A stretch of 64,000 bases of DNA from Actinobacteria bacterium IMCC25003 (GTDB lineage: Bacteria > Actinomycetota > Actinomycetes > Nanopelagicales > Nanopelagicaceae). Below are positions 1 through 64,000 of this stretch, one piece after another. The position numbers and the translations under genes are program-made. Every line of letters starts with the position of its first letter. Position 1 is the first letter of the stretch. The notes beneath the pieces were generated by a model, which made no database searches, was not told the origin of the DNA, and was given only the letters and a program-made list of their open reading frames with translations. The stretch is from NCBI GenBank assembly GCA_002284855.1, contig CP015603.1:1054001-1118000 (forward strand), read 5' to 3'.

Positions 1-644
1 AGGATGAGAGCTTCTTCCATAACATCGCGCTTAAAGATGTAGTTACCCATAGAGACAAGGCTGAGGTCGGGATGTCCTGGCATGGCTGGTGGGTTAGTCG
101 GCTTCTCGTGGAATGCCTTAATGGTGATTCCATCTTCAGCAAGTTCGATGACACCAAAGTCGTGTGCTTCAGATCGAGGCATGCGAATTGCCGCAATCGT
201 AATTCCTGCACCAGTTTCAAGGTGTTGTTCAAACATCTGACTTGGATCCATGCGATACACGTGGTCAGCACCGAAGACAAGAACATGGTTTGGGTTTTCA
301 TCTTGAATCAAATTGAAGTTCTGCAAGATGGCATCAGCTGAACCGGTGTACCAACGTGGTCCGAGTCGCTGCTGCGCTGGAACCGGAGTGATGTAATTTC
401 CAAGAAGCGTCGACATGCGCCATGTTGTGGTGATGTGGCGGTCGAGTGAGTGTGATTTGTATTGAGTCAGAACTGCAATCTTGCGCATTTCAGCATTAAC
501 CAGATTGGAAAGTACAAAGTCGATGAGGCGATAGGAACCACCAAAAGGAACTGCAGGTTTTGCGCGATCTGCTGTGAGAGGCATCAATCGCTTGCCTTCA
601 CCGCCCGCAAGAACAATTCCGAGAGGAACTTCGTAGCGAGCCAT
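1..644 (-). CDS. glgC: Glucose-1-phosphate adenylyltransferase, C-terminus cut by window edge
   Basis: Makes ADP-glucose from glucose-1-phosphate and ATP, the first step of glycogen synthesis. Translating the minus strand from an ATG at 644 gives about 214 residues that run off base 1. They start [19 protein letters not shown], with the nucleotide-binding G-rich loop near residues 14-20, then [17 protein letters not shown] and [10 protein letters not shown], all typical of GlgC. The family is usually 400-430 residues, so roughly the C-terminal half, including the beta-helix domain, lies outside. It is divergent from glgA across 57 bases, a usual actinobacterial pairing. Identification is secure; only the missing end is unknown. 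Confidence 0.95.
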
Positions 645-687
645 GAGAGAAGGCTACCCAACAACTTTCAATCTATCTAGAGTGCCC

Positions 688-693
688 GATACT
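688..693 (+). promoter_or_regulatory. -10 box of a probable leaderless glgA promoter
   Basis: GATACT lies 8 bases before the glgA ATG at 702, so transcription should start at or next to the start codon. No Shine-Dalgarno sequence is visible between the box and the ATG. The same arrangement recurs at several other genes in the window. Inference from sequence only. Confidence 0.5.
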
Positions 694-701
694 CTTACCC
701 A

Positions 702-1868
702 ATGAGCGCCACTCGAATTGGAATCGTCACGAAAGAGTGGCCACCAGCGGTTTATGGTGGAGCTGGAGTCCATGTCGTTCAATTAACTCAAGCTCTTCGC
801 AAAGTTTCAGGCGTTGAAGTCGATGTGCATTGCTTTGGTGGGCCTCGTACTGACGGCGCTTTCGGCTATGACACACCTGTTGAATTCGCGACAGCCAACC
901 CTGCACTTCAGGCAATCGCCACAGACCTTGCGATTGCCAATAATTTGCAGAACGTCGATGTCATTCACTCACATACTTGGTATGCCAATATGGCAGGGCA
1001 CACCGCTTCGCTTCTCTACGGCACTCCCCATATTGTCAGCGCTCACTCGCTTGAACCGCTCCGTCCTTGGAAAGCTGAACAACTCGGTGGTGGATACAAG
1101 ATTTCATCATGGGCTGAGAAGACTGCCTATGAAGCAGCTGCTGCCATCATCGCTGTCAGCGATGGAATGCGCGCTGATGTGCTGAGCGCTTACCCCGATG
1201 TAGATTCTGCAAAAGTTGTGACGATTCGTAATGGCGTTGATACAACAAAATTTGCGCCCAACCATGACGATTCCGTCCTGAAAGAATTTGGAATTACCGG
1301 TCGCTATGCAATGTTCGTCGGTCGCATTACTCGCCAGAAAGGGTTGGCCCATTTACTTCGTGCATGGAAGAACGTTCCTGCCGAATATGGCCTTGTGCTT
1401 GCAGCAGGCAGCCCTGATGAAGAGACGATTGGCAACGAAGTTGCGGCGCTTATCGCCGAACTTCAGAGCACTCGCAATAATGTCTGGTGGATTAAAGAGA
1501 TGCTTCCTCACGACAAGCTCACTGCAGCGCTTACACATGCAGATCTCTTCCTCTGTCCTTCAATCTACGAGCCGCTCGGTATTGTGAACCTGGAAGCAAT
1601 GGGTTGTGAAACTGCTGTTCTTGCTTCTCGCGTCGGTGGAATTCCTGAAGTTGTTTCTCATAAAGTGACAGGCGAACTCGTTGATTACACAACTGATCAA
1701 GCGAAGTTTGAATCAGATTTAACTTCTGCAATCTCTTCATTGATGGCAGATCCCGATCTTCTTGAAAAATATGGAAAAGCAGGACGAGCACGCGCCCAAT
1801 CAGAGTTCGGCTGGGATGCCGTCGCTGCCCAAACCATTGCGCTCTATAAGAGCGTTATTAGCAAGTAA
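702..1868 (+). CDS. glgA: Glycogen synthase / maltose-1-phosphate synthase, actinobacterial GT4 type
   Basis: 388-residue glycosyltransferase using ADP-glucose. The N-terminus (IGIVTKEWPPAVYGGAGVHV) carries the donor-site motif of the Corynebacterium-type GlgA family. The C-terminal Rossmann domain has FVGRITRQKGL and the SIYEPLGIVNLEAM segment with the conserved glutamates of GT4 enzymes. It is shorter than the 470-residue E. coli GT5 enzyme, as expected for this family. The mycobacterial member (GlgM) makes maltose-1-phosphate, so the acceptor is not settled by sequence. Divergent from glgC. The start is set by the -10 box just upstream. Confidence 0.92.
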   Translation: MSATRIGIVTKEWPPAVYGGAGVHVVQLTQALRKVSGVEVDVHCFGGPRTDGAFGYDTPVEFATANPALQAIATDLAIANNLQNVDVIHSHTWYANMAGHTASLLYGTPHIVSAHSLEPLRPWKAEQLGGGYKISSWAEKTAYEAAAAIIAVSDGMRADVLSAYPDVDSAKVVTIRNGVDTTKFAPNHDDSVLKEFGITGRYAMFVGRITRQKGLAHLLRAWKNVPAEYGLVLAAGSPDEETIGNEVAALIAELQSTRNNVWWIKEMLPHDKLTAALTHADLFLCPSIYEPLGIVNLEAMGCETAVLASRVGGIPEVVSHKVTGELVDYTTDQAKFESDLTSAISSLMADPDLLEKYGKAGRARAQSEFGWDAVAAQTIALYKSVISK

Positions 1869-1875
1869 GGAAGTT

Positions 1876-2751
1876 ATGTCACGTCGCGGTTGGTTCCTCT
1901 TTATCCTTGTCGGTTTTCTCTGGGGTATTCCATACCTCTTCATCAAGGTAGCCGTCGATCCTGATAACGGATTTAGTCCAGCAACAGTTGTATGTCTACG
2001 AACTGCAATTGGTACTGCAATTTTGATTCCCATTGCAATTAAGCAGAGACAATTAATTTCTGCCATACGTGGATGGCGCTACATCTTTGCTTATGCGCTC
2101 TTAGAAATGATTGGTCCCTGGATTCTGATTGGAACTGCAGAGCAGAAAATCTCATCAGGACTCACAGGATTACTCGTTGCCTCTGTTCCTATCTGGGCAA
2201 CTATCTTCGCCTCACTTCGCGGCGATAAAACAGTCTGGCATCGAACTCGTTTGCTGGGAATCATCGTCGGATTCATTGGGCTAGTTGCCGTTGTCGGCAT
2301 CGAGAGCATCAAGGGATCAGCTGATCCACTCTCCATCTTTATGGTTCTTCTCGCCTCTATTGGATATTCCTATGCTGTGATGATGGTGCAAGGTGCGCTC
2401 CCTCATGTGTCAGGAATTGCAATCAATGCGGTTGCCATGTTGATGACAGCGATCTTCTATCTACCGTTTGCTATTGCTCAATGGCCAACACATCAGATCT
2501 CTGATGGCGCTATCCGCGCAATTGTGGGACTCGGAGTTCTCTCAACTGGTGCCGCATTCGCTGCATTCTTTACCTTGGCCTCCATCATCGGTGTCGCCCG
2601 TGGCTCACTTGTGACTTATCTGAATACTGCCTGTGCAGTTGTTCTTGGCGTCATTATCTTGAATGAACCGCTCACGGTGGGAATTGTTCTAGGACTTCCA
2701 CTTGTATTAATTGGTTCATATTTCGCGAGCCGCAAGCCTGTCAACGCTTAA
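1876..2751 (+). CDS. EamA/DMT-family transporter
   Basis: 291-residue inner-membrane protein with about ten hydrophobic segments in two EamA (DUF6-type) halves, consistent with a drug/metabolite exporter or permease. The opening FLFILVGFLWGIPYLFIKVA and the C-terminal half with a second GAAFAAF-type helix are typical. The start chosen is the ATG at 1876, preceded by GGAAG; an upstream ATG in frame at 1762 would extend into glgA. Seven bases separate it from glgA, so they are probably cotranscribed. The substrate cannot be read from sequence. Confidence 0.85.
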   Translation: MSRRGWFLFILVGFLWGIPYLFIKVAVDPDNGFSPATVVCLRTAIGTAILIPIAIKQRQLISAIRGWRYIFAYALLEMIGPWILIGTAEQKISSGLTGLLVASVPIWATIFASLRGDKTVWHRTRLLGIIVGFIGLVAVVGIESIKGSADPLSIFMVLLASIGYSYAVMMVQGALPHVSGIAINAVAMLMTAIFYLPFAIAQWPTHQISDGAIRAIVGLGVLSTGAAFAAFFTLASIIGVARGSLVTYLNTACAVVLGVIILNEPLTVGIVLGLPLVLIGSYFASRKPVNA

Positions 2752-2770
2752 TTATTGAGATACTTTCGCA

Positions 2771-3580
2771 ATGCTTGAAGCTCTCTTTCTCGGAATAGTC
2801 CAAGGCCTCACTGAATTCCTACCGATTTCATCGAGCGCACATATTCGTATCGTGGGCGCCTTTATGCCCAATGCAAATGATCCGGGAGCTGCCTTTACTG
2901 CAATTACACAGATAGGTACCGAGCTCGCAGTGTTGATTTACTTTCGTAAAGATATTCTCAATATTCTCCGCTCATGGTTTAAGCGTGATGGCTCTCCAGA
3001 AGCGCGCCTTGGAACGCTGATCATTATCGGAACTCTGCCAATAATCGTTCTCGGTTATCTTGGACAGGATTACATCACCAATAACTTCCGTTCACTCTGG
3101 CTCATTGCAAGCACGCTGATTATCTTCGGTCTCATCCTTGGGTTTGCAGATCGCGTAGGACGAAGTGAGAAAGATTTATCTACACTCAATGGGCGTGATG
3201 GAATCCTTTACGGACTTGCTCAATCCATGGCACTGATTCCGGGCGTATCTCGTTCAGGTGCAACAATCGCCCTAGGTCGCTTCCTTGGTTATAAGCGCGA
3301 AGCAGCGCTTCGTTACTCATTCTTACTTGCACTTCCCGCTGTCTTCGGAAGTGGTCTCTACGAACTTAAGAAGGCGCTGGGAGATTCGACAGTCTCTGTC
3401 TACTCTATGCCTGAGATTCTTCTTGCAACCGTAACGGCATTCATCATCGGTTATGCAGTAATTGCCTGGTTGATGAAGTACATCTCGACAAAGAGCTTTA
3501 CGCCATTTGTGATTTACCGCGTTGTACTGGGTTCTGCACTCCTTGTTGCACTTGCAACAGGTCTCATTAGCGCTCAGTAA
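2771..3580 (+). CDS. uppP: Undecaprenyl-diphosphatase
   Basis: Membrane phosphatase that recycles undecaprenyl pyrophosphate to the monophosphate carrier for peptidoglycan synthesis; also called BacA. 269 residues, the usual length. Both signature motifs are present: GLTEFLPISSSAH near residue 12 and PGVSRSGATIALGR near residue 158. These supply the catalytic glutamate, serine and arginine residues. A GATACT -10 box at 2759-2764 leaves only 6 bases before the ATG, so the transcript is probably leaderless. The 3' end overlaps convergent era by 14 bases. Confidence 0.96.
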   Translation: MLEALFLGIVQGLTEFLPISSSAHIRIVGAFMPNANDPGAAFTAITQIGTELAVLIYFRKDILNILRSWFKRDGSPEARLGTLIIIGTLPIIVLGYLGQDYITNNFRSLWLIASTLIIFGLILGFADRVGRSEKDLSTLNGRDGILYGLAQSMALIPGVSRSGATIALGRFLGYKREAALRYSFLLALPAVFGSGLYELKKALGDSTVSVYSMPEILLATVTAFIIGYAVIAWLMKYISTKSFTPFVIYRVVLGSALLVALATGLISAQ

Positions 3581-4484
3581 AACCTAGCCGTTCTAGCAGC
3601 TTGGGATCGCGCTGCCATTCCTTAGAAACCTTGACGTGAAGGCCAAGAAAGATTCGTGCGCCGAGTTCGCGCTCAATATCTTTACGTGCGCGCATTCCAA
3701 TATCTTTCAAACGTTCGCCTTGGTGCCCCAGCAATATGCCAGTCTGTGAATCGCGCTCAACGTGAATGGTGGCGTGGATATCGTAGAAAGGACGGCTTCC
3801 CTTTTCTTCACGCTCTGCCATCTCATCGATGGTGACCATAATGGAGTGTGGAAGCTCTTCACGGGCATCGCGTAGCGCTGCTTCGCGGATAAGTTCGCAA
3901 ATAAGCGTTTCAATCTTCTGATCGCTCTTTACATCTGTGGGATAGAAAGCTGGACCAACAGGTAAGTTATCGCCGATCAGCTTTTCAAGGAGATCAATCT
4001 GCTCGTGGATTGCAGCTGAAATCGGAACAATCTCATCCCACGTAAATCCCTTTGCGAGTGCTGAAATACCGAGTAAGCGAGTTGCGAGATTCTTCTTTGA
4101 TACTAAATCTGTCTTAGTTACGAGTGCAAACTTCTTCGCACGTGAATACTTTGCAATTTCTGCTGCCAAGAATTCATCTCCTGCGCCCGATGTTTCATCG
4201 GCAGGAAGACACATCATCACGATATCGACGGAATCGAGGCTTTCATTTACTACTGCGTTAAGTCGGTGGCCGAGGAGAGTCTTTGGCTTATGAATTCCGG
4301 GCGTATCAACTAGCACTGCCTGATATGCAGGATTGTTGACGATTCCACGGATTGCATGGCGCGTTGTGTTGGGATGCGGAGATGTAATTGCAATCTTGCT
4401 TCCGACGAGCGCATTGATGAGAGTGGATTTACCGGTGTTGGGGCGGCCGACAATAGCCACGAAGCCCGAACGGAAATCACTCAT
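3567..4484 (-). CDS. era: GTPase Era
   Basis: Ribosome-assembly GTPase that binds the 3' end of 16S rRNA. 305 residues. G1 is GRPNTGKS (14-21), G3 is DTPG (60-63) and G4 is TKTD (123-126). A C-terminal KH RNA-binding domain includes the ILLGHQGERLKDIG segment near residues 240-253. The length is normal. It ends inside the last 14 bases of convergent uppP. Upstream is a tandem 11-bp repeat (4492-4520), then dprA ends at 4535. Confidence 0.97.
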   Translation of the reverse strand: MSDFRSGFVAIVGRPNTGKSTLINALVGSKIAITSPHPNTTRHAIRGIVNNPAYQAVLVDTPGIHKPKTLLGHRLNAVVNESLDSVDIVMMCLPADETSGAGDEFLAAEIAKYSRAKKFALVTKTDLVSKKNLATRLLGISALAKGFTWDEIVPISAAIHEQIDLLEKLIGDNLPVGPAFYPTDVKSDQKIETLICELIREAALRDAREELPHSIMVTIDEMAEREEKGSRPFYDIHATIHVERDSQTGILLGHQGERLKDIGMRARKDIERELGARIFLGLHVKVSKEWQRDPKLLERLGFTER

Positions 4485-4491
4485 GGACCCA

Positions 4492-4520
4492 GTCTCTCAT
4501 TAATTTGAGGTCTCTCATTA
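4492..4520. repeat. Tandem 11-bp direct repeat upstream of era
   Basis: GTCTCTCATTA occurs twice (4492-4502 and 4510-4520) with 7 bases between, starting 8 bases upstream of the era start codon. On the era strand it reads TAATGAGAGAC twice. It could be duplicated promoter or regulator half-sites, or chance. Confidence 0.5.
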
Positions 4521-4534
4521 CATGGGTGAAGTAC

Positions 4535-5392
4535 CTAAAGCGCTGAAATCAACTCAATAGCATCGGCAACAGATGTCACGAGTTCAGCTGCTCGCTCACC
4601 GATAAGGCGATGACACCCTTCAGATGAAGGTGAATTTATCGGACCAGGTATCGCCATGACAGGTCTCATTAACTCTGCAGCATCACGTGCTGTACGCAGT
4701 GATCCACTTCGAAATGCTGCTTCGACAACGAGCGTTGCTTGAGAAAGTGCAGCAATAAGACGGTTGCGAGTGAGGAATCGATGAGGAAGAGCTGGAACTC
4801 CTGGCATAACTTCAGTAACAATTGCGCCGTTCTCGCAGATTTCATCGAAGAGGCGCGAATTTCCTGATGGATATTGCAGATCAATACCGGATGCAATCAC
4901 TGCAATGGTGCGACCTTCGGCAACAAGTGCTCCTCGATGGGCTGCGGAATCAACTCCGTATGCTCCCCCACTGACTATGTCCCATTCGCGATCCACAAAG
5001 CCTGCTGCGAAGTCACCAGCAATGCGAGTTCCGTAGGGAGTTGGGTTTCGCGTACCCACAATGGCAAGTGATGGATTGCTTAAGGTTTCGACGTTGCCTT
5101 TGACAATCAGACCAATCGGCGGGCATTCAAGTTCATCAACACGCAATGGCCATTGTGCATCTCCCGGAATGATGAAGTGAGAACCAGTTTTTTCGATAGA
5201 TTGAAATGCTGGTGCGCTCTCAAAGCTCTTAACCTTCTCTACGAGAGCTGCATGCTTGATCGAATCGTATGAATCTGCCTTGATGCGGTCGAAGACTACT
5301 TGCACTCCCCTCTCTGATATTTCACGGCTCCAGAAAGACGCACCGCCTTCGATGGCGGAGAAGAGAGCAAGTCGCTGTGCACGTTCTTTCAT
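4535..5392 (-). CDS. dprA: DNA-processing protein DprA/Smf
   Basis: Loads RecA onto incoming single-stranded DNA during natural transformation. 285 residues, at the short end of the family, with the core Rossmann-like domain. Visible motifs are GTRNPTPYGT (113-122), SGGAYGVDSAAHRGAL (141-156) and GIDLQYPSGN. A separate C-terminal winged-helix domain, present in many homologues, seems to be missing. It overlaps the end of comM by 4 bases (ATGA), so the two are translationally coupled. The dprA-comM-yraN-rnhB order is common in actinobacteria. Confidence 0.94.
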   Translation of the reverse strand: MKERAQRLALFSAIEGGASFWSREISERGVQVVFDRIKADSYDSIKHAALVEKVKSFESAPAFQSIEKTGSHFIIPGDAQWPLRVDELECPPIGLIVKGNVETLSNPSLAIVGTRNPTPYGTRIAGDFAAGFVDREWDIVSGGAYGVDSAAHRGALVAEGRTIAVIASGIDLQYPSGNSRLFDEICENGAIVTEVMPGVPALPHRFLTRNRLIAALSQATLVVEAAFRSGSLRTARDAAELMRPVMAIPGPINSPSSEGCHRLIGERAAELVTSVADAIELISAL

Positions 5393-6909
5393 AGATCAGT
5401 TCCTTCGCGGAGTGAGTGGGCGCGTTCGACATCTTCAAGAGTAGGAACTGCATGTCCTGCTAAATCAGCGAGGGTCCACGACAAGCGAATGACTTTATGT
5501 AATCCGCGCGCGGTGATGCGTTCGCGATCAAGTTCGTCGTGGAGAAAATTCATCGCATCTCGCTGCGGGCGGTATTTGCCGCGCAACTCTCTGCTGGGAA
5601 TCTGTGCGTTGAGCTGCCATGAATCCTTACTGAATCGCTGTGCAGCTGCTTGTCGCGCACTCATCACTCGCGCTCGAATTTCGGCGCTGCTCTCTCCAAG
5701 TTCAGTCTGCGCCATCTCTACCCGGCTTACAGGGTCAACTTGCACTCGCATATCTATGCGATCCATCAATGGGCCAGAAAGTTTTCCTAGGTAGCGCCGA
5801 ACTTGTACTGATGAACATGTGCAGTTACGACCTTTACCGGTGAACTTTCCACACGGACATGGGTTTGCGGCCAGCACCAGAAGAAAATGCGCAGGGAAGG
5901 TGATATTTCCAACGCTTCGTGTGATCGTGATGGTTCCAGATTCGAGTGGCTGTCGAAGTGAATCGAGAACGCCGATGGCGCACTCTGGAGCTTCGTCGAT
6001 AAAGAGAACGCCATGATGAGCCAAACTGCATGCTCCGGGTTTGATGACATGTGAACCTCCACCAACTATTGCGACCCGCGATGCTGTGTGATGTGGCGAA
6101 ACAATCGGAGCAACGAGCGACATCGGCGATCGTGAACCTAAGGCCCCAGAAATTGAATGTACTGCGGTGACTTCGAGCGCTTGATCGATTGTCAATGAAG
6201 GAAGGATCGTTGGAATGCGCGATGCAATCATGGTCTTGCCGGTACCGGGTGGACCTATGAGTAGTAAGTGATGTCCTCCGCTCGCGGCAACCTCAGCGGC
6301 AAATCGCGCTTTGCTCTGTCCTGCAACATCGGCAAAATCGAGATATTCGTCGACATCGGTTGGTTCTAAATCGAGTTCTTGTGCAACGGGATGTTCGCCC
6401 GTGCGTCCCCATAGGAGAACTTCGCGGAGAGATTCGAAAGTCAGAATCTCCATCTGTGTCATGAGCGCAGCCTCTGAACGATTTGCAGCAGGAACGATGG
6501 CGCGTGTTATTCCAGATTTATATGCCGCAATTAAGGCAGGAAGGACTCCCCGAACAGAACGAACTTTTCCATCGAGAGCAAGTTCTCCGAGTACAACCAT
6601 GGAGGAAAAAGGTTCTTGCGGAAGGGTTCCGTGTGCAATCAAGATTGCCAGCGCAATGGAGAGATCAAAGCTTGAACCGCTCTTTGGTAACCAAGCTGGT
6701 GAGAGCGAAACAGTAACCTTTCTATTAGGCCAGACTTCATTGCAATTAGATATCGCTGCCCGCACTCGATCGCGAGATTCTTGAAGAGCTGCATCGGGAA
6801 GGCCTAGGAGTGAATACATGGGAATTCCATCTGAAATATCAACTTCAATTTCAACGACGCTTCCGGTTAATCCGAGTAATGCAACGCTGTGGGTTTGACC
6901 GATACTCAT
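5389..6909 (-). CDS. comM: YifB/ComM family Mg-chelatase-like AAA ATPase
   Basis: 506-residue AAA+ protein. In Vibrio, ComM is a hexameric helicase that extends branch migration during transformation. The N-terminal third is a Lon-like fold with VSLSPAWLPKSGSSFDL. Walker A is GPPGTGKT (219-226), Walker B is near LFIDEAPE, and a cysteine cluster reads PCPCGKFTG...CTC, as in ComM proteins. Length and domain order are complete. The start overlaps yraN by 4 bases. Together with dprA this suggests DNA uptake or processing ability, although no uptake pilus genes are in the window. Confidence 0.95.
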   Translation of the reverse strand: MSIGQTHSVALLGLTGSVVEIEVDISDGIPMYSLLGLPDAALQESRDRVRAAISNCNEVWPNRKVTVSLSPAWLPKSGSSFDLSIALAILIAHGTLPQEPFSSMVVLGELALDGKVRSVRGVLPALIAAYKSGITRAIVPAANRSEAALMTQMEILTFESLREVLLWGRTGEHPVAQELDLEPTDVDEYLDFADVAGQSKARFAAEVAASGGHHLLLIGPPGTGKTMIASRIPTILPSLTIDQALEVTAVHSISGALGSRSPMSLVAPIVSPHHTASRVAIVGGGSHVIKPGACSLAHHGVLFIDEAPECAIGVLDSLRQPLESGTITITRSVGNITFPAHFLLVLAANPCPCGKFTGKGRNCTCSSVQVRRYLGKLSGPLMDRIDMRVQVDPVSRVEMAQTELGESSAEIRARVMSARQAAAQRFSKDSWQLNAQIPSRELRGKYRPQRDAMNFLHDELDRERITARGLHKVIRLSWTLADLAGHAVPTLEDVERAHSLREGTDL

Positions 6910-7286
6910 AGCAAATTGCCTCGATATTCCAAGGTATGTGTTCCGTCGGCTGCAATCAGAATTGCTACGACATCAATGCTGTATTCGCACCCTAAACAAC
7001 CGTGTGTGGCTAGCCATCCCATAGCTAATCGCTGCATGCGATGCGCTTTCTCGCGATTGATTGCTTCAAATGGATGGCCGAAGGCAAGGGAGCTGCGAGT
7101 CTTTACTTCGATGAAGTGAAAGGCTCCATCACTACTCAAGGAAACTAAATCAATCTCGCCTTCACGTATTCGCCAATTGCGATCGAGAATTTCATCGCCT
7201 CGCGCCAGCAGATATTGAGCAGTTACTTCTTCTCCAAATGCACCCGTGCGCTGCTTAGCGCCGGGACGTTTTACTCTAACCACCAT
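6906..7286 (-). CDS. YraN/UPF0102 family putative endonuclease
   Basis: 126 residues. It has a PD-(D/E)XK-like nuclease core: GEEVTAQYLLARG, then GEIDLV and FIEVKTR, which supply the acidic residues and lysine. The function of UPF0102 is not firmly established. It is cotranscribed with comM and dprA (4-base overlap). A TACCCT box 7 bases before the ATG makes a leaderless start likely. Confidence 0.9.
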   Translation of the reverse strand: MVVRVKRPGAKQRTGAFGEEVTAQYLLARGDEILDRNWRIREGEIDLVSLSSDGAFHFIEVKTRSSLAFGHPFEAINREKAHRMQRLAMGWLATHGCLGCEYSIDVVAILIAADGTHTLEYRGNLL

Positions 7287-7346
7287 GCGCGGGAGGGTAG
7301 AACCTACCGCGGAGAGGCTACGAAGAAATCTTCGGGGTTGTGGAAA

Positions 7347-7952
7347 TTATTGAAGAAGCGCTGCGATATTGGAGAAAGATTTGCGGTGTTCTATACACGG
7401 ACCATGTTCTGTCAGAGCCTTTGTATGAACCGCCGTGATATAGCCCTTATGTTGTGCAAAGCCATATTGCGGATAGGTTTTATCTAGTTCAATCATCATG
7501 CGATCTCGGGTTACCTTAGCGATAATCGATGCAGCGCTGATTGCTGTAACTACTTGATCGCCCTTCCAGACAGCGACATTGGGAATAGCTAAACCTTCGA
7601 TGGCATATCCATCAGTTAATACATAGGCGGGTTCCATCTGTAAGCCTTTAACAGCTCGGCGCATTCCATCGAGGTTTGCTGCATGCACGCCACGTTCATC
7701 GATCTCTGATGGCGGCACAATAATGACGCTGACGCTTTCAGCAATATCCATGATCACATCAAAGAGAATCTCGCGTTTACTTTCAGAGACTTCCTTGGAA
7801 TCACGAACTTCTGCAAGTTTCGGATCGTTAGGATCTTTGAGAATTACTGCAGCAACAACGAGAGGGCCTGCACATGGTCCGCGACCTGCTTCATCAACGC
7901 CTGCAATGGGAGAAATGCCAGCGTTACGAAGAAGCTCTTCGATCGCTTTCAT
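7347..7952 (-). CDS. rnhB: Ribonuclease HII
   Basis: Removes ribonucleotides and RNA from RNA-DNA hybrids. 201 residues. The N-terminal GVDEAGRGPCAGPLV holds the first Asp-Glu pair (residues 19-21). The aspartate of RDSKEVSESKR and the LTDG segment complete the metal site. Length is normal. It lies 9 bases downstream of lepB and is probably in one transcript with it. Confidence 0.96.
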   Translation of the reverse strand: MKAIEELLRNAGISPIAGVDEAGRGPCAGPLVVAAVILKDPNDPKLAEVRDSKEVSESKREILFDVIMDIAESVSVIIVPPSEIDERGVHAANLDGMRRAVKGLQMEPAYVLTDGYAIEGLAIPNVAVWKGDQVVTAISAASIIAKVTRDRMMIELDKTYPQYGFAQHKGYITAVHTKALTEHGPCIEHRKSFSNIAALLQ

Positions 7953-7961
7953 AGGTATCTT

Positions 7962-8612
7962 CTACTTGATGGGATCGTGGTTAGGAACGAGGCCCACATG
8001 CTTGAGTGGCCAAATTTTTGCAAATACGCGACCAGTAACTTTTTCTACTGGAACGAAGCCATGATTGACATCATCTTGGTGGTAACGAGAATCCGCTGAT
8101 GAACCGCGGTGATCGCCCATGACCCAGATTTTTCCTTCAGGAACGGTGATATTGAAATCCATCTCACTCGCTTTGTTGCCGGCGAAGATGTAAGGCTCGT
8201 TGGTCTCTTTACCGTTGATGGTGAGCTTTCCATTGCTGCAGCAGATAACGTGATCGCCAGCTACGCCAATGACGCGCTTGACTAGATATTGCTTTGCAGG
8301 GTTGGGAAGAACTCCAACGGTGACTAGACCTTCTTTAATCTTGGCGATTATTTTATTTTCATTTGCCTCATATGGCTCAGGTAACCAATTGGCGGGATCG
8401 CGGAAGACGACGACATCACCTCGGTTAATGGCCTTTGAGATAAAGGGAACTTTATTGACAGCTACGCGATCACTGATCTGAAGCGTGTTCTCCATAGACC
8501 CCGATGGGATAAAGAAGAATTGCACAAGGAAAGTCTTGATAAGAAGTGAGACGGCGAGCGCAACGATTACGAGAATCGGGAACTCACGAAGAGCTGAGCC
8601 CTTGCGTGGCAT
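7962..8612 (-). CDS. lepB: Signal peptidase I
   Basis: Membrane serine protease that removes signal peptides from Sec and Tat substrates. 216 residues, with one N-terminal membrane segment (about 12-32). The catalytic serine is S39 in PSGSM (36-40) and the general-base lysine is K112 in VKRVIGVAGD. A C-terminal GDHRGSSADSR box is also seen. It is 14 bases downstream of rplS, the usual actinobacterial rplS-lepB-rnhB order. Confidence 0.96.
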   Translation of the reverse strand: MPRKGSALREFPILVIVALAVSLLIKTFLVQFFFIPSGSMENTLQISDRVAVNKVPFISKAINRGDVVVFRDPANWLPEPYEANENKIIAKIKEGLVTVGVLPNPAKQYLVKRVIGVAGDHVICCSNGKLTINGKETNEPYIFAGNKASEMDFNITVPEGKIWVMGDHRGSSADSRYHQDDVNHGFVPVEKVTGRVFAKIWPLKHVGLVPNHDPIK

Positions 8613-8626
8613 GAGAAGAGAGTTGG

Positions 8627-9169
8627 TTACTCTGCAGGCTTTTCTTCAGTTGCTGGTGCTTCTGCAACTGGAGCTTCTTCTGCAATTGCTTCAACCACTG
8701 GAGCCTCAACTACCGCTTCAGCAACAGGTGCCTCTACAACAGCTTCTACAACCGGAACTTCTTCTACTACTGGAACAACCTCAGCAACAGGGGTTGAAAG
8801 GATTCCATCACCGTAGCCAACAATGCCATCGCGCTTTTCGCGAATCTTTGCCGCCTTACCGCGAAGATCGCGGAGGTAGTAGAGCTTTGCACGACGAACA
8901 TCGCCCTTTGTGACGAGTTCGATCTTCTCAATAACTGGTGTGTGAACTGGGAATGTGCGCTCTACGCCAACGCCGTAAGAGACCTTACGGATTGTGAAAG
9001 TTTCGCGGACTCCGTCGCCTTGGCGACCGATAACGATTCCCTGGAATACCTGAAGACGTGACTTGTTACCTTCGATAACACGGACGTGAATCTTGAGCTC
9101 ATCGCCTGCGCGGAACTGTGGGATGTCCTTACGAAGTGAGGCTGCATCTACAACGTCGAGAATATTCAT
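8627..9169 (-). CDS. rplS: 50S ribosomal protein L19 with long acidic C-terminal tail
   Basis: Residues 1 to about 115 are a standard L19: [19 protein letters not shown] at the start, then [23 protein letters not shown] in two conserved stretches and [20 protein letters not shown]. About 65 further residues are a low-complexity tail rich in Val, Glu, Ala and Pro, with repeats such as [17 protein letters not shown]. Typical L19 is 115-120 residues, so the tail is an addition. Its role is unknown. A hairpin lies just upstream at 9199-9216. Confidence 0.95.
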
Positions 9170-9198
9170 GGTGATTCCTGTTCATTACTTATCTACAA

Positions 9199-9216
9199 GC
9201 ACGGGTATCGCCGTGC
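9199..9216 (-). promoter_or_regulatory. Hairpin in the rplS 5' leader
   Basis: GCACGG and CCGTGC form a perfect 6-bp stem with a 6-base loop, 30 bases upstream of rplS. It could be part of an L19 autoregulatory leader or a weak terminator; there is no U-tract on the minus strand. A possible -10 (GATACG) sits just upstream near 9224-9229. Confidence 0.3.
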
Positions 9217-9279
9217 AGACTGCGTATCTTGCCATAGAAGGGGCTCTGAGCGTAAATCGGGTCTTCTCCCCCGCAGAAT

Positions 9280-10044
9280 CTACGCGTGGAGGTTGAGGAA
9301 GCCTTCGAGTTCGGCATAGAGGGTCGGACCTGCCGCCAGGGTGGTCATATAGGGAGCCTGACCATAGAGACCGAACTTCGCCCCGGCCTCAGTAGCAACC
9401 AATGAGGCGGCAGCCCAATCCCATTCCTTCAATCCATCTTCGAAGTAGGCATCGAGTGCGCCCATCGCAACAGAGCAGATATCGACGGCAGCTGCACCAT
9501 TGCGACGGATATCGCGGATTAACGGAAGCATGCGACCCACATTTTCAATCTGACGTGTGCGGTGTGAAACATCGTATTGAAATCCGGTGCCAATGAATGC
9601 GCGATTGAATTCGATGGGTTCGTTCACCTTGATTTTGCTGCCATTGAAGAAAGCGCCGCCTCCACGAGATGCCCACCATGTTGAATTAATTGTTGGCGCA
9701 GTGACAACGCCTACGACAGAACCATCTTTATCTTTGGCGGCAATTGAGACATTCCAGCCCGGAAGTCCATAGAAGTAATTGACTGTTCCATCGAGTGGAT
9801 CAATAACCCAGGTGATTCCAGATGTGCTTTCAATATCTGCACCTTCTTCACCAATCATTCCATCATCAGGGCGAGCTGCAAGAATTGATTGCACAATAAA
9901 AGATTCCGCCTTCTTATCCATCTGAGTGACGATATCGATGGCAGTCGACTTCTCTTCGATTTCAAAGGCTGGCGGACGGTCCATGAGGAGCGCGGCCGCC
10001 TCAGCGCCGACTTTCTTCGCAAGTTCGAGCAAATCCTCATGCAT
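9280..10044 (-). CDS. Inositol monophosphatase family protein
   Basis: 254-residue Mg-dependent phosphatase of the IMPase/SuhB family. The metal-binding motifs are GEEGADIE and WVIDPLDGTVNYFYGLPGWNV, with a C-terminal EWDWAAASLVATEAGA. Possible substrates are inositol-1-phosphate, histidinol phosphate (actinobacterial HisN-like) or other phosphomonoesters; sequence does not choose among them. Divergent from sepH across 61 bases. Confidence 0.9.
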   Translation of the reverse strand: MHEDLLELAKKVGAEAAALLMDRPPAFEIEEKSTAIDIVTQMDKKAESFIVQSILAARPDDGMIGEEGADIESTSGITWVIDPLDGTVNYFYGLPGWNVSIAAKDKDGSVVGVVTAPTINSTWWASRGGGAFFNGSKIKVNEPIEFNRAFIGTGFQYDVSHRTRQIENVGRMLPLIRDIRRNGAAAVDICSVAMGALDAYFEDGLKEWDWAAASLVATEAGAKFGLYGQAPYMTTLAAGPTLYAELEGFLNLHA

Positions 10045-10105
10045 ATATGAAGTCTAAAGGGTCTATCTCTCGTGAAATTACCACCCCATCGGTTATTCTC
10101 ACCCC

Positions 10106-10942
10106 ATGACCGAGCTTCGCTTAGATGGCAAGACTGACGATGGAAGCCATCTCTCGCTTATCGATACCGATGGGAATAATTATTCACTTCGTATTAGCGA
10201 CACTCTGCGCGCGACCGTCAATCAACCACGGCTCACATCAGTTCCAGCCAGCAATGCGGTTGAATCAATCTCTGTCAAAGAGATTCAGCGCAGACTTCGT
10301 GCGGGTGAAAGCTTCGAACAAATCGCTCGCGAAGGTCAGACAACAGTCGATAAGGTCGAACGCTTTTCTGGTCCCATCATGCAAGAGCGCGAATACATTC
10401 TTAATAACGCTCGCCAACTCGTCATGCGTAAAGATGCTCATCGCACCGACCTCACATTCGGCGATGTAGTTCTTGCCAAGCTTGCACCGCGTGGTGTCGA
10501 TGTCGATCAAATTTCTTGGAATACCTGGCGCCTCGCAGATGGCACATGGCATATCGAACTTCACTATCCAAATCGCGATGGCAATGGAATTGCTACCTGG
10601 AACTTCGATCTATCTCGTCGCGCACTCGATGCATCTGACGATAACGGCGCATGGCTCATCGATGAAGAAGCTCCTGCACGTGCAGCTGCACCAGCGATGA
10701 TCTACTCAGAGCCAACACATCCTTCTCGCTTAGAAGAGCCGAGGGTTGAACCAGAGATTGTTCGTATTGCAGATCTCTTAAATGCCCCTGAAGAAAAGGC
10801 AGAGACACCACGTCTTGCTGTTATCCGTGAAACTCCATCGGCTGCCGATTCTCAAGATGGAATTACTGCGCGAGCCAAGGTTCCGTCATGGGATGAAATC
10901 ATGTTTGGTCGCAAGGCAGAAGAAAGTAACGACGAAAATTAA
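10106..10942 (+). CDS. sepH: Septation protein SepH (DUF3071)
   Basis: 278 residues. The N-terminal DUF3071 domain (1 to about 170) has LRLDGKTDDGSHLSL at the start and a helix-turn-helix-like region VKEIQRRLRAGESFEQIARE near residues 80-105. The C-terminal part is low complexity. In Streptomyces SepH binds FtsZ and stimulates its assembly. It is found almost only in actinobacteria, so it is a useful phylum marker. A TATTCT box at 10094-10099 leaves 6 bases to the ATG (probable leaderless start). The 3' end overlaps the convergent phosphodiesterase by 4 bases. Confidence 0.9.
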   Translation: MTELRLDGKTDDGSHLSLIDTDGNNYSLRISDTLRATVNQPRLTSVPASNAVESISVKEIQRRLRAGESFEQIAREGQTTVDKVERFSGPIMQEREYILNNARQLVMRKDAHRTDLTFGDVVLAKLAPRGVDVDQISWNTWRLADGTWHIELHYPNRDGNGIATWNFDLSRRALDASDDNGAWLIDEEAPARAAAPAMIYSEPTHPSRLEEPRVEPEIVRIADLLNAPEEKAETPRLAVIRETPSAADSQDGITARAKVPSWDEIMFGRKAEESNDEN

Positions 10943-12039
10943 TTAACGCTGTGTCGCAAGAGCGGCACGGAACTTTCAATAACGCTATCGCCACCGTGGT
11001 GGCCAATCATCGCGCCCTCTTTATCTGCGCGCTCTGGATCAAGGAGCACAAGATTTCCTTGAGCAATCGCAATGACATCACCGGCTCGTTCTGCTGCATC
11101 GAGAGAAACGTTAGGACCAAAGAGCCCTGCTGTAATCGCGCTCTGGCGTGTGTGCATTGTGACCTTCGAGCCTATTGCGCTCTCCCACCGCGAGATCACT
11201 TCTTTCGCGGCGCTAGCGCTCTCTGTTGAAAGATAAAGGTGGCGCATGCGTGGTTCGCCTGCAATGACGGCGATATCAGTGAGGAGCTCATTCTCTTTTC
11301 CGAGAATCACCTTCTCTTCCACGTTAATCATTCCGTGATCGGCGGTAAGCCAGATACGTGTTCCCTTTGGTAATTTCTGCATGAGAGCCTTTACTAAATC
11401 ATCAACGCTCTTGAGCGCTGCAATCCACTTGTCAGATCCAACTCCATCAGAGTGGCCTGCTGAATCCACATCATTGACATAGAGATAGACAAAAGATGGA
11501 GATTTCTGCAGCGCTGCAACAGTTTCAGAGATGAGATCGGCTGAGACATTGGCGCCCTTGTAATTAGCCCCACGGAAAACAGCGCGTGTAAATCCCGTAT
11601 CTTCGTAACGTTTTGCAGCTACATGCGTTGTCGTAATTCCCTGTGCGCTGGCGCGTTCAAAGAGTGTGGGCACGGGTTGCCACATCACCGGATCAACGCG
11701 TTCATCCCACTTCAAAGAGTTGAGAACTCGTCCCCCGCTGCGCGGAACCTGCACGGTGTATCCCAACATTCCATGAGCGCCTGGCATCTCACCTGTCGTC
11801 AACGTCGCAAGGCTTGTTGCAGTTGTCGATGGGAATGATGTGGTGACAGTTCCATGCATCACCATGCGCGAAAGCGATGGAGCTACATCTGAATATTTAC
11901 TTAAGAGATCTGCGCCTAGGCCATCGACAAGAAAGACGAGTTCGCGGCCGCTAGGACTTTCGCCACAATTGATTGCATCATGCACGGTTGTTAAACCCAG
12001 ACTCGAGAAGATTGAGGGCATGATTTGCGATAAATGCAC
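10939..12039 (-). CDS. Alkaline-phosphatase-superfamily phosphodiesterase/nucleotide pyrophosphatase
   Basis: 366 residues. The first metal-binding aspartate is in FLVDGLGADLL. The nucleophile threonine lies in the TTSFPSTTATSLATL segment followed by GEMPGAHGMLGY. Further ligands are in VNDVDSAGHSDG and LTADHGMINV. These mark the type I phosphodiesterase/nucleotide pyrophosphatase group. No clear signal peptide is seen, so it is probably cytoplasmic. In actinobacteria this family commonly sits beside sepH. The exact substrate is unknown. Confidence 0.88.
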   Translation of the reverse strand: MHLSQIMPSIFSSLGLTTVHDAINCGESPSGRELVFLVDGLGADLLSKYSDVAPSLSRMVMHGTVTTSFPSTTATSLATLTTGEMPGAHGMLGYTVQVPRSGGRVLNSLKWDERVDPVMWQPVPTLFERASAQGITTTHVAAKRYEDTGFTRAVFRGANYKGANVSADLISETVAALQKSPSFVYLYVNDVDSAGHSDGVGSDKWIAALKSVDDLVKALMQKLPKGTRIWLTADHGMINVEEKVILGKENELLTDIAVIAGEPRMRHLYLSTESASAAKEVISRWESAIGSKVTMHTRQSAITAGLFGPNVSLDAAERAGDVIAIAQGNLVLLDPERADKEGAMIGHHGGDSVIESSVPLLRHSVN

Positions 12040-12071
12040 GGCACTATCTTCTCACGGGTATTGTTACCGCC

Positions 12072-12980
12072 ATGAACTCGTATGAATTCGTTCCATCTCC
12101 TGAAGTTGCTGCTGCACTCAAGGCAGGTAAGCCTGTCGTTGCTCTTGAATCAACGATTATTAGCCACGGATTACCCCGCCCATCAAATCTCGAAGTTGCG
12201 CGTGAGGTCGAGCAGATTGTTCGCGATCACGGTGCAACGCCTGCAACAATCGCAATTCTCGATGGAAAGGTCTGCATCGGCCTTACCGATGATCAGCTAA
12301 TTGCTATCGCTAACCGTGATGACATCGCAAAGGCATCAAGTCGCGATCTTGCAATCATCGCTGCCACTGGAAAGTCTGCGGCAACCACAGTTGCAGCAAC
12401 TGCCCATCTTGCGGTTCTTGCCGGCATCCATATCTTTGCAACAGGCGGCCTTGGTGGAGTACATCGTGGTGCCAATGAATCTTTCGATGAATCTGCAGAT
12501 CTCACTGCACTCTCTGATTTGGATATCACCGTCGTCTGCGCAGGCGTGAAATCAATTCTCGATGTTGCAGCGACTCTGGAACGCCTTGAGACCCTTGCCA
12601 TCGGTCTTGTTGGTTTTAAGACAACCCACTTCCCTGGCTTCTACCTCACTGATTCTGGTTACACACTCGAGCACCAGGTCAATAGCGCAGATGAAATTGC
12701 GGCAATCATCCATGCACGTCACTCATTAAAGACTGATATCCACGCTCTCGTTGTTGCCAATCCGGTAATCAAAGAGATGGACCGTGTTCGTCATGATGAA
12801 ATCTTGAAGAGCGGACTCGAAGGTGCTGCCAAGAATGGAATCATTGGTAAGGCAGTCACGCCTTTCCTTCTCGAGCATTTCCACACCGCATCTGAAGGCG
12901 AATCGCTCAAAGTAAATATCGAGATCATTAAGTCGAACTCAGCTCTTGCTGCAGATATCGCAGTAGCGGTCGCCAAGTAA
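12072..12980 (+). CDS. psuG: Pseudouridine-5'-phosphate glycosidase
   Basis: Splits pseudouridine-5'-phosphate into uracil and ribose-5-phosphate. 302 residues, full length for the IndA/PsuG family. Conserved segments are ALESTIISHGLPRPSN at the N-terminus, ATIAILDGK, FATGGLGGVHRGA and a central VVCAGVKSILD. A TATTGT box at 12059-12064 leaves 7 bases to the ATG. A sugar kinase follows 4 bases later, matching the usual psuG-psuK pair for recycling pseudouridine from RNA turnover. Confidence 0.94.
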   Translation: MNSYEFVPSPEVAAALKAGKPVVALESTIISHGLPRPSNLEVAREVEQIVRDHGATPATIAILDGKVCIGLTDDQLIAIANRDDIAKASSRDLAIIAATGKSAATTVAATAHLAVLAGIHIFATGGLGGVHRGANESFDESADLTALSDLDITVVCAGVKSILDVAATLERLETLAIGLVGFKTTHFPGFYLTDSGYTLEHQVNSADEIAAIIHARHSLKTDIHALVVANPVIKEMDRVRHDEILKSGLEGAAKNGIIGKAVTPFLLEHFHTASEGESLKVNIEIIKSNSALAADIAVAVAK

Positions 12981-12984
12981 GTCG

Positions 12985-13890
12985 ATGACTGCCAACATTC
13001 TTTGCATTGGCGATGTCATGCTCGATGTTGTCACAAAAATTGCAGTGCTCCCTTCACAGATAAATTACGGTAGCGATACGCCTGCATCAATTTCTACCCA
13101 TGGCGGTGGAGCTGCAGGAAATGTAGCTGCCTGGCTTACCCAGGCAAGTGCGCAATCAACGATTGTTGGCCATGTCGGAAATGATGCTGCTGGCTCTGCC
13201 CTTGTCAGCGAATTCGATGCGCTCGGTGTGCGCCACAATAATCTGGTTATTGAAAATGGCCATTCAGGTGTGGTTGTAGTTCTGGTCGATCCCACAGGCG
13301 AACGCACAATGTTTCCTGACAATGGCGCTAACTCTGGCCTTCATATCGGCGATCTACCTGAACTCGACGGCTACGACGCCGTATATATCTCTGGATACTC
13401 GCCTCTTGATCCTCTCTCCCTTCCTGGCATTAAAGAGATGATCACAAAGATTCGTGCATCCAATATTCCTATCTATTTTGATCCAGCATCAGTCGGTGGA
13501 ATGAGAGAAGTTGCTATTGAGGAAGTGAAATCATGGCTTCCGCTGATGAATGTTCTCCTTCTCAATGAAGAGGAAGCTATCTACCTTTCCGGAGCAAGCG
13601 ATATTGAGATTGCACTCGATATTCTTCTTGAACAGTGCCAGACCGTCGTGATTAAACGCGGATCACATGGCGCCATTGGAAAATCTCGAGGCGGCCAATC
13701 AATCTCGATTCCAGCACTTCCTACAACAGTTGCCGATACAACGGGGGCTGGAGATTCATTTGCTGCTGGATTTATTTCACATTTTGCGATTCATAAGGAC
13801 CTTCATCGAGCTTTAATGGCTGGCGCCGAGATTGCAGCCCAATGTGTGGCAATCGTTGGGGCAAGACCGCGTGTAGGTACCAAGATTTAG
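12985..13890 (+). CDS. PfkB-family carbohydrate kinase, probable pseudouridine kinase
   Basis: 301-residue ribokinase-family kinase. The N-terminal motif is [15 protein letters not shown] and the C-terminal catalytic motif is [13 protein letters not shown], with the base aspartate in GAGD. It lies 4 bases downstream of psuG, so phosphorylation of pseudouridine (PsuK role) is likely from context. The sequence alone also fits ribokinase or other PfkB members. Confidence 0.8.
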
Positions 13891-13916
13891 CACCTTCGCT
13901 TGGCAGAATACGCGCC

Positions 13917-15443
13917 ATGGCAACGAAGAAGGCAGCAGCACCAAAGAAGTCAGCGAAGGTCGTCGGACCTAAGCCAGGAGAATTTCCTGGCAAGATCGTT
14001 GATATCGATGTCTCTTCAGAAATGTCGGAATCATTTCTTGAGTATGCATACTCTGTAATTTATTCACGCGCTCTTCCCGATGCGCGTGATGGACTCAAGC
14101 CTGTACACCGCCGCATCCTTCATCAGATGAGCGATATGGGTCTTCGCCCTGAACGTGGCCATGTAAAGAGCGCACGTGTAGTTGGTGAAGTGATGGGTAA
14201 GTTGCACCCTCACGGAGACTCAGCAATTTACGATGCGCTCGTTCGTATGGCGCAATCTTTCTCAATGCAGATTCCACTCATTGATGGCCACGGAAACTTT
14301 GGCTCACTCGATGCTGGTCCTGCTGCAATGCGTTACACCGAAGCGCGTCTTGCCTCTGCTGCGATGTCGATGGTTGCAGAAGCTGATGAAAATACAGTCG
14401 ACTTCGGCCCTAACTACGACGGACAGCTTTCTGAGCCACTCGTACTTCCTGCGGCATTTCCTAACCTTCTGGTCAATGGCGGTTCAGGTATCGCCGTCGG
14501 TATGGCGACCAACATGGCTCCCCACAACCTCGGCGAAGTTATCGCCGCAACAAAGTTTCTGATTGATAACCCTAAGGCGACTCTCAATCAGTTGATGAAG
14601 CATGTGCCGGCTCCAGATTTCCCCACAGGTGGAGAAATCGTTGGACTCGAAGGTGTTCGTGAAGCCTACGCAACAGGTAAGGGCTCCTTTAAAGTCCGCG
14701 CCTCTGTTGAAATTAGCAAAGTCACTTCACGCAAGATGGGCATCATCATCAAGGAGCTCCCATTTAATATCGGTCCAGAAAAAATTGTTGAACGTATCGC
14801 TGACCTTGCTAAGGCAAAGAAGATTCAGGGAATCTCCGACATCGTCGATCTCACCGATGGTCAGACAGGTACCAACGTCGTTATCGAACTTAAGAACGGT
14901 TTTGAACCAGAAGATGTTCTCGAAAAGCTCTTCAAGCTCACTCCAATGGAAGATGCCTTTGCAATTAACGCTGTAGCGCTCGTCAAGGGCAAGCCACAAA
15001 CACTTGGCCTCAAAGAACTTTTACAGGTATTTATCGATCACCGCATCGAAGTTGTGCGTCGCCGCTCAGAGTTCCGTAAAGCAAAAGCTGAAGATCGCCT
15101 CTCACTCGTTGATGGATTGCTCAAAGCAATTATCGATATCGATAAAGTCATCAAAATTATTCGCGGTAGCGATGATGCAGCCGCTGCAAAAGAGAAGCTC
15201 ATCAAGGACTTCAAGCTCAATGATGAACAAGCTACCTATATCTTAGATATGCCACTTCGCCGTCTGACAAAGATGAGCAAGCTCGAACTCGAAACAGAGT
15301 CAAAAGAGCTCAAGGCAATCATCGCCGCTCTTACTACTTTGTTAAAGAATGAGGATGCAATCCGCAAGCAAGTTTCTGATGAACTTACTGCTGTCGGTAA
15401 ATCATTCGCAGTTCCTCGCCGAACTCGTATCGGCGCTGAATAG
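13917..15443 (+). CDS. parC: DNA topoisomerase IV subunit A lacking the C-terminal domain
   Basis: 508 residues. It opens with a Lys/Ala-rich stretch, then the winged-helix DNA-cleavage domain with [10 protein letters not shown] (97-106, quinolone-resistance region with Ser102 and Asp106 intact). The catalytic tyrosine is Y140 in AMRYTEARL. The tower and coiled-coil follow. It stops right after the coiled-coil at PRRTRIGAE, whereas usual ParC/GyrA proteins of 750-850 residues carry a beta-pinwheel domain there. No remnant of that domain lies downstream, because a convergent gene ends 10 bases later. The start at 13917 is preferred over an upstream in-frame ATG at 13842 that lies inside the kinase gene. 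Confidence 0.92.
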
Positions 15444-15452
15444 TCAAAATAG

Positions 15453-16208
15453 TTACTTCGGCAGTAACACTGCCGTTCCCTTTTCGTGGAGTAGAAATTC
15501 AAGAGTGTGGCTGGGCAGAGCTTTTGCGAATTCTTGGGCCATATCTCTCTCACCATCTCGACCTGCATCATCAATCACAATAACTGCGCGAGGGCTTAAC
15601 TTTGCAATGCACTCAGCGATTGCTGGGTAGCGAGCCTTCGGATTCTTTGATCCTGGAGGACCATCGATAAAGAGAAGATCGATATTGGATACATCGTGAA
15701 GTTGCGAAAGTTCATACCAATCAACCCCAGAAGAATGAGGAGTAAGCGGAGCAACTCGGATCTCAACATTGGAAATCCCATGAGATGCCAGCAACTTCTG
15801 AGTCTTCTCGGCATATTCAGGTGAATTGTCGATACTGATGACAGTAGCTTGCGGAGCGCTCTTTGCCAGTACGAGCGTTGACATTCCTGACCCAAGATCA
15901 AGGATTCGCGATGGCTTTGCACTCTTCGCAAGATCCAGGAGTGTCAAAAGTACATCAGGAGATGCAGCCCAACTGCGGGTCGCTGGAATGGGAGCGCTGA
16001 GATCAAGCAATCTGATGAGTTGGGCGTAAAACTCGCTTTGACGGTAATTCTCTCGAGAAGCTTCGCGCTGAGATTTAGCAATGCGACGTACATCTCTTTC
16101 AGGTGAAGCCAATTTAACGAGGCTTCCATTCATGCGTCGCATTAATCTAATTTGATAGCTCACTGCAATGAGAATCAAAGTTGAAACGACTGTTAGATAC
16201 GCGGTCAT
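15453..16208 (-). CDS. Membrane-anchored class I SAM-dependent methyltransferase
   Basis: 251 residues. A single N-terminal membrane helix (about 3-20, YLTVVSTLILIAVSYQI) is followed by a Rossmann methyltransferase domain. Motif I is ILDLGSGMSTLVLA, the acidic motif is VISIDNS, and DLLFIDGPPG resembles O-methyltransferases. The substrate is unknown. The start at 16208 is chosen because TAGACT (16216-16221) lies 7 bases upstream; an in-frame ATG at 16265 would abut the divergent ABC-F gene. A perfect inverted repeat sits in the shared promoter region. Confidence 0.78.
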   Translation of the reverse strand: MTAYLTVVSTLILIAVSYQIRLMRRMNGSLVKLASPERDVRRIAKSQREASRENYRQSEFYAQLIRLLDLSAPIPATRSWAASPDVLLTLLDLAKSAKPSRILDLGSGMSTLVLAKSAPQATVISIDNSPEYAEKTQKLLASHGISNVEIRVAPLTPHSSGVDWYELSQLHDVSNIDLLFIDGPPGSKNPKARYPAIAECIAKLSPRAVIVIDDAGRDGERDMAQEFAKALPSHTLEFLLHEKGTAVLLPK

Positions 16209-16224
16209 GGCATTGAGTCTAGAG

Positions 16225-16241
16225 CGATTACAAGGTAATCG
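16225..16241. promoter_or_regulatory. Perfect inverted repeat between divergent methyltransferase and ABC-F genes
   Basis: CGATTAC-AAG-GTAATCG is a 7-bp perfect inverted repeat with a 3-base spacer. It lies immediately upstream of the methyltransferase -10 box (16216-16221) and 25 bases before the ABC-F start. The position fits an operator acting on both genes. The binding protein is unknown. Confidence 0.5.
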
Positions 16242-16265
16242 GAATACTGTGGGAAGATACGCCAA

Positions 16266-17864
16266 ATGATTGCCACTACCGCTCTTGAACTCCGTGCCGG
16301 AGCGCGCCTCTTAGTATCTGGCGTCAATGTGCGCATCAACCATGGCGATCGCATCGGTTTCGTTGGCCGTAACGGCGCTGGTAAATCAACTCTTGCAAAA
16401 GTCCTCGCAGGTGAAAACCTCCCTGCGGGTGGCGGCGTTCAACGCACAGGAAAGATCGGATATCTCCCCCAAGATCCACGCACTGGCGAAGACCAAGGAA
16501 CTGCTTTAGATCGCATTCTCTCTGCGCGCGACCTTGATCAAATTGCAGCCCGAATGACACAGGTAGAACAAGAGATGGCTACTACAGAAGGTGCCGAACT
16601 CGAAAAAGCTTTAGATCGCTACACACGCGTTGATGCTGAGTTCAATGCAGCAGGTGGATATGCAGCAACTGCTGAAGCAGAAGCGATTGCGACATCCCTT
16701 GGAGTCTCTGAAGCTGTCTTTAATAACCAGCTCGAAACTCTTTCAGGTGGTCAGCGCCGTCGTATCGAGCTTGCCCGCATCCTCTTTTCTGGTGCTGAAA
16801 CACTTCTGCTCGATGAGCCTACAAACCACCTTGATGCTGACTCGATCATCTGGCTTCGTAACTACCTCATCAACTACTCGGGTGGATTGGTCATCATCTC
16901 CCACGATGTGAACTTGATTGAAACTGTCGTTAATAAGGTCTTCTACATCGACGGCAACCGCAACGTCATCGATGTCTACAACATGGGTTGGAAGCAGTAC
17001 CTCTTGCAGCGCGAACAAGATGAACATCGCCGCAAGAAAGAGCGCGCCAACGCTGAGAAGAAAGCTGAAATCTTGCAGAAGCAAGGCGAGAAGATGCGCG
17101 CAAAGGCTTCTAAGGCAACGGCTGCTCAAGGAATGTTGCGTCGCGCTGAGAAGCTCCGCTCATCTCTTGAAGATGTCCGCGTCAGCGATAAAGTCGCAAA
17201 GCTCCGTTTTCCTACGCCAGCTCCTTGTGGCAAGACTCCCCTATCCGGTGAAGAGCTCTCCAAGAACTATGGCTCTCTTGAAATCTTTACCGACGTCTCT
17301 TGCGTTATCGATAAGGGTTCACGCGTTGTTATCTTGGGTCTGAACGGTGCCGGAAAGACAACGCTTCTTAAGATTCTCGCTAATCAACTCGAATCCGATA
17401 CCGGAAAAGTTGAACATGGCCATGGCCTCAAGCTCGGTTACTACGCCCAGGAACATGAAATGCTCGACTTCGAGCGCACCATTCTTGAAAATATGATGTC
17501 GTCAAAAGATGATCTTCGCGAACCAGAAGCTCGTAACGTCTTGGGTTCGTTCCTCTTCGTCGGCGATGATGTTCACAAGCCGGTCAAGGTGCTCTCAGGT
17601 GGAGAGAGAACTCGCTTAGCGCTTGCCACCTTGGTTGTATCTGCCGCAAATGTTCTGCTTCTCGATGAGCCCACAAACAACTTAGATCCAGCTTCTCGTG
17701 AAGAAATCCTTGGCGCACTTGGTGAATACCAAGGCGCAGTCATCATGGTTTCTCACGATGAAGGTGCCGTGCAGGCTCTTAAGCCAGAGCGAGTGATTTT
17801 GTTGCCCGATGGCGATGAAGATATCTGGAAAGACGAGTACTTCGACTTAGTTTCGATCGATTAA
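16266..17864 (+). CDS. ABC-F family ATP-binding protein
   Basis: 532 residues with two ABC domains and no membrane segments, the layout of ABC-F translation factors. Walker A motifs are GRNGAGKST (near 36-44) and GLNGAGKTT. Signatures are LSGGQRRRIELAR and LSGGERTRLALA, and Walker B occurs in LLLDEPTNHLD and LLLDEPTNNLD. The charged interdomain linker (QREQDEHRRKKERANAEKK region) matches the P-site tRNA-interaction motif of EttA-like proteins. A role in translation or ribosome protection is likely; the subfamily is not determined. Confidence 0.9.
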   Translation: MIATTALELRAGARLLVSGVNVRINHGDRIGFVGRNGAGKSTLAKVLAGENLPAGGGVQRTGKIGYLPQDPRTGEDQGTALDRILSARDLDQIAARMTQVEQEMATTEGAELEKALDRYTRVDAEFNAAGGYAATAEAEAIATSLGVSEAVFNNQLETLSGGQRRRIELARILFSGAETLLLDEPTNHLDADSIIWLRNYLINYSGGLVIISHDVNLIETVVNKVFYIDGNRNVIDVYNMGWKQYLLQREQDEHRRKKERANAEKKAEILQKQGEKMRAKASKATAAQGMLRRAEKLRSSLEDVRVSDKVAKLRFPTPAPCGKTPLSGEELSKNYGSLEIFTDVSCVIDKGSRVVILGLNGAGKTTLLKILANQLESDTGKVEHGHGLKLGYYAQEHEMLDFERTILENMMSSKDDLREPEARNVLGSFLFVGDDVHKPVKVLSGGERTRLALATLVVSAANVLLLDEPTNNLDPASREEILGALGEYQGAVIMVSHDEGAVQALKPERVILLPDGDEDIWKDEYFDLVSID

Positions 17865-17876
17865 GAAAAGTAAGTC

Positions 17877-19964
17877 TTAAGCGTCGATTTGTTCGCGATC
17901 GATTTCAGCAGTTGCGATGAATTCTTTACGAGGCGCCACATCTGAACCCATCAAGAGCTCGAACATATTCTCGGCAGCCTCACCGTCTGGGACAGTGATC
18001 CGGCGCAACGTGCGGGCATCTGGATCCATGGTGGTCTCACGGAGCTGATCTGCATCCATTTCGCCGAGGCCTTTATAACGCTGAATAGGCTCTTTCCAGC
18101 GCTTACCCTGCTTCTTCAAATCTGCGGTGACCTTCTTCATCTCATCATCTGAGTATGTGTAAAGGTATTCACCCTTCTTGCCGCCTGCACCCATTGTTTC
18201 GATGCGGTGCAGTGGTGGAATAGCAGCAAAGACGCGACCTGCATCGAGCATCGGGCGCATGTAGCGATACATCAAGGTAAGCAAGAGACAGCGAATATGT
18301 GCGCCGTCAACGTCAGCATCAGACATCAAGATGATGCGGCCATAGCGCGCTTCATCGAGTTCAAATGATTTACCAGAGCCTGCACCAATCACCTGAATGA
18401 TGGAGCCGCACTCTTTATCATCGAGCATCTGTGAAAGTGATGCTTTCTGAACATTAAGAATCTTTCCGCGGATAGGAAGGATCGCTTGGAATTCTGAGTT
18501 ACGCGCAGCCTTCGTAGTGCCGAGCGCTGAGTCACCTTCAACGATAAAGAGTTCGGTACGTGTGACATCTTCTGAGCGGCAGTCAGAGAGCTTCGTTGGA
18601 AGTGATGAAGATTCGAGAGCATTTTTGCGGCGCTGAATATCTTTATGAGCACGTGCGCTGATTCGTGTGCGTGAGGCGTTTGCAATCTTTTCCATGATCA
18701 ACTTGCCGTTTGCTTTATCAATACGACGCGTTGTGGAGAAGAACTCCTTTAACTTATCGGCAACAACTGCAGAGACAATCTTTGTGGCAGCTGCTGTGCC
18801 CAGAACTTCTTTGGTCTGTCCTTCGAACTGTGGCTCAGACATACGGACTGTGACAACGGCTGTGAGGCCTTCCATGACGTCATCTTTGATGACATCTGCT
18901 TCATTCTTCTTCAAGATTCCGGCGCTACGCATCGCTTCGTTAAATGCCTTAGTAATTGCGCGTTCGAAGCCAAGAACGTGGGAACCACCCTTGGGGGTCG
19001 CGATGATGTTTACGAATGAGCGAAGAGTTGAGTCAAAGCCAACGCCCCACTTCATGGCAATATCAACTTCCATATCGCGCTCGACATCGGTGGAAACCAT
19101 ATGGCCCTTATCGTCGAGAACAGGAACTGTCTCTTGGTAGTGGCCAGTGCCGTAAATACGAATTACTTCGCCTACTGGAGCATCAGGTTGTAAGAAGTCG
19201 CAGTATTCAGAGATTCCGCCTTTATGGAAGAAGACCTGAGTGGTCTTCTCTTTCTTGCGGTTATCGTTAACGGTTATGGAAAGTCCTGGAACGAGGAATG
19301 ATGTTTGGCGTGCTCGTGCATAGATATCTTCAAGATCAAGTTCAGCATCCTTGAGGAAGATCTGGCGATCTGACCACCACTTAGTGCGTGTGCCAGTTAC
19401 CTTTGCAGAGATCTTTCCGATGGTGCGCAAACCTGATTGTGGAGTGAACTCAGCTTTTGGTCCATCGCCATCGAAGACTCCAGCGACGCCGCGCTTAAAT
19501 GACATCCAGTAAATCTTGCCGTTACGGTCAACTTCAACATCAAGGCGTTCTGCGAGTGCGTTCACAACGGATGCACCTACGCCGTGGAGACCGCCGGATG
19601 CCGCATATGAACCGCCACCGAATTTTCCACCTGCGTGTAACTTGGTCATTACAACTTCAACACCTGTCAGGCCGGTCTTTGGTTCCTTATCGACAGGAAT
19701 ACCGCGACCATCGTCGTGAACTTCTACAGAGCCATCGGCTTCAAGATTAATCTCAATCTTCTTGCAATGACCAGCGAGAGCTTCGTCGACAGAGTTATCG
19801 ATAATTTCCCAGAGACAGTGCTGTAAGCCTCGTGAATCGGTTGAACCGATATACATACCGGGGCGCTTACGAACGGCATCGAGGCCTTCGAGGACGGCGA
19901 GGTCCTTAGCGGTGTAGCTATCTTTAGAGTCCACCGCTGCATCGAAGTTCAATTCATCTGCCAC
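17877..19964 (-). CDS. parE: DNA topoisomerase IV subunit B
   Basis: 695 residues from a GTG start. The GHKL ATPase domain begins YTAKDLAVLEGLDAVRKRPG, with IIDNSVDEA (ATP/Mg site) and DDGRGIPV. The TOPRIM domain carries EGDSALGTTKAARN and MSDADVDGAH, and the C-terminal IQRYKGLGEMD motif is present. The GTG at 19964 is favoured because TAACCT lies 8 bases upstream and homologues have short N-termini. An in-frame ATG at 20024 would add 20 residues. It partners the ParC two genes away; gyrB is not in the window, so ParE rather than GyrB is inferred from similarity. Confidence 0.92.
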   Translation of the reverse strand: MADELNFDAAVDSKDSYTAKDLAVLEGLDAVRKRPGMYIGSTDSRGLQHCLWEIIDNSVDEALAGHCKKIEINLEADGSVEVHDDGRGIPVDKEPKTGLTGVEVVMTKLHAGGKFGGGSYAASGGLHGVGASVVNALAERLDVEVDRNGKIYWMSFKRGVAGVFDGDGPKAEFTPQSGLRTIGKISAKVTGTRTKWWSDRQIFLKDAELDLEDIYARARQTSFLVPGLSITVNDNRKKEKTTQVFFHKGGISEYCDFLQPDAPVGEVIRIYGTGHYQETVPVLDDKGHMVSTDVERDMEVDIAMKWGVGFDSTLRSFVNIIATPKGGSHVLGFERAITKAFNEAMRSAGILKKNEADVIKDDVMEGLTAVVTVRMSEPQFEGQTKEVLGTAAATKIVSAVVADKLKEFFSTTRRIDKANGKLIMEKIANASRTRISARAHKDIQRRKNALESSSLPTKLSDCRSEDVTRTELFIVEGDSALGTTKAARNSEFQAILPIRGKILNVQKASLSQMLDDKECGSIIQVIGAGSGKSFELDEARYGRIILMSDADVDGAHIRCLLLTLMYRYMRPMLDAGRVFAAIPPLHRIETMGAGGKKGEYLYTYSDDEMKKVTADLKKQGKRWKEPIQRYKGLGEMDADQLRETTMDPDARTLRRITVPDGEAAENMFELLMGSDVAPRKEFIATAEIDREQIDA

Positions 19965-20189
19965 GGTGGCAAAGGTTAGCCAGCGAATCGTTCGCAACTC
20001 CGTAAGCGCGCCGATAAGTCTCATATATTGATTGGCGAGGGTGAGATATCTCTAAATATCGATAAATATGCGCTCAATCGGATAAAAATTTACATTCTTG
20101 CAATCAATTTGCCGAGCGGGGAATAAAGAGAACTGGCATGATGTTCCATAGATGTACAGAACTTCCCACCTAAGCGAACGGAGAGCGCG

Positions 20190-20399
20190 ATGACCGAGCA
20201 AGTAATCCTCGAATCCACACCTCTAAATGCCCTCGATCGATGCGATCGATGCGGTGCACAAGCTTATGTGCGTGCAACCCTAGTGACCGGCGGAGAACTT
20301 ATGTTCTGCGCTCATCACGGCAAAGAGTATGCAGAGAAACTCAAGACTGTCGCTGCAAAGATTCAGGACGAGTCAGAGAAGTTGGTTGAAGTTAAGTAA
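20190..20399 (+). CDS. DUF7455 small zinc-ribbon-like protein
   Basis: 69 residues with DRCDRCGAQAYVRATL near residue 16 and MFCAHHG near residue 39. This is a Cys/His pattern (CxxC...C..HH) that could bind zinc. The family is widespread in actinobacteria near the sigma-factor and gyrase/topoisomerase genes and has no known function. GGAGAG gives a fair ribosome-binding site 5 bases before the ATG. Transcription ends at a strong hairpin (20415-20451) placed inside the next, opposing gene. Confidence 0.88.
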   Translation: MTEQVILESTPLNALDRCDRCGAQAYVRATLVTGGELMFCAHHGKEYAEKLKTVAAKIQDESEKLVEVK

Positions 20400-20585
20400 T
20401 TAGTTTTGCTGAAGACCCTTATGCGAACCATCGCATAAGGGTTTTTCTTTTGATTGACCACAACCGCAGAACTTGGGATTTTCGATAGTTTCAATCACAT
20501 TGCCATCGGCATCGACGATATCAACGACTCCTGTGATGCGGATTGACCCGCTCTTGGGATTGATGAAAGCCTTTGCATCAGACAT
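20400..20585 (-). CDS. CDGSH-type iron-sulfur domain protein
   Basis: 61 residues. The C-terminal CDGSH box holds the C-x-C...C-x3-H ligands: FCGCGQSKEKPLCDGSHKG. This binds a redox-active [2Fe-2S] cluster in the MitoNEET family. It has no membrane helix, so it is cytoplasmic. It converges with DUF7455, starting at the base after that gene's stop. The codons for the CDGSH box form the hairpin used as the opposing gene's terminator. Confidence 0.88.
   Translation of the reverse strand: MSDAKAFINPKSGSIRITGVVDIVDADGNVIETIENPKFCGCGQSKEKPLCDGSHKGLQQN
20415..20451 (+). terminator. Rho-independent terminator of the DUF7455 gene inside the CDGSH coding sequence
   Basis: ACCCTTATGCGA (20415-20426) and TCGCATAAGGGT (20431-20442) form a perfect 12-bp stem with a 4-base loop. 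TTTTCTTTT follows on the plus strand. It lies 16 bases after the DUF7455 stop and overlaps the CDGSH motif codons on the other strand. Confidence 0.9.
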
Positions 20586-20602
20586 TGCGAGAACCGATCT
20601 TT

Positions 20603-22564
20603 TTAATCGAGGTAATCGCGTAGTGATTGCGAGCGTGAAGGGTGGCGTAGCTTCGACATCGTCTTTGACTCAATCTGACGAATACGTTCGCGAGTTACGC
20701 CGTGAACCTTTCCGATTTCATCAAGGGTCTTTGGCTGACCATCTGTAAGCCCGTAGCGAGCCTTGATCACATCAGCCTCACGATTGGTGAGACCACCGAG
20801 AACCTGCATCAACTGCTCCTGCAAGATTGTGAATGTCACTGATTCTTCTGGCTTTACAGCTTCAGAGTCTTCAATCAAATCACCGAATTCAGAGTCGCCT
20901 TCTTCACCGAGTGGTGTGTGAAGCGAGATTGGTTCGCGACCGTACTTCTGAACTTCAACAACCTTTTCAGGTGTCATATCGAGCTCTTTAGCGAGCTCTT
21001 CCGGAGTCGGTTCGCGTCCGAGGTCTTGAAGCATCTGGCGCTGTACACGTGCAAGCTTGTTGATGACTTCAACCATGTGAACAGGAATACGGATGGTGCG
21101 AGCCTGGTCTGCCATCGCGCGGGTGATTGCCTGACGGATCCACCATGTTGCGTAGGTAGAGAACTTGTAGCCCTTTGTGTAGTCGAACTTCTCGACGGCA
21201 CGGATGAGACCGAGGTTTCCTTCTTGGATCAAGTCGAGGAACAACATTCCGCGACCGGTGTAACGCTTTGCAAGAGATACAACGAGACGGAGGTTTGCTT
21301 CGAGCAGGTGGTTCTTTGCGCGCTTTCCATCTTCGACGATCCACTCGAGCTCGCGCTTGAGCTTCTTATCAATCTTCTTCGTGTTCTTCAGTGCCTCTTC
21401 AGCAAAGAGACCAGCTTCAACACGTGTTGCGAGCTCTACTTCAAGCTCTGCGTTGAGAAGTGCGACGCGACCGATCTGCTTGAGGTAATCCTTTACAGGG
21501 TCAGCTGTTGCACCTGCTGTGAGAACAGTCTGTTCTGGTGGGAGGCGCTTTATTTCAATCTGAATAAATCGAGCTTGCTCATTGAAGAAGTACTGCAAAT
21601 CTTCGAGGTTCTTGAGGTAACCCTGGTTAATAGCTTCAGCAATTAACTTCGCAGACTTTTCATTGAAAGTGTTCATCGCAAATTGCTGTTGGATCTGCTT
21701 GAAGGTCAGCGCCTTTGCATCTGCCTGGTCAATATTGTGCTTAGGCGGAACTTCAACCCCTTGAATCTTGCCGTTGATCGCTTCAAGAACTAGGTTTACA
21801 TTCTTGAGATCTTTCTTATGCTTTTCGCGCTCGTTCTTATCTTCTTCTTCATCATCTGCATCAGTATCAAGAAGGGTAAATGAGCCTTCTTCATTCTTTG
21901 TCTCATCTGAGAGAGTGACGACGCGTGGCTGATCTTTTCCATCTGCCTCTGCATCAATGATTTCAGCAGCTTCTGCAATAAGAGTTTCTACATCTTCGAG
22001 TTCGACTTCTTCGACAACGATTTCATTGCCATCTTCATCGAGAACAACTGCTGCCTTGCCACCCTTTGCTTCGGCTGCCTTTGGCTCTTCCTTAGGTGCG
22101 ATCAGAGCAAGCTGCGCCTTCGACAAGATGCGACTTGGTGCGCCAAGTCCTGCCTTGCGTGCCTTTTCTGTAGCTTCTGGGATTTCGACATCGAGCTGAC
22201 GCGCTTCGAGAGCGAGCGCCATAAATTCTTTCTTCACTGCTTTGCGATAATTATCGATTCCGCTTGCTGCGAGAGTTTCAATGATCTCTTTCTGACGCGC
22301 GATAGCGTTCTTGAGATCTACGAGCTGCTGAACTTCCTTGGCAGAGAGATCTTTCTTGAGTTCAACCTTGACTGGCTTGACTGGCTTAGCTGCAACCTTC
22401 TTAACGGGCGCTGCCTTCTTCGCTACTGCTTTCTTAGCAACGGCCTTCTTAACAGGAGTCGCCTTCTTTGCAGGAGCTTTCTTCGCTACAGCTTTCTTTG
22501 CTGCTGGCTTTGCTGCAGCTTTCTTGGCCTTAGCCTTGTTTTTGAGCGCACTAAATACAGCCAC
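20603..22564 (-). CDS. rpoD: Principal RNA polymerase sigma factor, extended N-terminus
   Basis: 653 residues from a GTG start with AAAGGAC before it. The C-terminal ~300 residues are a normal group 1 sigma: region 2 with [20 protein letters not shown] and [16 protein letters not shown], and region 4.2 with [14 protein letters not shown]. The first ~70 residues are Lys/Ala-rich, with KKAVAKK-type repeats. Then come a helical region, an acidic stretch ([15 protein letters not shown]) and a segment around residues 265-340 that I do not recognise. Most actinobacterial homologues are about 450-530 residues. It is the housekeeping factor that would read the TANNNT boxes seen here. Confidence 0.95.
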
Positions 22565-22584
22565 AATTGTCCTTTGGTTGTTTT

Positions 22585-22617
22585 CTTCGAACTTCTCGAA
22601 GCAATACCTATATTATA
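22585..22617 (-). promoter_or_regulatory. rpoD promoter -10 box and inverted repeat in the leader
   Basis: On the minus strand TATAAT (22617-22612) is a consensus -10 box overlapping the end of metX. It puts the start near 22605, about 40 bases before the GTG. Just inside the leader, CTTCGA-ACTTC-TCGAAG (22585-22601) is a perfect 6-bp inverted repeat that could be an operator or an RNA hairpin. No -35 is evident. Confidence 0.55.
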
Positions 22618-23705
22618 CCCGCAACCTTCAAGGCGTGCCGAATCGCATCGCCCATCGCTTCCGCCTCAACTAAGAATCCGTCGTGGCCAAAGTCAGAACT
22701 GATGACAATTGGGGCATCTGCCGTTGGAACAAGGTCAGATATCTCAACCTGAAGTCGAGGTGGGAAGAGGCGATCGGTATCGATCGAGACCACAACCACC
22801 GGAACTGTGATGGCTTCGAGGGCTTGCGCCACTCCTCCACGGTCGCGGCCGATGTCATGAGAGTTCATGGCATCAGTCAGAGCGATATAGGTATTGGCAT
22901 CAAAGCGCTTGGCGAGCTTGATCGCCTGGTGATCGAGGTAGGACTCGACGGCATAACGACCTGTGTCATCTCCCTGAAGCTGGCGGCCAAAGCGCACATC
23001 CATCTCAGATTCGGTGCGATAGGTGAGGTGGGCAATGCGGCGAGCAATTCCCATACCGTCTATTGGCCCGCGCTCTTGTTCGTAATAATCGCCGCCATTG
23101 AAGTGTGGGTCAGATTTAATGGCGCGGATTTGAATGGATGCGGTTCCGATTTGATCGCCAGTTGCAACAGCTGAAGAACCAATAGTGCAGATGGCGCCGA
23201 CGCGATGTGGAAGTTGGACCGCCCATTCGAGTGAACGCATGCCACCTAATGATGGGCCTACTGCCAATAAATACTTCTCGATTCCTAGTGCATCGCTAAA
23301 GGCAACTTCTGCGTTGACCATGTCTCGGATGGTGATGATGGGAAAGCGGGAACCGTAACGCTTTCCATCAGGAGCAATACTCGATGGACCTGTTGATCCT
23401 TGACAGCCACCGATGACATTGGGACAGACGATGAAATATTTATCGGTATCAAAGGGAAGTCCTGGGCCGACCATCTGTGGCCACCACCCAGTGACATCAG
23501 ACCATCCGGTCATCGCATGGTTGATCAGAATTGCATTGGATTTATCTGCGTTGAGAGTTCCCCAAGTTTGATAAGCGATAGTGATATCAGGAAGGGTCTC
23601 GCCATTTTCTAGAAGTAAGAAACCAATCTTGACGAATTTACGATCGCCTGGATCATCGCCCTCAAGCCACGCACCAGTGACATCGAAGTTAGGTGTTCTG
23701 GTCAT
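22608..23705 (-). CDS. metX: Homoserine O-acetyltransferase
   Basis: Acylates homoserine for methionine synthesis. 365 residues of the alpha/beta-hydrolase fold. The nucleophile serine is in [12 protein letters not shown], with the catalytic aspartate in the [12 protein letters not shown] segment and the histidine in DFGHDGF. The start is the ATG at 23705 with AAGGA 7 bases upstream; a longer reading frame starting at 23747 would run through the riboswitch and is rejected. The SAM-IV riboswitch ends about 8 bases before the ATG, next to the ribosome-binding site, suggesting control of translation by S-adenosylmethionine. Confidence 0.94.
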
Positions 23706-23712
23706 AGATAAA

Positions 23713-23831
23713 TCCTTCACGCACTTGCAGCTGCACAATGAGTGCACCTACCTGGTCGTCACCCGGAGCACCCCACCGCGGTGGAGGGTTGCCGTCTCAT
23801 CAGCCGGGGCTATCGATGAGAACTCGTGACC
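23713..23831 (-). promoter_or_regulatory. SAM-IV riboswitch upstream of metX
   Basis: On the minus strand the region begins GGTCACGAG and contains AGCCCCGGCT and CGGCAACCCTCCA. It then has GCGGTGGGGTGCTCCGGGTG and GACGACCAGG. This matches my memory of the conserved core of actinobacterial SAM-IV aptamers, and an additional stem-rich 3' part follows. The gene downstream is metX, a standard target. A TAATAT -10 box at 23844-23839 puts the transcript start at about the first base of the element. The metX Shine-Dalgarno lies within or right beside the 3' end. Confidence 0.88.
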
Positions 23832-23841
23832 ACTGCATATA

Positions 23842-24834
23842 TTACCCGAAGATTCCCGCCACAACTTTGGGGTGAAGTTCAGCCCGCATCGCAGTAAATG
23901 AGTGTGGTGGCCAGCCCGCTGTGAAGACGCGGCGCAAGAGAAGGCTTAGCGAATATTGATCATCATCGTGCAAGGCGCGGTCGAGCGCCTTTTGTGCCAA
24001 CGCCCCTTCCCCACGTTCGTAGGCGAGGGCGGCAAAGAGAGATGCAATCGGTGCAACAAATCCGCGAGGTGCGATGCGCAATAAGTCGCGCCACATCGCC
24101 CAATAGGAGTCGGCTGTCTCATCGGTATGCGAACCCAGAGCAAAGTCGCGCACCTGAATATCGCTCATCCGACCAATAACCCGCGCTACTAATTCGCGAT
24201 CTTCGGCGCCACGTCCTTCGCGGTATTCGCCCGCTAAATCAATAATCGCAGTTGCTCCATCGCGTTGGAGATCATTGATCTCTTCAGCATCGCTGCTTAT
24301 CCAGAACTGCTGTACTTCATCTTGCCAACCACTTTCAAAGGAAGATGGCACCGCAGCAATTGATTGCACTAGACCATCAACACTTTCAAAGGGCATGGGA
24401 TGTCCGGCAATGACATGTTCGGCTGCAATACGCGATGAATCAAGATCTGGGATCTCATTTCCATCAGGCGGGCAGCATGTGGGATCAGAGCAGAGCATCG
24501 AGCGAAAACGATTATTGCGAACAATCAGCGACTCTTTAATGTCGATTCCAGCGCGCATCAAAGCAGCGGATGTATTGATTAATACGCTCTCGGGATCTAC
24601 TGAGCTCTCGTGCGCATAGGCCACAATCAAAGCCGCCTGCGCTTCTTCGCGTACAAAGTGCGATGCTAATAGGTCATAACTTTCGCTTGCGATATCTGTG
24701 GGTAAATCAACGCGCATAGCCATTCCCACCGCATCTTCTTTCAGCGATACCAAGACCAATGAATTCTGCGGGTGGTAGCCGATGAGAAATGGAATTGCAG
24801 CAAGGAGGTCGTGAGGGGAAGTAAGTGTTGTCAT
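23842..24834 (-). CDS. DUF4192 family protein
   Basis: 330 residues. The N-terminus, TSPHDLLAAIPFLIGYHPQNSLV, is the family hallmark. The C-terminal half has helical repeats (LARVIGRMSDIQVRDF and following). No signal peptide or membrane segment is seen. Function is unknown; the family is nearly confined to actinobacteria. Its first 4 bases overlap the stop of the upstream secreted-protein gene, so the two are cotranscribed. Its stop codon overlaps the -10 box of the metX riboswitch transcript. Confidence 0.88.
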   Translation of the reverse strand: MTTLTSPHDLLAAIPFLIGYHPQNSLVLVSLKEDAVGMAMRVDLPTDIASESYDLLASHFVREEAQAALIVAYAHESSVDPESVLINTSAALMRAGIDIKESLIVRNNRFRSMLCSDPTCCPPDGNEIPDLDSSRIAAEHVIAGHPMPFESVDGLVQSIAAVPSSFESGWQDEVQQFWISSDAEEINDLQRDGATAIIDLAGEYREGRGAEDRELVARVIGRMSDIQVRDFALGSHTDETADSYWAMWRDLLRIAPRGFVAPIASLFAALAYERGEGALAQKALDRALHDDDQYSLSLLLRRVFTAGWPPHSFTAMRAELHPKVVAGIFG

Positions 24835-25598
24835 GGCGTGCCTTTCTTATAGAGGACGGGAGGTGTGAAACGAGATGGTGCTGCAACAACAGAAATCGGT
24901 GCCACGGAAACTGTGTCGATCTTTCCTGGAATAGGAGCAGTGGCTCCATCGACGGTAAAGGTGCCCTCCCATCGCGTAATCAATTCGATGAGGTAATGAC
25001 CTTGATTGGAATAGGTATGTTGAATCTCGCCATCGGGATAGGGAGCACCGGCTTTACGTGTCATAAAGAAGGTGCCATCGCCGTAATGCCAGATAAATGT
25101 GGGCTTGAGTTGTACGGTGATAATTTCACCGACAATCTCCATCTTCTTTGTGATTACTTCAGGGACATCGCACCAGAAGAAGACGGGAACTTTAATAAGT
25201 GGTTGAAAAGATGGTGAATATGCGATGCCTGTTGTCGGCAGTAACTCAACTAATTTGTCACTGAGCGATGTTGCACTCGTTGTTGCTGCCGGCGTCGCTT
25301 TTTTTCGCACCACAGGCTTCTTGGTAGAAGTCACTACCTTCGGCTTTGCTGTGCCTGTGATCTTGGGTTTTGGAGCGACAGGCTTACGCACTACTGGCTT
25401 GCGAGTCCTCGCTGGCGCCGGCGCTACAGCTTTCTTTTCAACCGGGCCGCTGCCTTTACGACCTTCAATAACGATCTTTCCATCTTGGGTATAGACATCG
25501 ATACACGCCTTTTCGATGCAATCAACAGCATGGGCAGGAAGTGACATCCATGTAAAAATGGATGTAAGGAATATAGAAAGTGCAATCAACTTCTTCAT
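24831..25598 (-). CDS. Secreted protein with PKD-like domain
   Basis: 255 residues. A signal peptide ends near residue 24 (FTWMSLPAHA-VD). A Pro/Lys/Ala/Thr-rich linker spans about residues 55-120 with KKPVVRKKA-type repeats. The C-terminal ~120 residues include FIWHYGDGTFFMT and QHTYSNQGHY, the core of a PKD beta-sandwich. It is probably exported and held near the cell surface; no sortase motif is seen. Function is unknown. A TACCCT box 7 bases upstream of the ATG suggests a leaderless start. Confidence 0.75.
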   Translation of the reverse strand: MKKLIALSIFLTSIFTWMSLPAHAVDCIEKACIDVYTQDGKIVIEGRKGSGPVEKKAVAPAPARTRKPVVRKPVAPKPKITGTAKPKVVTSTKKPVVRKKATPAATTSATSLSDKLVELLPTTGIAYSPSFQPLIKVPVFFWCDVPEVITKKMEIVGEIITVQLKPTFIWHYGDGTFFMTRKAGAPYPDGEIQHTYSNQGHYLIELITRWEGTFTVDGATAPIPGKIDTVSVAPISVVAAPSRFTPPVLYKKGTP

Positions 25599-25668
25599 GC
25601 GCGGGAGGGTAGGTGCGCATGTAGGGCTTTAGAGTTCTAAAACCGTGAACTGTGGATAGGCTAGAAGC

Positions 25669-26136
25669 ATGACCGCACGCGATGGAGATGGCTGGATCGA
25701 ATGCGTCTGCGGCTCAAAACATTGGGGCAAACACGGCGCAGCAGGGCTACTCATTATTCGTGATGGCGCAGTTTTCTTACAACATCGCGCACCTTGGGTG
25801 CATAACGGCGATACCTGGGGAATTCCAGGTGGTGCTCGTGATTCACACGAAACAATTATTGAAGGCGCTATCCGTGAGGCCGTTGAAGAGACCGGTATCA
25901 AGCCCGAAGATTTACAGCCAGTACATACCTTTACCGATGATCATGAAGGCTGGAGTTACTCCACTGTTATCGCCTTTGCCAATGAGCATTTAGAAGGCCA
26001 CGAACTCAACGATGAATCACATGAAGTGCGCTGGGTGAAATTAGATGATGTCACGCGTTTGCCGCTTCATCCCAGCTTTGCAAGGAGTTGGCCAGAGTTA
26101 CGACAATGTATCGATAACTTGGTCGCACCAGCCTAA
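25669..26136 (+). CDS. Nudix hydrolase
   Basis: 155 residues with a Nudix box at GGARDSHETIIEGAIREAVEETG (G-x5-E-x7-REAVEETG, residues about 64-86). These enzymes cleave nucleoside diphosphates linked to another moiety; the substrate is not evident. A leading CVCGSKHWGKHGAAGLL segment is common in actinobacterial Nudix proteins. TAGGCT at 25657-25662 leaves 6 bases to the ATG. The last 39 bases overlap the convergent ABC ATPase gene. Confidence 0.9.
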   Translation: MTARDGDGWIECVCGSKHWGKHGAAGLLIIRDGAVFLQHRAPWVHNGDTWGIPGGARDSHETIIEGAIREAVEETGIKPEDLQPVHTFTDDHEGWSYSTVIAFANEHLEGHELNDESHEVRWVKLDDVTRLPLHPSFARSWPELRQCIDNLVAPA

Positions 26137-26712
26137 AGCGCCTTTATCAATATGTGCGATTATCAAGATCGTCTTTCCTTGGTCTCGTAATTGCTTGAGA
26201 CAGTCAATAATTCTTACCTTGCTCTGCGAATCTTGTGACGCCAGAGGTTCATCGAGTAAGTAAATTTGAGAATCTTGGATAAGTGCGCGGGCAATCTCTA
26301 CACGTTGCGCCTCTCCCCCCGAAAGGGTTGTCACGCTCTGGTCGATGTAATGAGCCATATTCAGTTGCTCTAGAACCAATGGAATTCTTGCTCGAGAAGA
26401 TGCATCTTGTCCCATTGCGAGTACCTCAGCTGCGCTGTAGGAGAGCCAGTAATTACGGTTCTGCATCACCACGCTACGCAGCTCTGCCTGTTCGTGCAGC
26501 GTCAGATGCGCCAGATTTCTCCCAGCTAACCAGATCTCTCCACTAGCTACTTCAATATCTCCAGCGATAGCTGCTACGAGCGAGCTTTTGCCACAACCAT
26601 TAGGACCAACAATTGCTGTGATGGTTCCAGGTTCCATCTCTGCAGAAAAATTTGAAATCACTGTGCGATTGCCACGAACAATGGTGACATCCTTAATCGA
26701 GATCATCGCCAT
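26098..26712 (-). CDS. FecCD-type ABC importer, ATP-binding protein
   Basis: 204 residues, shorter than the usual 250-270. It still has Walker A GPNGCGKSSL (near 37-46), Q-loop VVMQNRNYWL, signature LSGGEAQRVEIARAL, Walker B IYLLDEPLASQD and the H-loop histidine in IIAHIDKGAL. It energises import of a heme, siderophore or cobalamin through the adjacent permease. It overlaps the permease gene by 10 bases and convergent Nudix by 39 bases. Confidence 0.88.
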   Translation of the reverse strand: MAMISIKDVTIVRGNRTVISNFSAEMEPGTITAIVGPNGCGKSSLVAAIAGDIEVASGEIWLAGRNLAHLTLHEQAELRSVVMQNRNYWLSYSAAEVLAMGQDASSRARIPLVLEQLNMAHYIDQSVTTLSGGEAQRVEIARALIQDSQIYLLDEPLASQDSQSKVRIIDCLKQLRDQGKTILIIAHIDKGALGWCDQVIDTLS

Positions 26713-27677
26713 ATATCGCCACCTCGTTTGAGTGTGAGGATGAGGATTGGTGCTCCTAGAAGAGAAGTCAATAATCCAATTGGTAATTCATTCGGTGGAA
26801 CAAGTGCTCGCGATGCGGTATCTGCAATCAACAAGATGAGTGCGCCGATGGCTGCTGAGTAGAAGACCAATTTCCGGTTCTGCGGTCCCACGAGATAACG
26901 AGCGATATGTGGGGCCGCGAGTGCGAGAAAGGCAATCGATCCGACCGATGAAACTGTTGCAGCAATCAGAGTTGCTAAGACAATGAAAGCCCGACGCCGA
27001 ATTCTCTGTGGATCAAATCCCATATGTCTCACTGATTCATCGCCAAGTGAGAGAAGATCGATGGTCGGCGCAATCTTCCAGGCAAAGGCAGCTCCCAGAG
27101 CCATCACTGGAAGTAAGACAACGAGAGTTTTGGGAGTAACGAGAGCAAGAGAACCGAAGGACCAGAAGGAGACGGATCTAGCATCAGGGCGCGAAATCAT
27201 GGAGAGCGCCAAACCCACGAGCGCCGTCAAAATGGCAGAAACACCAATACCAATAGTGATGAGTTGAAGCGCAGAACGAGCTAATGAGAAGGTGAGAAGC
27301 GTTGCAAGAAGTGCGCCGATTGCAGCTAAGAGCACTGCGCCAACGCTGCCGATGGTGACGATATTGAGAAGTACGCCAGCGACGACTCCGACAGCAGCAC
27401 CTGCTGATGTGCCAAGAATTGCGGGGTCAGCTAATGGGTTATTAGTAGAACCCTGTGCCAGAACTCCGGCGATGCCAAGACAGGCACCGATAAGTATCGC
27501 TGCTGCAATTCTTGGTGCACGAATCTGCCAGATTATTTGATGAGATGTTGAACTAGCATCGTGAAAAGGGTTAAAGATATAGCTCCATACATGAGATACC
27601 TCGGCAGCACCGAGCGAGAGAGCAACGACGGAGAAGAAGAGCACTAAGGCCGCAAGAGAAATTGCGCGCTTGATCAT
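26703..27677 (-). CDS. FecCD-family ABC importer permease
   Basis: 324 residues with about nine to ten membrane helices, as in BtuC/FhuB/HmuU. Typical segments are RAPRIAAAILIGACLGIAGV, NPLADPAILGTSAGAA near residue 78, and the cytoplasmic coupling region around SLGDESVRHMGF. It overlaps the ATPase gene by 10 bases and the binding-protein gene by 4. The ligand is iron-chelate, heme or cobalamin by family. Confidence 0.92.
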   Translation of the reverse strand: MIKRAISLAALVLFFSVVALSLGAAEVSHVWSYIFNPFHDASSTSHQIIWQIRAPRIAAAILIGACLGIAGVLAQGSTNNPLADPAILGTSAGAAVGVVAGVLLNIVTIGSVGAVLLAAIGALLATLLTFSLARSALQLITIGIGVSAILTALVGLALSMISRPDARSVSFWSFGSLALVTPKTLVVLLPVMALGAAFAWKIAPTIDLLSLGDESVRHMGFDPQRIRRRAFIVLATLIAATVSSVGSIAFLALAAPHIARYLVGPQNRKLVFYSAAIGALILLIADTASRALVPPNELPIGLLTSLLGAPILILTLKRGGDIWR

Positions 27678-28594
27678 CGCATTACCTTTTCTACTGCGAC
27701 AGATAATTGCTTAATCAAATCTGGAGTACGCGGACCGAATGAGAGCAGCAACGAATCATCGACGGCTACAACGCGCCTATTTTTTCCAGCTTCTGTTTGA
27801 GCAACTCCAGGTAGTTGCACCAAGCCATCTACTCCACCGACAGAGGCCAAACCTTTCGACATCACGAGAATGAGGTCAGGATTGAGAGAAATCATCAACT
27901 CGCTCGTCATAGGCGTAAAGGGCTGCGCAAACTTGTTAGCACCAACATCTACTGCACCAATCGCCTGCATCAATGAATCCGCTCCCGAACCTTGTCCGCC
28001 GATGAGATAGATGGCGCTACCCCCGCGGAGATATAGAAATGCTATCCGTACTTTCTTGAGAGTCTCATTTTCTGCTCCTTGTAAAACTTCTGCAAACTTT
28101 TGATTGAGAAGCGAACCGCCCTGCGGCGTTCCAATTGCTTGAGCCACAGCTTTGACCTTCGCGGGAATATCAGCCAAAGTCCATGCCTCTGGAATATTTA
28201 CAACAGCTATCCCAGCACTTCGTAGAGATGCAAGCGCTGAAGCGGGTCCTGTTGATTTATCAATGATGACCAGATCTGGATTCATCGAAATAATCTTTTC
28301 TGCAATCACTTGGTGTCCTGATGTGACAATGGGGATTGATTTCAAGTCTTTATCCGTACTCGCTATATCGCGCCCGACTAGTAGAGATTTCAAACCCAGT
28401 GCAGAAATTATTTCCGCCGATCCATTTGCGAGCGCAATGACTCGCTGCGCCATTGGTGTTTCGGCGTTCTCAATCTGAAGGCTCTGCGCACTATTGATCT
28501 GCTCGAGAGTTGGGGCAGTTGCACCACACCCAGTGAGTGCGATCAGAGTGATTGTGGCAACAGAAAGTGCCACAAATCCCTTGGTTTTACGCAT
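27674..28594 (-). CDS. Substrate-binding lipoprotein of the FecBCD-type importer, HmuT-like
   Basis: 306 residues. A lipoprotein signal peptide ends at the lipobox LTGC (near residue 23). The class III binding-protein fold follows, with NGSAEIISALGLKSLLVGRD and MNPDLVIIDKSTGP. The opening segment resembles actinobacterial heme-binding HmuT, but cobalamin or siderophore binding is not excluded. It is the first gene of a three-gene operon. A 7-bp inverted repeat (28619-28643) lies 24 bases upstream. Confidence 0.82.
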   Translation of the reverse strand: MRKTKGFVALSVATITLIALTGCGATAPTLEQINSAQSLQIENAETPMAQRVIALANGSAEIISALGLKSLLVGRDIASTDKDLKSIPIVTSGHQVIAEKIISMNPDLVIIDKSTGPASALASLRSAGIAVVNIPEAWTLADIPAKVKAVAQAIGTPQGGSLLNQKFAEVLQGAENETLKKVRIAFLYLRGGSAIYLIGGQGSGADSLMQAIGAVDVGANKFAQPFTPMTSELMISLNPDLILVMSKGLASVGGVDGLVQLPGVAQTEAGKNRRVVAVDDSLLLSFGPRTPDLIKQLSVAVEKVMR

Positions 28595-28618
28595 GGAGTT
28601 ATCCTCTCAAATTTCTTG

Positions 28619-28643
28619 CCGACAGGTGTAGCAGGGCTGTCGG
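28619..28643. promoter_or_regulatory. Inverted repeat between the importer operon and the secreted-protein genes
   Basis: CCGACAG (28619-28625) and CTGTCGG (28637-28643) form a perfect 7-bp inverted repeat with an 11-base spacer. It sits between the divergent transporter operon and the gene at 28680. It could be a metal- or heme-responsive operator, or a leader hairpin of the minus-strand transcript. It does not match the Fur or DtxR consensus I know. Confidence 0.45.
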
Positions 28644-28679
28644 ATAAAAGATTGCCAGTACAGATTTAGGCTCTGGAGC

Positions 28680-29165
28680 ATGAAGCGCATCGTCTTTATC
28701 GGAGTGATTGCATCTTTGCTGAGCTTTCCGCTGACTTCTTTCGCTGCTACTTCTATCAACGGTCCAGATGGGCAATCTCTCACTGTTACTTCTTCGCAGG
28801 TGAAGAACGATACGAAGGTAACAGTGACAGGAAAAGGCTTCGATGAAACTATCGGAATCTATCTTGCGTACTGCATTCTTCCGAAGAAAGGTGCCGCGCC
28901 AACACCATGTGGAGGTGGCGCAGATATTCAGGGTGTGAAAGAGGCTTCCTTCTGGATTTCATCGAACCCGCCTGCCTACGGCGCAGGGCTTGCTATCGCT
29001 TTTCAACCCGGCGGTCGATTTAAGGAACAAGTAGCGGTCACAAAAAAGATTGGAAATTTTGATTGCACAAAAGTTCGCTGTGCCATCACAGTGCGATCAG
29101 ATCACCTTCATGAAGGAGATCGAACACATGATCTCTTTATCCCCATCAGTTTTACCAGAAAATAA
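28680..29165 (+). CDS. Small secreted disulfide-containing protein
   Basis: 161 residues with a signal peptide cut near residue 23 (SFPLTSFAA-TS). The mature part is beta-rich with two cysteine pairs: YCILP...TPCGGG and FDCTKVRCAITVRSDH. The C-x5-C followed by DH pattern recalls the neocarzinostatin-like fold of actinobacteria, which holds small ligands; this is a weak resemblance. The next gene encodes a related protein. The divergent neighbour is a heme/siderophore-type importer, so ligand capture is a reasonable guess. TAGGCT at 28667-28672 leaves 7 bases to the ATG. Confidence 0.65.
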   Translation: MKRIVFIGVIASLLSFPLTSFAATSINGPDGQSLTVTSSQVKNDTKVTVTGKGFDETIGIYLAYCILPKKGAAPTPCGGGADIQGVKEASFWISSNPPAYGAGLAIAFQPGGRFKEQVAVTKKIGNFDCTKVRCAITVRSDHLHEGDRTHDLFIPISFTRK

Positions 29166-29192
29166 TTCACCCACACGTTAAGGAGAACCACA

Positions 29193-30164
29193 ATGAAGCT
29201 TAAGAAGAGTATCCCGGCCGTTCTGCTGGGAACATTGATTGCCCTCGTCAGCGCCACCCCATCTCAGGCTGAAACTTTTGCATTCTCAAGTAGCCCGGTC
29301 ACCAATCTCAATCCAAGTGGGGCAACCATCAATGGCGGATTCACCAAGTTCCCAACAACAGCAGGTATGTACATCCAGCAATGCATCGCCCCTGTTGGCA
29401 CAGCGCGTCCAACTACATGTAGCGACACAATCCAGCTATGGGTAACTGCTGCAGGTGGTCCAGGTACAACGAGCCCTACAGGCCCGATTGCTCTCAAGGT
29501 AGCCAGCACCATCACCGGAAAGGGCGTCACCGTTGATTGCACCACCACACAGTGCGGACTCTTCTTCCGTCTCGACCACACTGCGCCAACGGACTTCTCA
29601 GAAGATAAATTCATGCCCATTACCTTTGCAAAAGGTGCGGCGGCTCCTGCTCTTGCAGCTGATGAAGTAACTGTGACTTTGAATGGAAATCCCTTAGTTC
29701 GCAACGTTCCAAGCAACCTTGCCTATCGAGCAGAGGCAAAGATTGTCGCAACGGCTAAATCAGGGTTGCCTGTCACCTTTACTTCACTCACACCTGATTG
29801 CACCTATACCAATGGAGTTTTCACAGCGCTCAAGGGTGCCGGTCAATGTGCCCTTGGATATACAACTGCTGGAAATGCAACAACAGCTGCAGCATCAGGT
29901 AACTTCCCTTTCATTCTCACTCTTGGAAATCAGAAGATTGAAGGAGTAACGAAGAGCATCAAGAAGGGTCAGATTAAATCTCTGCCACTTGAGACCAACT
30001 TTGGAAGTCAGATCACATACAAGGCGCTCGGAAAGAGCTGCTCTGTTGAGAAAAATACTGTGAAGGCGATGAAGTCAGGTACATGTTCGATTAAGGCAAG
30101 CGCTGCTGGAAAGGCAGATACCTGGGCACCGCTAGAGCAGATGCTCTCGATTCCAATTAAATAA
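29193..30164 (+). CDS. Secreted protein: paralogue of upstream gene fused to Ig-like repeats
   Basis: 323 residues. A signal peptide ends near residue 26 (SATPSQA-ET). Residues about 27-150 repeat the upstream protein's pattern: YIQQCIAP...TTCSDT, then VDCTTTQCGLFFRLDH and a final FMPITF matching LFIPISF. The C-terminal half has two Ig-like repeats, each with a cysteine pair (DCTYTNG...GQCALGY and KSCSVEK...GTCSIKA), as in actinobacterial surface proteins. GGAG precedes the ATG by 9 bases. It is 27 bases downstream of its paralogue, so one transcript is likely. Confidence 0.65.
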   Translation: MKLKKSIPAVLLGTLIALVSATPSQAETFAFSSSPVTNLNPSGATINGGFTKFPTTAGMYIQQCIAPVGTARPTTCSDTIQLWVTAAGGPGTTSPTGPIALKVASTITGKGVTVDCTTTQCGLFFRLDHTAPTDFSEDKFMPITFAKGAAAPALAADEVTVTLNGNPLVRNVPSNLAYRAEAKIVATAKSGLPVTFTSLTPDCTYTNGVFTALKGAGQCALGYTTAGNATTAAASGNFPFILTLGNQKIEGVTKSIKKGQIKSLPLETNFGSQITYKALGKSCSVEKNTVKAMKSGTCSIKASAAGKADTWAPLEQMLSIPIK

Positions 30165-30738
30165 GGGCGCGGATTCCAGCGATGCAGAATGCGGTGGTCG
30201 TTACGATCTCGCGTTCTGCATCGTTTCCGCTTTCAATACGTTTTGTTGCTGCATCTGTGGCAGCTTGCAAAAGTGAGAGAGCTTGAGAAATATCTTCAAT
30301 CCCCGCCATCTGCAGGTTACGAGTAAGAGGCGATAAAAGATTGCGGTGAGCAGCACCGATCGCTGCGCCACGTTCTCGCGGGAAATCAGCTGCGCTGAGC
30401 GCCTTTGCTAATAGATGTCGGCCATCTGCGACAAATTCCAATGAGGTGGCAATCCAGGCCTCGATAGCGGCATAAGGATCATCGATATCGACAAGCGAAG
30501 CTTCGAGCACAGATGCAAACTGGTTAAGTTCATCGATAATTAAATCTGCGACAAGGTCTGAGCTGCTGGCAAAATATTCATAGACAGATGTACGTGAAAG
30601 TCCGGCTCGTTGTGCCACTGCTGCAACCGAGATTGCTTCTCCCCCAGATTCAAGGGCGATGGCAGCGGCAGCTTCAATCAGTTGGTTGCGACGCCAGTCG
30701 CGGTGCTGCGCGAGAGTGTCGGTCTGAATACGAGGCAT
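30157..30738 (-). CDS. TetR-family transcriptional regulator
   Basis: 193 residues. The N-terminal helix-turn-helix reads ISVAAVAQRAGLSRTSVYEYF, followed by an alpha-helical ligand/dimer domain. The start at 30738 is preferred; an in-frame ATG at 30765 would reach into dinG. It begins 5 bases after dinG, so it probably shares its transcript. The target and ligand are unknown. The 3' end overlaps the convergent secreted-protein gene by 8 bases. Confidence 0.85.
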   Translation of the reverse strand: MPRIQTDTLAQHRDWRRNQLIEAAAAIALESGGEAISVAAVAQRAGLSRTSVYEYFASSSDLVADLIIDELNQFASVLEASLVDIDDPYAAIEAWIATSLEFVADGRHLLAKALSAADFPRERGAAIGAAHRNLLSPLTRNLQMAGIEDISQALSLLQAATDAATKRIESGNDAEREIVTTTAFCIAGIRALI

Positions 30739-30742
30739 TTCT

Positions 30743-32740
30743 TTATTCTTCCACGCTCGCCGCAAGTCTGCGCAGTGAATCTCGAACTACGGCTCCGTCG
30801 CTCGTGCGCCAGAGCGGTGGCATCGAGTTAAGTAGGACACTTCCATACCGCTTTGTGACGATGCGCGAATCGAGAATAGCCACTACTCCGCGATCATCGA
30901 TACTACGAATCAAGCGGCCCGTCCCCTGCGCCAATAACAGCGCTGCACGTGGCACTGAAACCTGCATAAATCCACTACCCCCAGATGCATCGGCTAAGGA
31001 AGAACGAGCTGACATCACGGGTTCATCAGGACGCGGGAATGGAATGCGATCGATAGCAACCAGTATGCATGAATTGCCTGGAACATCGACACCCTGCCAT
31101 AACGACATCGTTCCTAAAAGAATGGAGGTTTCATCTTTAGCAAAGCGTTCAACCAACGGACCCACTGCATCGCCGCGCTTCTGCGTGATGATAGAGATCG
31201 GCAAGTCCACCAATACTTTTCGTAGATGGGCATCGGCAGCTTCGACTCCGCGCCATGAACTAAAGAGCGCCAATGTACGACCACCGGCTGCATCAATCAG
31301 TTCGCCGAGTTCATCGAGAACTTCTTGACTTGGTCCTTCGCGACCTGGTTCTGGTAGATGCTTTGGCATATAAAGAACGCCTTGGTTAGCAAAATCAAAA
31401 GGTGAACCCACATCGAGCATCTGCAAGTTGGCAGGGTCGATCTCGCCTGGCTTGATCTCTTCATCGGAATCAGATCCCACAACAAATCCAATACTGCGCG
31501 CCATCGCATCAAAGTTATTGCCGACAGTTAACGTCGCAGATGTTGCAATGACAGGATTCTGCGTCAAGAGATTGCTACGCAAGACATGAGAAACGGAGAG
31601 CGGTGCTAAATGCAGAGTTGAAAATGTTGGTTCGTACCAGAGCACATGTTCGTTACCCATCTTCAATAATTTGCCCGCAGTAGTTGCAATCTCTTGTACT
31701 GCGCCCTTTACACGTGCGCGCTCTGCATTCTCATCGGGATCGATAATTTCATCATCAGCGCTAATCAGCTGAACTAAAGCAGTAGCTGCTTCCTTCACCT
31801 TGCGAATCGGCGCTTCGAGCGAACTAGGAATCTCTTCAAGCCTCCCCTGCGCAGAAAAATCACCCTTGATCATTTCACCGTAATCGGCCATCGCATCATG
31901 GAAACTATCGGCGGCATTGGTGAGAGCATCTGAGGGCTTACCAGGCATGTACTTGCGAGCCATCGCAGCTGCGCGCTGTACGCGACCTGAGGTCAACTCT
32001 TCTGTCACTGCCTGCGTTGTGCGATCCATAAATTCATGTGCTTCATCCAAAATCACTGCATCGCGTTCAGGCAAGATAGGGTGCGAATCAACGATTTCAA
32101 TAGCGAGCAAGGTGTGATTGGTAACGACGACATCAGCATCTTGCGCCTTTGCCTTTGCTTTGGCTGCAAAACATTGGGCGCCCCACGCGCATGAATCAGC
32201 GCCCACACATTCACGGCCCGATAGAGAGTTAGCAGCCCACACTCTGCGATCAACTTCTGGTGCATCATCACGATCACCTGAAACTCCGGGAGTCTTCGCC
32301 CATGCAATCAGGCGCTTCGCATCTTTCTCAAGATATGACGATTCCAACAAGAGTTCGCCATCAGGGTCAGTGTCATCTGCATTCATCTTCTGCAGGCATA
32401 CATAGTTGCCAACGCCTTTATAAATCGCATAGGTAATATCGCGACCCAAAGCTTTTTCGAGCGCTGGAACAACAGCAGGTAGATCGCGCTCCACTAATTG
32501 ACGTTGCAGGGCAAGAGTTGCTGTCGCGACCAATACTTTGCGCCCATGAACAAGGGCCGGAACTAAATAGGCAAGTGACTTTCCTGTACCTGTGCCCGCT
32601 TGCACCATAAGGTGATGGCGATCGGTAAGGGCATTGGCGACAGCTTCTGCCATCTCAATCTGGCCTTCACGAGCTGATCCACCAATTGCTGTGACTGCAG
32701 CATCGAGTGCGCTTCGCACCTGTGCCGATAGATCACTCAT
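30743..32740 (-). CDS. DinG/YoaA-like ATP-dependent DNA helicase
   Basis: 665 residues, XPD-like superfamily 2 helicase. Motif I is MVQAGTGTGKSLAYL, motif II is VILDEAHEF, and the C-terminal motif VI region is LAQGTGRLIRSIDDRG. Four cysteines that could hold a [4Fe-4S] cluster occur between motifs I and II (C155, then GRECVGADSCAWGAQC). It unwinds DNA ends and R-loops in repair. No SOS box is visible upstream. The start ATG lies 17 bases downstream of the EamA gene. Confidence 0.9.
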   Translation of the reverse strand: MSDLSAQVRSALDAAVTAIGGSAREGQIEMAEAVANALTDRHHLMVQAGTGTGKSLAYLVPALVHGRKVLVATATLALQRQLVERDLPAVVPALEKALGRDITYAIYKGVGNYVCLQKMNADDTDPDGELLLESSYLEKDAKRLIAWAKTPGVSGDRDDAPEVDRRVWAANSLSGRECVGADSCAWGAQCFAAKAKAKAQDADVVVTNHTLLAIEIVDSHPILPERDAVILDEAHEFMDRTTQAVTEELTSGRVQRAAAMARKYMPGKPSDALTNAADSFHDAMADYGEMIKGDFSAQGRLEEIPSSLEAPIRKVKEAATALVQLISADDEIIDPDENAERARVKGAVQEIATTAGKLLKMGNEHVLWYEPTFSTLHLAPLSVSHVLRSNLLTQNPVIATSATLTVGNNFDAMARSIGFVVGSDSDEEIKPGEIDPANLQMLDVGSPFDFANQGVLYMPKHLPEPGREGPSQEVLDELGELIDAAGGRTLALFSSWRGVEAADAHLRKVLVDLPISIITQKRGDAVGPLVERFAKDETSILLGTMSLWQGVDVPGNSCILVAIDRIPFPRPDEPVMSARSSLADASGGSGFMQVSVPRAALLLAQGTGRLIRSIDDRGVVAILDSRIVTKRYGSVLLNSMPPLWRTSDGAVVRDSLRRLAASVEE

Positions 32741-32757
32741 GGCGGCACTCTATCTTT

Positions 32758-33636
32758 CTAGGCTGTCGTTTCGCTCTTGACCACAAGGTAGACGCCGATG
32801 AGCAGGATTACTCCTGCGATAAGTTGAACAATTCCGAGCTTTTGGTCAAAGGCAAAGAAGCCAATGACTCCTGCCACAAGTGGATTCACAAATGCAAAGG
32901 ATGTAAGCAGAGCCGGTGACACTCTCCGTGATATTCCTAAATAGGCCCAATATTGTGATGCCAAGGCCAAAATCAAGAAGATCATTGTTGGGTTGAATAC
33001 ATCCTTGGCATGAACTGCCGGTGCCTTCATGACAAAGTGAACAATCGTTGTCCCGATTGCGCCGATAAATACTTGTAGAAAGATTGCGAAGATAAGTGGG
33101 TATCCACTTTCATATTTGATCCATATTTCAGTTGCAGCAAACCATGCAAATGTCGATAGAAGTGCTGCGAAGATGCCAGCTATCTGCACACTTCCTTGTG
33201 GTGCTCCGATGAGAAAGACAACGGCGATCGAAGCAACTACTACCCCGCTGGTTGCAAGGCGAGAAGGTCGCTTTCCCTGAAGAGCCAAGTAAATGATCGA
33301 CATGGCAGGAAGGGTCGAATAGAGCAGCGCTGTAATCGCACCGGGAATTCGAGAGCTCGACCATGCCAGCGAAATACTGCAGATAGGTGAATACATCGCA
33401 GATGAGATAACGATGGGAATAAAGGTTTTATCAAACTTAAATGCGCGTGGAGATTGGGGAGCTAAGAAGAGAACGGCGAGAAAGAGAATTGTCGCTGAGC
33501 CCCAGGCGCGGATATAGACAACATTGATGGGATCAATGGTCTCGGTTGCATGAGAGAGGAATGGGTAAATCCCACCACCGACGAACCACATGATGCCCAC
33601 CCCAAAGATGGTCATGCGGCTCAATCGCTGGCTCAT
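32758..33636 (-). CDS. EamA/DMT-family transporter
   Basis: 292 residues with about ten membrane segments in two EamA halves (for example GVGIMWFVGGGIYPFLSHA at the start and AFVNPLVAGVIGFFAF near the end). It follows the dehydrogenase gene by 6 bases, so it may export or exchange a metabolite of the preceding catabolic operon. The substrate is unknown. It is not closely similar by eye to the EamA protein at 1876. Confidence 0.85.
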   Translation of the reverse strand: MSQRLSRMTIFGVGIMWFVGGGIYPFLSHATETIDPINVVYIRAWGSATILFLAVLFLAPQSPRAFKFDKTFIPIVISSAMYSPICSISLAWSSSRIPGAITALLYSTLPAMSIIYLALQGKRPSRLATSGVVVASIAVVFLIGAPQGSVQIAGIFAALLSTFAWFAATEIWIKYESGYPLIFAIFLQVFIGAIGTTIVHFVMKAPAVHAKDVFNPTMIFLILALASQYWAYLGISRRVSPALLTSFAFVNPLVAGVIGFFAFDQKLGIVQLIAGVILLIGVYLVVKSETTA

Positions 33637-33642
33637 GAGCGC

Positions 33643-34533
33643 TTACTTAAAGCGAAGTGGAGTGTTGGTGTCATCCTCATACATCTTGGCAGGAATCATC
33701 TCGCCTGCTTTATCGCCATAGCGAGCACGTGCGCGACGGTAAACGTTCTCAACTGTTGCACCGACTTCCATCGGTACTCCTACAGAACGTGCGAGATCGC
33801 CGGCAAGGCGAAGGTCTTTACAAGCAAGTGCGACAGCAAATCCTTCGTCGTAATCGCCATCTTTGAGCATTCCGAGGATGTCGCGTTCAAGGAGAATTGA
33901 GTTACATGGTGAGCCCACCAAAGATTGGCGAAGCGTCTCAAGGTCCACGCCCGCTTTAACTCCAAGAAGGAGAGCTTCTGTAGTTGCAACGAAAGAGTTG
34001 AACCAGAGCATGTTGAGAACGAGCTTGACTGCGTAACCAGTTCCGCGCTTTCCGCAGTTAAAGAACTTCTCAGGATCTCCCATGATGTCAAAGAGCGTCT
34101 TTGCATATGCAAAATCAGCTGGCTCTCCCCCTGCGAAGATCGACATCGTTCCTTTATCTGCACCGATAGACATACCTGCAACAGGTGCATCGATAATGCG
34201 AACTGTCTTATCAAGAGACTTTTCAACGGTAGCTGCTGTTTCAGGAACTGATGTAGACATATCAATCCACATAGATCCTGGCTTCATCGCAGCTGCGACG
34301 CCACTTGTCACCATGCAACCTTCGATAGCTTGCGGTGTGGGAAGCATCGTGATGAGTACATCTGCACCGGTGACGCATTCGACGCCAGACTTTGCAGCTT
34401 TAGCGCCTGCAGCGATTGGCTTCTGCATGCTTTCGGTGTTGAGGTCAAAGACCGTGATGTCGATTCCTGCTGCAGCAAGGTTGCGAGACATGCTTCCGCC
34501 CATACTGCCTGTACCGATAAATGCGACCTTCAC
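33643..34533 (-). CDS. Beta-hydroxyacid dehydrogenase (3-hydroxyisobutyrate / tartronate-semialdehyde type)
   Basis: 296 residues. The N-terminal NAD(P) Rossmann motif is FIGTGSMGGSMSRNLAAAG (residues 5-23). The substrate-binding DAPVAGMSIGADKGTM and the catalytic lysine region GTGYAVKLVLNML mark the 3-hydroxyisobutyrate dehydrogenase family. It could interconvert a 3-hydroxyacid and a semialdehyde, which fits the adjacent aldehyde dehydrogenase. It is the fourth catabolic gene of the run that follows the OpuC-type transporter. Confidence 0.86.
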   Translation of the reverse strand: MKVAFIGTGSMGGSMSRNLAAAGIDITVFDLNTESMQKPIAAGAKAAKSGVECVTGADVLITMLPTPQAIEGCMVTSGVAAAMKPGSMWIDMSTSVPETAATVEKSLDKTVRIIDAPVAGMSIGADKGTMSIFAGGEPADFAYAKTLFDIMGDPEKFFNCGKRGTGYAVKLVLNMLWFNSFVATTEALLLGVKAGVDLETLRQSLVGSPCNSILLERDILGMLKDGDYDEGFAVALACKDLRLAGDLARSVGVPMEVGATVENVYRRARARYGDKAGEMIPAKMYEDDTNTPLRFK

Positions 34534-34558
34534 GTCATGCTCCTTTAAGTTGAATGAA

Positions 34559-36049
34559 TTAAGAAAGATCTACCCATGTAGTTTTTAGTGCACTGTAATT
34601 ATTTAAAGCATGGAGTGACTTATCGCGTCCTGCACCTGAGCCATTAAAGCCACCAAATGGTGTGATGACATCTGACATATCGAAGGTATTGACCCAGACA
34701 GTGCCTGCGCGAAGTTTGCGTGCGAAGTTATGAGCGCGTGAAATATCGCTAGACCAGACAGATGCAGCAAGTCCGTATTCAGTTCCATTGGCCTTTGCGA
34801 GTGCATCGGCTTCATCTTTTGCATCTACTGCAACGATGACAGGTCCGAAGATCTCTTCTTGAGAGAGCACGGAGTCATGTTTGACGCCATCGATCAGAGT
34901 CGGCTTGATGAGGTTGTCATCGCCTGTTGGCTGATCACCGCCGAATACAAAGGATTCGCCATTCTTACCGACCATATCGAGGTAATGATTGACGCGATCG
35001 CGCTGCTGAGTAGAGACAATGGGACCCATATAGACGCTCGGATCGAGGCAATCTCCGACTGGGAATGTGTCGACAAACTTCGACATCTTCTCGAAGAGCG
35101 CTTCCTTAATCTTCTGGCCTTGAACGATGATGCGAGAGCCTGCATTACAGGTCTGTCCTGCGTTGTAATAGATACCCCATGCAAGAGTTGACGCGCATGC
35201 ATCGAGATCTTTCACATCATCAAGAACAACTTGTGGGCTCTTGCCACCGAGTTCAAGAGCTACCTGCTTCATATTCGACTCTGCTGCATACTGGAGCATC
35301 TTGCGACCTGTTGGTCCGCTTCCGGTAAATGCCAACTTTGCAACATCCATATGGCGCGCAAGCGCTTGTCCTGCTTCAGGTCCGAGGCCTGTGACTACGT
35401 TAAAGACACCGTTGGGAATTCCAGCCTCGGTTGCAAGGCGTGCCAGCAAAATTGCCGAAAGGGAAGATTGCTCTGCCGGCTTGAGAACAACGCTATTGCC
35501 CATGGCAAGTGCTGGTGCGACTTTCCATGATGCGATGATCATTGGATAGTTCCAAGGAACGACTGCGCCGATGACGCCCAACGGCTCGCGAGTAATCATG
35601 GCAAGTGCGTTACGTGGAGCTGGTGCAATTTCGTCGTAGGTCTTATCAATTGCTTCGCCATACCACTGCACTGTGCGAGCACAACCCATGACATCAACAT
35701 TGAGTGAATCAGAGATTGGTTTACCGACATCGAGAGTTTCGAGCAGAGCAAGTTCTTCTTGGTGTTCGCGAATCAAATCTGCCCACTTGAGCATGATCGC
35801 CTTCTTATCGCGCGGATTCATCTCGCGCCATACACCTGAATCGAAGGTTGCCTTAGCTGCGGCAACTGCACGGTTTACATCTTCTGTATCTCCTGCAGCA
35901 ATCTTTGCAATAAGGCGCTGATCGCGAGGTGAGATGTCATCGAATGTCTTGCCGGATGCGGAGTCAACATAGGCGCCATTGATATACATACGTGATTCGG
36001 GCTTGAGTTCGAGGGCGCGCTTAACCCATGCATCTTTATCGAGTGCCAC
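34559..36049 (-). CDS. NAD(P)-dependent aldehyde dehydrogenase
   Basis: 496 residues, full length. Motifs include VVPWNYPMIIASWK, the glycine loop FTGSGPTGRKM, LELGGKSPQVV with the general-base glutamate, and the catalytic cysteine in GQTCNAGSR (near residue 298). It resembles betaine-aldehyde or gamma-aminobutyraldehyde dehydrogenases. A betaine link would fit the OpuC-type importer upstream, but the substrate is not fixed. 11 bases separate it from the enolase-family gene. Confidence 0.9.
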   Translation of the reverse strand: MALDKDAWVKRALELKPESRMYINGAYVDSASGKTFDDISPRDQRLIAKIAAGDTEDVNRAVAAAKATFDSGVWREMNPRDKKAIMLKWADLIREHQEELALLETLDVGKPISDSLNVDVMGCARTVQWYGEAIDKTYDEIAPAPRNALAMITREPLGVIGAVVPWNYPMIIASWKVAPALAMGNSVVLKPAEQSSLSAILLARLATEAGIPNGVFNVVTGLGPEAGQALARHMDVAKLAFTGSGPTGRKMLQYAAESNMKQVALELGGKSPQVVLDDVKDLDACASTLAWGIYYNAGQTCNAGSRIIVQGQKIKEALFEKMSKFVDTFPVGDCLDPSVYMGPIVSTQQRDRVNHYLDMVGKNGESFVFGGDQPTGDDNLIKPTLIDGVKHDSVLSQEEIFGPVIVAVDAKDEADALAKANGTEYGLAASVWSSDISRAHNFARKLRAGTVWVNTFDMSDVITPFGGFNGSGAGRDKSLHALNNYSALKTTWVDLS

Positions 36050-36060
36050 TGTAATTCTCC

Positions 36061-37164
36061 TTATGCAACAGACTTTTTGAAGTGCGACCAGTTTGGTTCA
36101 ATTCCAAGGCCAGCGCCAGAAGGAACATGGAGTAATCCATCACGGCCAACGGTGAGCGGCTTCTCCATCAAGAAGTCGCGTCGTTCGCTGGTCCAGGTTG
36201 GTGGATCAAATGGGAATTCAATAAATGGCGCTCCACCGATTCCTGCGGTGACGTGGAGGTTGGCCGCTAAGCCATATCCATTTGACCAGGTGTGAGGTGT
36301 AAAGACATGTCCACGCGCATTGGCGCGACGGGCGATATCTCGTGAGCGCTCCATACCTGCGGCAAGAACAACATCTGCCTGAATAATGTCGAGAGCGTCG
36401 TTATCAATGAGTGTGTTGATTTCGTGAATGGTGCGAACCATCTCGCCACCAGCAATACGAGTTCCGCGTCCGCGCAACTTCTTGAGACCTTCGAGATCTT
36501 CCATAGGAAGTGGCTCTTCGATCCAATAGACGCCGTAATCCACTGCTGCATCGACAAATTTCATCGCAGTATCAACGCTAATTGATTTGCGGGTATCCCC
36601 CGGCATACGCCATGCCTGGTTGAGATCGACCATAAGTTCCAGATCTGTTCCCACTGCTTCGCGAATTAACTTGAGAGTTTCAATACCGAGATCTAGCTGT
36701 GTCTGTGGCACACGAATCTTCATCGCTTTAAATCCAGCATCACGAATTGCTACAGCACTTGCAGCACGTTCGGGTGCAGACATGATTGCACCGGTTGATG
36801 CGTAGGCTGGAATGGAGTCTTCTGCGCCACCAAAGAGTGATGCAACAGTTTCATGTTTTGCCTTACCGATGGCATCCCAAATAGCTACCTCAATCGGCCA
36901 ATAGCGTCCTGCGTGAAAGGTAATTGTTTCGAGAGTACGAACATGCTCTTCGATATCAAAGAGATCTTTGCCGATGAAGTGCTTCTCATATCCATCGAAT
37001 CCACCCATATCGTCGCCTGCGCCGTAACCGATGATTCCGCCATCGGTTTCGACAATGGTGAGCGTTGCACCGAAGGTACGGCGAGGTGTGGGATCCCAGT
37101 TGGGACAGAACGGTGGATCGAGCTGCAACGTTGCTCGCTCGAAACGAATATTCGTAATCTTCAT
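36061..37164 (-). CDS. Mandelate racemase/muconate lactonizing enzyme family protein
   Basis: 367-residue enolase-superfamily enzyme. Metal ligands are D in MVDLNQAW, E in WIEEPLP and E in IAGGEM. The lysine side of the active site is in FKAMKIRVPQT, and a His in FTPHTWSNGYG with an upstream Asp (IIQAD) forms the mandelate-racemase-type dyad. Such enzymes epimerise or dehydrate carboxylic acids such as sugar acids or betaines. The substrate is unknown; the pairing with an OpuC-type importer and Fae is unusual. Confidence 0.86.
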   Translation of the reverse strand: MKITNIRFERATLQLDPPFCPNWDPTPRRTFGATLTIVETDGGIIGYGAGDDMGGFDGYEKHFIGKDLFDIEEHVRTLETITFHAGRYWPIEVAIWDAIGKAKHETVASLFGGAEDSIPAYASTGAIMSAPERAASAVAIRDAGFKAMKIRVPQTQLDLGIETLKLIREAVGTDLELMVDLNQAWRMPGDTRKSISVDTAMKFVDAAVDYGVYWIEEPLPMEDLEGLKKLRGRGTRIAGGEMVRTIHEINTLIDNDALDIIQADVVLAAGMERSRDIARRANARGHVFTPHTWSNGYGLAANLHVTAGIGGAPFIEFPFDPPTWTSERRDFLMEKPLTVGRDGLLHVPSGAGLGIEPNWSHFKKSVA

Positions 37165-37201
37165 CGAAGGTGCTCGACTCTTTCAGTTAGTGGGAAAGTT
37201 C

Positions 37202-37702
37202 TTATTGTCTAAAGAATGGGTTGGCAACATTTTCAGTTGCCTTCATGACATCGGCAGCAGTTGGCTTGCCAGATTTGCCATTGGTGAGTGCATCAATCAT
37301 CGCTTGGCGCTGATTTCTAAATACTTCTTCTTCATCGTTCGCTGATGGGTTGAGCCATACTGCGGCGACGATGACAAGGTCATCAGTCTTAGAGACATCG
37401 ATTACCCCGGCACGAAGCGCATCGCCTACACCGGCTGCAACACCTGCTTGCGCGGCTCCCCAAGTGAAGAGACCGTGCTGATCACTTTCGACCGCTGCTT
37501 TATTTACAAAGAGAGTTGGTGGAGTAACTGCGATACCAGGTTGAGCAACAACCATAAATGGAACATGCCCCGCACGCGGAGTGGCAAGGGCAGTTGCCCA
37601 TGCCACTCCAGCGGGTCCAGATCGAGCACCGAGAACTGTGTTCGTATGAGCCGCGTTGGGCCCAGAGCCCACAAAACCTTCGCCAATCTGGATTTCAAGC
37701 AT
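37202..37702 (-). CDS. fae: Formaldehyde-activating enzyme homologue
   Basis: 166 residues, normal for Fae, which joins formaldehyde to tetrahydromethanopterin in methylotrophs. The N-terminus IGEGFVGSGPNAAHTNTVLG keeps the catalytic histidine (near residue 19). The central GAAQAGVAAGVGDAL corresponds to a conserved block of Methylorubrum Fae. The C-terminal ANPFF matches the family's end. No tetrahydromethanopterin pathway genes are in the window, so it may use another carrier or aldehyde. It lies 6 bases downstream of the transporter binding protein, within one operon. Confidence 0.85.
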   Translation of the reverse strand: MLEIQIGEGFVGSGPNAAHTNTVLGARSGPAGVAWATALATPRAGHVPFMVVAQPGIAVTPPTLFVNKAAVESDQHGLFTWGAAQAGVAAGVGDALRAGVIDVSKTDDLVIVAAVWLNPSANDEEEVFRNQRQAMIDALTNGKSGKPTAADVMKATENVANPFFRQ

Positions 37703-37707
37703 TGTCT

Positions 37708-38640
37708 TTACTTCACCAATCCTGATGCTGACAAGAAGCTCTTCGCTACTGTGTCTGCATCTTCTCCAAGAACGTCAACGCGAGCGTTGAGGTTCTGCAT
37801 TGTTGCGTTGCTGATCTTTGCTGCAATTGGAGCCAAAGCCTTTACAAGCTGTGGGTACTTCTTTGCAGTTGCATCAGTCATTGTCAATGCAGCGTTGTAT
37901 GGAGGGAAGTATGAAATATCTTCCTGAGGAACCATCAAGCCAAGAGCTCCGATGCGTCCGTCAGTTGCGAATACTTCACCGACCATGCACTGTCCATCCT
38001 TAGTTGCCTGATAGATAGCACCTGTGTCGAGAACCTTTGTTGTGATGTTTGAATCAGAGATGCTGTAAGCCTTCTTGAATCCAGCCCAACCATCTGGGCG
38101 GCTCTGGAATTCAGACTCAACACACCATGAAGAACCAGCTGGAAGCTTCTTAGCGAGATCTGAGTATGTCTTGATGCCGTACTTAGTTGCATTGGCCTTT
38201 GTAATTGCCCACGCGTATGTGTCGTTAAATGAAGTCATTGGGAGCCATGTGACCTTAGCGGCTCTGTCTCCAGCAACTACCTTCTTATAGAGAGCATCTG
38301 GTGCGATATTTACATCAGTCTGCTTCTGGTAAACCAACCATGCTGTACCGGTATATTCCCAGTACATGTTGATGTCGCCAGAGACCATAGCTTCACGAGT
38401 TGTTGATGAACCCTTGATATTTGTCTTATCTGTGACTTTTCCACCGTTAGCGAGAATGAATTGCTTAACAATCTTCGAGAGAACGATTGACTCTGTGAAG
38501 TCCTTCGAACCAACGATGACGTTGACTCCCTTGAGAGAAGTTCCAGCTGCGTTAGCTGATGATGTTGTTGCTGCTGATCCGACAACTGCGAGAGCAATTG
38601 CAGCTGCAATAGCAACTACTTTGTGGCTTTTTACCTGCAT
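37708..38640 (-). CDS. OpuC-type glycine betaine/choline ABC substrate-binding protein
   Basis: 310 residues. An N-terminal signal peptide is cut near residue 32 (SSANAAG); no lipobox cysteine is seen. The binding domain has VIVGSKDFTESIVLSKIV near residue 41 and YWEYTGTAWL, the aromatic-rich signature of OpuBC/OpuCC proteins for quaternary ammonium compounds. GGAAGGG precedes the ATG by about 7 bases. The real ligand is uncertain and could be a methylated amine or other osmolyte used as nutrient. Confidence 0.9.
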   Translation of the reverse strand: MQVKSHKVVAIAAAIALAVVGSAATTSSANAAGTSLKGVNVIVGSKDFTESIVLSKIVKQFILANGGKVTDKTNIKGSSTTREAMVSGDINMYWEYTGTAWLVYQKQTDVNIAPDALYKKVVAGDRAAKVTWLPMTSFNDTYAWAITKANATKYGIKTYSDLAKKLPAGSSWCVESEFQSRPDGWAGFKKAYSISDSNITTKVLDTGAIYQATKDGQCMVGEVFATDGRIGALGLMVPQEDISYFPPYNAALTMTDATAKKYPQLVKALAPIAAKISNATMQNLNARVDVLGEDADTVAKSFLSASGLVK

Positions 38641-38660
38641 TTTTTACCCTTCCTTAGGTA

Positions 38661-39452
38661 TTAAATCCCTCGTGGTCGAAGGAGTTCTTCAGCAGCACGT
38701 GCTAACCAATCCATTGTGAATGCGACGATAACCGTCAACATTCCTCCAGTGACTAGAACGAGCTCCCGATTGAGCTTTAGACCAGGAATGATGAGCGTTC
38801 CTAGTCCACCACCATTGACGAAGACACCAAGAGTGGCGACGCCAACGGTAAGAATGAGTGTGGTGCGAACACCGGCCAGAATGACTGGCACTGCGAGAGG
38901 AAGTTCAATCTGACGAAGCGCTTGCTTCGGGGTCATGCCCATTCCCATCGCAGATTCGATAATAAAAGGATCGATCTCTTGTAAGCCAACAATCGTGTTT
39001 CGCAGGATGGGAAGAATTCCAAATGCTGCGAAAGAAAAGATTGCGATTGGCTTGCCGAAACCAAAGAGAATTCCAGCAATAATCAAAACTCCGACAGCTG
39101 GAAATGCTTGGCCAATATTGGCAAGGATCAAAACAATCGGCGTGAACTTCTTATATCGACGACGTGTGAGCAAGATTCCCGCAGGAACTGCCACCACAAG
39201 GATGACCGCTGCTGATGCGAAGGAGAGGATCAGGTGATCTTGGATTGCACGGAAGATAAAAGCCTTATTAATCGTGACTTTTTCGATGACATCGAGGTGT
39301 GCTCGGCTCAGAGTAATTGCAAGACCAGCCGAGAGGATTAGAATCAAAATCGGTTGGATGATGAGAGAACGGTGGCGCTGGAAAATCAAACGCGCAGACT
39401 GGGAGTACAAAGACCCAGCTGTGAGATTTGGTTTTGGAAGCGCCTTAGCCAT
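38661..39452 (-). CDS. OpuC-type ABC permease
   Basis: 263 residues with five to six membrane helices. The EAA-like coupling segment (ESAMGMGMTPKQALRQIELPLA) is typical of OpuCB/OpuCD permeases, as is the following VPVILAGVRTTLIL. It lies 3 bases downstream of the ATPase gene and forms a heterodimer with the permease at 40414. Confidence 0.92.
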   Translation of the reverse strand: MAKALPKPNLTAGSLYSQSARLIFQRHRSLIIQPILILILSAGLAITLSRAHLDVIEKVTINKAFIFRAIQDHLILSFASAAVILVVAVPAGILLTRRRYKKFTPIVLILANIGQAFPAVGVLIIAGILFGFGKPIAIFSFAAFGILPILRNTIVGLQEIDPFIIESAMGMGMTPKQALRQIELPLAVPVILAGVRTTLILTVGVATLGVFVNGGGLGTLIIPGLKLNRELVLVTGGMLTVIVAFTMDWLARAAEELLRPRGI

Positions 39453-39455
39453 TTT

Positions 39456-40421
39456 TTACTTAGCTCCCGCTCTCGTGCTGCTAATTGCGCTCTGAAGAGC
39501 TTCAAAAGTGAGATGGCCGCGTGAGCCGATATTGATTGCCTTTGCTCCTGTAATGAAACCTTCCATCGCTTCACGAAGTGTTGCAGTTTCAGAAAGTGTT
39601 GGACCATCGACAGTTCCAGAAGCAACGGAAACGCTTGCGAGTGACACGAGTCCCAACATACGAACGCTTGCTGCTTCGCCAACGAAACTTTCCACCTTCT
39701 TGGTTGCTGGAGCCGAAAGAATTTCCAATGGAGTTCCGTACTGCTCCACCTTTGATTGGTCAGATAGAACAGCAATTCGATCGCCAAGAAGGAGAGCTTC
39801 TTCAAAGTCGTGAGTGACGAAGACAACGGTCTTCTTGAGTTCACGTTGGAGAGCACGGAATTCTTTTTGTAGGCGAACACGAGTGATTGGGTCAGTTGCA
39901 CCGAATGGTTCGTCCATCAGAAGAACAGCAGGATCTGCAGCAAGTGCACGCGCTACACCTACACGCTGTTGTTGACCACCAGAGAGTTGCTTGGGATACC
40001 TCGAACCATATTCAGATGGATCAAGACCGACGAGATCGAGAAGTTCATTGACGCGGGCACGAGTCTTTGACTTCTCCCATCCAAGAAGTTGAGGAACCGT
40101 CGCCACATTGTCGGCAATAGTCATATGTGGGAAGAGACCTATTTGCTGAATCACGTACCCAATATTGCGGCGAAGTTCGTGCGCTGGAGTCTTGGTGACA
40201 TCTTCTCCGCCAATGACAATACGGCCAGAAGTAGGCTCAATGATGCGGTTGATCATCTTCATCGTTGTGGTCTTACCGCAACCAGATGGCCCTACGAAAA
40301 CGACGCACTCACCTGCGGGGATGACTAGGTTGAATTCAGATACAGCATCTTTAGCTGTATTGGGATATCGCTTGGTGAGTTTCTCAAGCCGAATTTCTTG
40401 TCCATGAGTTGTATTAGACAC
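39456..40421 (-). CDS. OpuC-type ABC ATP-binding protein
   Basis: 321 residues from a GTG at 40421 with AGGGGG just upstream. Walker A is GPSGCGKTT, the signature is LSGGQQQRVGVARAL, and Walker B is VLLMDEPFGATDP with H-loop FVTHDFEEA. The C-terminal ~80 residues follow the position of the CBS pair of OpuCA but are short and poorly conserved, so gating by ionic strength is doubtful. An in-frame ATG at 40472 would reach further into the upstream permease gene. Confidence 0.92.
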   Translation of the reverse strand: MSNTTHGQEIRLEKLTKRYPNTAKDAVSEFNLVIPAGECVVFVGPSGCGKTTTMKMINRIIEPTSGRIVIGGEDVTKTPAHELRRNIGYVIQQIGLFPHMTIADNVATVPQLLGWEKSKTRARVNELLDLVGLDPSEYGSRYPKQLSGGQQQRVGVARALAADPAVLLMDEPFGATDPITRVRLQKEFRALQRELKKTVVFVTHDFEEALLLGDRIAVLSDQSKVEQYGTPLEILSAPATKKVESFVGEAASVRMLGLVSLASVSVASGTVDGPTLSETATLREAMEGFITGAKAINIGSRGHLTFEALQSAISSTRAGAK

Positions 40422-41109
40422 GGAGCCCCCTAGGCGTAGTAACACGGCGAACAATGACAAAGAGACCATCAAATATCAGCGCCAGGATTGTGATTCCGAA
40501 TGCGCCAACAAGTGTTTGGTTCATGGAGTTAAATGAACCGAGATTTGCAAGACCGCTAAAGAGATAATCACCAAGTCCAGGACCACCGACGTAGGCAGCA
40601 ATTGCTGAGATACCAAAGATCAACATGGCTGATACGCGAATACCGACGATGATGACAGGCCATGCAAGAGGGAATTGAATTTTACGAAGTACGGTCAGCG
40701 GTTTCATTCCCATTGCTGCTGCAGATTCCATAACTGCTGGTTCTACAGAGCGCAATCCAACAATGGTGTTGCGAACTACTGGCAACTGACCATAGAGAAC
40801 AAGTGCAATCACGGCTGGTAACCAACCAAGGCCAAAGGGACCGATAAAGAAGATAAACATTGCAAGAGAAGGAATGGTGAAGACAACCGACCAGAAACCC
40901 GTAACCGCTTCTGATGCAGCTGTTGATCTCCATACGAGAAGTCCAGTCAGAATTGCTGTAAGAGAAACAATTGCCATAACAAGAAGAACGAGTTCAATTT
41001 GTGCAATGACTGCGAGCGTAATCTTTTCTCGCTGAATAGAAATAAACTCCAAGAGATTCGGCGGCGAAAGCGGCACGATGAAATCTTCAAGCATGTTCAC
41101 GAGCGCCAT
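40414..41109 (-). CDS. OpuC-type ABC permease
   Basis: 231 residues, second permease of the importer. Several membrane helices and the coupling segment ESAAAMGMKPLTVLRKIQFPLA are visible. It is the first gene of the transporter operon, divergent from the IclR regulator across 59 bases. It overlaps the ATPase gene by 8 bases. Confidence 0.92.
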   Translation of the reverse strand: MALVNMLEDFIVPLSPPNLLEFISIQREKITLAVIAQIELVLLVMAIVSLTAILTGLLVWRSTAASEAVTGFWSVVFTIPSLAMFIFFIGPFGLGWLPAVIALVLYGQLPVVRNTIVGLRSVEPAVMESAAAMGMKPLTVLRKIQFPLAWPVIIVGIRVSAMLIFGISAIAAYVGGPGLGDYLFSGLANLGSFNSMNQTLVGAFGITILALIFDGLFVIVRRVTTPRGLRV

Positions 41110-41130
41110 ATTGCTCCTGGGCGATGGGGT

Positions 41131-41168
41131 GTTGCAATAGGCGCACCAAGAGTTGTACTGTCTGCAAC
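41131..41168. promoter_or_regulatory. Possible IclR operator and leaderless promoter
   Basis: GTTGCA (41131-41136) and TGCAAC (41163-41168) form an inverted repeat across 26 bases between the divergent transporter and iclR-type genes. A TACTGT -10 box at 41156-41161 leaves 7 bases to the regulator's ATG. The arm next to the ATG overlaps the presumed transcript start, as expected for autoregulation. Confidence 0.4.
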
Positions 41169-41936
41169 ATGCCTAATACGCCCGTTCGCAATAACGGTTT
41201 AGAGCGTGATCTCGAGATTATCGAGGCGGTCGCTGCGGCATCCCCTATTCCTCAGCGCAATGGCGACCTGGCCATAGCTACCAAGCGAGAGAAGAGCCAA
41301 ATTTCTCGCGCAATTTCGCGCCTTTTAGATAACGGATTGTTATTGCGACAAGGTGCAGGGGTGATTGTCGGACCTCGTCTCTATGCAATTGCTCGATACA
41401 CATTTGAGGCGCAACTTGTTTCAGCAGCACGTGGTGAGATGCATGGTCTTGTTCATAAACTCGGTGAAACGGTGCACCTCACAGTGTTGCAAGGACTTGA
41501 AGTTGTCACCATTCACTCTGAATCACCAGCACACGGATTCCGTGCACTGAGCTGGATGGGTGTGACTGCACCTTCTTTTATGACTTCATCGGGCCGTGTA
41601 CTTCTCTCTGGACTCGACAACAATCAGATTGAAAGAATTTATCCAGCGAATAAAAAGATTGAGAATGCTCCCCCACTCTGTCTGACAAAAACTGGCGAAG
41701 AGCTGATCAAAGTTATTGAGAAGATTCGAAACGATGGCTACGCAACCGTTATCGAAGAATTTGAACCCGGGCTCGTCGGAGCTTCTGTACCTGTTCGAGA
41801 TTTCAATGGTTCAATTGTGGCTGCAATTAACGTGGCAGCTCCAAAGGCACGATTTGAACCACATCTCATTCCAGCGGCGAAAGAGATGAAGAAGGCAGCA
41901 GATCGCATTACCCAGTCACTCATAACAAGCAACTAA
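41169..41936 (+). CDS. IclR-family transcriptional regulator
   Basis: 255 residues. The N-terminal winged helix is GLERDLEIIEAVAAASPIPQ...SQISRAISRLLDNGLL. The C-terminal effector domain contains MTSSGRVLLSGL and GLVGASVPVRDFNG, typical of IclR. The start at 41169 is chosen from the promoter 7 bases upstream. It is divergent from the OpuC-type transporter and catabolic operon and cis to the alcohol dehydrogenase, so it probably controls both in response to a pathway acid. Confidence 0.9.
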   Translation: MPNTPVRNNGLERDLEIIEAVAAASPIPQRNGDLAIATKREKSQISRAISRLLDNGLLLRQGAGVIVGPRLYAIARYTFEAQLVSAARGEMHGLVHKLGETVHLTVLQGLEVVTIHSESPAHGFRALSWMGVTAPSFMTSSGRVLLSGLDNNQIERIYPANKKIENAPPLCLTKTGEELIKVIEKIRNDGYATVIEEFEPGLVGASVPVRDFNGSIVAAINVAAPKARFEPHLIPAAKEMKKAADRITQSLITSN

Positions 41937-41956
41937 TCACACGACAGCAAAGGCAG

Positions 41957-43096
41957 ATGATGAACGCATTTACACTCACACCTGGTTCAGTCAATATCCG
42001 ATTTGGAGCAGGTTCTGTTGCACAGCTGCCAGAAGTTGTCGCCGGCCTCAATAAAAAGAAGGTCTTCATCGTCACCGACCCAGGCGTTGCCGCCGCAGGT
42101 GTGCTCGCCAAAGTTGAAGCAATCCTTGCTAGCGCTGGCATAGAGACAGCGTCCTACACTGACATTAAGCCCAACCCAACAACAACTCTGATTGATGCTG
42201 CTGCAAAGGTAGGCGTTTCATTCGGTGCTGATTGCATCGTGGCTCTTGGTGGAGGCTCATCTCTCGATTCCTCAAAGGGAATTGCGCTCGTCGTTGCCAA
42301 TCCAACATTTTCATCAGCAAAGTTTGATTACTCGATTACCCCAGACCGTCCAGCACTTCCCATCATTGCTATTCCCACAACTTCTGGAACTGGATCTGAG
42401 ACAAATAATTGGGGTGTTATTGATGACCCTATTCGTCAATGCAAGTTCTATGTAGGAGATGCAAGCACAACACCAGTAGCTGCAATCCTTGATCCTGAGC
42501 TCACCGTGGGACTTCCACCCCGTCCAACTGCAGGTACAGGTATTGATGCGCTCACCCACGCAATCGAATCACTTACCTCTAAGGGACGCACGCCAGTATC
42601 GGCTGCATATGCACATGAAGCTATCAAATTGATTTCTAAGGCACTTCCAATCGCAGTCAAGGAAGGAACCAACGTTGACGCCCGTGGAGATATGTTGATG
42701 GGCGCTCACCTTGCAGGTCTTGCTCTCACCCTTTCTGGTCTCGGACTTGTTCACGGAATCGCTCACTCTGTCTCTGCCCACGTAGGTGCAGCACACGGTG
42801 AAGCGCTTGCAACCGTGCTTCCTGAAGTCATGGAGTTCAATGCGCGCGAAGTTTCAGATATCTATGCAACTGTCGGAAACGATATGGGGGTCTCAGCAAA
42901 TTCTGCGACCGCCATTGAAGCTGTCCGCGAACTCTCTGACTCCATCAATATCCGTAATTCGCTATCTCATTACGGTGTGAAGCAAGAGATGATTGGGGAT
43001 ATCGCCAAGACCGTTCTCGCAGACTCGGTAACGAGCAACAATCCCATCGCTCCTACCGAGGGCGAAGTGCAGGGAATCCTTACTTCCCGCTTGTAA
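41957..43096 (+). CDS. Iron-containing alcohol dehydrogenase
   Basis: 379 residues, group III alcohol dehydrogenase fold. NAD binding: GGGSSLDSSKGIAL near residue 97. The metal site is formed by the Asp and His of GTGIDALTHAIES and the histidines of LGLVHGIAHSVSAHVGAAHGEA. It oxidises an alcohol or reduces an aldehyde. It is 20 bases downstream of the IclR gene and is likely part of the same catabolic set. Confidence 0.92.
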   Translation: MMNAFTLTPGSVNIRFGAGSVAQLPEVVAGLNKKKVFIVTDPGVAAAGVLAKVEAILASAGIETASYTDIKPNPTTTLIDAAAKVGVSFGADCIVALGGGSSLDSSKGIALVVANPTFSSAKFDYSITPDRPALPIIAIPTTSGTGSETNNWGVIDDPIRQCKFYVGDASTTPVAAILDPELTVGLPPRPTAGTGIDALTHAIESLTSKGRTPVSAAYAHEAIKLISKALPIAVKEGTNVDARGDMLMGAHLAGLALTLSGLGLVHGIAHSVSAHVGAAHGEALATVLPEVMEFNAREVSDIYATVGNDMGVSANSATAIEAVRELSDSINIRNSLSHYGVKQEMIGDIAKTVLADSVTSNNPIAPTEGEVQGILTSRL

Positions 43097-43112
43097 TTCA
43101 GCCTTTCCAGAT

Positions 43113-43132
43113 GTAGTTGAAATTTCAACTAC
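43113..43132. promoter_or_regulatory. 20-bp perfect palindrome in the DODA-type gene promoter
   Basis: GTAGTTGAAATTTCAACTAC is a perfect 20-bp palindrome. It covers the region expected for the -35 element of the gene at 43152, whose -10 box is TAGCCT (43140-43145). The TTGAAATTTCAA core resembles operators of MarR-family or DUF24 (YodB-like) regulators. No such regulator gene is adjacent. Confidence 0.65.
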
Positions 43133-43151
43133 TTAGGTATAGCCTGCATCT

Positions 43152-43925
43152 ATGACCCAGATGCCCGCTCTCTATATCGGCCACGGTGCACCCTTGCTGC
43201 TCGATGATCCTGTCTGGTCCTCTGAAATTGCATCCATCACCAAGAAATTTGAGAAGCCAAAGGCAATCTTGATTGTTTCGGCTCACTGGGAATCAGCTCC
43301 TATCTCGATAACTTCACCCGTTGCAGGCACTCCTCTTGTCTATGACTTTGGTGGCTTTGCACAGAAGTTCTATCAGATGACATATGAAACTCCGGATGCA
43401 TCTGCACTTGCAGCTCGAATCGCTGCGATGATGCCTGATAACGAACCACTGCATGAATCTCGTCGCGGTCTCGATCATGGCGCATGGGTGCCCCTTCGCA
43501 TCATGTATCCCGATGCAGATATTCCAGTTCTACAGATGTCTATGCCGACATCAGATCCAGGAAAGTTAATCGAACTCGGTAAACGTCTTCGTCCATTACG
43601 CGATGAAGGAGTCTTGATTATTGGATCAGGCTTTATGACCCACGGACTTCCATTCCTTCGCGATTGGTCGATTGACGCCAAGGCTCCCGGATGGTCATCT
43701 GATTTCGATCAATGGGCTGCCGATGCACTTTCACGTGGTGATGTCGACATGCTCGCTTCTTATAAAGATTTAGCGCCCGCTGTGAATTATGCCCACCCCA
43801 CAGTTGAGCACTTCACTCCGCTTTTTGTCACACTCGGTGCAGCAACAGAAGCCGATGCAATTCCTGAAACGCTTATTGAGGGATTCTGGATGGGACTTTC
43901 TAAACGCTCACTGCTCGTTGCTTAA
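43152..43925 (+). CDS. DODA-type class III extradiol ring-cleavage dioxygenase
   Basis: 257 residues of the LigB/4,5-DOPA-dioxygenase fold. Metal-ligand regions are YIGHGAP near residue 8, SAHWES near residue 43 and a late His in YAHPTVEHFTPL. GSGFMTHGL is also typical. Members cleave catechols or detoxify quinone-forming compounds. A 20-bp palindrome overlaps its promoter. The start is supported by TAGCCT 6 bases upstream. Confidence 0.9.
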   Translation: MTQMPALYIGHGAPLLLDDPVWSSEIASITKKFEKPKAILIVSAHWESAPISITSPVAGTPLVYDFGGFAQKFYQMTYETPDASALAARIAAMMPDNEPLHESRRGLDHGAWVPLRIMYPDADIPVLQMSMPTSDPGKLIELGKRLRPLRDEGVLIIGSGFMTHGLPFLRDWSIDAKAPGWSSDFDQWAADALSRGDVDMLASYKDLAPAVNYAHPTVEHFTPLFVTLGAATEADAIPETLIEGFWMGLSKRSLLVA

Positions 43926-44504
43926 TTAATGCAGCTCTGAATCAGCGGGTCCTTCGGACCACTTCGTAAAGGAAATCTTCAATCCTGCACGTGTAGGTGC
44001 ACAGAACATAGGACCTGCGCTCCATGTGCGCGATGGGTCAAGAGGTGCAACGCGAACTAGGCGTAAATCACCGTTAATTCCAGCTCGAACCGTGACTGCA
44101 TCTCCTGATCGGCTGACGCGAACAGTGACTTCTTTATTCATCCACTCAGCAACAGGGGCGACCGACCAATCTGAATTTCTCTGTGTCACAACGGCTCCTA
44201 CCTGAGGACAACCATCGCAGAATTCAACTCCTGCTTTAATCCAATTTTCATTATCGGCAGTGATAAAGATTCCTGCCTGATCAAACTGCTCGGTGTAATC
44301 AAGAATGAATGAGACTTCAATCGCTGATTCATTGGGAAATTCCTTCACGAGAGCGTGGCCATCATCGTGGATAAATCCGTAGGAAGTTGTTCGCCACCAA
44401 TCGCTTTCGGCAGCAGCTTCGACCGTGAGAACTGCGCCATCTTGTAAGAGCGAGACAGGTTCGCGAGTCCAAGTGCCTTCACTCCATGCAATCGTCTTCA
44501 TCAT
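43926..44504 (-). CDS. DUF1349 family protein
   Basis: 192 residues, beta-sandwich (concanavalin-like) family with YTEQFDQAGIFITADNENWIKAGVEFCDG as its core, seen at residues about 68-98. No signal peptide. Function is unproven; members bind or process carbohydrates or act in the cytoplasm. It is convergent with the dioxygenase (directly abutting) and lies 6 bases after ribH, so it may ride on the riboflavin transcript. Confidence 0.85.
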   Translation of the reverse strand: MMKTIAWSEGTWTREPVSLLQDGAVLTVEAAAESDWWRTTSYGFIHDDGHALVKEFPNESAIEVSFILDYTEQFDQAGIFITADNENWIKAGVEFCDGCPQVGAVVTQRNSDWSVAPVAEWMNKEVTVRVSRSGDAVTVRAGINGDLRLVRVAPLDPSRTWSAGPMFCAPTRAGLKISFTKWSEGPADSELH

Positions 44505-44510
44505 GATTTC

Positions 44511-44966
44511 CTATAGACCCATCAAAGCCAGTGCAGCGATAGCGCTGTCGTAGCCCTTATCTTCTTTGCTACCTGGGCGACCTGAACGAGCAATTGCTTG
44601 ATCAAGATCGTTACACATAAGTACGCCATAACCGATGGGCTTTGACCACTTGAGTTGCGCATCAATAACACCTTGGGTGACGCCTTGGCAGACATAATCG
44701 AAATGTGGAGTTTCGCCTTTGAGAACAAGGCCTATCGCCACAACTGCGTCATATCCCTTTTCAAACATCTTCTGCGCTGCAAGTGGAATTTCAAAGGAAC
44801 CAGGAACATAAATGACCTTAATCTTCTTTACTTCTGCCGCCTCTAGTGCGCGAGTTGCACCAGCAATGAGGTCGTTACAGATATCGAGGTGCCATGAGGA
44901 AGAGATGATGGCGACCTTTGCCTTCGGAAACTTAGGTACTGAGATCTCTGGTGCGTGGCCGGCCAT
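44511..44966 (-). CDS. ribH: 6,7-dimethyl-8-ribityllumazine synthase
   Basis: Condenses the ribitylamino-uracil and butanone phosphate into lumazine, the penultimate riboflavin step. 151 residues, normal. Seen: IISSWHLDICNDLIAGA (substrate-binding Trp/aromatic), PGSFEIPLAAQKM and GLVLKGETPHFDYVCQG with the catalytic histidine. It overlaps the end of ribBA by 1 base and is the last biosynthetic gene of the operon. Confidence 0.97.
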   Translation of the reverse strand: MAGHAPEISVPKFPKAKVAIISSSWHLDICNDLIAGATRALEAAEVKKIKVIYVPGSFEIPLAAQKMFEKGYDAVVAIGLVLKGETPHFDYVCQGVTQGVIDAQLKWSKPIGYGVLMCNDLDQAIARSGRPGSKEDKGYDSAIAALALMGL

Positions 44967-46174
44967 TATTTTCCTCCCGTATGTCCAAGGCGCTCTGCCT
45001 TAGTTGCTAGGTACTTCTTATTAAATTCATTGGGTTCGATGCGTAACGTCATTTGTTCACAGGCGATTCCGCTCTCGGTGACAGCCTTCACCTTTTCAGG
45101 ATTGTTGGTCAAGAGCTTGATTGCTGCCACGCCTAGATTCTTCAAGATTGAAATCGCTTCAGACCAATCGCGAGAATCGACTGAATGCCCCAATTGGAGA
45201 TTGGCATCGACGGTATCGAGACCTTCATTCTGCAAGGTGTAAGCCTTGAGCTTTTCTGTCAGACCAATTCCGCGGCCTTCATGATCGCGGATATAGATGA
45301 TGTAGCCACAGCCATATTCTTCAATTGCTGCAATAGCGGCATCGAGTTGCTGACCACAATCACAACGCTGTGAATGCACAACATCGCCTGTAAAGCATTC
45401 AGAGTGAATACGGACCATCGGCGCCTTATCTTCGGTGCAGAAACGCATGACTACTTGTTCGCGGTGCTTCAGCGATGGATAGGTCGCAAGATCCCATTCG
45501 GCGTTACGGAGTTGCACCTTCACCCATTCAAATTGATGAGCAGGATAGGAAGTGACACGAGGAATAGCCGTGAGCTTGCTCTGATACTCCTTAATCTCCT
45601 GAATCGAAATTATTGGAATGTGATGCTCATTAGCGAACTGGGCGAGAATCTCGCCGCGCGCCATAGATCCATCTTCTGCAACGATTTCAGAGAGCAGAGC
45701 CGCTGGGTATGAACCCGTTAATTCAGCAAGTGCGATACCTGCTTCAGTATGTCCCCCGCGTGCTGCTAGTCCCTCTTTATGAGCAATCAACGGATAGATA
45801 TGTCCTGGGCGGATGAAATCTGTGGGGCGTGAAGTTGCACTGCCAAGTGCACGGATTGTGGCGGTGCGTTCAACAGCGCTGACTCCTGTTGTGATTCCTT
45901 CAGCGAGATCAACTGAGACAGTGAATGCGGTCTTTCGGACATCTTGGCTCTGTTCAACCATATAAGGAAGTCGAAGAGCGTGTGCGTGCTCTGAAGTGAT
46001 TGCTACACACAGGATTCCAGTGGTGTGGCGAACCATAAAGGCTGTCTTCTCAGCAGTTGCATGCTCAGCCAACATGATGAGATCGCCCTCATTTTCACGG
46101 TCGTGATCATCGACAACGATGACCAGCTCGCCTCGTCTAAAGCGATCGAGAGCATCGAGGAAGTTACTCTCCAC
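44966..46174 (-). CDS. ribBA: Bifunctional 3,4-dihydroxy-2-butanone 4-phosphate synthase / GTP cyclohydrolase II
   Basis: 402 residues. The N-terminal RibB domain has VVDDHDRENEGDLIM near residue 20 and GHTEAGIALAELTG. The C-terminal RibA domain has VRIHSECFTGDVVHSQRCDCG with the three zinc cysteines, and EGRGIGL. Together they feed both branches of riboflavin synthesis. It overlaps ribE by 11 bases, so expression is coupled. Confidence 0.97.
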   Translation of the reverse strand: MESNFLDALDRFRRGELVIVVDDHDRENEGDLIMLAEHATAEKTAFMVRHTTGILCVAITSEHAHALRLPYMVEQSQDVRKTAFTVSVDLAEGITTGVSAVERTATIRALGSATSRPTDFIRPGHIYPLIAHKEGLAARGGHTEAGIALAELTGSYPAALLSEIVAEDGSMARGEILAQFANEHHIPIISIQEIKEYQSKLTAIPRVTSYPAHQFEWVKVQLRNAEWDLATYPSLKHREQVVMRFCTEDKAPMVRIHSECFTGDVVHSQRCDCGQQLDAAIAAIEEYGCGYIIYIRDHEGRGIGLTEKLKAYTLQNEGLDTVDANLQLGHSVDSRDWSEAISILKNLGVAAIKLLTNNPEKVKAVTESGIACEQMTLRIEPNEFNKKYLATKAERLGHTGGK

Positions 46175-46775
46175 GAGCTACCCCCTTTGAGATCAAGCGT
46201 TCTACATATTTAGCCAAGATATCGACTTCGATATTTATGAGATCGCCAGCTTTCTTCGATGACAAGTTTGTCTTTGCAAGAGTTTCAGGAATCAGCCAGA
46301 CAGTAATGGTGTTGGTTGCATCATCGATTCCACCCACTGTGAGTGAAACTCCGTCAAGAGTGATCGAACCTTGTGCGACAACATATTTGGTCAGATGCTC
46401 GGGAGCCACAACATCGAACTGCGCCCACTTTTCGCCAGGTAACAACTGCGCCACTGTGCCGGTGCCATCGACATGTCCTTGCACGATATGCCCACCCATG
46501 CGCATATCCATCTGTGCCGCCAGCTCTAGGTTTACTGGTGATCCCACTTCGAGTTGGCCAAGAGATGTCAGCGACAGAGTCTGAATCATGACATCGGCGG
46601 TAAATGAATCTGCCATCAGCGAAGTTGCGGTGAGGCAGGTGCCATTAACTGCGATGGAGTCGCCAATACCTAAGCCCTGTACTGACTCTGGAGCTTTGAT
46701 AGTAAAAAATGCAGAAGTCTCGCCGCGTTCGATTGATTGCACGGTGCCTAGTTCGGTGATGAGTCCGGTAAACAT
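46164..46775 (-). CDS. ribE: Riboflavin synthase, alpha chain
   Basis: Dismutates two lumazines to riboflavin. 203 residues with two lumazine-binding repeats: MFTGLITELGTVQSI at the start, GDSIAVNGTCLTAT in the first repeat and GSITLDGVSLTV in the second, plus MGGHIVQGHVDGTG. It abuts ribD (stop at 46776). Confidence 0.96.
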   Translation of the reverse strand: MFTGLITELGTVQSIERGETSAFFTIKAPESVQGLGIGDSIAVNGTCLTATSLMADSFTADVMIQTLSLTSLGQLEVGSPVNLELAAQMDMRMGGHIVQGHVDGTGTVAQLLPGEKWAQFDVVAPEHLTKYVVAQGSITLDGVSLTVGGIDDATNTITVWLIPETLAKTNLSSKKAGDLINIEVDILAKYVERLISKGVARGE

Positions 46776-47771
46776 CTAGCGTCCCTTCACTAAGTAATGA
46801 GATTTGATATCGCTACCAAATGGCTGGACAGAGAGAAGTTCAAGCTCGATGTGATCTTCAAGCGTTGAGATTCCAAGATGGCTAACGAATTCTTTACCGG
46901 CGCCCAGCATCTTGGGTGCCTGATAAATGATGAGTTCATCGATATTTCCCGATGCCATCAGCGCTGAACCCAGTGTGGGACCTGCTTCAACAAACACTTG
47001 GTTAAAGCCTTCATCGCTCAATACCTTCATCAGTTCAGGGACCGACTTGCTCTTCACGGTAATGGTGCGCGCTTGGTTATCGAAAACTTTGTTGGTGGCA
47101 GGAACTTCTTGTTCGCCACAGATAACTCGAACAGGGCGCGCTTCATGTCCACGTGGAATCAAATGTGGGTTATCGACCAAAGCAGTATTGGTGCCAATCA
47201 AGATTGCATCAGATTGCGCACGAAGCAACTGAACATCATCACGAGATTCAGGCCCTGTAATCCATTGTGATGTTCCATCACTTGCTGCAACTTTGCTATC
47301 GAGAGTTGTGGCGACTTTCCAGACCATTAATGGGCGACCAGTGCGCTCTTTATGGAGCCACGCGCGTTGCACAAAGGTAAGTTCTGCAGATTCGCGATAT
47401 TCGACAGCGATACCTGCATCTGCAAGTTTCTGCGCTCCCCCAGCGGCTAACGGGTTGGGATCGGCAACTGCATAAATTACCTTTGAAATTCCTGCATCGA
47501 TGATTGCTTGAACGCATGGTGGTGTTGTTCCGGTATGCGCACATGGTTCAAGGGATACAACCATGGTTGCTCCACGAGCCGCGCTTCCAGCTTTCTTCAG
47601 CGCCACAACCTCGGCGTGATCAACAGAAACTTTGCGGTTATGGAAACCATCTGAAATCAAAGACCCATCTGCGCCATAGATTGCGGCAGAAACATTTGGG
47701 TTGGGGGTACTCACACTTAAGCCCCGAAGGCTCAGTGTGTATAGATGCGCGTAGGCGTCATCGATAAACAT
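46776..47771 (-). CDS. ribD: Bifunctional riboflavin biosynthesis deaminase/reductase
   Basis: 331 residues. The zinc deaminase domain has [12 protein letters not shown] and [14 protein letters not shown]; the C-terminal reductase has [22 protein letters not shown] and [13 protein letters not shown]. It catalyses the second and third steps from GTP. It is the first gene of the operon, with the FMN riboswitch ending 17 bases before its ATG. A ribosome-binding site is not obvious there. Confidence 0.96.
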
Positions 47772-47787
47772 GGTGCACCGATTCCGC

Positions 47788-47911
47788 TGTTATCTCTCAT
47801 CCGGACTTTAACCGTCGGTCTCAGAATTTCACTGAGTCAACCGCCCATTGGATATGTGCGGGTCGCGGACTATAACCGCCGGTTCGAAATTACATCGACC
47901 CCGATAACAAC
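47788..47911 (-). promoter_or_regulatory. FMN riboswitch (RFN element) of the riboflavin operon
   Basis: Minus-strand segments match the RFN consensus: TTATCGGGG at the 5' side of P1, CCGGCGGTTATAGTCCGCGA, GGCGGTTGACTCAGTGAAAT, and GACCGACGGTTAAAGTCCGG followed by ATGAGAGATAAC. It sits directly upstream of ribD. A TAGACT -10 box (47923-47918) sets the transcript start near 47911. The 3' end is close to the ribD start, so translational control is likely. Confidence 0.95.
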
Positions 47912-48010
47912 ACCATGAGTCTACTACTTATCCACATATGCGGAAAATTCATACTTAACGAGGCGTTGAAACACCTATTTTTCGCCCACTTCATCTCCTG
48001 ATCTCAATGG

Positions 48011-48075
48011 GCTCCGTCACTGACTTCCCCCAGCAATTCCGCAAGATTCATTGCGGATGAGAGAAGGGAGGAGCT
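48011..48075 (+). promoter_or_regulatory. Structured leader that could hide the ribosome-binding site of a small ORF
   Basis: CTTCCC (48024-48029) can pair with GGGAGG (48066-48071), the Shine-Dalgarno of the small frame at 48076. GCTCC (48011-48015) can pair instead with GGAGC (48070-48074). Between them TCCGCAA/TTGCGGA (48038-48057) is a perfect 7-bp hairpin. The alternative pairings suggest a switch, but this is inference. Confidence 0.35.
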
Positions 48076-48189
48076 ATGAAGGCGTCAGATGTTCTCGAAA
48101 TTGTTTCGTGCGTTTGCAGATTGATATTTCTAATTTTAGAAATTGAAAGTGCCCGCCGCGACAACGACGGGCACTCGGATACTTCCTAG
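48076..48189 (+). CDS. Possible 37-residue small protein
   Basis: ATG at 48076 is preceded by the strong sequence GGGAGGAGCT. The frame reads MKASDVLEIVSCVCRLIFLI and continues with LEIESARRDNDGHSDTS, then TAG. The centre is hydrophobic (about residues 8-22) with two cysteines. I recognise no family. Its 3' part overlaps the minus-strand terminator and hairpin region, so it may instead be a chance frame. It could also be a leader peptide. Confidence 0.3.
   Translation: MKASDVLEIVSCVCRLIFLILEIESARRDNDGHSDTS
48141..48174 (-). terminator. Rho-independent terminator, minus strand
   Basis: GTGCCCGTCG and CGGCGGGCAC (48174-48149 on the minus strand) form a 10-bp stem with one G-U pair, followed by TTTCAATTTC. 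It marks the 3' end of a minus-strand transcript from the hairpin region. No minus-strand protein gene lies between it and the nrdJ terminator. Confidence 0.65.
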
Positions 48190-48327
48190 CCGAAGTTGGG
48201 CACCGTTCTGAGAAAGCTCAGGGCGGTGTTCCATTTTTAGCAACGAGGCCGGTAGCCACCTTCGAATTGAATCAAAGCTGACTTTCCGGCCACCAGATGC
48301 GAGTCCTCAGAGGCACATCTGTTCGTT
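48149..48327 (-). ncRNA. Candidate structured non-coding RNA of unknown family
   Basis: A TATCTT -10 box (48340-48335, minus strand) would start a transcript near 48327 that ends at the terminator 48149-48174, about 180 bases. In order it holds these stems: CAGATG/CATCTG (48321-48294), GGCCGG/CCGGCC (48291-48247) with a long internal region, CACCGCCCTGAG/CTCAGAACGGTG (48228-48201), ACTTC/GAAGT (48196-48181), and the terminator. Five consecutive stems with little coding signal support a functional RNA. Strand and ends are inferred; promoter evidence is weak. Confidence 0.4.
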
Positions 48328-48395
48328 AGGAGAAAAGATAGCACCCTCCTCAGACTTCGACCTAGATAGATGGTGTTTCCATCGACCTAGAAAAG

Positions 48396-48433
48396 AGAAA
48401 TCCCCCGACCAGTAACCAAGTCGAGGGATTTCT
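48396..48433. terminator. Bidirectional terminator downstream of nrdJ
   Basis: AGAAATCCCCCGAC (48396-48409) pairs with GTCGAGGGATTTCT (48420-48433), with a 10-base loop. A T-run follows on the minus strand (TCTTTTCTAG) and a shorter one on the plus strand. It ends the nrdR-nrdJ transcript 18 bases past the nrdJ stop and could also end a plus-strand RNA. Confidence 0.85.
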
Positions 48434-48450
48434 TTACTAACAGTTACTTA

Positions 48451-51279
48451 TTAGCTGCAACCAGATGTGTTTCCACAACCTTCGCATACGAAGCAAGCAC
48501 CTGACATACGCATCTTCACGCCACATGTCATACAGAGTGGTGCATCAGATTTGATTCCCATTGATTCTAGGAGATCAGATGATGAACCAATCGTTGCTGC
48601 GAGTGGAGCAGCTGGTGCTGCTTCAATCTTTACCTCGACTGGCTTACTTGCAGCCGCAGGAGCCGCCACAACCGCAGGTGCTTTTGGGGTATCAGCACTC
48701 GCAACAGGTGCATATTCGCCACCGTTATCGAGAGCTGCTGCGCGCTCTGCTGCTGTGTAGAGACCCATTGCTGAACGCTGTTCGAATGGAAGGTAATCAA
48801 GTGCCAAGCGACGGAAGATGTAATCCATCATTGACTGTGCGATGCGGATATCTGCATCATCTGTCATACCTGCTGGTTCGAAGCGCAAGTTTGTGAACTT
48901 CTCTACGAATGTCTCGAGAGGTACTCCGTACTGAAGTCCGATCGATACAGCGATTGAGAATGCATCCATGACGCCAGCAAGAGTTGAACCCTGCTTACCG
49001 AGCTTCAAGAAGACTTCACCAAGTGCACCATCAGCGTATGCACCAGCGGTCATGTAACCCTCTGCGCCTCCGACTGAGAATGATGTTGTTGTTGCAGGAC
49101 GTGACTTAGGAAGGCGCTTACGTACTGGTGTTGAGATCTCTTCTTCAACAACAGCTTCCTTCTTCTTAGCCTTTCCATCTGAAAGTGGCTGACCGACCTT
49201 GCAGTTATCGCGGTAGACAGCGAGAGCCTTAAGACCGAGCTTCCAACCTTCGTAGTAGACCTGCTCAACTTCTTCAACAGTCGCGTCCTCAGGAAGGTTT
49301 ACTGTCTTTGAAATTGCGCCTGACAAGAATGGCTGGCAAGCAGCCATCATGCGGACGTGGCCCATTGGAGCGATTGAACGTGCACCGAGTGCACAGTCGA
49401 ATACGTCGTAGTGCTCTGGCTTAAGCCCTGGCGCATCGATGACGTGTCCATTTGCAGCGATGAATTCAACGATCGCTTCGATGGTCTCTTCGGTGTAGCC
49501 GAGCTTACGGAGAGCCTGTGGAACTGTCTGGTTAACGATCTGCATAGATCCGCCACCGACAAGCTTCTTGAACTTAACCAATGAGAAGTCAGGTTCGATA
49601 CCAGTTGTATCGCAATCCATCATCAAACCGATTGTTCCTGTTGGTGCAAGAACTGAGATCTGCGCGTTGCGCCATCCGTTCTTATCGCCGATTGTGAGGC
49701 ATGCATCCCACGCCTTATTTGCTTCTGCCCATACATCGATATCGAGTGTGGTTTCTTGCTTTGCAGCAGATGAAGCAGCAGCGTGCTTACGCATAACGCG
49801 AGCATGTGCTGATGCGTTACGTGCGAAGCCGTCGTATGGTCCAACAATGCCAGCGAGTTCTGCTGAGCGCTTGTATGTAACACCTGACATAAGAGATGTG
49901 ATTGCGCCAGCTACTGCACGGCCGCCTTCTGAGTCGTATGCAAGACCTGATGCCATAAGGAGTGCACCGAGGTTTGCATATCCGATTCCGAGCTGACGGT
50001 ATGCACGAGTTGTCTCGCCAATTGCCTCTGTTGGGAAGTCAGCGAAGCAGATTGAAATATCCATCGCAGTGATGATCATTTCAGCAGCCTTTGCAAATGT
50101 CTTTGCATCGAATGAACCATCTGCCTTGAGGAACTTCATCAAGTTCAGTGAAGCCAAGTTACATGATGAGTTATCGAGTGACATGTACTCAGAGCAAGGG
50201 TTCGACGCATTGATGCGACCTGTCTCTGGGTTTGTGTGCCAATCGTTGATGGTGTCGTCGTACTGGATTCCAGGATCAGCACATGCCCATGCAGCTTCTG
50301 CCATCTTGCGGAAGAGCTTGCGAGCATCTGTCGTCTCGATAACTTCGCCAGTTGAGCGAGCCTTGAGACCGAATTCAGTTCCTGCTTCGTATGCACGCAT
50401 GAACTCGTCGCTGACGCGGACTGAGTTATTTGCATTCTGATACTGAACAGAGATGATGTCTTTTCCACCGAGGTCCATATCAAAGCCAGCATCGCGAAGT
50501 GCGCGAATCTTCTGCTCTTCAGAGACCTTTGTTTCGATGAATTCTTCGATATCTGGGTGATCTACATCGAGAACAACCATCTTTGCAGCGCGACGGGTTG
50601 CGCCACCAGACTTAATTGTTCCTGCAGATGCATCAGCACCACGCATAAATGAAACTGGCCCTGAAGCTGTTCCACCTGACTTAAGAAGTTCCTTTGAAGA
50701 ACGGATACGTGAAAGGTTAAGGCCGGCACCAGATCCGCCCTTAAAGATCATTCCTTCTTCGCGATACCAGTTAAGGATTGAATCCATAGTGTCATCAACA
50801 GACAAGATAAAGCATGCAGATACTTGCTGTGGGGCAGCAGTTCCGACGTTAAACCAAACCGGTGAGTTGAAAGAGAAGATTTGGTGCATGAGCATATGTG
50901 TGAGTTCGTGCTCGAAAATTGTTGCATCCTTATCAGTTGCAAAGTAACCGAATTCTTTTCCGGCCTTTGTATATGTAAGGACTACGCGATCGATGACCTG
51001 CTTGAGAGACCATTCGCGATTTTCGGCACCGACTGCGCCACGGAAGTACTTGGTTGTAACGATCGTTGAAGCGTTCACTGACCAGAAGTCAGGGAATTCA
51101 ACGCCGCGTTGTTCGAAAACAACTTCGCCAGTCTTCCAATTCTGTTGAACAACATCGCGACGATCCCATGTGACTGTGTCATAAGGATGTACGCCTTCTG
51201 TTGTGTAAATACGTTCGACTGTAAGTGCCTTTCCGCCCTTAACCTTCGAAGTTGGTCGATTGATGACCGTATCTGACAT
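48451..51279 (-). CDS. nrdJ: Adenosylcobalamin-dependent (class II) ribonucleotide reductase
   Basis: 942 residues. It makes deoxyribonucleotides using vitamin B12 and needs no oxygen. Seen: FNSPVWFNVG and VSACFILSVDDTMDSIL near the N-terminal active-site cysteine, GGSGAGLNLSRIR, NPCSEYMSLDNSSCNLASLNL with the radical cysteine region, and LAPTGTIGLMMDCDTTGIEPD. The C-terminus ends in a zinc-ribbon-like CMTCGVKMRMSGACFVCEGCG with redox cysteines. An Ala/Pro linker precedes it. It lies 3 bases downstream of nrdR. As the RNR seen here, it makes dNTP supply dependent on cobalamin. Confidence 0.97.
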   Translation of the reverse strand: MSDTVINRPTSKVKGGKALTVERIYTTEGVHPYDTVTWDRRDVVQQNWKTGEVVFEQRGVEFPDFWSVNASTIVTTKYFRGAVGAENREWSLKQVIDRVVLTYTKAGKEFGYFATDKDATIFEHELTHMLMHQIFSFNSPVWFNVGTAAPQQVSACFILSVDDTMDSILNWYREEGMIFKGGSGAGLNLSRIRSSKELLKSGGTASGPVSFMRGADASAGTIKSGGATRRAAKMVVLDVDHPDIEEFIETKVSEEQKIRALRDAGFDMDLGGKDIISVQYQNANNSVRVSDEFMRAYEAGTEFGLKARSTGEVIETTDARKLFRKMAEAAWACADPGIQYDDTINDWHTNPETGRINASNPCSEYMSLDNSSCNLASLNLMKFLKADGSFDAKTFAKAAEMIITAMDISICFADFPTEAIGETTRAYRQLGIGYANLGALLMASGLAYDSEGGRAVAGAITSLMSGVTYKRSAELAGIVGPYDGFARNASAHARVMRKHAAASSAAKQETTLDIDVWAEANKAWDACLTIGDKNGWRNAQISVLAPTGTIGLMMDCDTTGIEPDFSLVKFKKLVGGGSMQIVNQTVPQALRKLGYTEETIEAIVEFIAANGHVIDAPGLKPEHYDVFDCALGARSIAPMGHVRMMAACQPFLSGAISKTVNLPEDATVEEVEQVYYEGWKLGLKALAVYRDNCKVGQPLSDGKAKKKEAVVEEEISTPVRKRLPKSRPATTTSFSVGGAEGYMTAGAYADGALGEVFLKLGKQGSTLAGVMDAFSIAVSIGLQYGVPLETFVEKFTNLRFEPAGMTDDADIRIAQSMMDYIFRRLALDYLPFEQRSAMGLYTAAERAAALDNGGEYAPVASADTPKAPAVVAAPAAASKPVEVKIEAAPAAPLAATIGSSSDLLESMGIKSDAPLCMTCGVKMRMSGACFVCEGCGNTSGCS

Positions 51280-51282
51280 GTG

Positions 51283-51825
51283 TTATTTCCCCGTCTTCTG
51301 TTGTGCTGTTGATGTTCCATCTTTTGATGACATTGCTGGTGTTGTTACTTTTGTTGCGTTCTTTACATTTGTTGCATTTGATGGGAGGGCGCGGAGAAGT
51401 GCAATCTCACCTTCAAAATCTTCAAGGGAGGCAAAGTTACGGTACACAGACGCGTATCGGAGGTAAGCAACCTCATCGAGTTCGCGGAGTGGCGCAAGAA
51501 TTGCCAGCCCTACTTCTTGAGCTTCGATTTCTGCTTGGCCTGTTGAGCGAAGGGTTTCTTCTACTCGCTGGGCCAAGAGAACCAAATCATCTTCATCTAC
51601 TGGGCGACCTTGGCACGCCTTGCGAACGCCCACAAGAACTTTCTCGCGGCTAAATGGTTCGGTAGCCCCTGATCGCTTGATGATGTTGAGGAGCGCCACC
51701 TCTTGTGTTGAGAAGCGCTGGCCACACTTTGGACATTCGCGGCGACGGCGGATTTCTGTGCCATCTTGGACCGGACGAGAGTCGACGACTCGTGAATCAT
51801 CGTGTCTGCAGAACGGGCAAATCAT
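51283..51825 (-). CDS. nrdR: Transcriptional repressor NrdR
   Basis: 180 residues. The zinc ribbon is [17 protein letters not shown]...CPKCGQRF (residues 1-38), followed by the ATP-cone domain with [17 protein letters not shown]. It represses ribonucleotide reductase genes when dATP is bound. The C-terminus extends about 30 residues beyond the ~150-residue norm, with a Thr/Lys-rich tail. GGGAG lies about 11 bases before the ATG. It is first in the nrdR-nrdJ operon. Confidence 0.96.
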
Positions 51826-51888
51826 CTCGGCGTGTCTCCCTTCGAATGCTCACTTTTTCCCAAATTCGGGTGTATTGGCGAATTCGCT

Positions 51889-51950
51889 AAACTACCGTAA
51901 AAACACTACTAATGGAAGTTTTTGCGTCTTCGACCCCTACATATAGTGGG
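51889..51950 (-). promoter_or_regulatory. Tandem NrdR boxes and nrdR promoter
   Basis: CCCTACATATAGTGGG (51935-51950) fits the NrdR-box consensus well. A degenerate partner, CACTACTAATGGAAGT (51904-51919), is exactly 31 bp away, three DNA turns, as usual for paired boxes. A TAGTTT -10 box (51894-51889) lies just downstream. The set fits autorepression of nrdR-nrdJ. Confidence 0.7.
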
Positions 51951-52018
51951 AACTATAAAGCATTTCTTGAGACTCTGCCTCTTGAGTAGGAAAATCTACT
52001 TCGTGTCGCGGCTGGCCT

Positions 52019-52375
52019 TTACTTGAGCGGGATACGCAGCTTCTGCCCTGTGGCTACATCGACTGAGGCCAATGAGTTGATCGAGATGATCTCAGAGACG
52101 AGCGAGCGCACATCGCCTGAGCCTGCAAGGCGGTTAGCCAGCGACCAGACGGTGTCGCCTGGAGCCACGGTGACGGTGATGAAGGATGAGCCCGGCTGAG
52201 GGGCTGTATCTGTGCCCGCCCCCGCCTTTGCGCTGACGACTGACCCCAAGACGATAGCGAGAGAAAGAACCACAAAGGTGCGAGCTAGACGACCACGGCG
52301 ATTGAGTTGGATGCCGGACGGAACGGTCTGAAGTAGCTGATTTACACTGCTTTGGTTAAGAGTCATTGTGCTCAT
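52019..52375 (-). CDS. LysM-domain membrane protein divergent from lexA (ChiZ/YneA-like)
   Basis: 118 residues. One membrane helix (about 32-52) follows a short cytoplasmic N-terminus; the C-terminal LysM domain (about 65-117, FITVTVAPGDTVWSLANRL) would be outside and bind peptidoglycan. Position and domain order match mycobacterial ChiZ and resemble Bacillus YneA, SOS-induced division inhibitors encoded beside lexA. Two SOS boxes lie between the genes. AGGAG gives a good ribosome-binding site 10 bases before the ATG. The division-control role is inferred from context. Confidence 0.85.
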   Translation of the reverse strand: MSTMTLNQSSVNQLLQTVPSGIQLNRRGRLARTFVVLSLAIVLGSVVSAKAGAGTDTAPQPGSSFITVTVAPGDTVWSLANRLAGSGDVRSLVSEIISINSLASVDVATGQKLRIPLK

Positions 52376-52417
52376 AGTTCTTAGCTCCTGCTACGCCTTA
52401 AACCTTGGGGAAGGTTT

Positions 52418-52433
52418 TCGAACACTTGTTCGA
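52418..52433. promoter_or_regulatory. LexA operator (SOS box), perfect palindrome
   Basis: TCGAACACTTGTTCGA matches the Gram-positive/actinobacterial SOS box (TCGAAC-N4-GTTCGA) exactly. It is 43 bases upstream of the LysM gene and 91 upstream of lexA. Confidence 0.92.
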
Positions 52434-52476
52434 TAGGAAAACCATATACCGACCCACCGACATCTGCAACATTTTT

Positions 52477-52492
52477 TCGAACATTTGTTTGA
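52477..52492. promoter_or_regulatory. LexA operator (SOS box), one mismatch
   Basis: TCGAACATTTGTTTGA matches the SOS box with one change in the second arm. It lies 32 bases upstream of the lexA start and 59 bases from the first box, so lexA is probably autorepressed here. Confidence 0.88.
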
Positions 52493-52523
52493 ATTTATCC
52501 CCAACCTGTGGAACACTCTGTGT

Positions 52524-53180
52524 ATGGCCAAGAACCCCACTCCAAAGTCATCCCCCGCTAAGCCTGAGCTGACCACCCGCCAGGTAACGATCCTCGACTT
52601 CATCAAGACTTCCACCGAGAGCCAGGGCTATGCCCCCTCTATGCGTGAAATCGGCGAGGCTGCCGGCCTCAACTCCCCTGCCTCAGTTAAATACCAGCTC
52701 GATATCCTCGAGGAAAAAGGCTTCATCCGCCGCGATGCAGACCGCGGTCGCGCCATGGAGGTCGTCCTTCCCGACAGCATGACCGGCATCGGTGCCCACA
52801 CAGATAAGACTCGCTTTATCCCACTCGTTGGATCAATTGCCGCTGGTGTTCCTATCACTGCAGATCAACAAGTTGAAGAAACATTCCCATTGCCTGAATC
52901 ACTCGTCGGCAAGGGCGAACTCTTCATGCTCAAGGTCAAGGGCGAATCCATGATCAACGCGGCAATCTGCGATGGCGATTATGTTGTTATTCGTCAGCAG
53001 AAAGATGCCAATAACGGTGACATTGTCGCTGCCATGATCGATGGCGAAGCAACTGTAAAAACGTTCTCACGCAAGAGCGGCCACATCTGGTTGCTTCCTG
53101 CCAATGATGACTTCGCGCCTATCGATGGCGACCAATGCGAAGTATTGGGAATCGTTACAGCAGTACTGCGTTCTCTGTAA
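52524..53180 (+). CDS. lexA: LexA repressor
   Basis: 218 residues. The N-terminal winged helix is LTTRQVTILDFIKTS...YAPSMREIGEAAGL. The self-cleavage site is the Ala-Gly of GSIAAGVPI; the catalytic serine is in KGESMINAAI and the lysine in DGEATVKTF. It represses the SOS regulon until RecA-stimulated self-cleavage. The ATG at 52524 is preferred because an in-frame ATG at 52485 would lie inside the second SOS box. Confidence 0.96.
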   Translation: MAKNPTPKSSPAKPELTTRQVTILDFIKTSTESQGYAPSMREIGEAAGLNSPASVKYQLDILEEKGFIRRDADRGRAMEVVLPDSMTGIGAHTDKTRFIPLVGSIAAGVPITADQQVEETFPLPESLVGKGELFMLKVKGESMINAAICDGDYVVIRQQKDANNGDIVAAMIDGEATVKTFSRKSGHIWLLPANDDFAPIDGDQCEVLGIVTAVLRSL

Positions 53181-53561
53181 TTACTTTTTACCCTCGATAT
53201 CGCGGATCACGCGATGAATTTCTGCTGCAATCTCTTTGAGTTCTTTGAGCTCTTGGTCGGCAATCTTGCGGGCCTCTTTTGCGAGTTCGAATTCGCCAAG
53301 AGATGCTGTGTGGGTCTCTTTAATCATCTCTTCTACTGAGCGAGATGAAACCTGCTGCCCCACCATGATGATCGAGAGCAGTACCAACTGTAGAAATGTC
53401 TGGGCAATCCAGGCCACGATCACGACAACGTCGCCCGTCTTGATGGCCGCTGGCAATGAGATCAGAGCGAGCGCTGCAAAGATATAGGCGCACCACATCG
53501 TTGAGACAAAAGAAGTGATCTTCTCTGCAATGCGACGATTAAATTCATTGATGCGGTTCAT
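53181..53561 (-). CDS. Small two-helix membrane protein, DUF1003-like
   Basis: 126 residues. Two membrane helices (about 20-39 and 46-70) are followed by a charged alpha-helical, probably coiled-coil tail (EFELAKEARKIADQELKELKEIAAEIHRVI). AWIAQTFLQLVLLSIIMVGQQV resembles the second half of DUF1003 proteins. Function is unknown. It abuts the lexA stop convergently. Confidence 0.65.
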   Translation of the reverse strand: MNRINEFNRRIAEKITSFVSTMWCAYIFAALALISLPAAIKTGDVVVIVAWIAQTFLQLVLLSIIMVGQQVSSRSVEEMIKETHTASLGEFELAKEARKIADQELKELKEIAAEIHRVIRDIEGKK

Positions 53562-53585
53562 GTTCTAAAGATACCCGCAAAACCC

Positions 53586-56012
53586 TTAAGAAATAAGGTT
53601 CATCAAGCGATTAAGGCTCCAGGTGATCTCTTCAATATGTGATGCCACCTGCTTTGCATCCTCAGCGTTCGAACACTCAATCTCGATATTGATTGATTCA
53701 CCCGGCAGCAAAGTAATGCGCTCTGCCGATACTGTGACTCGATCCAAGGCAACTAACTCAGGCAATAGAGATAGCTCGTGGATGAAGCATTGTGCCTCAA
53801 CCAATACCGCTACACGGTTGCCCTCTACTCGCTCGAGCAGAGCAACCTTATGGGCGCAGACCTCATCAACCGCAGAATCCATGATGCGTCGCGCAGATCT
53901 GATGGCACCGAGTTCGGCAACCAGATATCCATCAATGGCATGAATGGCTGACGAGTTAAAGAGCTCGCCTAACTCATAACTCATCTGCGAGCGCGGAGCC
54001 ACAATCACTTCACGCGAACTCTGTTCGATAACTTCACCCTTCTTTCCCACCAGATGAAGGTTGAGCATGTCATGCCACTGCGTATCGCTGTCATTAATCA
54101 GAATCAGCTTTCGCTCAACTCCTGAAAAGTGCAGCACTTGTGGTCGATATGCCTCGCGCATTGCATACCAAGACAACTTGCGTGAAGAAGCAGAATCGAG
54201 AACCGCCCAGCTAATTGCCGGCCACATATCGTTGTATTGCCACAAGACTGACCCCGAACACGTTTCATACTGGCTTCTAAAGTGCTTTAAGCCCACTTCC
54301 ACCGCACGTGCTTGCACTAACTGCGCTGCAAAGTACCAAGCCGGGCCTTCCGTAAATTCCTTACTGAATTCACGCACTAATCCGTTAGCCACTTTATCCA
54401 TTCCGAAGAATGCCTTCTGATGTGTTGCAACCTCGGGGTCGCGAGAATCGAGTGTTGTCTTTCCAATCGCCTTTGTCAGTGTGCGCCACGAACCAGGTCC
54501 GTTATAGCCAAACTCTGCAGCAAAGGAAGGCGCATACTCTTCATAGCGTTGGTAGCCGGTATCGTTCCAGACATCCCAGATGTGATTAGTGCCCGATGAA
54601 AAATCTTTCACATCCTCTTTCAACATTGAAAACGGAGAGCCCGGAATATAAGGACGCGATCCATCAAATTTCGCAAGAGCTGTCGGCAAGGAATTCATAT
54701 AGAAAGTTAAACCCCACGCCTTTCCTGCAAGGGGTTCTTGCCATCCCCAATGCTGGAAACCTTCAATACATTCATTGCCACCGCACCACATCACCAAACT
54801 GGCATGTGAACCCAAGCGAGTGATTGCTTGATGTGACTCTTCTTCAACTTCTGCAAACATTGCAGGGGTTTCAAGGTATGCAGCACAGGCAAAGAGGAAG
54901 TCCTGCCAGACGATGATTCCCAGTTCATCGCAGAGGTCGTAGAAATCATCAGATTCATAGATTCCTCCACCCCACACGCGGATGGCATTAACTTCTACCG
55001 AATAGAGATCGTGAATTTTCTGCGCATATTGCTCTTTCGATACTCGATGCGGGAATGGATCATCAGGAATCCAGTTAACGCCTTTTGCCCAGACGCGCTG
55101 CCCATTGACGCAGATGGCAAACTTCTGACGATCACCAAAGTTGCTCTGATCGAGTGACACATGCCGAAAGCCCACTCTTTTAATGACTTCATCAACTACC
55201 TGACCTGCTGCATTCAGCAGAGAAACCTCAACTGAATACAGAGTCGCCTCGCCAAACCCACGTGGATGCCAGAGTTCAAAACCCTCGCAGGTAAAGACTT
55301 CATCGCTACCCAACTGTGTTGTGAAGATCTGCTCCTTGCCATCGCCACTAATTCGCACAGAAACCGAAGTCGCACTACCACGTCCCACAGTGAGCACCCG
55401 CAACTGCGGCACACCATCAACTACATCGGCAATGATTCCTACTTCATCAAGAATTCCTTCATCCCATTTGGTTAACCAGATCGGCTTCCATATTCCGCTC
55501 GTTACCGTGATAGGACCCCAATCCCATCCGAAGCTGCACGCCATTTTGCGAAAGTAGTTATAGGGCATGTCGTATGGATTGGGATATGCACCCATCTCTT
55601 CCTGCCGCTTCAGCGCTTCCGGAAGTGGCGCCTTAAATTCCATCTTCAGATCCATCGCACTTGATGCGCTATCTGAAATATCTACAACAAAAGCGCGATG
55701 CATATTTTCACTCTGTAATTTCACAACTCCGTTAATAGAGACAGTTGCCAAGGTATCGAGGCCATCGAACTTCAATTCGTAGTTGCCGTCACCACCCTGC
55801 GCTGGAATCTGCGCGGTATAGACAGAATCTGTATTACGGATCCACTCTTGTTCAGCTTCTGTTCCATCGATGCGGATATCGCCAATTACGCCAGCAGCAA
55901 TCAGATCAGTGTGAATAGAACCGGGAACTGTTGCCGGAAAAACCTTATGTCCCTGTGGGGTTTCAATCTCAAGCGAGAAGCCTTGCGAAACTTTCTCGCG
56001 CTGCACCTTCAT
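53586..56012 (-). CDS. Beta-mannosidase, glycoside hydrolase family 2
   Basis: 808 residues, typical of GH2 mannosidases. The N-terminal sugar-binding domain has VFPATVPGSIHTDLIAAG near residue 23. The TIM barrel has RVWGGGIYESDDFYDLCDELGI, the acid/base glutamate in WCGGNECIEG and the nucleophile glutamate in FAAEFGYNGPGSW. No signal peptide, so it acts in the cytoplasm on imported manno-oligosaccharides. It overlaps the cupin gene by 1 base, in an operon with a sugar kinase. Confidence 0.92.
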   Translation of the reverse strand: MKVQREKVSQGFSLEIETPQGHKVFPATVPGSIHTDLIAAGVIGDIRIDGTEAEQEWIRNTDSVYTAQIPAQGGDGNYELKFDGLDTLATVSINGVVKLQSENMHRAFVVDISDSASSAMDLKMEFKAPLPEALKRQEEMGAYPNPYDMPYNYFRKMACSFGWDWGPITVTSGIWKPIWLTKWDEGILDEVGIIADVVDGVPQLRVLTVGRGSATSVSVRISGDGKEQIFTTQLGSDEVFTCEGFELWHPRGFGEATLYSVEVSLLNAAGQVVDEVIKRVGFRHVSLDQSNFGDRQKFAICVNGQRVWAKGVNWIPDDPFPHRVSKEQYAQKIHDLYSVEVNAIRVWGGGIYESDDFYDLCDELGIIVWQDFLFACAAYLETPAMFAEVEEESHQAITRLGSHASLVMWCGGNECIEGFQHWGWQEPLAGKAWGLTFYMNSLPTALAKFDGSRPYIPGSPFSMLKEDVKDFSSGTNHIWDVWNDTGYQRYEEYAPSFAAEFGYNGPGSWRTLTKAIGKTTLDSRDPEVATHQKAFFGMDKVANGLVREFSKEFTEGPAWYFAAQLVQARAVEVGLKHFRSQYETCSGSVLWQYNDMWPAISWAVLDSASSRKLSWYAMREAYRPQVLHFSGVERKLILINDSDTQWHDMLNLHLVGKKGEVIEQSSREVIVAPRSQMSYELGELFNSSAIHAIDGYLVAELGAIRSARRIMDSAVDEVCAHKVALLERVEGNRVAVLVEAQCFIHELSLLPELVALDRVTVSAERITLLPGESINIEIECSNAEDAKQVASHIEEITWSLNRLMNLIS

Positions 56013-56356
56013 TAGTTACGGCCGAAATCATCCTCAAGGCGCACGATGTCATCTTCGCCAAAGTAAGTACCAGTCTGCACTTCTATAAATGTGACGCCAT
56101 TTTCAGCAGGTGCTGCCATACGGTGTGCAACACCGATGCCGATATCAATGGAATCGCCCACCTGCAGAGTCTTTGTCACGCCATCAATGGTGACGATCGC
56201 TGGCCCTTGGGTAATAAACCAGTGCTCAGCACGCTTCTGGTGGGTCTGATACGAAAGGCGAGCCCCCGCCTTCACGGTGATTTCCTTTACCTGCGAATAG
56301 GGATTGCTATGAAGCACTTGGTAAGTGCCCCATGGACGTTCTGAAAATTCCAACAC
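56012..56356 (-). CDS. Mannose-6-phosphate isomerase-type cupin
   Basis: 114 residues, a single cupin corresponding to the C-terminal half of type II phosphomannose isomerases: ERPWGTYQVL, then SYQTHQKRAEHWFITQGPA with the metal histidines and glutamate, and IGIGVAHRM. Interconversion of mannose-6-P and fructose-6-P is plausible given the beta-mannosidase and ROK kinase neighbours. Stand-alone cupins of this kind can also bind other sugar phosphates. Confidence 0.85.
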   Translation of the reverse strand: MLEFSERPWGTYQVLHSNPYSQVKEITVKAGARLSYQTHQKRAEHWFITQGPAIVTIDGVTKTLQVGDSIDIGIGVAHRMAAPAENGVTFIEVQTGTYFGEDDIVRLEDDFGRN

Positions 56357-56373
56357 GTCTTGCCCCCTTTCGC

Positions 56374-57264
56374 TTATGAGATGAATCCAACCAAACCAGC
56401 GCCGACAAGTCCTGAATCTTTACCGAGTGTTGCCTTCTTTAACGCCACATTTCCAGGGAAATTAAGGGCTTTCATCTCTTTTTCAAAGTGCTTCACCAAT
56501 ATCGGCCAGTAGACATCATCTGCCAACATGACTCCCCCGCCCACCACAATGGTGTCGAGATCCATCAGCGCCACTGCATTCAATAACCCTAATGCCAATA
56601 CTGAGGCGCCCTTATCAATGGCAGCAACTGCCTTTGAATCGCCAAGACGCGCAGCAGCAGCAACCGCTTCAAAGTTATCTACGCCAAAATCTTTCGCCAT
56701 ATTGGTGCCACTTGCATAGGCCTCAACACATCCGCGCTGACCACAGGCGCAGAGATTTCCACCTTGCACCACCACGCTATGGCCAATCATTCCGGCATTA
56801 CCTGTGCGGCCCACATGGAATTCGCCATTGAGAACAACTCCACCACCGATACCCGTTGAAACAACGATGCCCATCAGATTCGTTGCACCACGTCCTGCGC
56901 CCAATACAAATTCGGCATATGCCAGCGCACTGGCATCACCGATGATGCGCACTGATTTGATTCCTGATACCTCGCGGACAAAGTCAACCAACGAGAAATC
57001 GACCCAGTGTGGAATATTCACTGGATTGATGGTTCCTAAATCTTTATCAATCGGACCAGCCGATCCAATTCCCGCGCCCACAAGCACAACGCCATCGCGA
57101 TGGCAGACATCAGAGATAGCTTCGACAAGCGATGAATTCAACTCATCCATCGATGAAACTTTGGAACTTATATCGTGGCGCGCCAGAACTTCGCCTTCAC
57201 GGGTCACAAGCCCGACAGCAACTTTGGTTGCCCCTACATCTATCGCCAGCGCCGCATTCTTCAT
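56374..57264 (-). CDS. ROK-family sugar kinase
   Basis: 296 residues. ATP motif AIDVGATKVAVGLV at the N-terminus; the ROK zinc motif is GGNLCACGQRGCVEAYASG (residues about 165-183) and the catalytic aspartate is in IIGDASALAYAEF. It probably phosphorylates glucose or mannose released by the mannosidase. The start at 57264 is preferred: TACTAT lies 9 bases upstream, and an in-frame ATG at 57288 is close to the divergent gene. Confidence 0.88.
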   Translation of the reverse strand: MKNAALAIDVGATKVAVGLVTREGEVLARHDISSKVSSMDELNSSLVEAISDVCHRDGVVLVGAGIGSAGPIDKDLGTINPVNIPHWVDFSLVDFVREVSGIKSVRIIGDASALAYAEFVLGAGRGATNLMGIVVSTGIGGGVVLNGEFHVGRTGNAGMIGHSVVVQGGNLCACGQRGCVEAYASGTNMAKDFGVDNFEAVAAAARLGDSKAVAAIDKGASVLALGLLNAVALMDLDTIVVGGGVMLADDVYWPILVKHFEKEMKALNFPGNVALKKATLGKDSGLVGAGLVGFIS

Positions 57265-57305
57265 GATGTTGAAATAGTACTCACCCAAGCAATTACCATT
57301 GCCCC

Positions 57306-57857
57306 ATGCCTAAAGATCCTTCTCGCGAGGCTCACTTCCCCGCAATCGAAAAGCGCTACGGCGAAAAGATGTCCTACTGGTTCAAGGTCATGAAAGAAAT
57401 CAAGGACGAGAAGTACCCACAGCAGATTGCATATCTACGCGAGAACTACGGCTTTTCCCAAGCCCACGCCAACGCACTCGTTATGTTTTCACGCGGATCA
57501 ACATCAGCTAAGCGCTTTGAAACCCCTGCCGAGTTCTATAAGACAGTCGATCCCAAGCAAGCCACCACGATGCGCAAGATCTTTAAAACAATACAAACCA
57601 AATATCCCAAGACTGAGCTTGTGATTGCCTGGAACCAGCCGATGCTCAAATTGGGAAACGATTACATCTTCGGCATATCGGCTGCCAAGAACCACATTTT
57701 AATGGCGCCATGGAGTACCGAAGTCCTTGAAACGTTTAGAGATCGCCTTGAACATTTAGATCTGAAAAAGAAGACAATCGGAGTTCCCAACGATTGGAAG
57801 GTCGAAGAGAAGTTAATCTTGGCTATGGTTAAAGCCAGAATTGCAGAAACTAAATGA
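57306..57857 (+). CDS. DUF4287 + DUF5655 domain protein
   Basis: 183 residues. The N-terminal ~70 residues (YWFKVMKEIKDEKYPQQIAYLRENYGFSQAHANAL) fit DUF4287. The C-terminal ~110 (YPKTELVIAWNQPMLKLGNDYIFGISAAKNHILMAPWS) resemble DUF5655/YdhG-type small domains. Function is unknown. TACCAT 6 bases upstream supports a leaderless start. It overlaps the next gene by 4 bases. Confidence 0.8.
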   Translation: MPKDPSREAHFPAIEKRYGEKMSYWFKVMKEIKDEKYPQQIAYLRENYGFSQAHANALVMFSRGSTSAKRFETPAEFYKTVDPKQATTMRKIFKTIQTKYPKTELVIAWNQPMLKLGNDYIFGISAAKNHILMAPWSTEVLETFRDRLEHLDLKKKTIGVPNDWKVEEKLILAMVKARIAETK

Positions 57858-58585
57858 CAAAGCGCGCGCTCTTTATCGAGCATGATCACGTTTCATTGGG
57901 TGGTCCTATCTGGCGCGCCTTTGAAGCTCGCGGATATTCGATTGAAAGATTCTTGATTGTTCCCGAGAGCAGCTATGGCGCACCCAATGTCACGGTCACT
58001 TTTCCCAACTTCGCCGATTACGACATCATCGTTCCGATGGGCGCTCCCTATGGTGCTTACGAAGACGAACGCATCGGAAATTGGTTAACACCCGAGTTGG
58101 CGCTGCTTAAAGCAGCACATAACGCTGGACAACCCATCATGGGAATCTGCTTTGGCGGCCAGATGATGGCGCGCACCTTAGGTGGTTCTGTTGCTCGTGC
58201 ACCCGAAGCAGAACTCGGTTGGTATGAAATCCACACCGATGATCCATCACTGATCTCAAGTGGCCCTTGGTTTGAATATCACTGGGACCGTTGGGTATCT
58301 CCTCCACTTGCAACAGAAATCGCTCGCACTGGCCTCGCCGTTCAAGCATTTACCTTGGGTCGCACGCTAGCGCTGCAATTTCATCCAGAGATTGACCCTG
58401 AAGTACTGGAAGAGTGGCTGGCCATGGAAGGCGGCTGCGCAGAAGTCGAATCCGAGGGCGTTGATCCCGATGCTCTGCGCGCACAGACAAAAGCGCTCCA
58501 ACCGAAGACCGATCAGAACGCTTTTGACTTGGTAAATACCTTCCTCGACCGTATCGCTACCGCCGAAGTTATTACTGTCGACTAA
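57854..58585 (+). CDS. Class I glutamine amidotransferase
   Basis: 243 residues. The nucleophile cysteine is in GICFGGQMMARTLGG (near residue 95), and the His-Glu pair in LQFHPEIDPE (near residue 176). This is the GMP-synthase-like GATase1 fold without a synthetase domain. It could act as a glutaminase subunit or hydrolase of gamma-glutamyl compounds; the neighbouring glutamine-synthetase-like ligase makes the latter attractive (as PuuD does in E. coli, though that has a different motif layout). Confidence 0.86.
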   Translation: MTKRALFIEHDHVSLGGPIWRAFEARGYSIERFLIVPESSYGAPNVTVTFPNFADYDIIVPMGAPYGAYEDERIGNWLTPELALLKAAHNAGQPIMGICFGGQMMARTLGGSVARAPEAELGWYEIHTDDPSLISSGPWFEYHWDRWVSPPLATEIARTGLAVQAFTLGRTLALQFHPEIDPEVLEEWLAMEGGCAEVESEGVDPDALRAQTKALQPKTDQNAFDLVNTFLDRIATAEVITVD

Positions 58586-59355
58586 TTATCAAGCGGAGTT
58601 ACATATGCTCCAGAGATACCACCATCAACTAAGAAGTTCGCTGCAGTGATGAAGCTTGAGTCATCACTTGCCAGGAACGCCACAGCTGCTGCGATTTCAG
58701 TTGCCTCTGCAAAGCGCCCCATTGGAATATGAACTAAGCGACGAGCTGCACGCTCTTTATCTTTAGCAAAGAGTTCTTGTAGCAATGGAGTGTTGACTGG
58801 TCCAGGAGATAACGCATTGACGCGGATACCTTCACGACCAAATTGCACACCGAGCTCGCGGCTCATGGAGAGCACCCCGCCCTTGGATGCGGTGTATGCG
58901 ATCTGCGATGTTGCAGCACCCATGGTTGCGACGAATGATGCAGTGTTGATAATCGAACCCTTGCCAGCTTTCTGCATATAAGGAATGACTGCCTTGCAGC
59001 AGAGGAAGACGCTTGTGGTGTTCACGCGCAAAACGCGCTCCCAGGCATCGATTCCGGTGGTCAGAATTGAATCATCATCAGGTGGTGAGATGCCGGCATT
59101 GTTAAATGCAATATCGATGCGCCCGTATGTATCGAATGCCACCTTGTACATATTTTCGACATCGGCAGCGCTGGTGACATCTGCTTTAACAAAGATTCCG
59201 CCAGTCTCTTTCGCAATTGCATTTCCAGTCTCTTCATTGGTATCGACAGCAACTACATGTGCACCCTCTGATGCCAGACGAAGGGCAGTTGCATGACCAA
59301 TTCCGCTACCTGCACCAGTAATTACTGCGACGCGACCTTCTAGACGCTTGCTCAT
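58582..59355 (-). CDS. Short-chain dehydrogenase/reductase
   Basis: 257 residues. Cofactor motif TGAGSGIGHATALRLASEG near residue 14, NNAGISPP, and the catalytic Ser-Tyr-Lys triad with YTASKGG. The Asp after the second strand (VAVDTNEE) indicates NAD preference. It lies 12 bases downstream of the aldehyde dehydrogenase and overlaps the convergent amidotransferase gene by 4 bases. Confidence 0.92.
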   Translation of the reverse strand: MSKRLEGRVAVITGAGSGIGHATALRLASEGAHVVAVDTNEETGNAIAKETGGIFVKADVTSAADVENMYKVAFDTYGRIDIAFNNAGISPPDDDSILTTGIDAWERVLRVNTTSVFLCCKAVIPYMQKAGKGSIINTASFVATMGAATSQIAYTASKGGVLSMSRELGVQFGREGIRVNALSPGPVNTPLLQELFAKDKERAARRLVHIPMGRFAEATEIAAAVAFLASDDSSFITAANFLVDGGISGAYVTPLDN

Positions 59356-59367
59356 TATTTCCCCTAG

Positions 59368-60729
59368 TTATTTCTCAGTTGAGATAAAAACGTTTTTTAC
59401 CTCAGTAAATGAATCAAGTGCATCTGGGCCGAGTTCGCGACCGAGACCAGATTGCTTGTAACCCCCGAATGGAGTCCAATATCGAACGGATGAATTGGAG
59501 TTGACCGATAAGTTGCCGCTCTCGATTGCGCGAGATACACGGATTGCCTTAGCGGAATCGCGAGTCCAGATAGATCCTGACAAGCCAAATTCAGTGTCAT
59601 TAGCCTTTGCGATGGCATCGTCTTCGCCATCGAAGGTCATGACCGATACGACAGGGCCAAAGATCTCCTCGTTCCATGCCTTTGATTGTGTCGATGTGGG
59701 CATCAAGACTGTAGGTGGCAACCAGAAGCCAGGACCGCTTGGCGCACTTCCAGTAAATGCCACTGGTTCATCGAGATACTTTTCAACTGCCGCCTTCTGC
59801 TTGGCAGAGATCATCGGACCCATATCTGCAGTAGCAAGTGATGGATCTTCGACGCGGAACTTCTTTACCGCGACTTCAAATGCGGACATAAATTTATCGA
59901 AGGCTGATTTTTCAACCAAGATACGAGAGCGTGCACAGCAATCTTGTCCAGCATTATCAAAGACAGCACCTGGCGCATTCGCTGCAGCCTTTTCAATATC
60001 ACTATCGGCAAAGATCACATTGGCGCTCTTGCCGCCGAGTTCGAGAGTCACGCGCTTTACTTGATCTGCGCATCCAGCCATGATGGATTTTCCGACTTCA
60101 GTAGAGCCAGTGAATACGATCTTGCGTACCTTGGGATGTGTCACAAAGCGCGCACCGACTACAGATCCCTTGCCTGGAATAACGGTAAAGACATCCTTTG
60201 GTATTCCTGCTTCGAGCGCTAATTCGCCTAAACGAATTGCTGTCATAGGCGTGTATTCAGCAGGCTTTAATACAACGGTATTTCCTGCAGCTAAAGCTGG
60301 TGCAAAGCCCCATCCGGCAATCGGCATCGGAAAGTTCCAGGGAACAATGACGCCGATAACGCCGAGAGGTTCTTTAAAAGTAATATCAATGCCGTTAGGT
60401 ACCGGAATCTGTTTGCCGAATAAACGTTCAGGAGCTGCGCTGTAGTAATTTAAAACGTTGGCAACGTTATCGGCTTCCCAGAGCGCATTGCCGCGAGTGT
60501 GTCCTGAGTTCTCGATCTCAAGGGCCGCAAGTTCTTCGCGATGAGCGCTGACAACGGATGCAAAAGAACGAAGCAACCTGGCGCGATCACCCGGTGCCAC
60601 ATGGCGCCAGGTATCAAATGCCTTATGGGCACGCTCAATTGCTGCATCTGTTGCAGCCTCATCAGCAAGCTCAATTGCTGTCACAACCTTTTCGGTTGCA
60701 GGGTTGATTACCTCATATACCGATGACAT
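59368..60729 (-). CDS. Aldehyde dehydrogenase
   Basis: 453 residues. Seen: VIVPWNFPMPIAGWG, the loop FTGSTEVGKSIM, LELGGKSANVIF with the general-base glutamate, and the catalytic cysteine in GQDCCARSR. It may oxidise gamma-glutamylated or free amino-aldehydes, given that it is 3 bases downstream of the glutamine-synthetase-like gene. It is a distinct paralogue of the enzyme at 34559. Confidence 0.92.
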   Translation of the reverse strand: MSSVYEVINPATEKVVTAIELADEAATDAAIERAHKAFDTWRHVAPGDRARLLRSFASVVSAHREELAALEIENSGHTRGNALWEADNVANVLNYYSAAPERLFGKQIPVPNGIDITFKEPLGVIGVIVPWNFPMPIAGWGFAPALAAGNTVVLKPAEYTPMTAIRLGELALEAGIPKDVFTVIPGKGSVVGARFVTHPKVRKIVFTGSTEVGKSIMAGCADQVKRVTLELGGKSANVIFADSDIEKAAANAPGAVFDNAGQDCCARSRILVEKSAFDKFMSAFEVAVKKFRVEDPSLATADMGPMISAKQKAAVEKYLDEPVAFTGSAPSGPGFWLPPTVLMPTSTQSKAWNEEIFGPVVSVMTFDGEDDAIAKANDTEFGLSGSIWTRDSAKAIRVSRAIESGNLSVNSNSSVRYWTPFGGYKQSGLGRELGPDALDSFTEVKNVFISTEK

Positions 60730-60732
60730 GGC

Positions 60733-62082
60733 TTAAAACCTTTCGAAGTTTCTAAAGAGCTCCCAGTCGGTGACTGCTTTGCCATATGCATCGAGTTCGA
60801 CCTGTGCCATGTTGGTGTAATGCGCCTGAACTTCTGCGCCAAATACTGACTTCACCCATGCACTTTCAGACCACAACTTCTGTGCTTCCAGCATGGTGGA
60901 TGGTACTCGGTCAGAATCTGATGCATAGGCATTACCGACAAAGGCATCTTCTAACTTCAACTTATTCTTAATTCCATCGAGCCCTGCTGCAATGATTCCG
61001 GCAACTGCCAAATATGGATTGACATCTCCACCTGGAACTCGGTTCTCAAGTCGAAGTGATTGACCGTGTCCGACTAAACGAAGAGCACAGGTGCGGTTAT
61101 CGCGACCCCATGCAATTGCAGTAGGTGCAAAGGATCCTGGCACATAACGCTTATATGAGTTGATATTCGGTGCAAAGAGCAAGGAAATTTCTTTGAGGTG
61201 TGCAATCTGTCCTGCAATAAATGATCGGCCCACATCAGAAAGTCCATGTTCTTTATCAGAGCCATCTGCCATCACCATGCTGCCATCGAGTCCGCGGAAC
61301 GAACAGTGGATGTGGGAAGAGTTTCCCTCTTTTTGATTTGGCTTCGCCATAAAGGTGAGCGCATATCCTTCTTGCGCTGCAATCTCTTTTGCACCGTTCT
61401 TATAAATGACATGGTTATCGCAATTAGAGAGCGCATCGCTATATTTAAAGGCGATCTCATGCTGACCAAAGTTACATTCGCCTTTCACGGATTCGACGGT
61501 CATGCCGGCGCCGGCCATACCTAGACGAATAGTGCGTAGCAACGGTTCGATGCGCGATCCACCTAAAATGGAATAGTCGACGTTGTACTGATTGACCGGA
61601 GTTAAATCACGGTAGGCCTTTGCCCATGCTTCTTCATAGGTATCGTGGAAGACCACAAATTCAAGTTCTGTTCCGACCATGGCGACCATGCCGGCATCGG
61701 CGAGAGCTTTGACCTGCTTGCGCAGAATTTGGCGAGGAGATGCGACTACATCTGTTCCATCTAGCCACTGCACATCAGCCAGCAACATGGCAGCACCGGG
61801 CTGCCATGGAATACGACGCAGAGTAGAGATGTCAGGAATCATGGCGAAGTCGGCATAGCCGCGCTCCCACGATGACATCTCATACCCTGCGACGGTATTC
61901 ATATCTATATCTGCAGCCAGAAGGTAGTTACATCCCTCTGTGCCGTGCTTAAGTACTTCATCGAGGAAGTACTGCCCATGCACGCGCTTACCTACTAGAC
62001 GACCTTGCATATCGGTCATTGCAATGACCACCGTATCTATTGCACCAGATGCAATCTCGGTACGGAGTTCTTCAACTGTCAT
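60733..62082 (-). CDS. Glutamine synthetase-like gamma-glutamyl ligase
   Basis: 449 residues of the glutamine synthetase fold: beta-grasp N-terminus (VIAMTDMQGRLVGKRVHGQYFLDEVL), then the catalytic domain with GTELEFVVF, KGECNFGQHEIAF, SSHIHCSF and NRTCALRLVG. It departs from GlnA and resembles PuuA/GlnA3-type ligases that attach glutamate to amines or polyamines. Neighbouring ALDH, SDR, amidotransferases and amine permease fit that role. Starts at 62100 (GTG) or 62082 (ATG) are both possible; there is no clear ribosome-binding site. Confidence 0.87.
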   Translation of the reverse strand: MTVEELRTEIASGAIDTVVIAMTDMQGRLVGKRVHGQYFLDEVLKHGTEGCNYLLAADIDMNTVAGYEMSSWERGYADFAMIPDISTLRRIPWQPGAAMLLADVQWLDGTDVVASPRQILRKQVKALADAGMVAMVGTELEFVVFHDTYEEAWAKAYRDLTPVNQYNVDYSILGGSRIEPLLRTIRLGMAGAGMTVESVKGECNFGQHEIAFKYSDALSNCDNHVIYKNGAKEIAAQEGYALTFMAKPNQKEGNSSHIHCSFRGLDGSMVMADGSDKEHGLSDVGRSFIAGQIAHLKEISLLFAPNINSYKRYVPGSFAPTAIAWGRDNRTCALRLVGHGQSLRLENRVPGGDVNPYLAVAGIIAAGLDGIKNKLKLEDAFVGNAYASDSDRVPSTMLEAQKLWSESAWVKSVFGAEVQAHYTNMAQVELDAYGKAVTDWELFRNFERF

Positions 62083-62143
62083 TGCAGCCACAAATATCAC
62101 ATCTCTTTCAAGTAGGAAGTAGGTACAGAAAATATATTGAGTT

Positions 62144-63685
62144 TTAGATAGTGCGCTTTGGTCCTGTGAACCACTTCTTTGCAGATGCCTGCCACCAGAT
62201 CCACAAGATAATCAGCGCGCCACCTGTAACGATTGGTGCATAGTTCACTGCAGTCCAGGTGAAGTCCTTATTTCCCGGAGTTCCAGCTGGAGCAAATGGC
62301 AAGATGAAGTAGATAGAGATAATGAAAATTTCAGCTACTGCCAAGGTTCCCATCCACTTGTACTTGCTGCCCAAAGTCCATTGACCTGGTTTAAATGAAT
62401 CTCCTGCCTTCAGGCGAAGGTAGATAGGAATCAAGAAAGCAAGATACAAGGAGATCACGCAGACTGATACCACTGCATAGAAAGCAGTTGGTGCACCTGT
62501 AGGTGATTTCCATAGCGCAGGAAGAGTAAGCACTGCTCCACCGATTGCAGAAGCAATAACTGCATTAAGCGGAACACCGTGTGCATTGACCTTCTTCCAG
62601 AGATTTCCCCCCGGAACAGCGCCGTCACGGCTAAATGCATACATCATGCGCGAACAAGATGTGAGACAGGCAGTAACGCAGAAGATTTGACCCACCGTTG
62701 TGATGAGCATAATCAACTTGAATTTCACACCAGTGCCTAGGGCGCTTGCGAGAAGAGCAATGATGGATCCGCCACCGTATGGATTGACTTCTGGGTCAAA
62801 TGAATTGATGAAGTCGGTATTTGTTGCCACAAAGAGGAATGACATCAGCAGGATGTAGCCACCAATAGCTGAATAGAAGATGGACTTCCAAATTCCCTTT
62901 GCTGCAGACATATGCGCGTCATGTGTCTCTTCTGAAAGGTGCGCAGATGCATCGAATCCCGTAATTGTGTATTGGGTAAGCAAGAATCCAAGCGGTAGAA
63001 CCAGATACCAATATGTTCCATTGCTAAAGCCAGAGTTGTTGTTCTGAGTTGTAAACATCCAATTCAGGCTCTGGTGCTTATCGGTTGTGAATAGCAATAT
63101 TCCGATAATTGCAGCAGCGCCAAAGACATGCCACCAGACAGAGATATTGTTAAAGGCTGCCAGCAACTTGGAGCTGTAGATATTCACGATTGTTGCAAAG
63201 AGCAGAACGATCAAGAAGAGAGCGAATTGCTGCTTAATGTAATCGCCACCCATAAAGTTGGATGCATAGCTTGGTGAATAAAGGCCAATCAAGCTATTGA
63301 TAAAGCCTGTAACTCCGTATCCCACAGATGCAGTAACAGAGACCAAACCAATGAGGTTGAGCCAGCCGGTAAAAAAGCCAGCTTTAGCGCCACCGAGCTT
63401 GGCTGCCCACCAATAAATTCCACCTGATGTCGGATATGCAGATGCAAGTTCTGACATGCAGAATCCAATGATCAATATGAAAAGTGAGATAAGTGGCCAA
63501 CCAATTGAGATTGCAACCGGTCCACCGTTATTCCATGCCTGGGCAAATGTTGTAAAACATCCAGCCAAGATTGAGATGATGGAGAAAGAGATTGCGAAGT
63601 TCGAGAATGCGCTCCAGCTTCGCGTGAGTTCCTGTTTATATCCAAGTTCAGCTAAGCGGCGTTCATCTTCATTGAGAGTGCTCAT
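62144..63685 (-). CDS. APC-superfamily amino acid/polyamine permease
   Basis: 513 residues with about twelve membrane helices. The opening LAELGYKQELTRSWSAFSNFAISFSIISILAG is typical of GABA/choline-type (BAT1-like) APC permeases. EMISWS-like helix 3 and later GFDASAHLSEETHDA are also typical of that group. It probably imports an amine, GABA or choline for the adjoining gamma-glutamyl pathway. The start at 63685 has GGAAGG about 12 bases upstream; a longer frame from 63787 has no homologous look. Confidence 0.88.
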   Translation of the reverse strand: MSTLNEDERRLAELGYKQELTRSWSAFSNFAISFSIISILAGCFTTFAQAWNNGGPVAISIGWPLISLFILIIGFCMSELASAYPTSGGIYWWAAKLGGAKAGFFTGWLNLIGLVSVTASVGYGVTGFINSLIGLYSPSYASNFMGGDYIKQQFALFLIVLLFATIVNIYSSKLLAAFNNISVWWHVFGAAAIIGILLFTTDKHQSLNWMFTTQNNNSGFSNGTYWYLVLPLGFLLTQYTITGFDASAHLSEETHDAHMSAAKGIWKSIFYSAIGGYILLMSFLFVATNTDFINSFDPEVNPYGGGSIIALLASALGTGVKFKLIMLITTVGQIFCVTACLTSCSRMMYAFSRDGAVPGGNLWKKVNAHGVPLNAVIASAIGGAVLTLPALWKSPTGAPTAFYAVVSVCVISLYLAFLIPIYLRLKAGDSFKPGQWTLGSKYKWMGTLAVAEIFIISIYFILPFAPAGTPGNKDFTWTAVNYAPIVTGGALIILWIWWQASAKKWFTGPKRTI

Positions 63686-63801
63686 GCAGTAGTAACCCTT
63701 CCAGTTAGCGGGGCGGGGATTGCCTCGTGCCTTGATGTACGAACTATTTGTACTCCTGGCTTCACCAGAAAGGAAGGCTATTTGCATGATTAGATTGCCT
63801 T

Positions 63802-64000
63802 ATGTGTCGCCTCTTAGGGTTTAGCTCAAAGAATTCATCTACGCTGCCAAGACTCTTAGGCCAAGACCTTGACAAATTTGTGGCGCTCTCTCAAATACAT
63901 TGCGATGGCTGGGGCTACGCCCACGTTGAACATTCATCAACTCATGCAGAAAAATTCCGCGAACCAATCCCTGCCATTGATTCATCCCATCTCACTGAAC
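63802..64000 (+). CDS. Class II glutamine amidotransferase, cut by window end
   Basis: 66 codons are visible before the window ends. The frame begins MCRLLGFSS, with the N-terminal catalytic cysteine at position 2, and continues to SQIHCDGWGYAHVEH near residue 33. That is the signature of stand-alone class II (Ntn) amidotransferases such as YafJ/EgtC types. TAGATT at 63791-63796 leaves 5 bases to the ATG. It is divergent from the permease and may belong to the same gamma-glutamyl-amine pathway. Confidence 0.85.
   Translation, partial: MCRLLGFSSKNSSTLPRLLGQDLDKFVALSQIHCDGWGYAHVEHSSTHAEKFREPIPAIDSSHLTE

Follow-up and report, generated by a model that had tools for sequence, protein, structure and literature searches.

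The window, a 64,000-nucleotide stretch of the Actinobacteria bacterium IMCC25003 genome, contains an interval (47912-48450) that lies between an FMN riboswitch and the nrdJ stop codon (48451). The flanking genes, ribD and nrdJ, are both on the minus strand. The FMN riboswitch is an Rfam match (RF00050; 47785-47912, minus) that directly adjoins the element described here, but it belongs to ribD and is separate from the element. The hairpin at 48396-48433 is the nrdJ terminator and is likewise separate. Further inverted repeats occur at 48148-48175, 48126-48143, and 48038-48057. The minus strand of the interval folds with a z score of -8.4, a stability equaled by none of 100 shuffles, and plus-strand folding is weaker (z of -5.6 against shuffles). 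A preliminary description had called the interval hairpin rich, which these values bear out. It had also matched the interval to no known RNA family, and this held up: Rfam covariance models, at gathering and at relaxed thresholds, gave only chance-level scores in 47900-48480. Over the whole window, Rfam found only the FMN riboswitch and a SAM-IV riboswitch (23716-23831, minus, 97.9 bits), and no tRNA or tmRNA was found in the window.

In relatives, the nrdJ-ribD interval is a slot of variable content, about 225 to 370 nt long in some species and filled with other ORFs in others. In three genomes (G002, G014, and G047; loci L005, L028, and L029) the slot carries unrelated ORFs or is nearly empty; one such ORF resembles a carbonic anhydrase, and another a small exported helical protein. 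Where the slot resembles that of the window, the conserved core is a plus-strand ORF of 37 codons at 48076-48189. The preliminary description had proposed comparison with relatives as a check on function, and we found that both sequence and pairing are conserved.

The ORF encodes a 37-aa peptide, MKASDVLEIVSCVCRLIFLILEIESARRDNDGHSDTS, with one predicted membrane helix. The preliminary description had recognized no protein gene in 47912-48450, but this ORF is conserved as a protein in many relatives. Close pairs give a pN/pS of 0.41 for the reading frame of the ORF and of 0.84 and 1.78 for the two alternative frames; by this measure, the small ORF evolves as a protein under purifying selection in frame. 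It is preceded by a strong ribosome-binding site, GGGAGGAG (48066-48073), which is conserved as GAGAGAAGGGAGGNG. Of 135 genomes in the genus, 32 carry homologues of the peptide by profile search, and others occur in further genera. A broader profile matched 49 of 296 genomes of the family at an E value of 0.01 or less, of which the weakest may be chance. In a 395-genome sample of the class, matches at an E value of 1e-4 or less were confined to Nanopelagicaceae genomes.

Members of the peptide family are 30 to 39 aa long, and nearly all have a maximum 15-residue hydropathy of about 1.9 to 2.7. They share the pattern E-x(4)-R-R, with Glu22, Arg27, and Arg28 invariant among 22 aligned members. 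The C-terminal tail contains arginine and is not consistently basic; the net charge is negative in the window's copy. The peptide is thus less than 60 aa long with a membrane helix and charged C-terminal residues, as type I toxins are. It had no match among the curated protein families searched (Pfam, NCBIfam, and known type I toxins). Weak single matches of other members, for example to KdpF, were judged to be composition effects. A search of viral contigs, phages, and plasmids for the element gave no match. By these searches, the small ORF represents a family that is absent from Pfam and NCBIfam and spread through the Nanopelagicaceae.

The mRNA of the small ORF is expected to start near 47988, downstream of a predicted plus-strand -10 element (TATTTT, 47976-47981) that appears as TAnnTT or a close variant at the same place in relatives. 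A scan with the sigma-70 consensus recognized no promoter, this -10 included; therefore, our promoter assignments rest on comparison. Transcription would end at an intrinsic terminator predicted at 48198-48231 (plus) and supported by comparison.

Between the predicted start and the ORF is a structured leader (47989-48073, plus), defined by its predicted fold, covariation, and the covariance model R2. The ribosome-binding site lies in a basal helix (47989-48006 paired with 48058-48073) that encloses two hairpins, H1 (48008-48032) and H2 (48038-48057). Every intact copy is preceded by such a leader, about 90 nt in length, in which H1 and H2 accompany a basal helix able to enclose the ribosome site. 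H1 and H2 covary. In group 1, both partners of several base pairs differ in 5 or 6 of 13 sequences, and in groups 2 and 3 such double changes are seen in up to 4 of 16. The loops, GATCCGTCAC or CCGCCAGCG, are near invariant and lie beside the ribosome site. R2 matched the window at 47981-48078 with an E value of 7.7e-26, a value that includes the presence of the window sequence itself in the R2 training set. A second R2 match in the window (27932-28021, E value of 0.56) and a weak leader match in unrelated sequence of another genome (G116, E value of 1e-3) were taken as chance.

All strong matches to the leader models R1 and R2 are directly upstream of the small-ORF family, and more distant leaders in another genus likewise precede a short hydrophobic ORF. 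We rejected the leader as a riboswitch, since the same aptamer was not seen before different genes of one pathway and all strong matches stand before one ORF family. The leader energy shows no asymmetry between strands (15 to 17), and alone it does not tell which strand is used. Concealment of the ribosome site in mRNA structure is common in type I toxin-antitoxin systems and not universal. Here, occlusion of the site exceeds that of shuffles in most of groups 2 and 3 but not in group 1; for the window leader it is 0.67, compared with 0.74 in shuffles. A diverged version of the element in two genomes of another genus (G310 and G316; L164 and L165) shares the GATCCGTCA loop of the leader and has a strong terminator on the plus strand; the codon hairpin described below is apparently missing from it.

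On the minus strand, comparison points to an antisense RNA of about 190 nt, running from about 48328 to 48138 and complementary to the 3' part of the mRNA; its ends are inferred. This sequence folds with a z score of -6.5. Its predicted extended -10 element, TGCTATCTT, is at 48343-48335 (minus), and all 15 group 1 members have TAnnnT at the equivalent position, the anchors having been placed by eye and no -35 element having been recognized. In groups 2 and 3, TATATT or TGCTTTAAT stands at the corresponding place. Near the 5' end of the proposed RNA are two hairpins, A and B (48240-48325, minus), which are nearly identical in five related species only. They are more stable as minus-strand RNA in all five of these relatives. 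The same segment contains, on the minus strand, CTCGCATCTGGTGGCCGG, which agrees in 16 of 17 bases with the plus-strand TTCGCATCTGGCGGCCG that follows the stop codon in group 2 copies.

The probable terminator of the antisense RNA is a third hairpin, Pb (48148-48175, minus), followed on that strand by TTTCAATTTCT. Pb lies within codons 25 to 34 of the small ORF, inside the codons for ARRDNDGH. The U-tract after it is modest, and it is weak in diverged genera (for example, at L137). A G-U pair on one strand corresponds to an A-C mismatch on the other. Since wobble pairs therefore differ by strand, the strand that uses a hairpin can be told. Comparison showed the mRNA terminator and Pb each to be preferentially stable on its own predicted strand: in predicted stability, 39 of 40 members favor the plus strand for the hairpin that follows the stop codon (sign P of 8e-11), and 34 of 37 distinct members favor the minus strand for Pb (sign P of 1e-7). 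These probabilities are indications and overstate independence, because the members are related by descent. The preference of Pb has the same direction in six shortened, probably untranslated copies.

We also compared Pb with synonymous recodings of the ORF. Its minus-strand stability exceeds that of recodings made with local codon usage, with a z score of -23.5; the strands differ by 4.7 kcal/mol, compared with an expected difference of 0.4 ± 0.4 kcal/mol. The two arms change together in relatives (synonymous permutation P of 1e-4). Linked changes are Ala GCC with Gly GGG, Ala or Thr GCT/ACT with Glu GAG, Asp GAT with Asp GAT, and Gly GGT with Asp GAC. They alter amino acids on both sides of the hairpin together.

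The preliminary description had proposed a minus-strand RNA from 48327 to 48149. Nearly the same ends are supported by the -10 element, hairpins A and B, and Pb. What it missed was the role of this RNA as the antisense partner of a plus-strand gene; partnership with a conserved small gene explains most of the hairpins. A stand-alone minus-strand noncoding RNA, with an incidental plus-strand ORF, would also account for the preferential stability of A, B, and Pb on the minus strand. However, in-frame purifying selection acts on the ORF, its ribosome site is conserved, a leader and a terminator of its own accompany it, and most relatives have it without hairpins A and B. We regard this already disfavored explanation as highly improbable. 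A possible 7-base match between the antisense RNA and the H1 loop was compatible with chance and was dropped.

Truncated copies of the element show nine distinct junctions (one common to G151 and G041, two in G137, and one each in G127, G301, G310, G052, G105, and G313). All nine have lost the promoter, the leader, or N-terminal codons, and all have kept the codon hairpin, the mRNA terminator, the antisense -10 element, and the right-hand palindrome. A further copy, at a second locus in G297, has lost both sides. Among the strong leader matches, none occurred without the downstream part. This one-sided loss is as expected if the product of the left half were costly and the right half harmless or useful.

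The small ORF might instead encode a harmless, regulated membrane protein, in which case the leader would be a sensor (riboswitch or thermosensor) and the antisense RNA would only tune the protein's level. Two covarying hairpins with near-invariant loops beside the ribosome site would suit such a sensor. However, unlike most aptamers, the leader has its strong matches before one ORF only. The gene also has a patchy distribution with duplications, and it has been inactivated repeatedly from the putative toxin side while the antisense half was kept, a pattern more in keeping with a costly product than with a useful one. We therefore consider a harmless protein unlikely.

We think it probable that the element represents a new family, a candidate for type I membership, that acts in the manner of a convergent toxin-antitoxin pair. 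Comparison shows conservation of four parts (ORF, leader, mRNA terminator, and minus-strand hairpin), and we infer that both RNAs are made. In this scenario, a plus-strand mRNA running from about 47988 to the terminator at 48198-48231 would carry the two-hairpin leader and encode the 37-residue single-helix peptide, and the leader structure would hold the mRNA. The antisense RNA (about 48328 to 48138) would cover the mRNA terminator, the stop codon, and the last codons, and it would end at the hairpin written into the peptide's own codons. By pairing with the mRNA, it may repress it through RNase III cleavage or blocked translation. Excess peptide may harm the membrane when this control fails. 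On balance, we also lean toward a more specific proposal: an Actinomycetota type I-like family in which the antitoxin's terminator hairpin is overprinted on the C-terminal codons of the toxin and steers the amino acids there, together with a separate structured leader that could be a release sensor.

In Gram-positive type I systems, convergent RNAs overlap at their 3' ends, and the peptide has fewer than 60 residues, a membrane helix, and a charged C terminus (PMC6563280, PMC8167048, PMC4147584). The predicted peptide features and the predicted 3' overlap fit this description; comparative evidence suggests that the antisense RNA gene overlaps the toxin-like mRNA, as in a type I pair. TxpA/RatA and BsrG/SR4 of Bacillus subtilis are convergent, with a 3' overlap of about 75 to 120 nt (PMC4147584). 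The present pair resembles them in combining the mRNA of a single-helix peptide with a convergent antisense RNA, over a predicted overlap of about 90 to 100 nt. It differs in its leader fold and its phylum, in having no sequence homology detected to curated families, and in that the terminator-like hairpin of the antisense RNA lies in ORF codons. In the par locus of pAD1 (Fst/RNAII), a single bidirectional terminator serves both RNAs, and their overlap stops short of the coding region (PMC4147584, PMC8167048). Fst/RNAII is also convergent, and its peptide is likewise small, hydrophobic, and of comparable size, whereas the element described here has two predicted terminators and an overlap that would enter the ORF.

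According to a 2025 paper, type I systems had been recorded in Proteobacteria, Firmicutes, and Tenericutes only; the paper proposes MsoT1/MsoA1 of Microcystis, the toxicity of which was tested in E. coli, as the first from cyanobacteria (PMC12390103). MsoT1/MsoA1 resembles the present pair in being proposed as type I from beyond the classical phyla; it is cyanobacterial and its toxicity has been assayed, whereas the present pair is predicted by sequence comparison. We found no report of a type I system from Actinobacteria among the titles and abstracts listed in a search of literature that covers only a minority of subscription papers. If our reading is correct, a convergent pair in the Nanopelagicaceae, a family of streamlined freshwater bacteria, would extend type I systems to the Actinomycetota and would show that very small genomes retain such toxin-antitoxin modules. 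An antisense terminator overprinted on codons, with linked amino acid changes, would be a clear natural case of RNA structure constraining a protein. The strand asymmetry test can reveal other unannotated pairs.

Sequence motifs also recur toward the ends of the element. A DnaA-box-like sequence, TTATCCACA (47928-47936, plus), lies about 40 nt upstream of the plus-strand -10 element. The box recurs in nearly all copies as (T)TATYCACA or with one or two bases changed, whatever the neighboring genes; in nearly every copy, TTATCCACA or TTATTCACA stands about 90 to 120 nt upstream of the ORF. The recurrence of end motifs, the different genomic contexts in different species, and the tandem copies in G037 and G301 would suit a miniature mobile element with fixed ends (TTATYCACAG on the left and GTTACTCNGAGTAGTTTC on the right) that happens to carry the pair. 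However, each genome has only one or two copies, and the element persists vertically at nrdJ-ribD in several species. No transposase, terminal inverted repeats, or target duplications were seen in the copies examined, short of a base-by-base comparison of filled and empty sites. We consider this explanation very unlikely as an alternative to the toxin-antitoxin pair, although spread and toxin-antitoxin function can go together. The palindrome GTTACTCNGAGTAGTTTC is at the far end of group 3 copies (for example, L099 and L101), and CTACTTTAAGTAA is at that of others. The far-end palindrome may be an operator or an element end.
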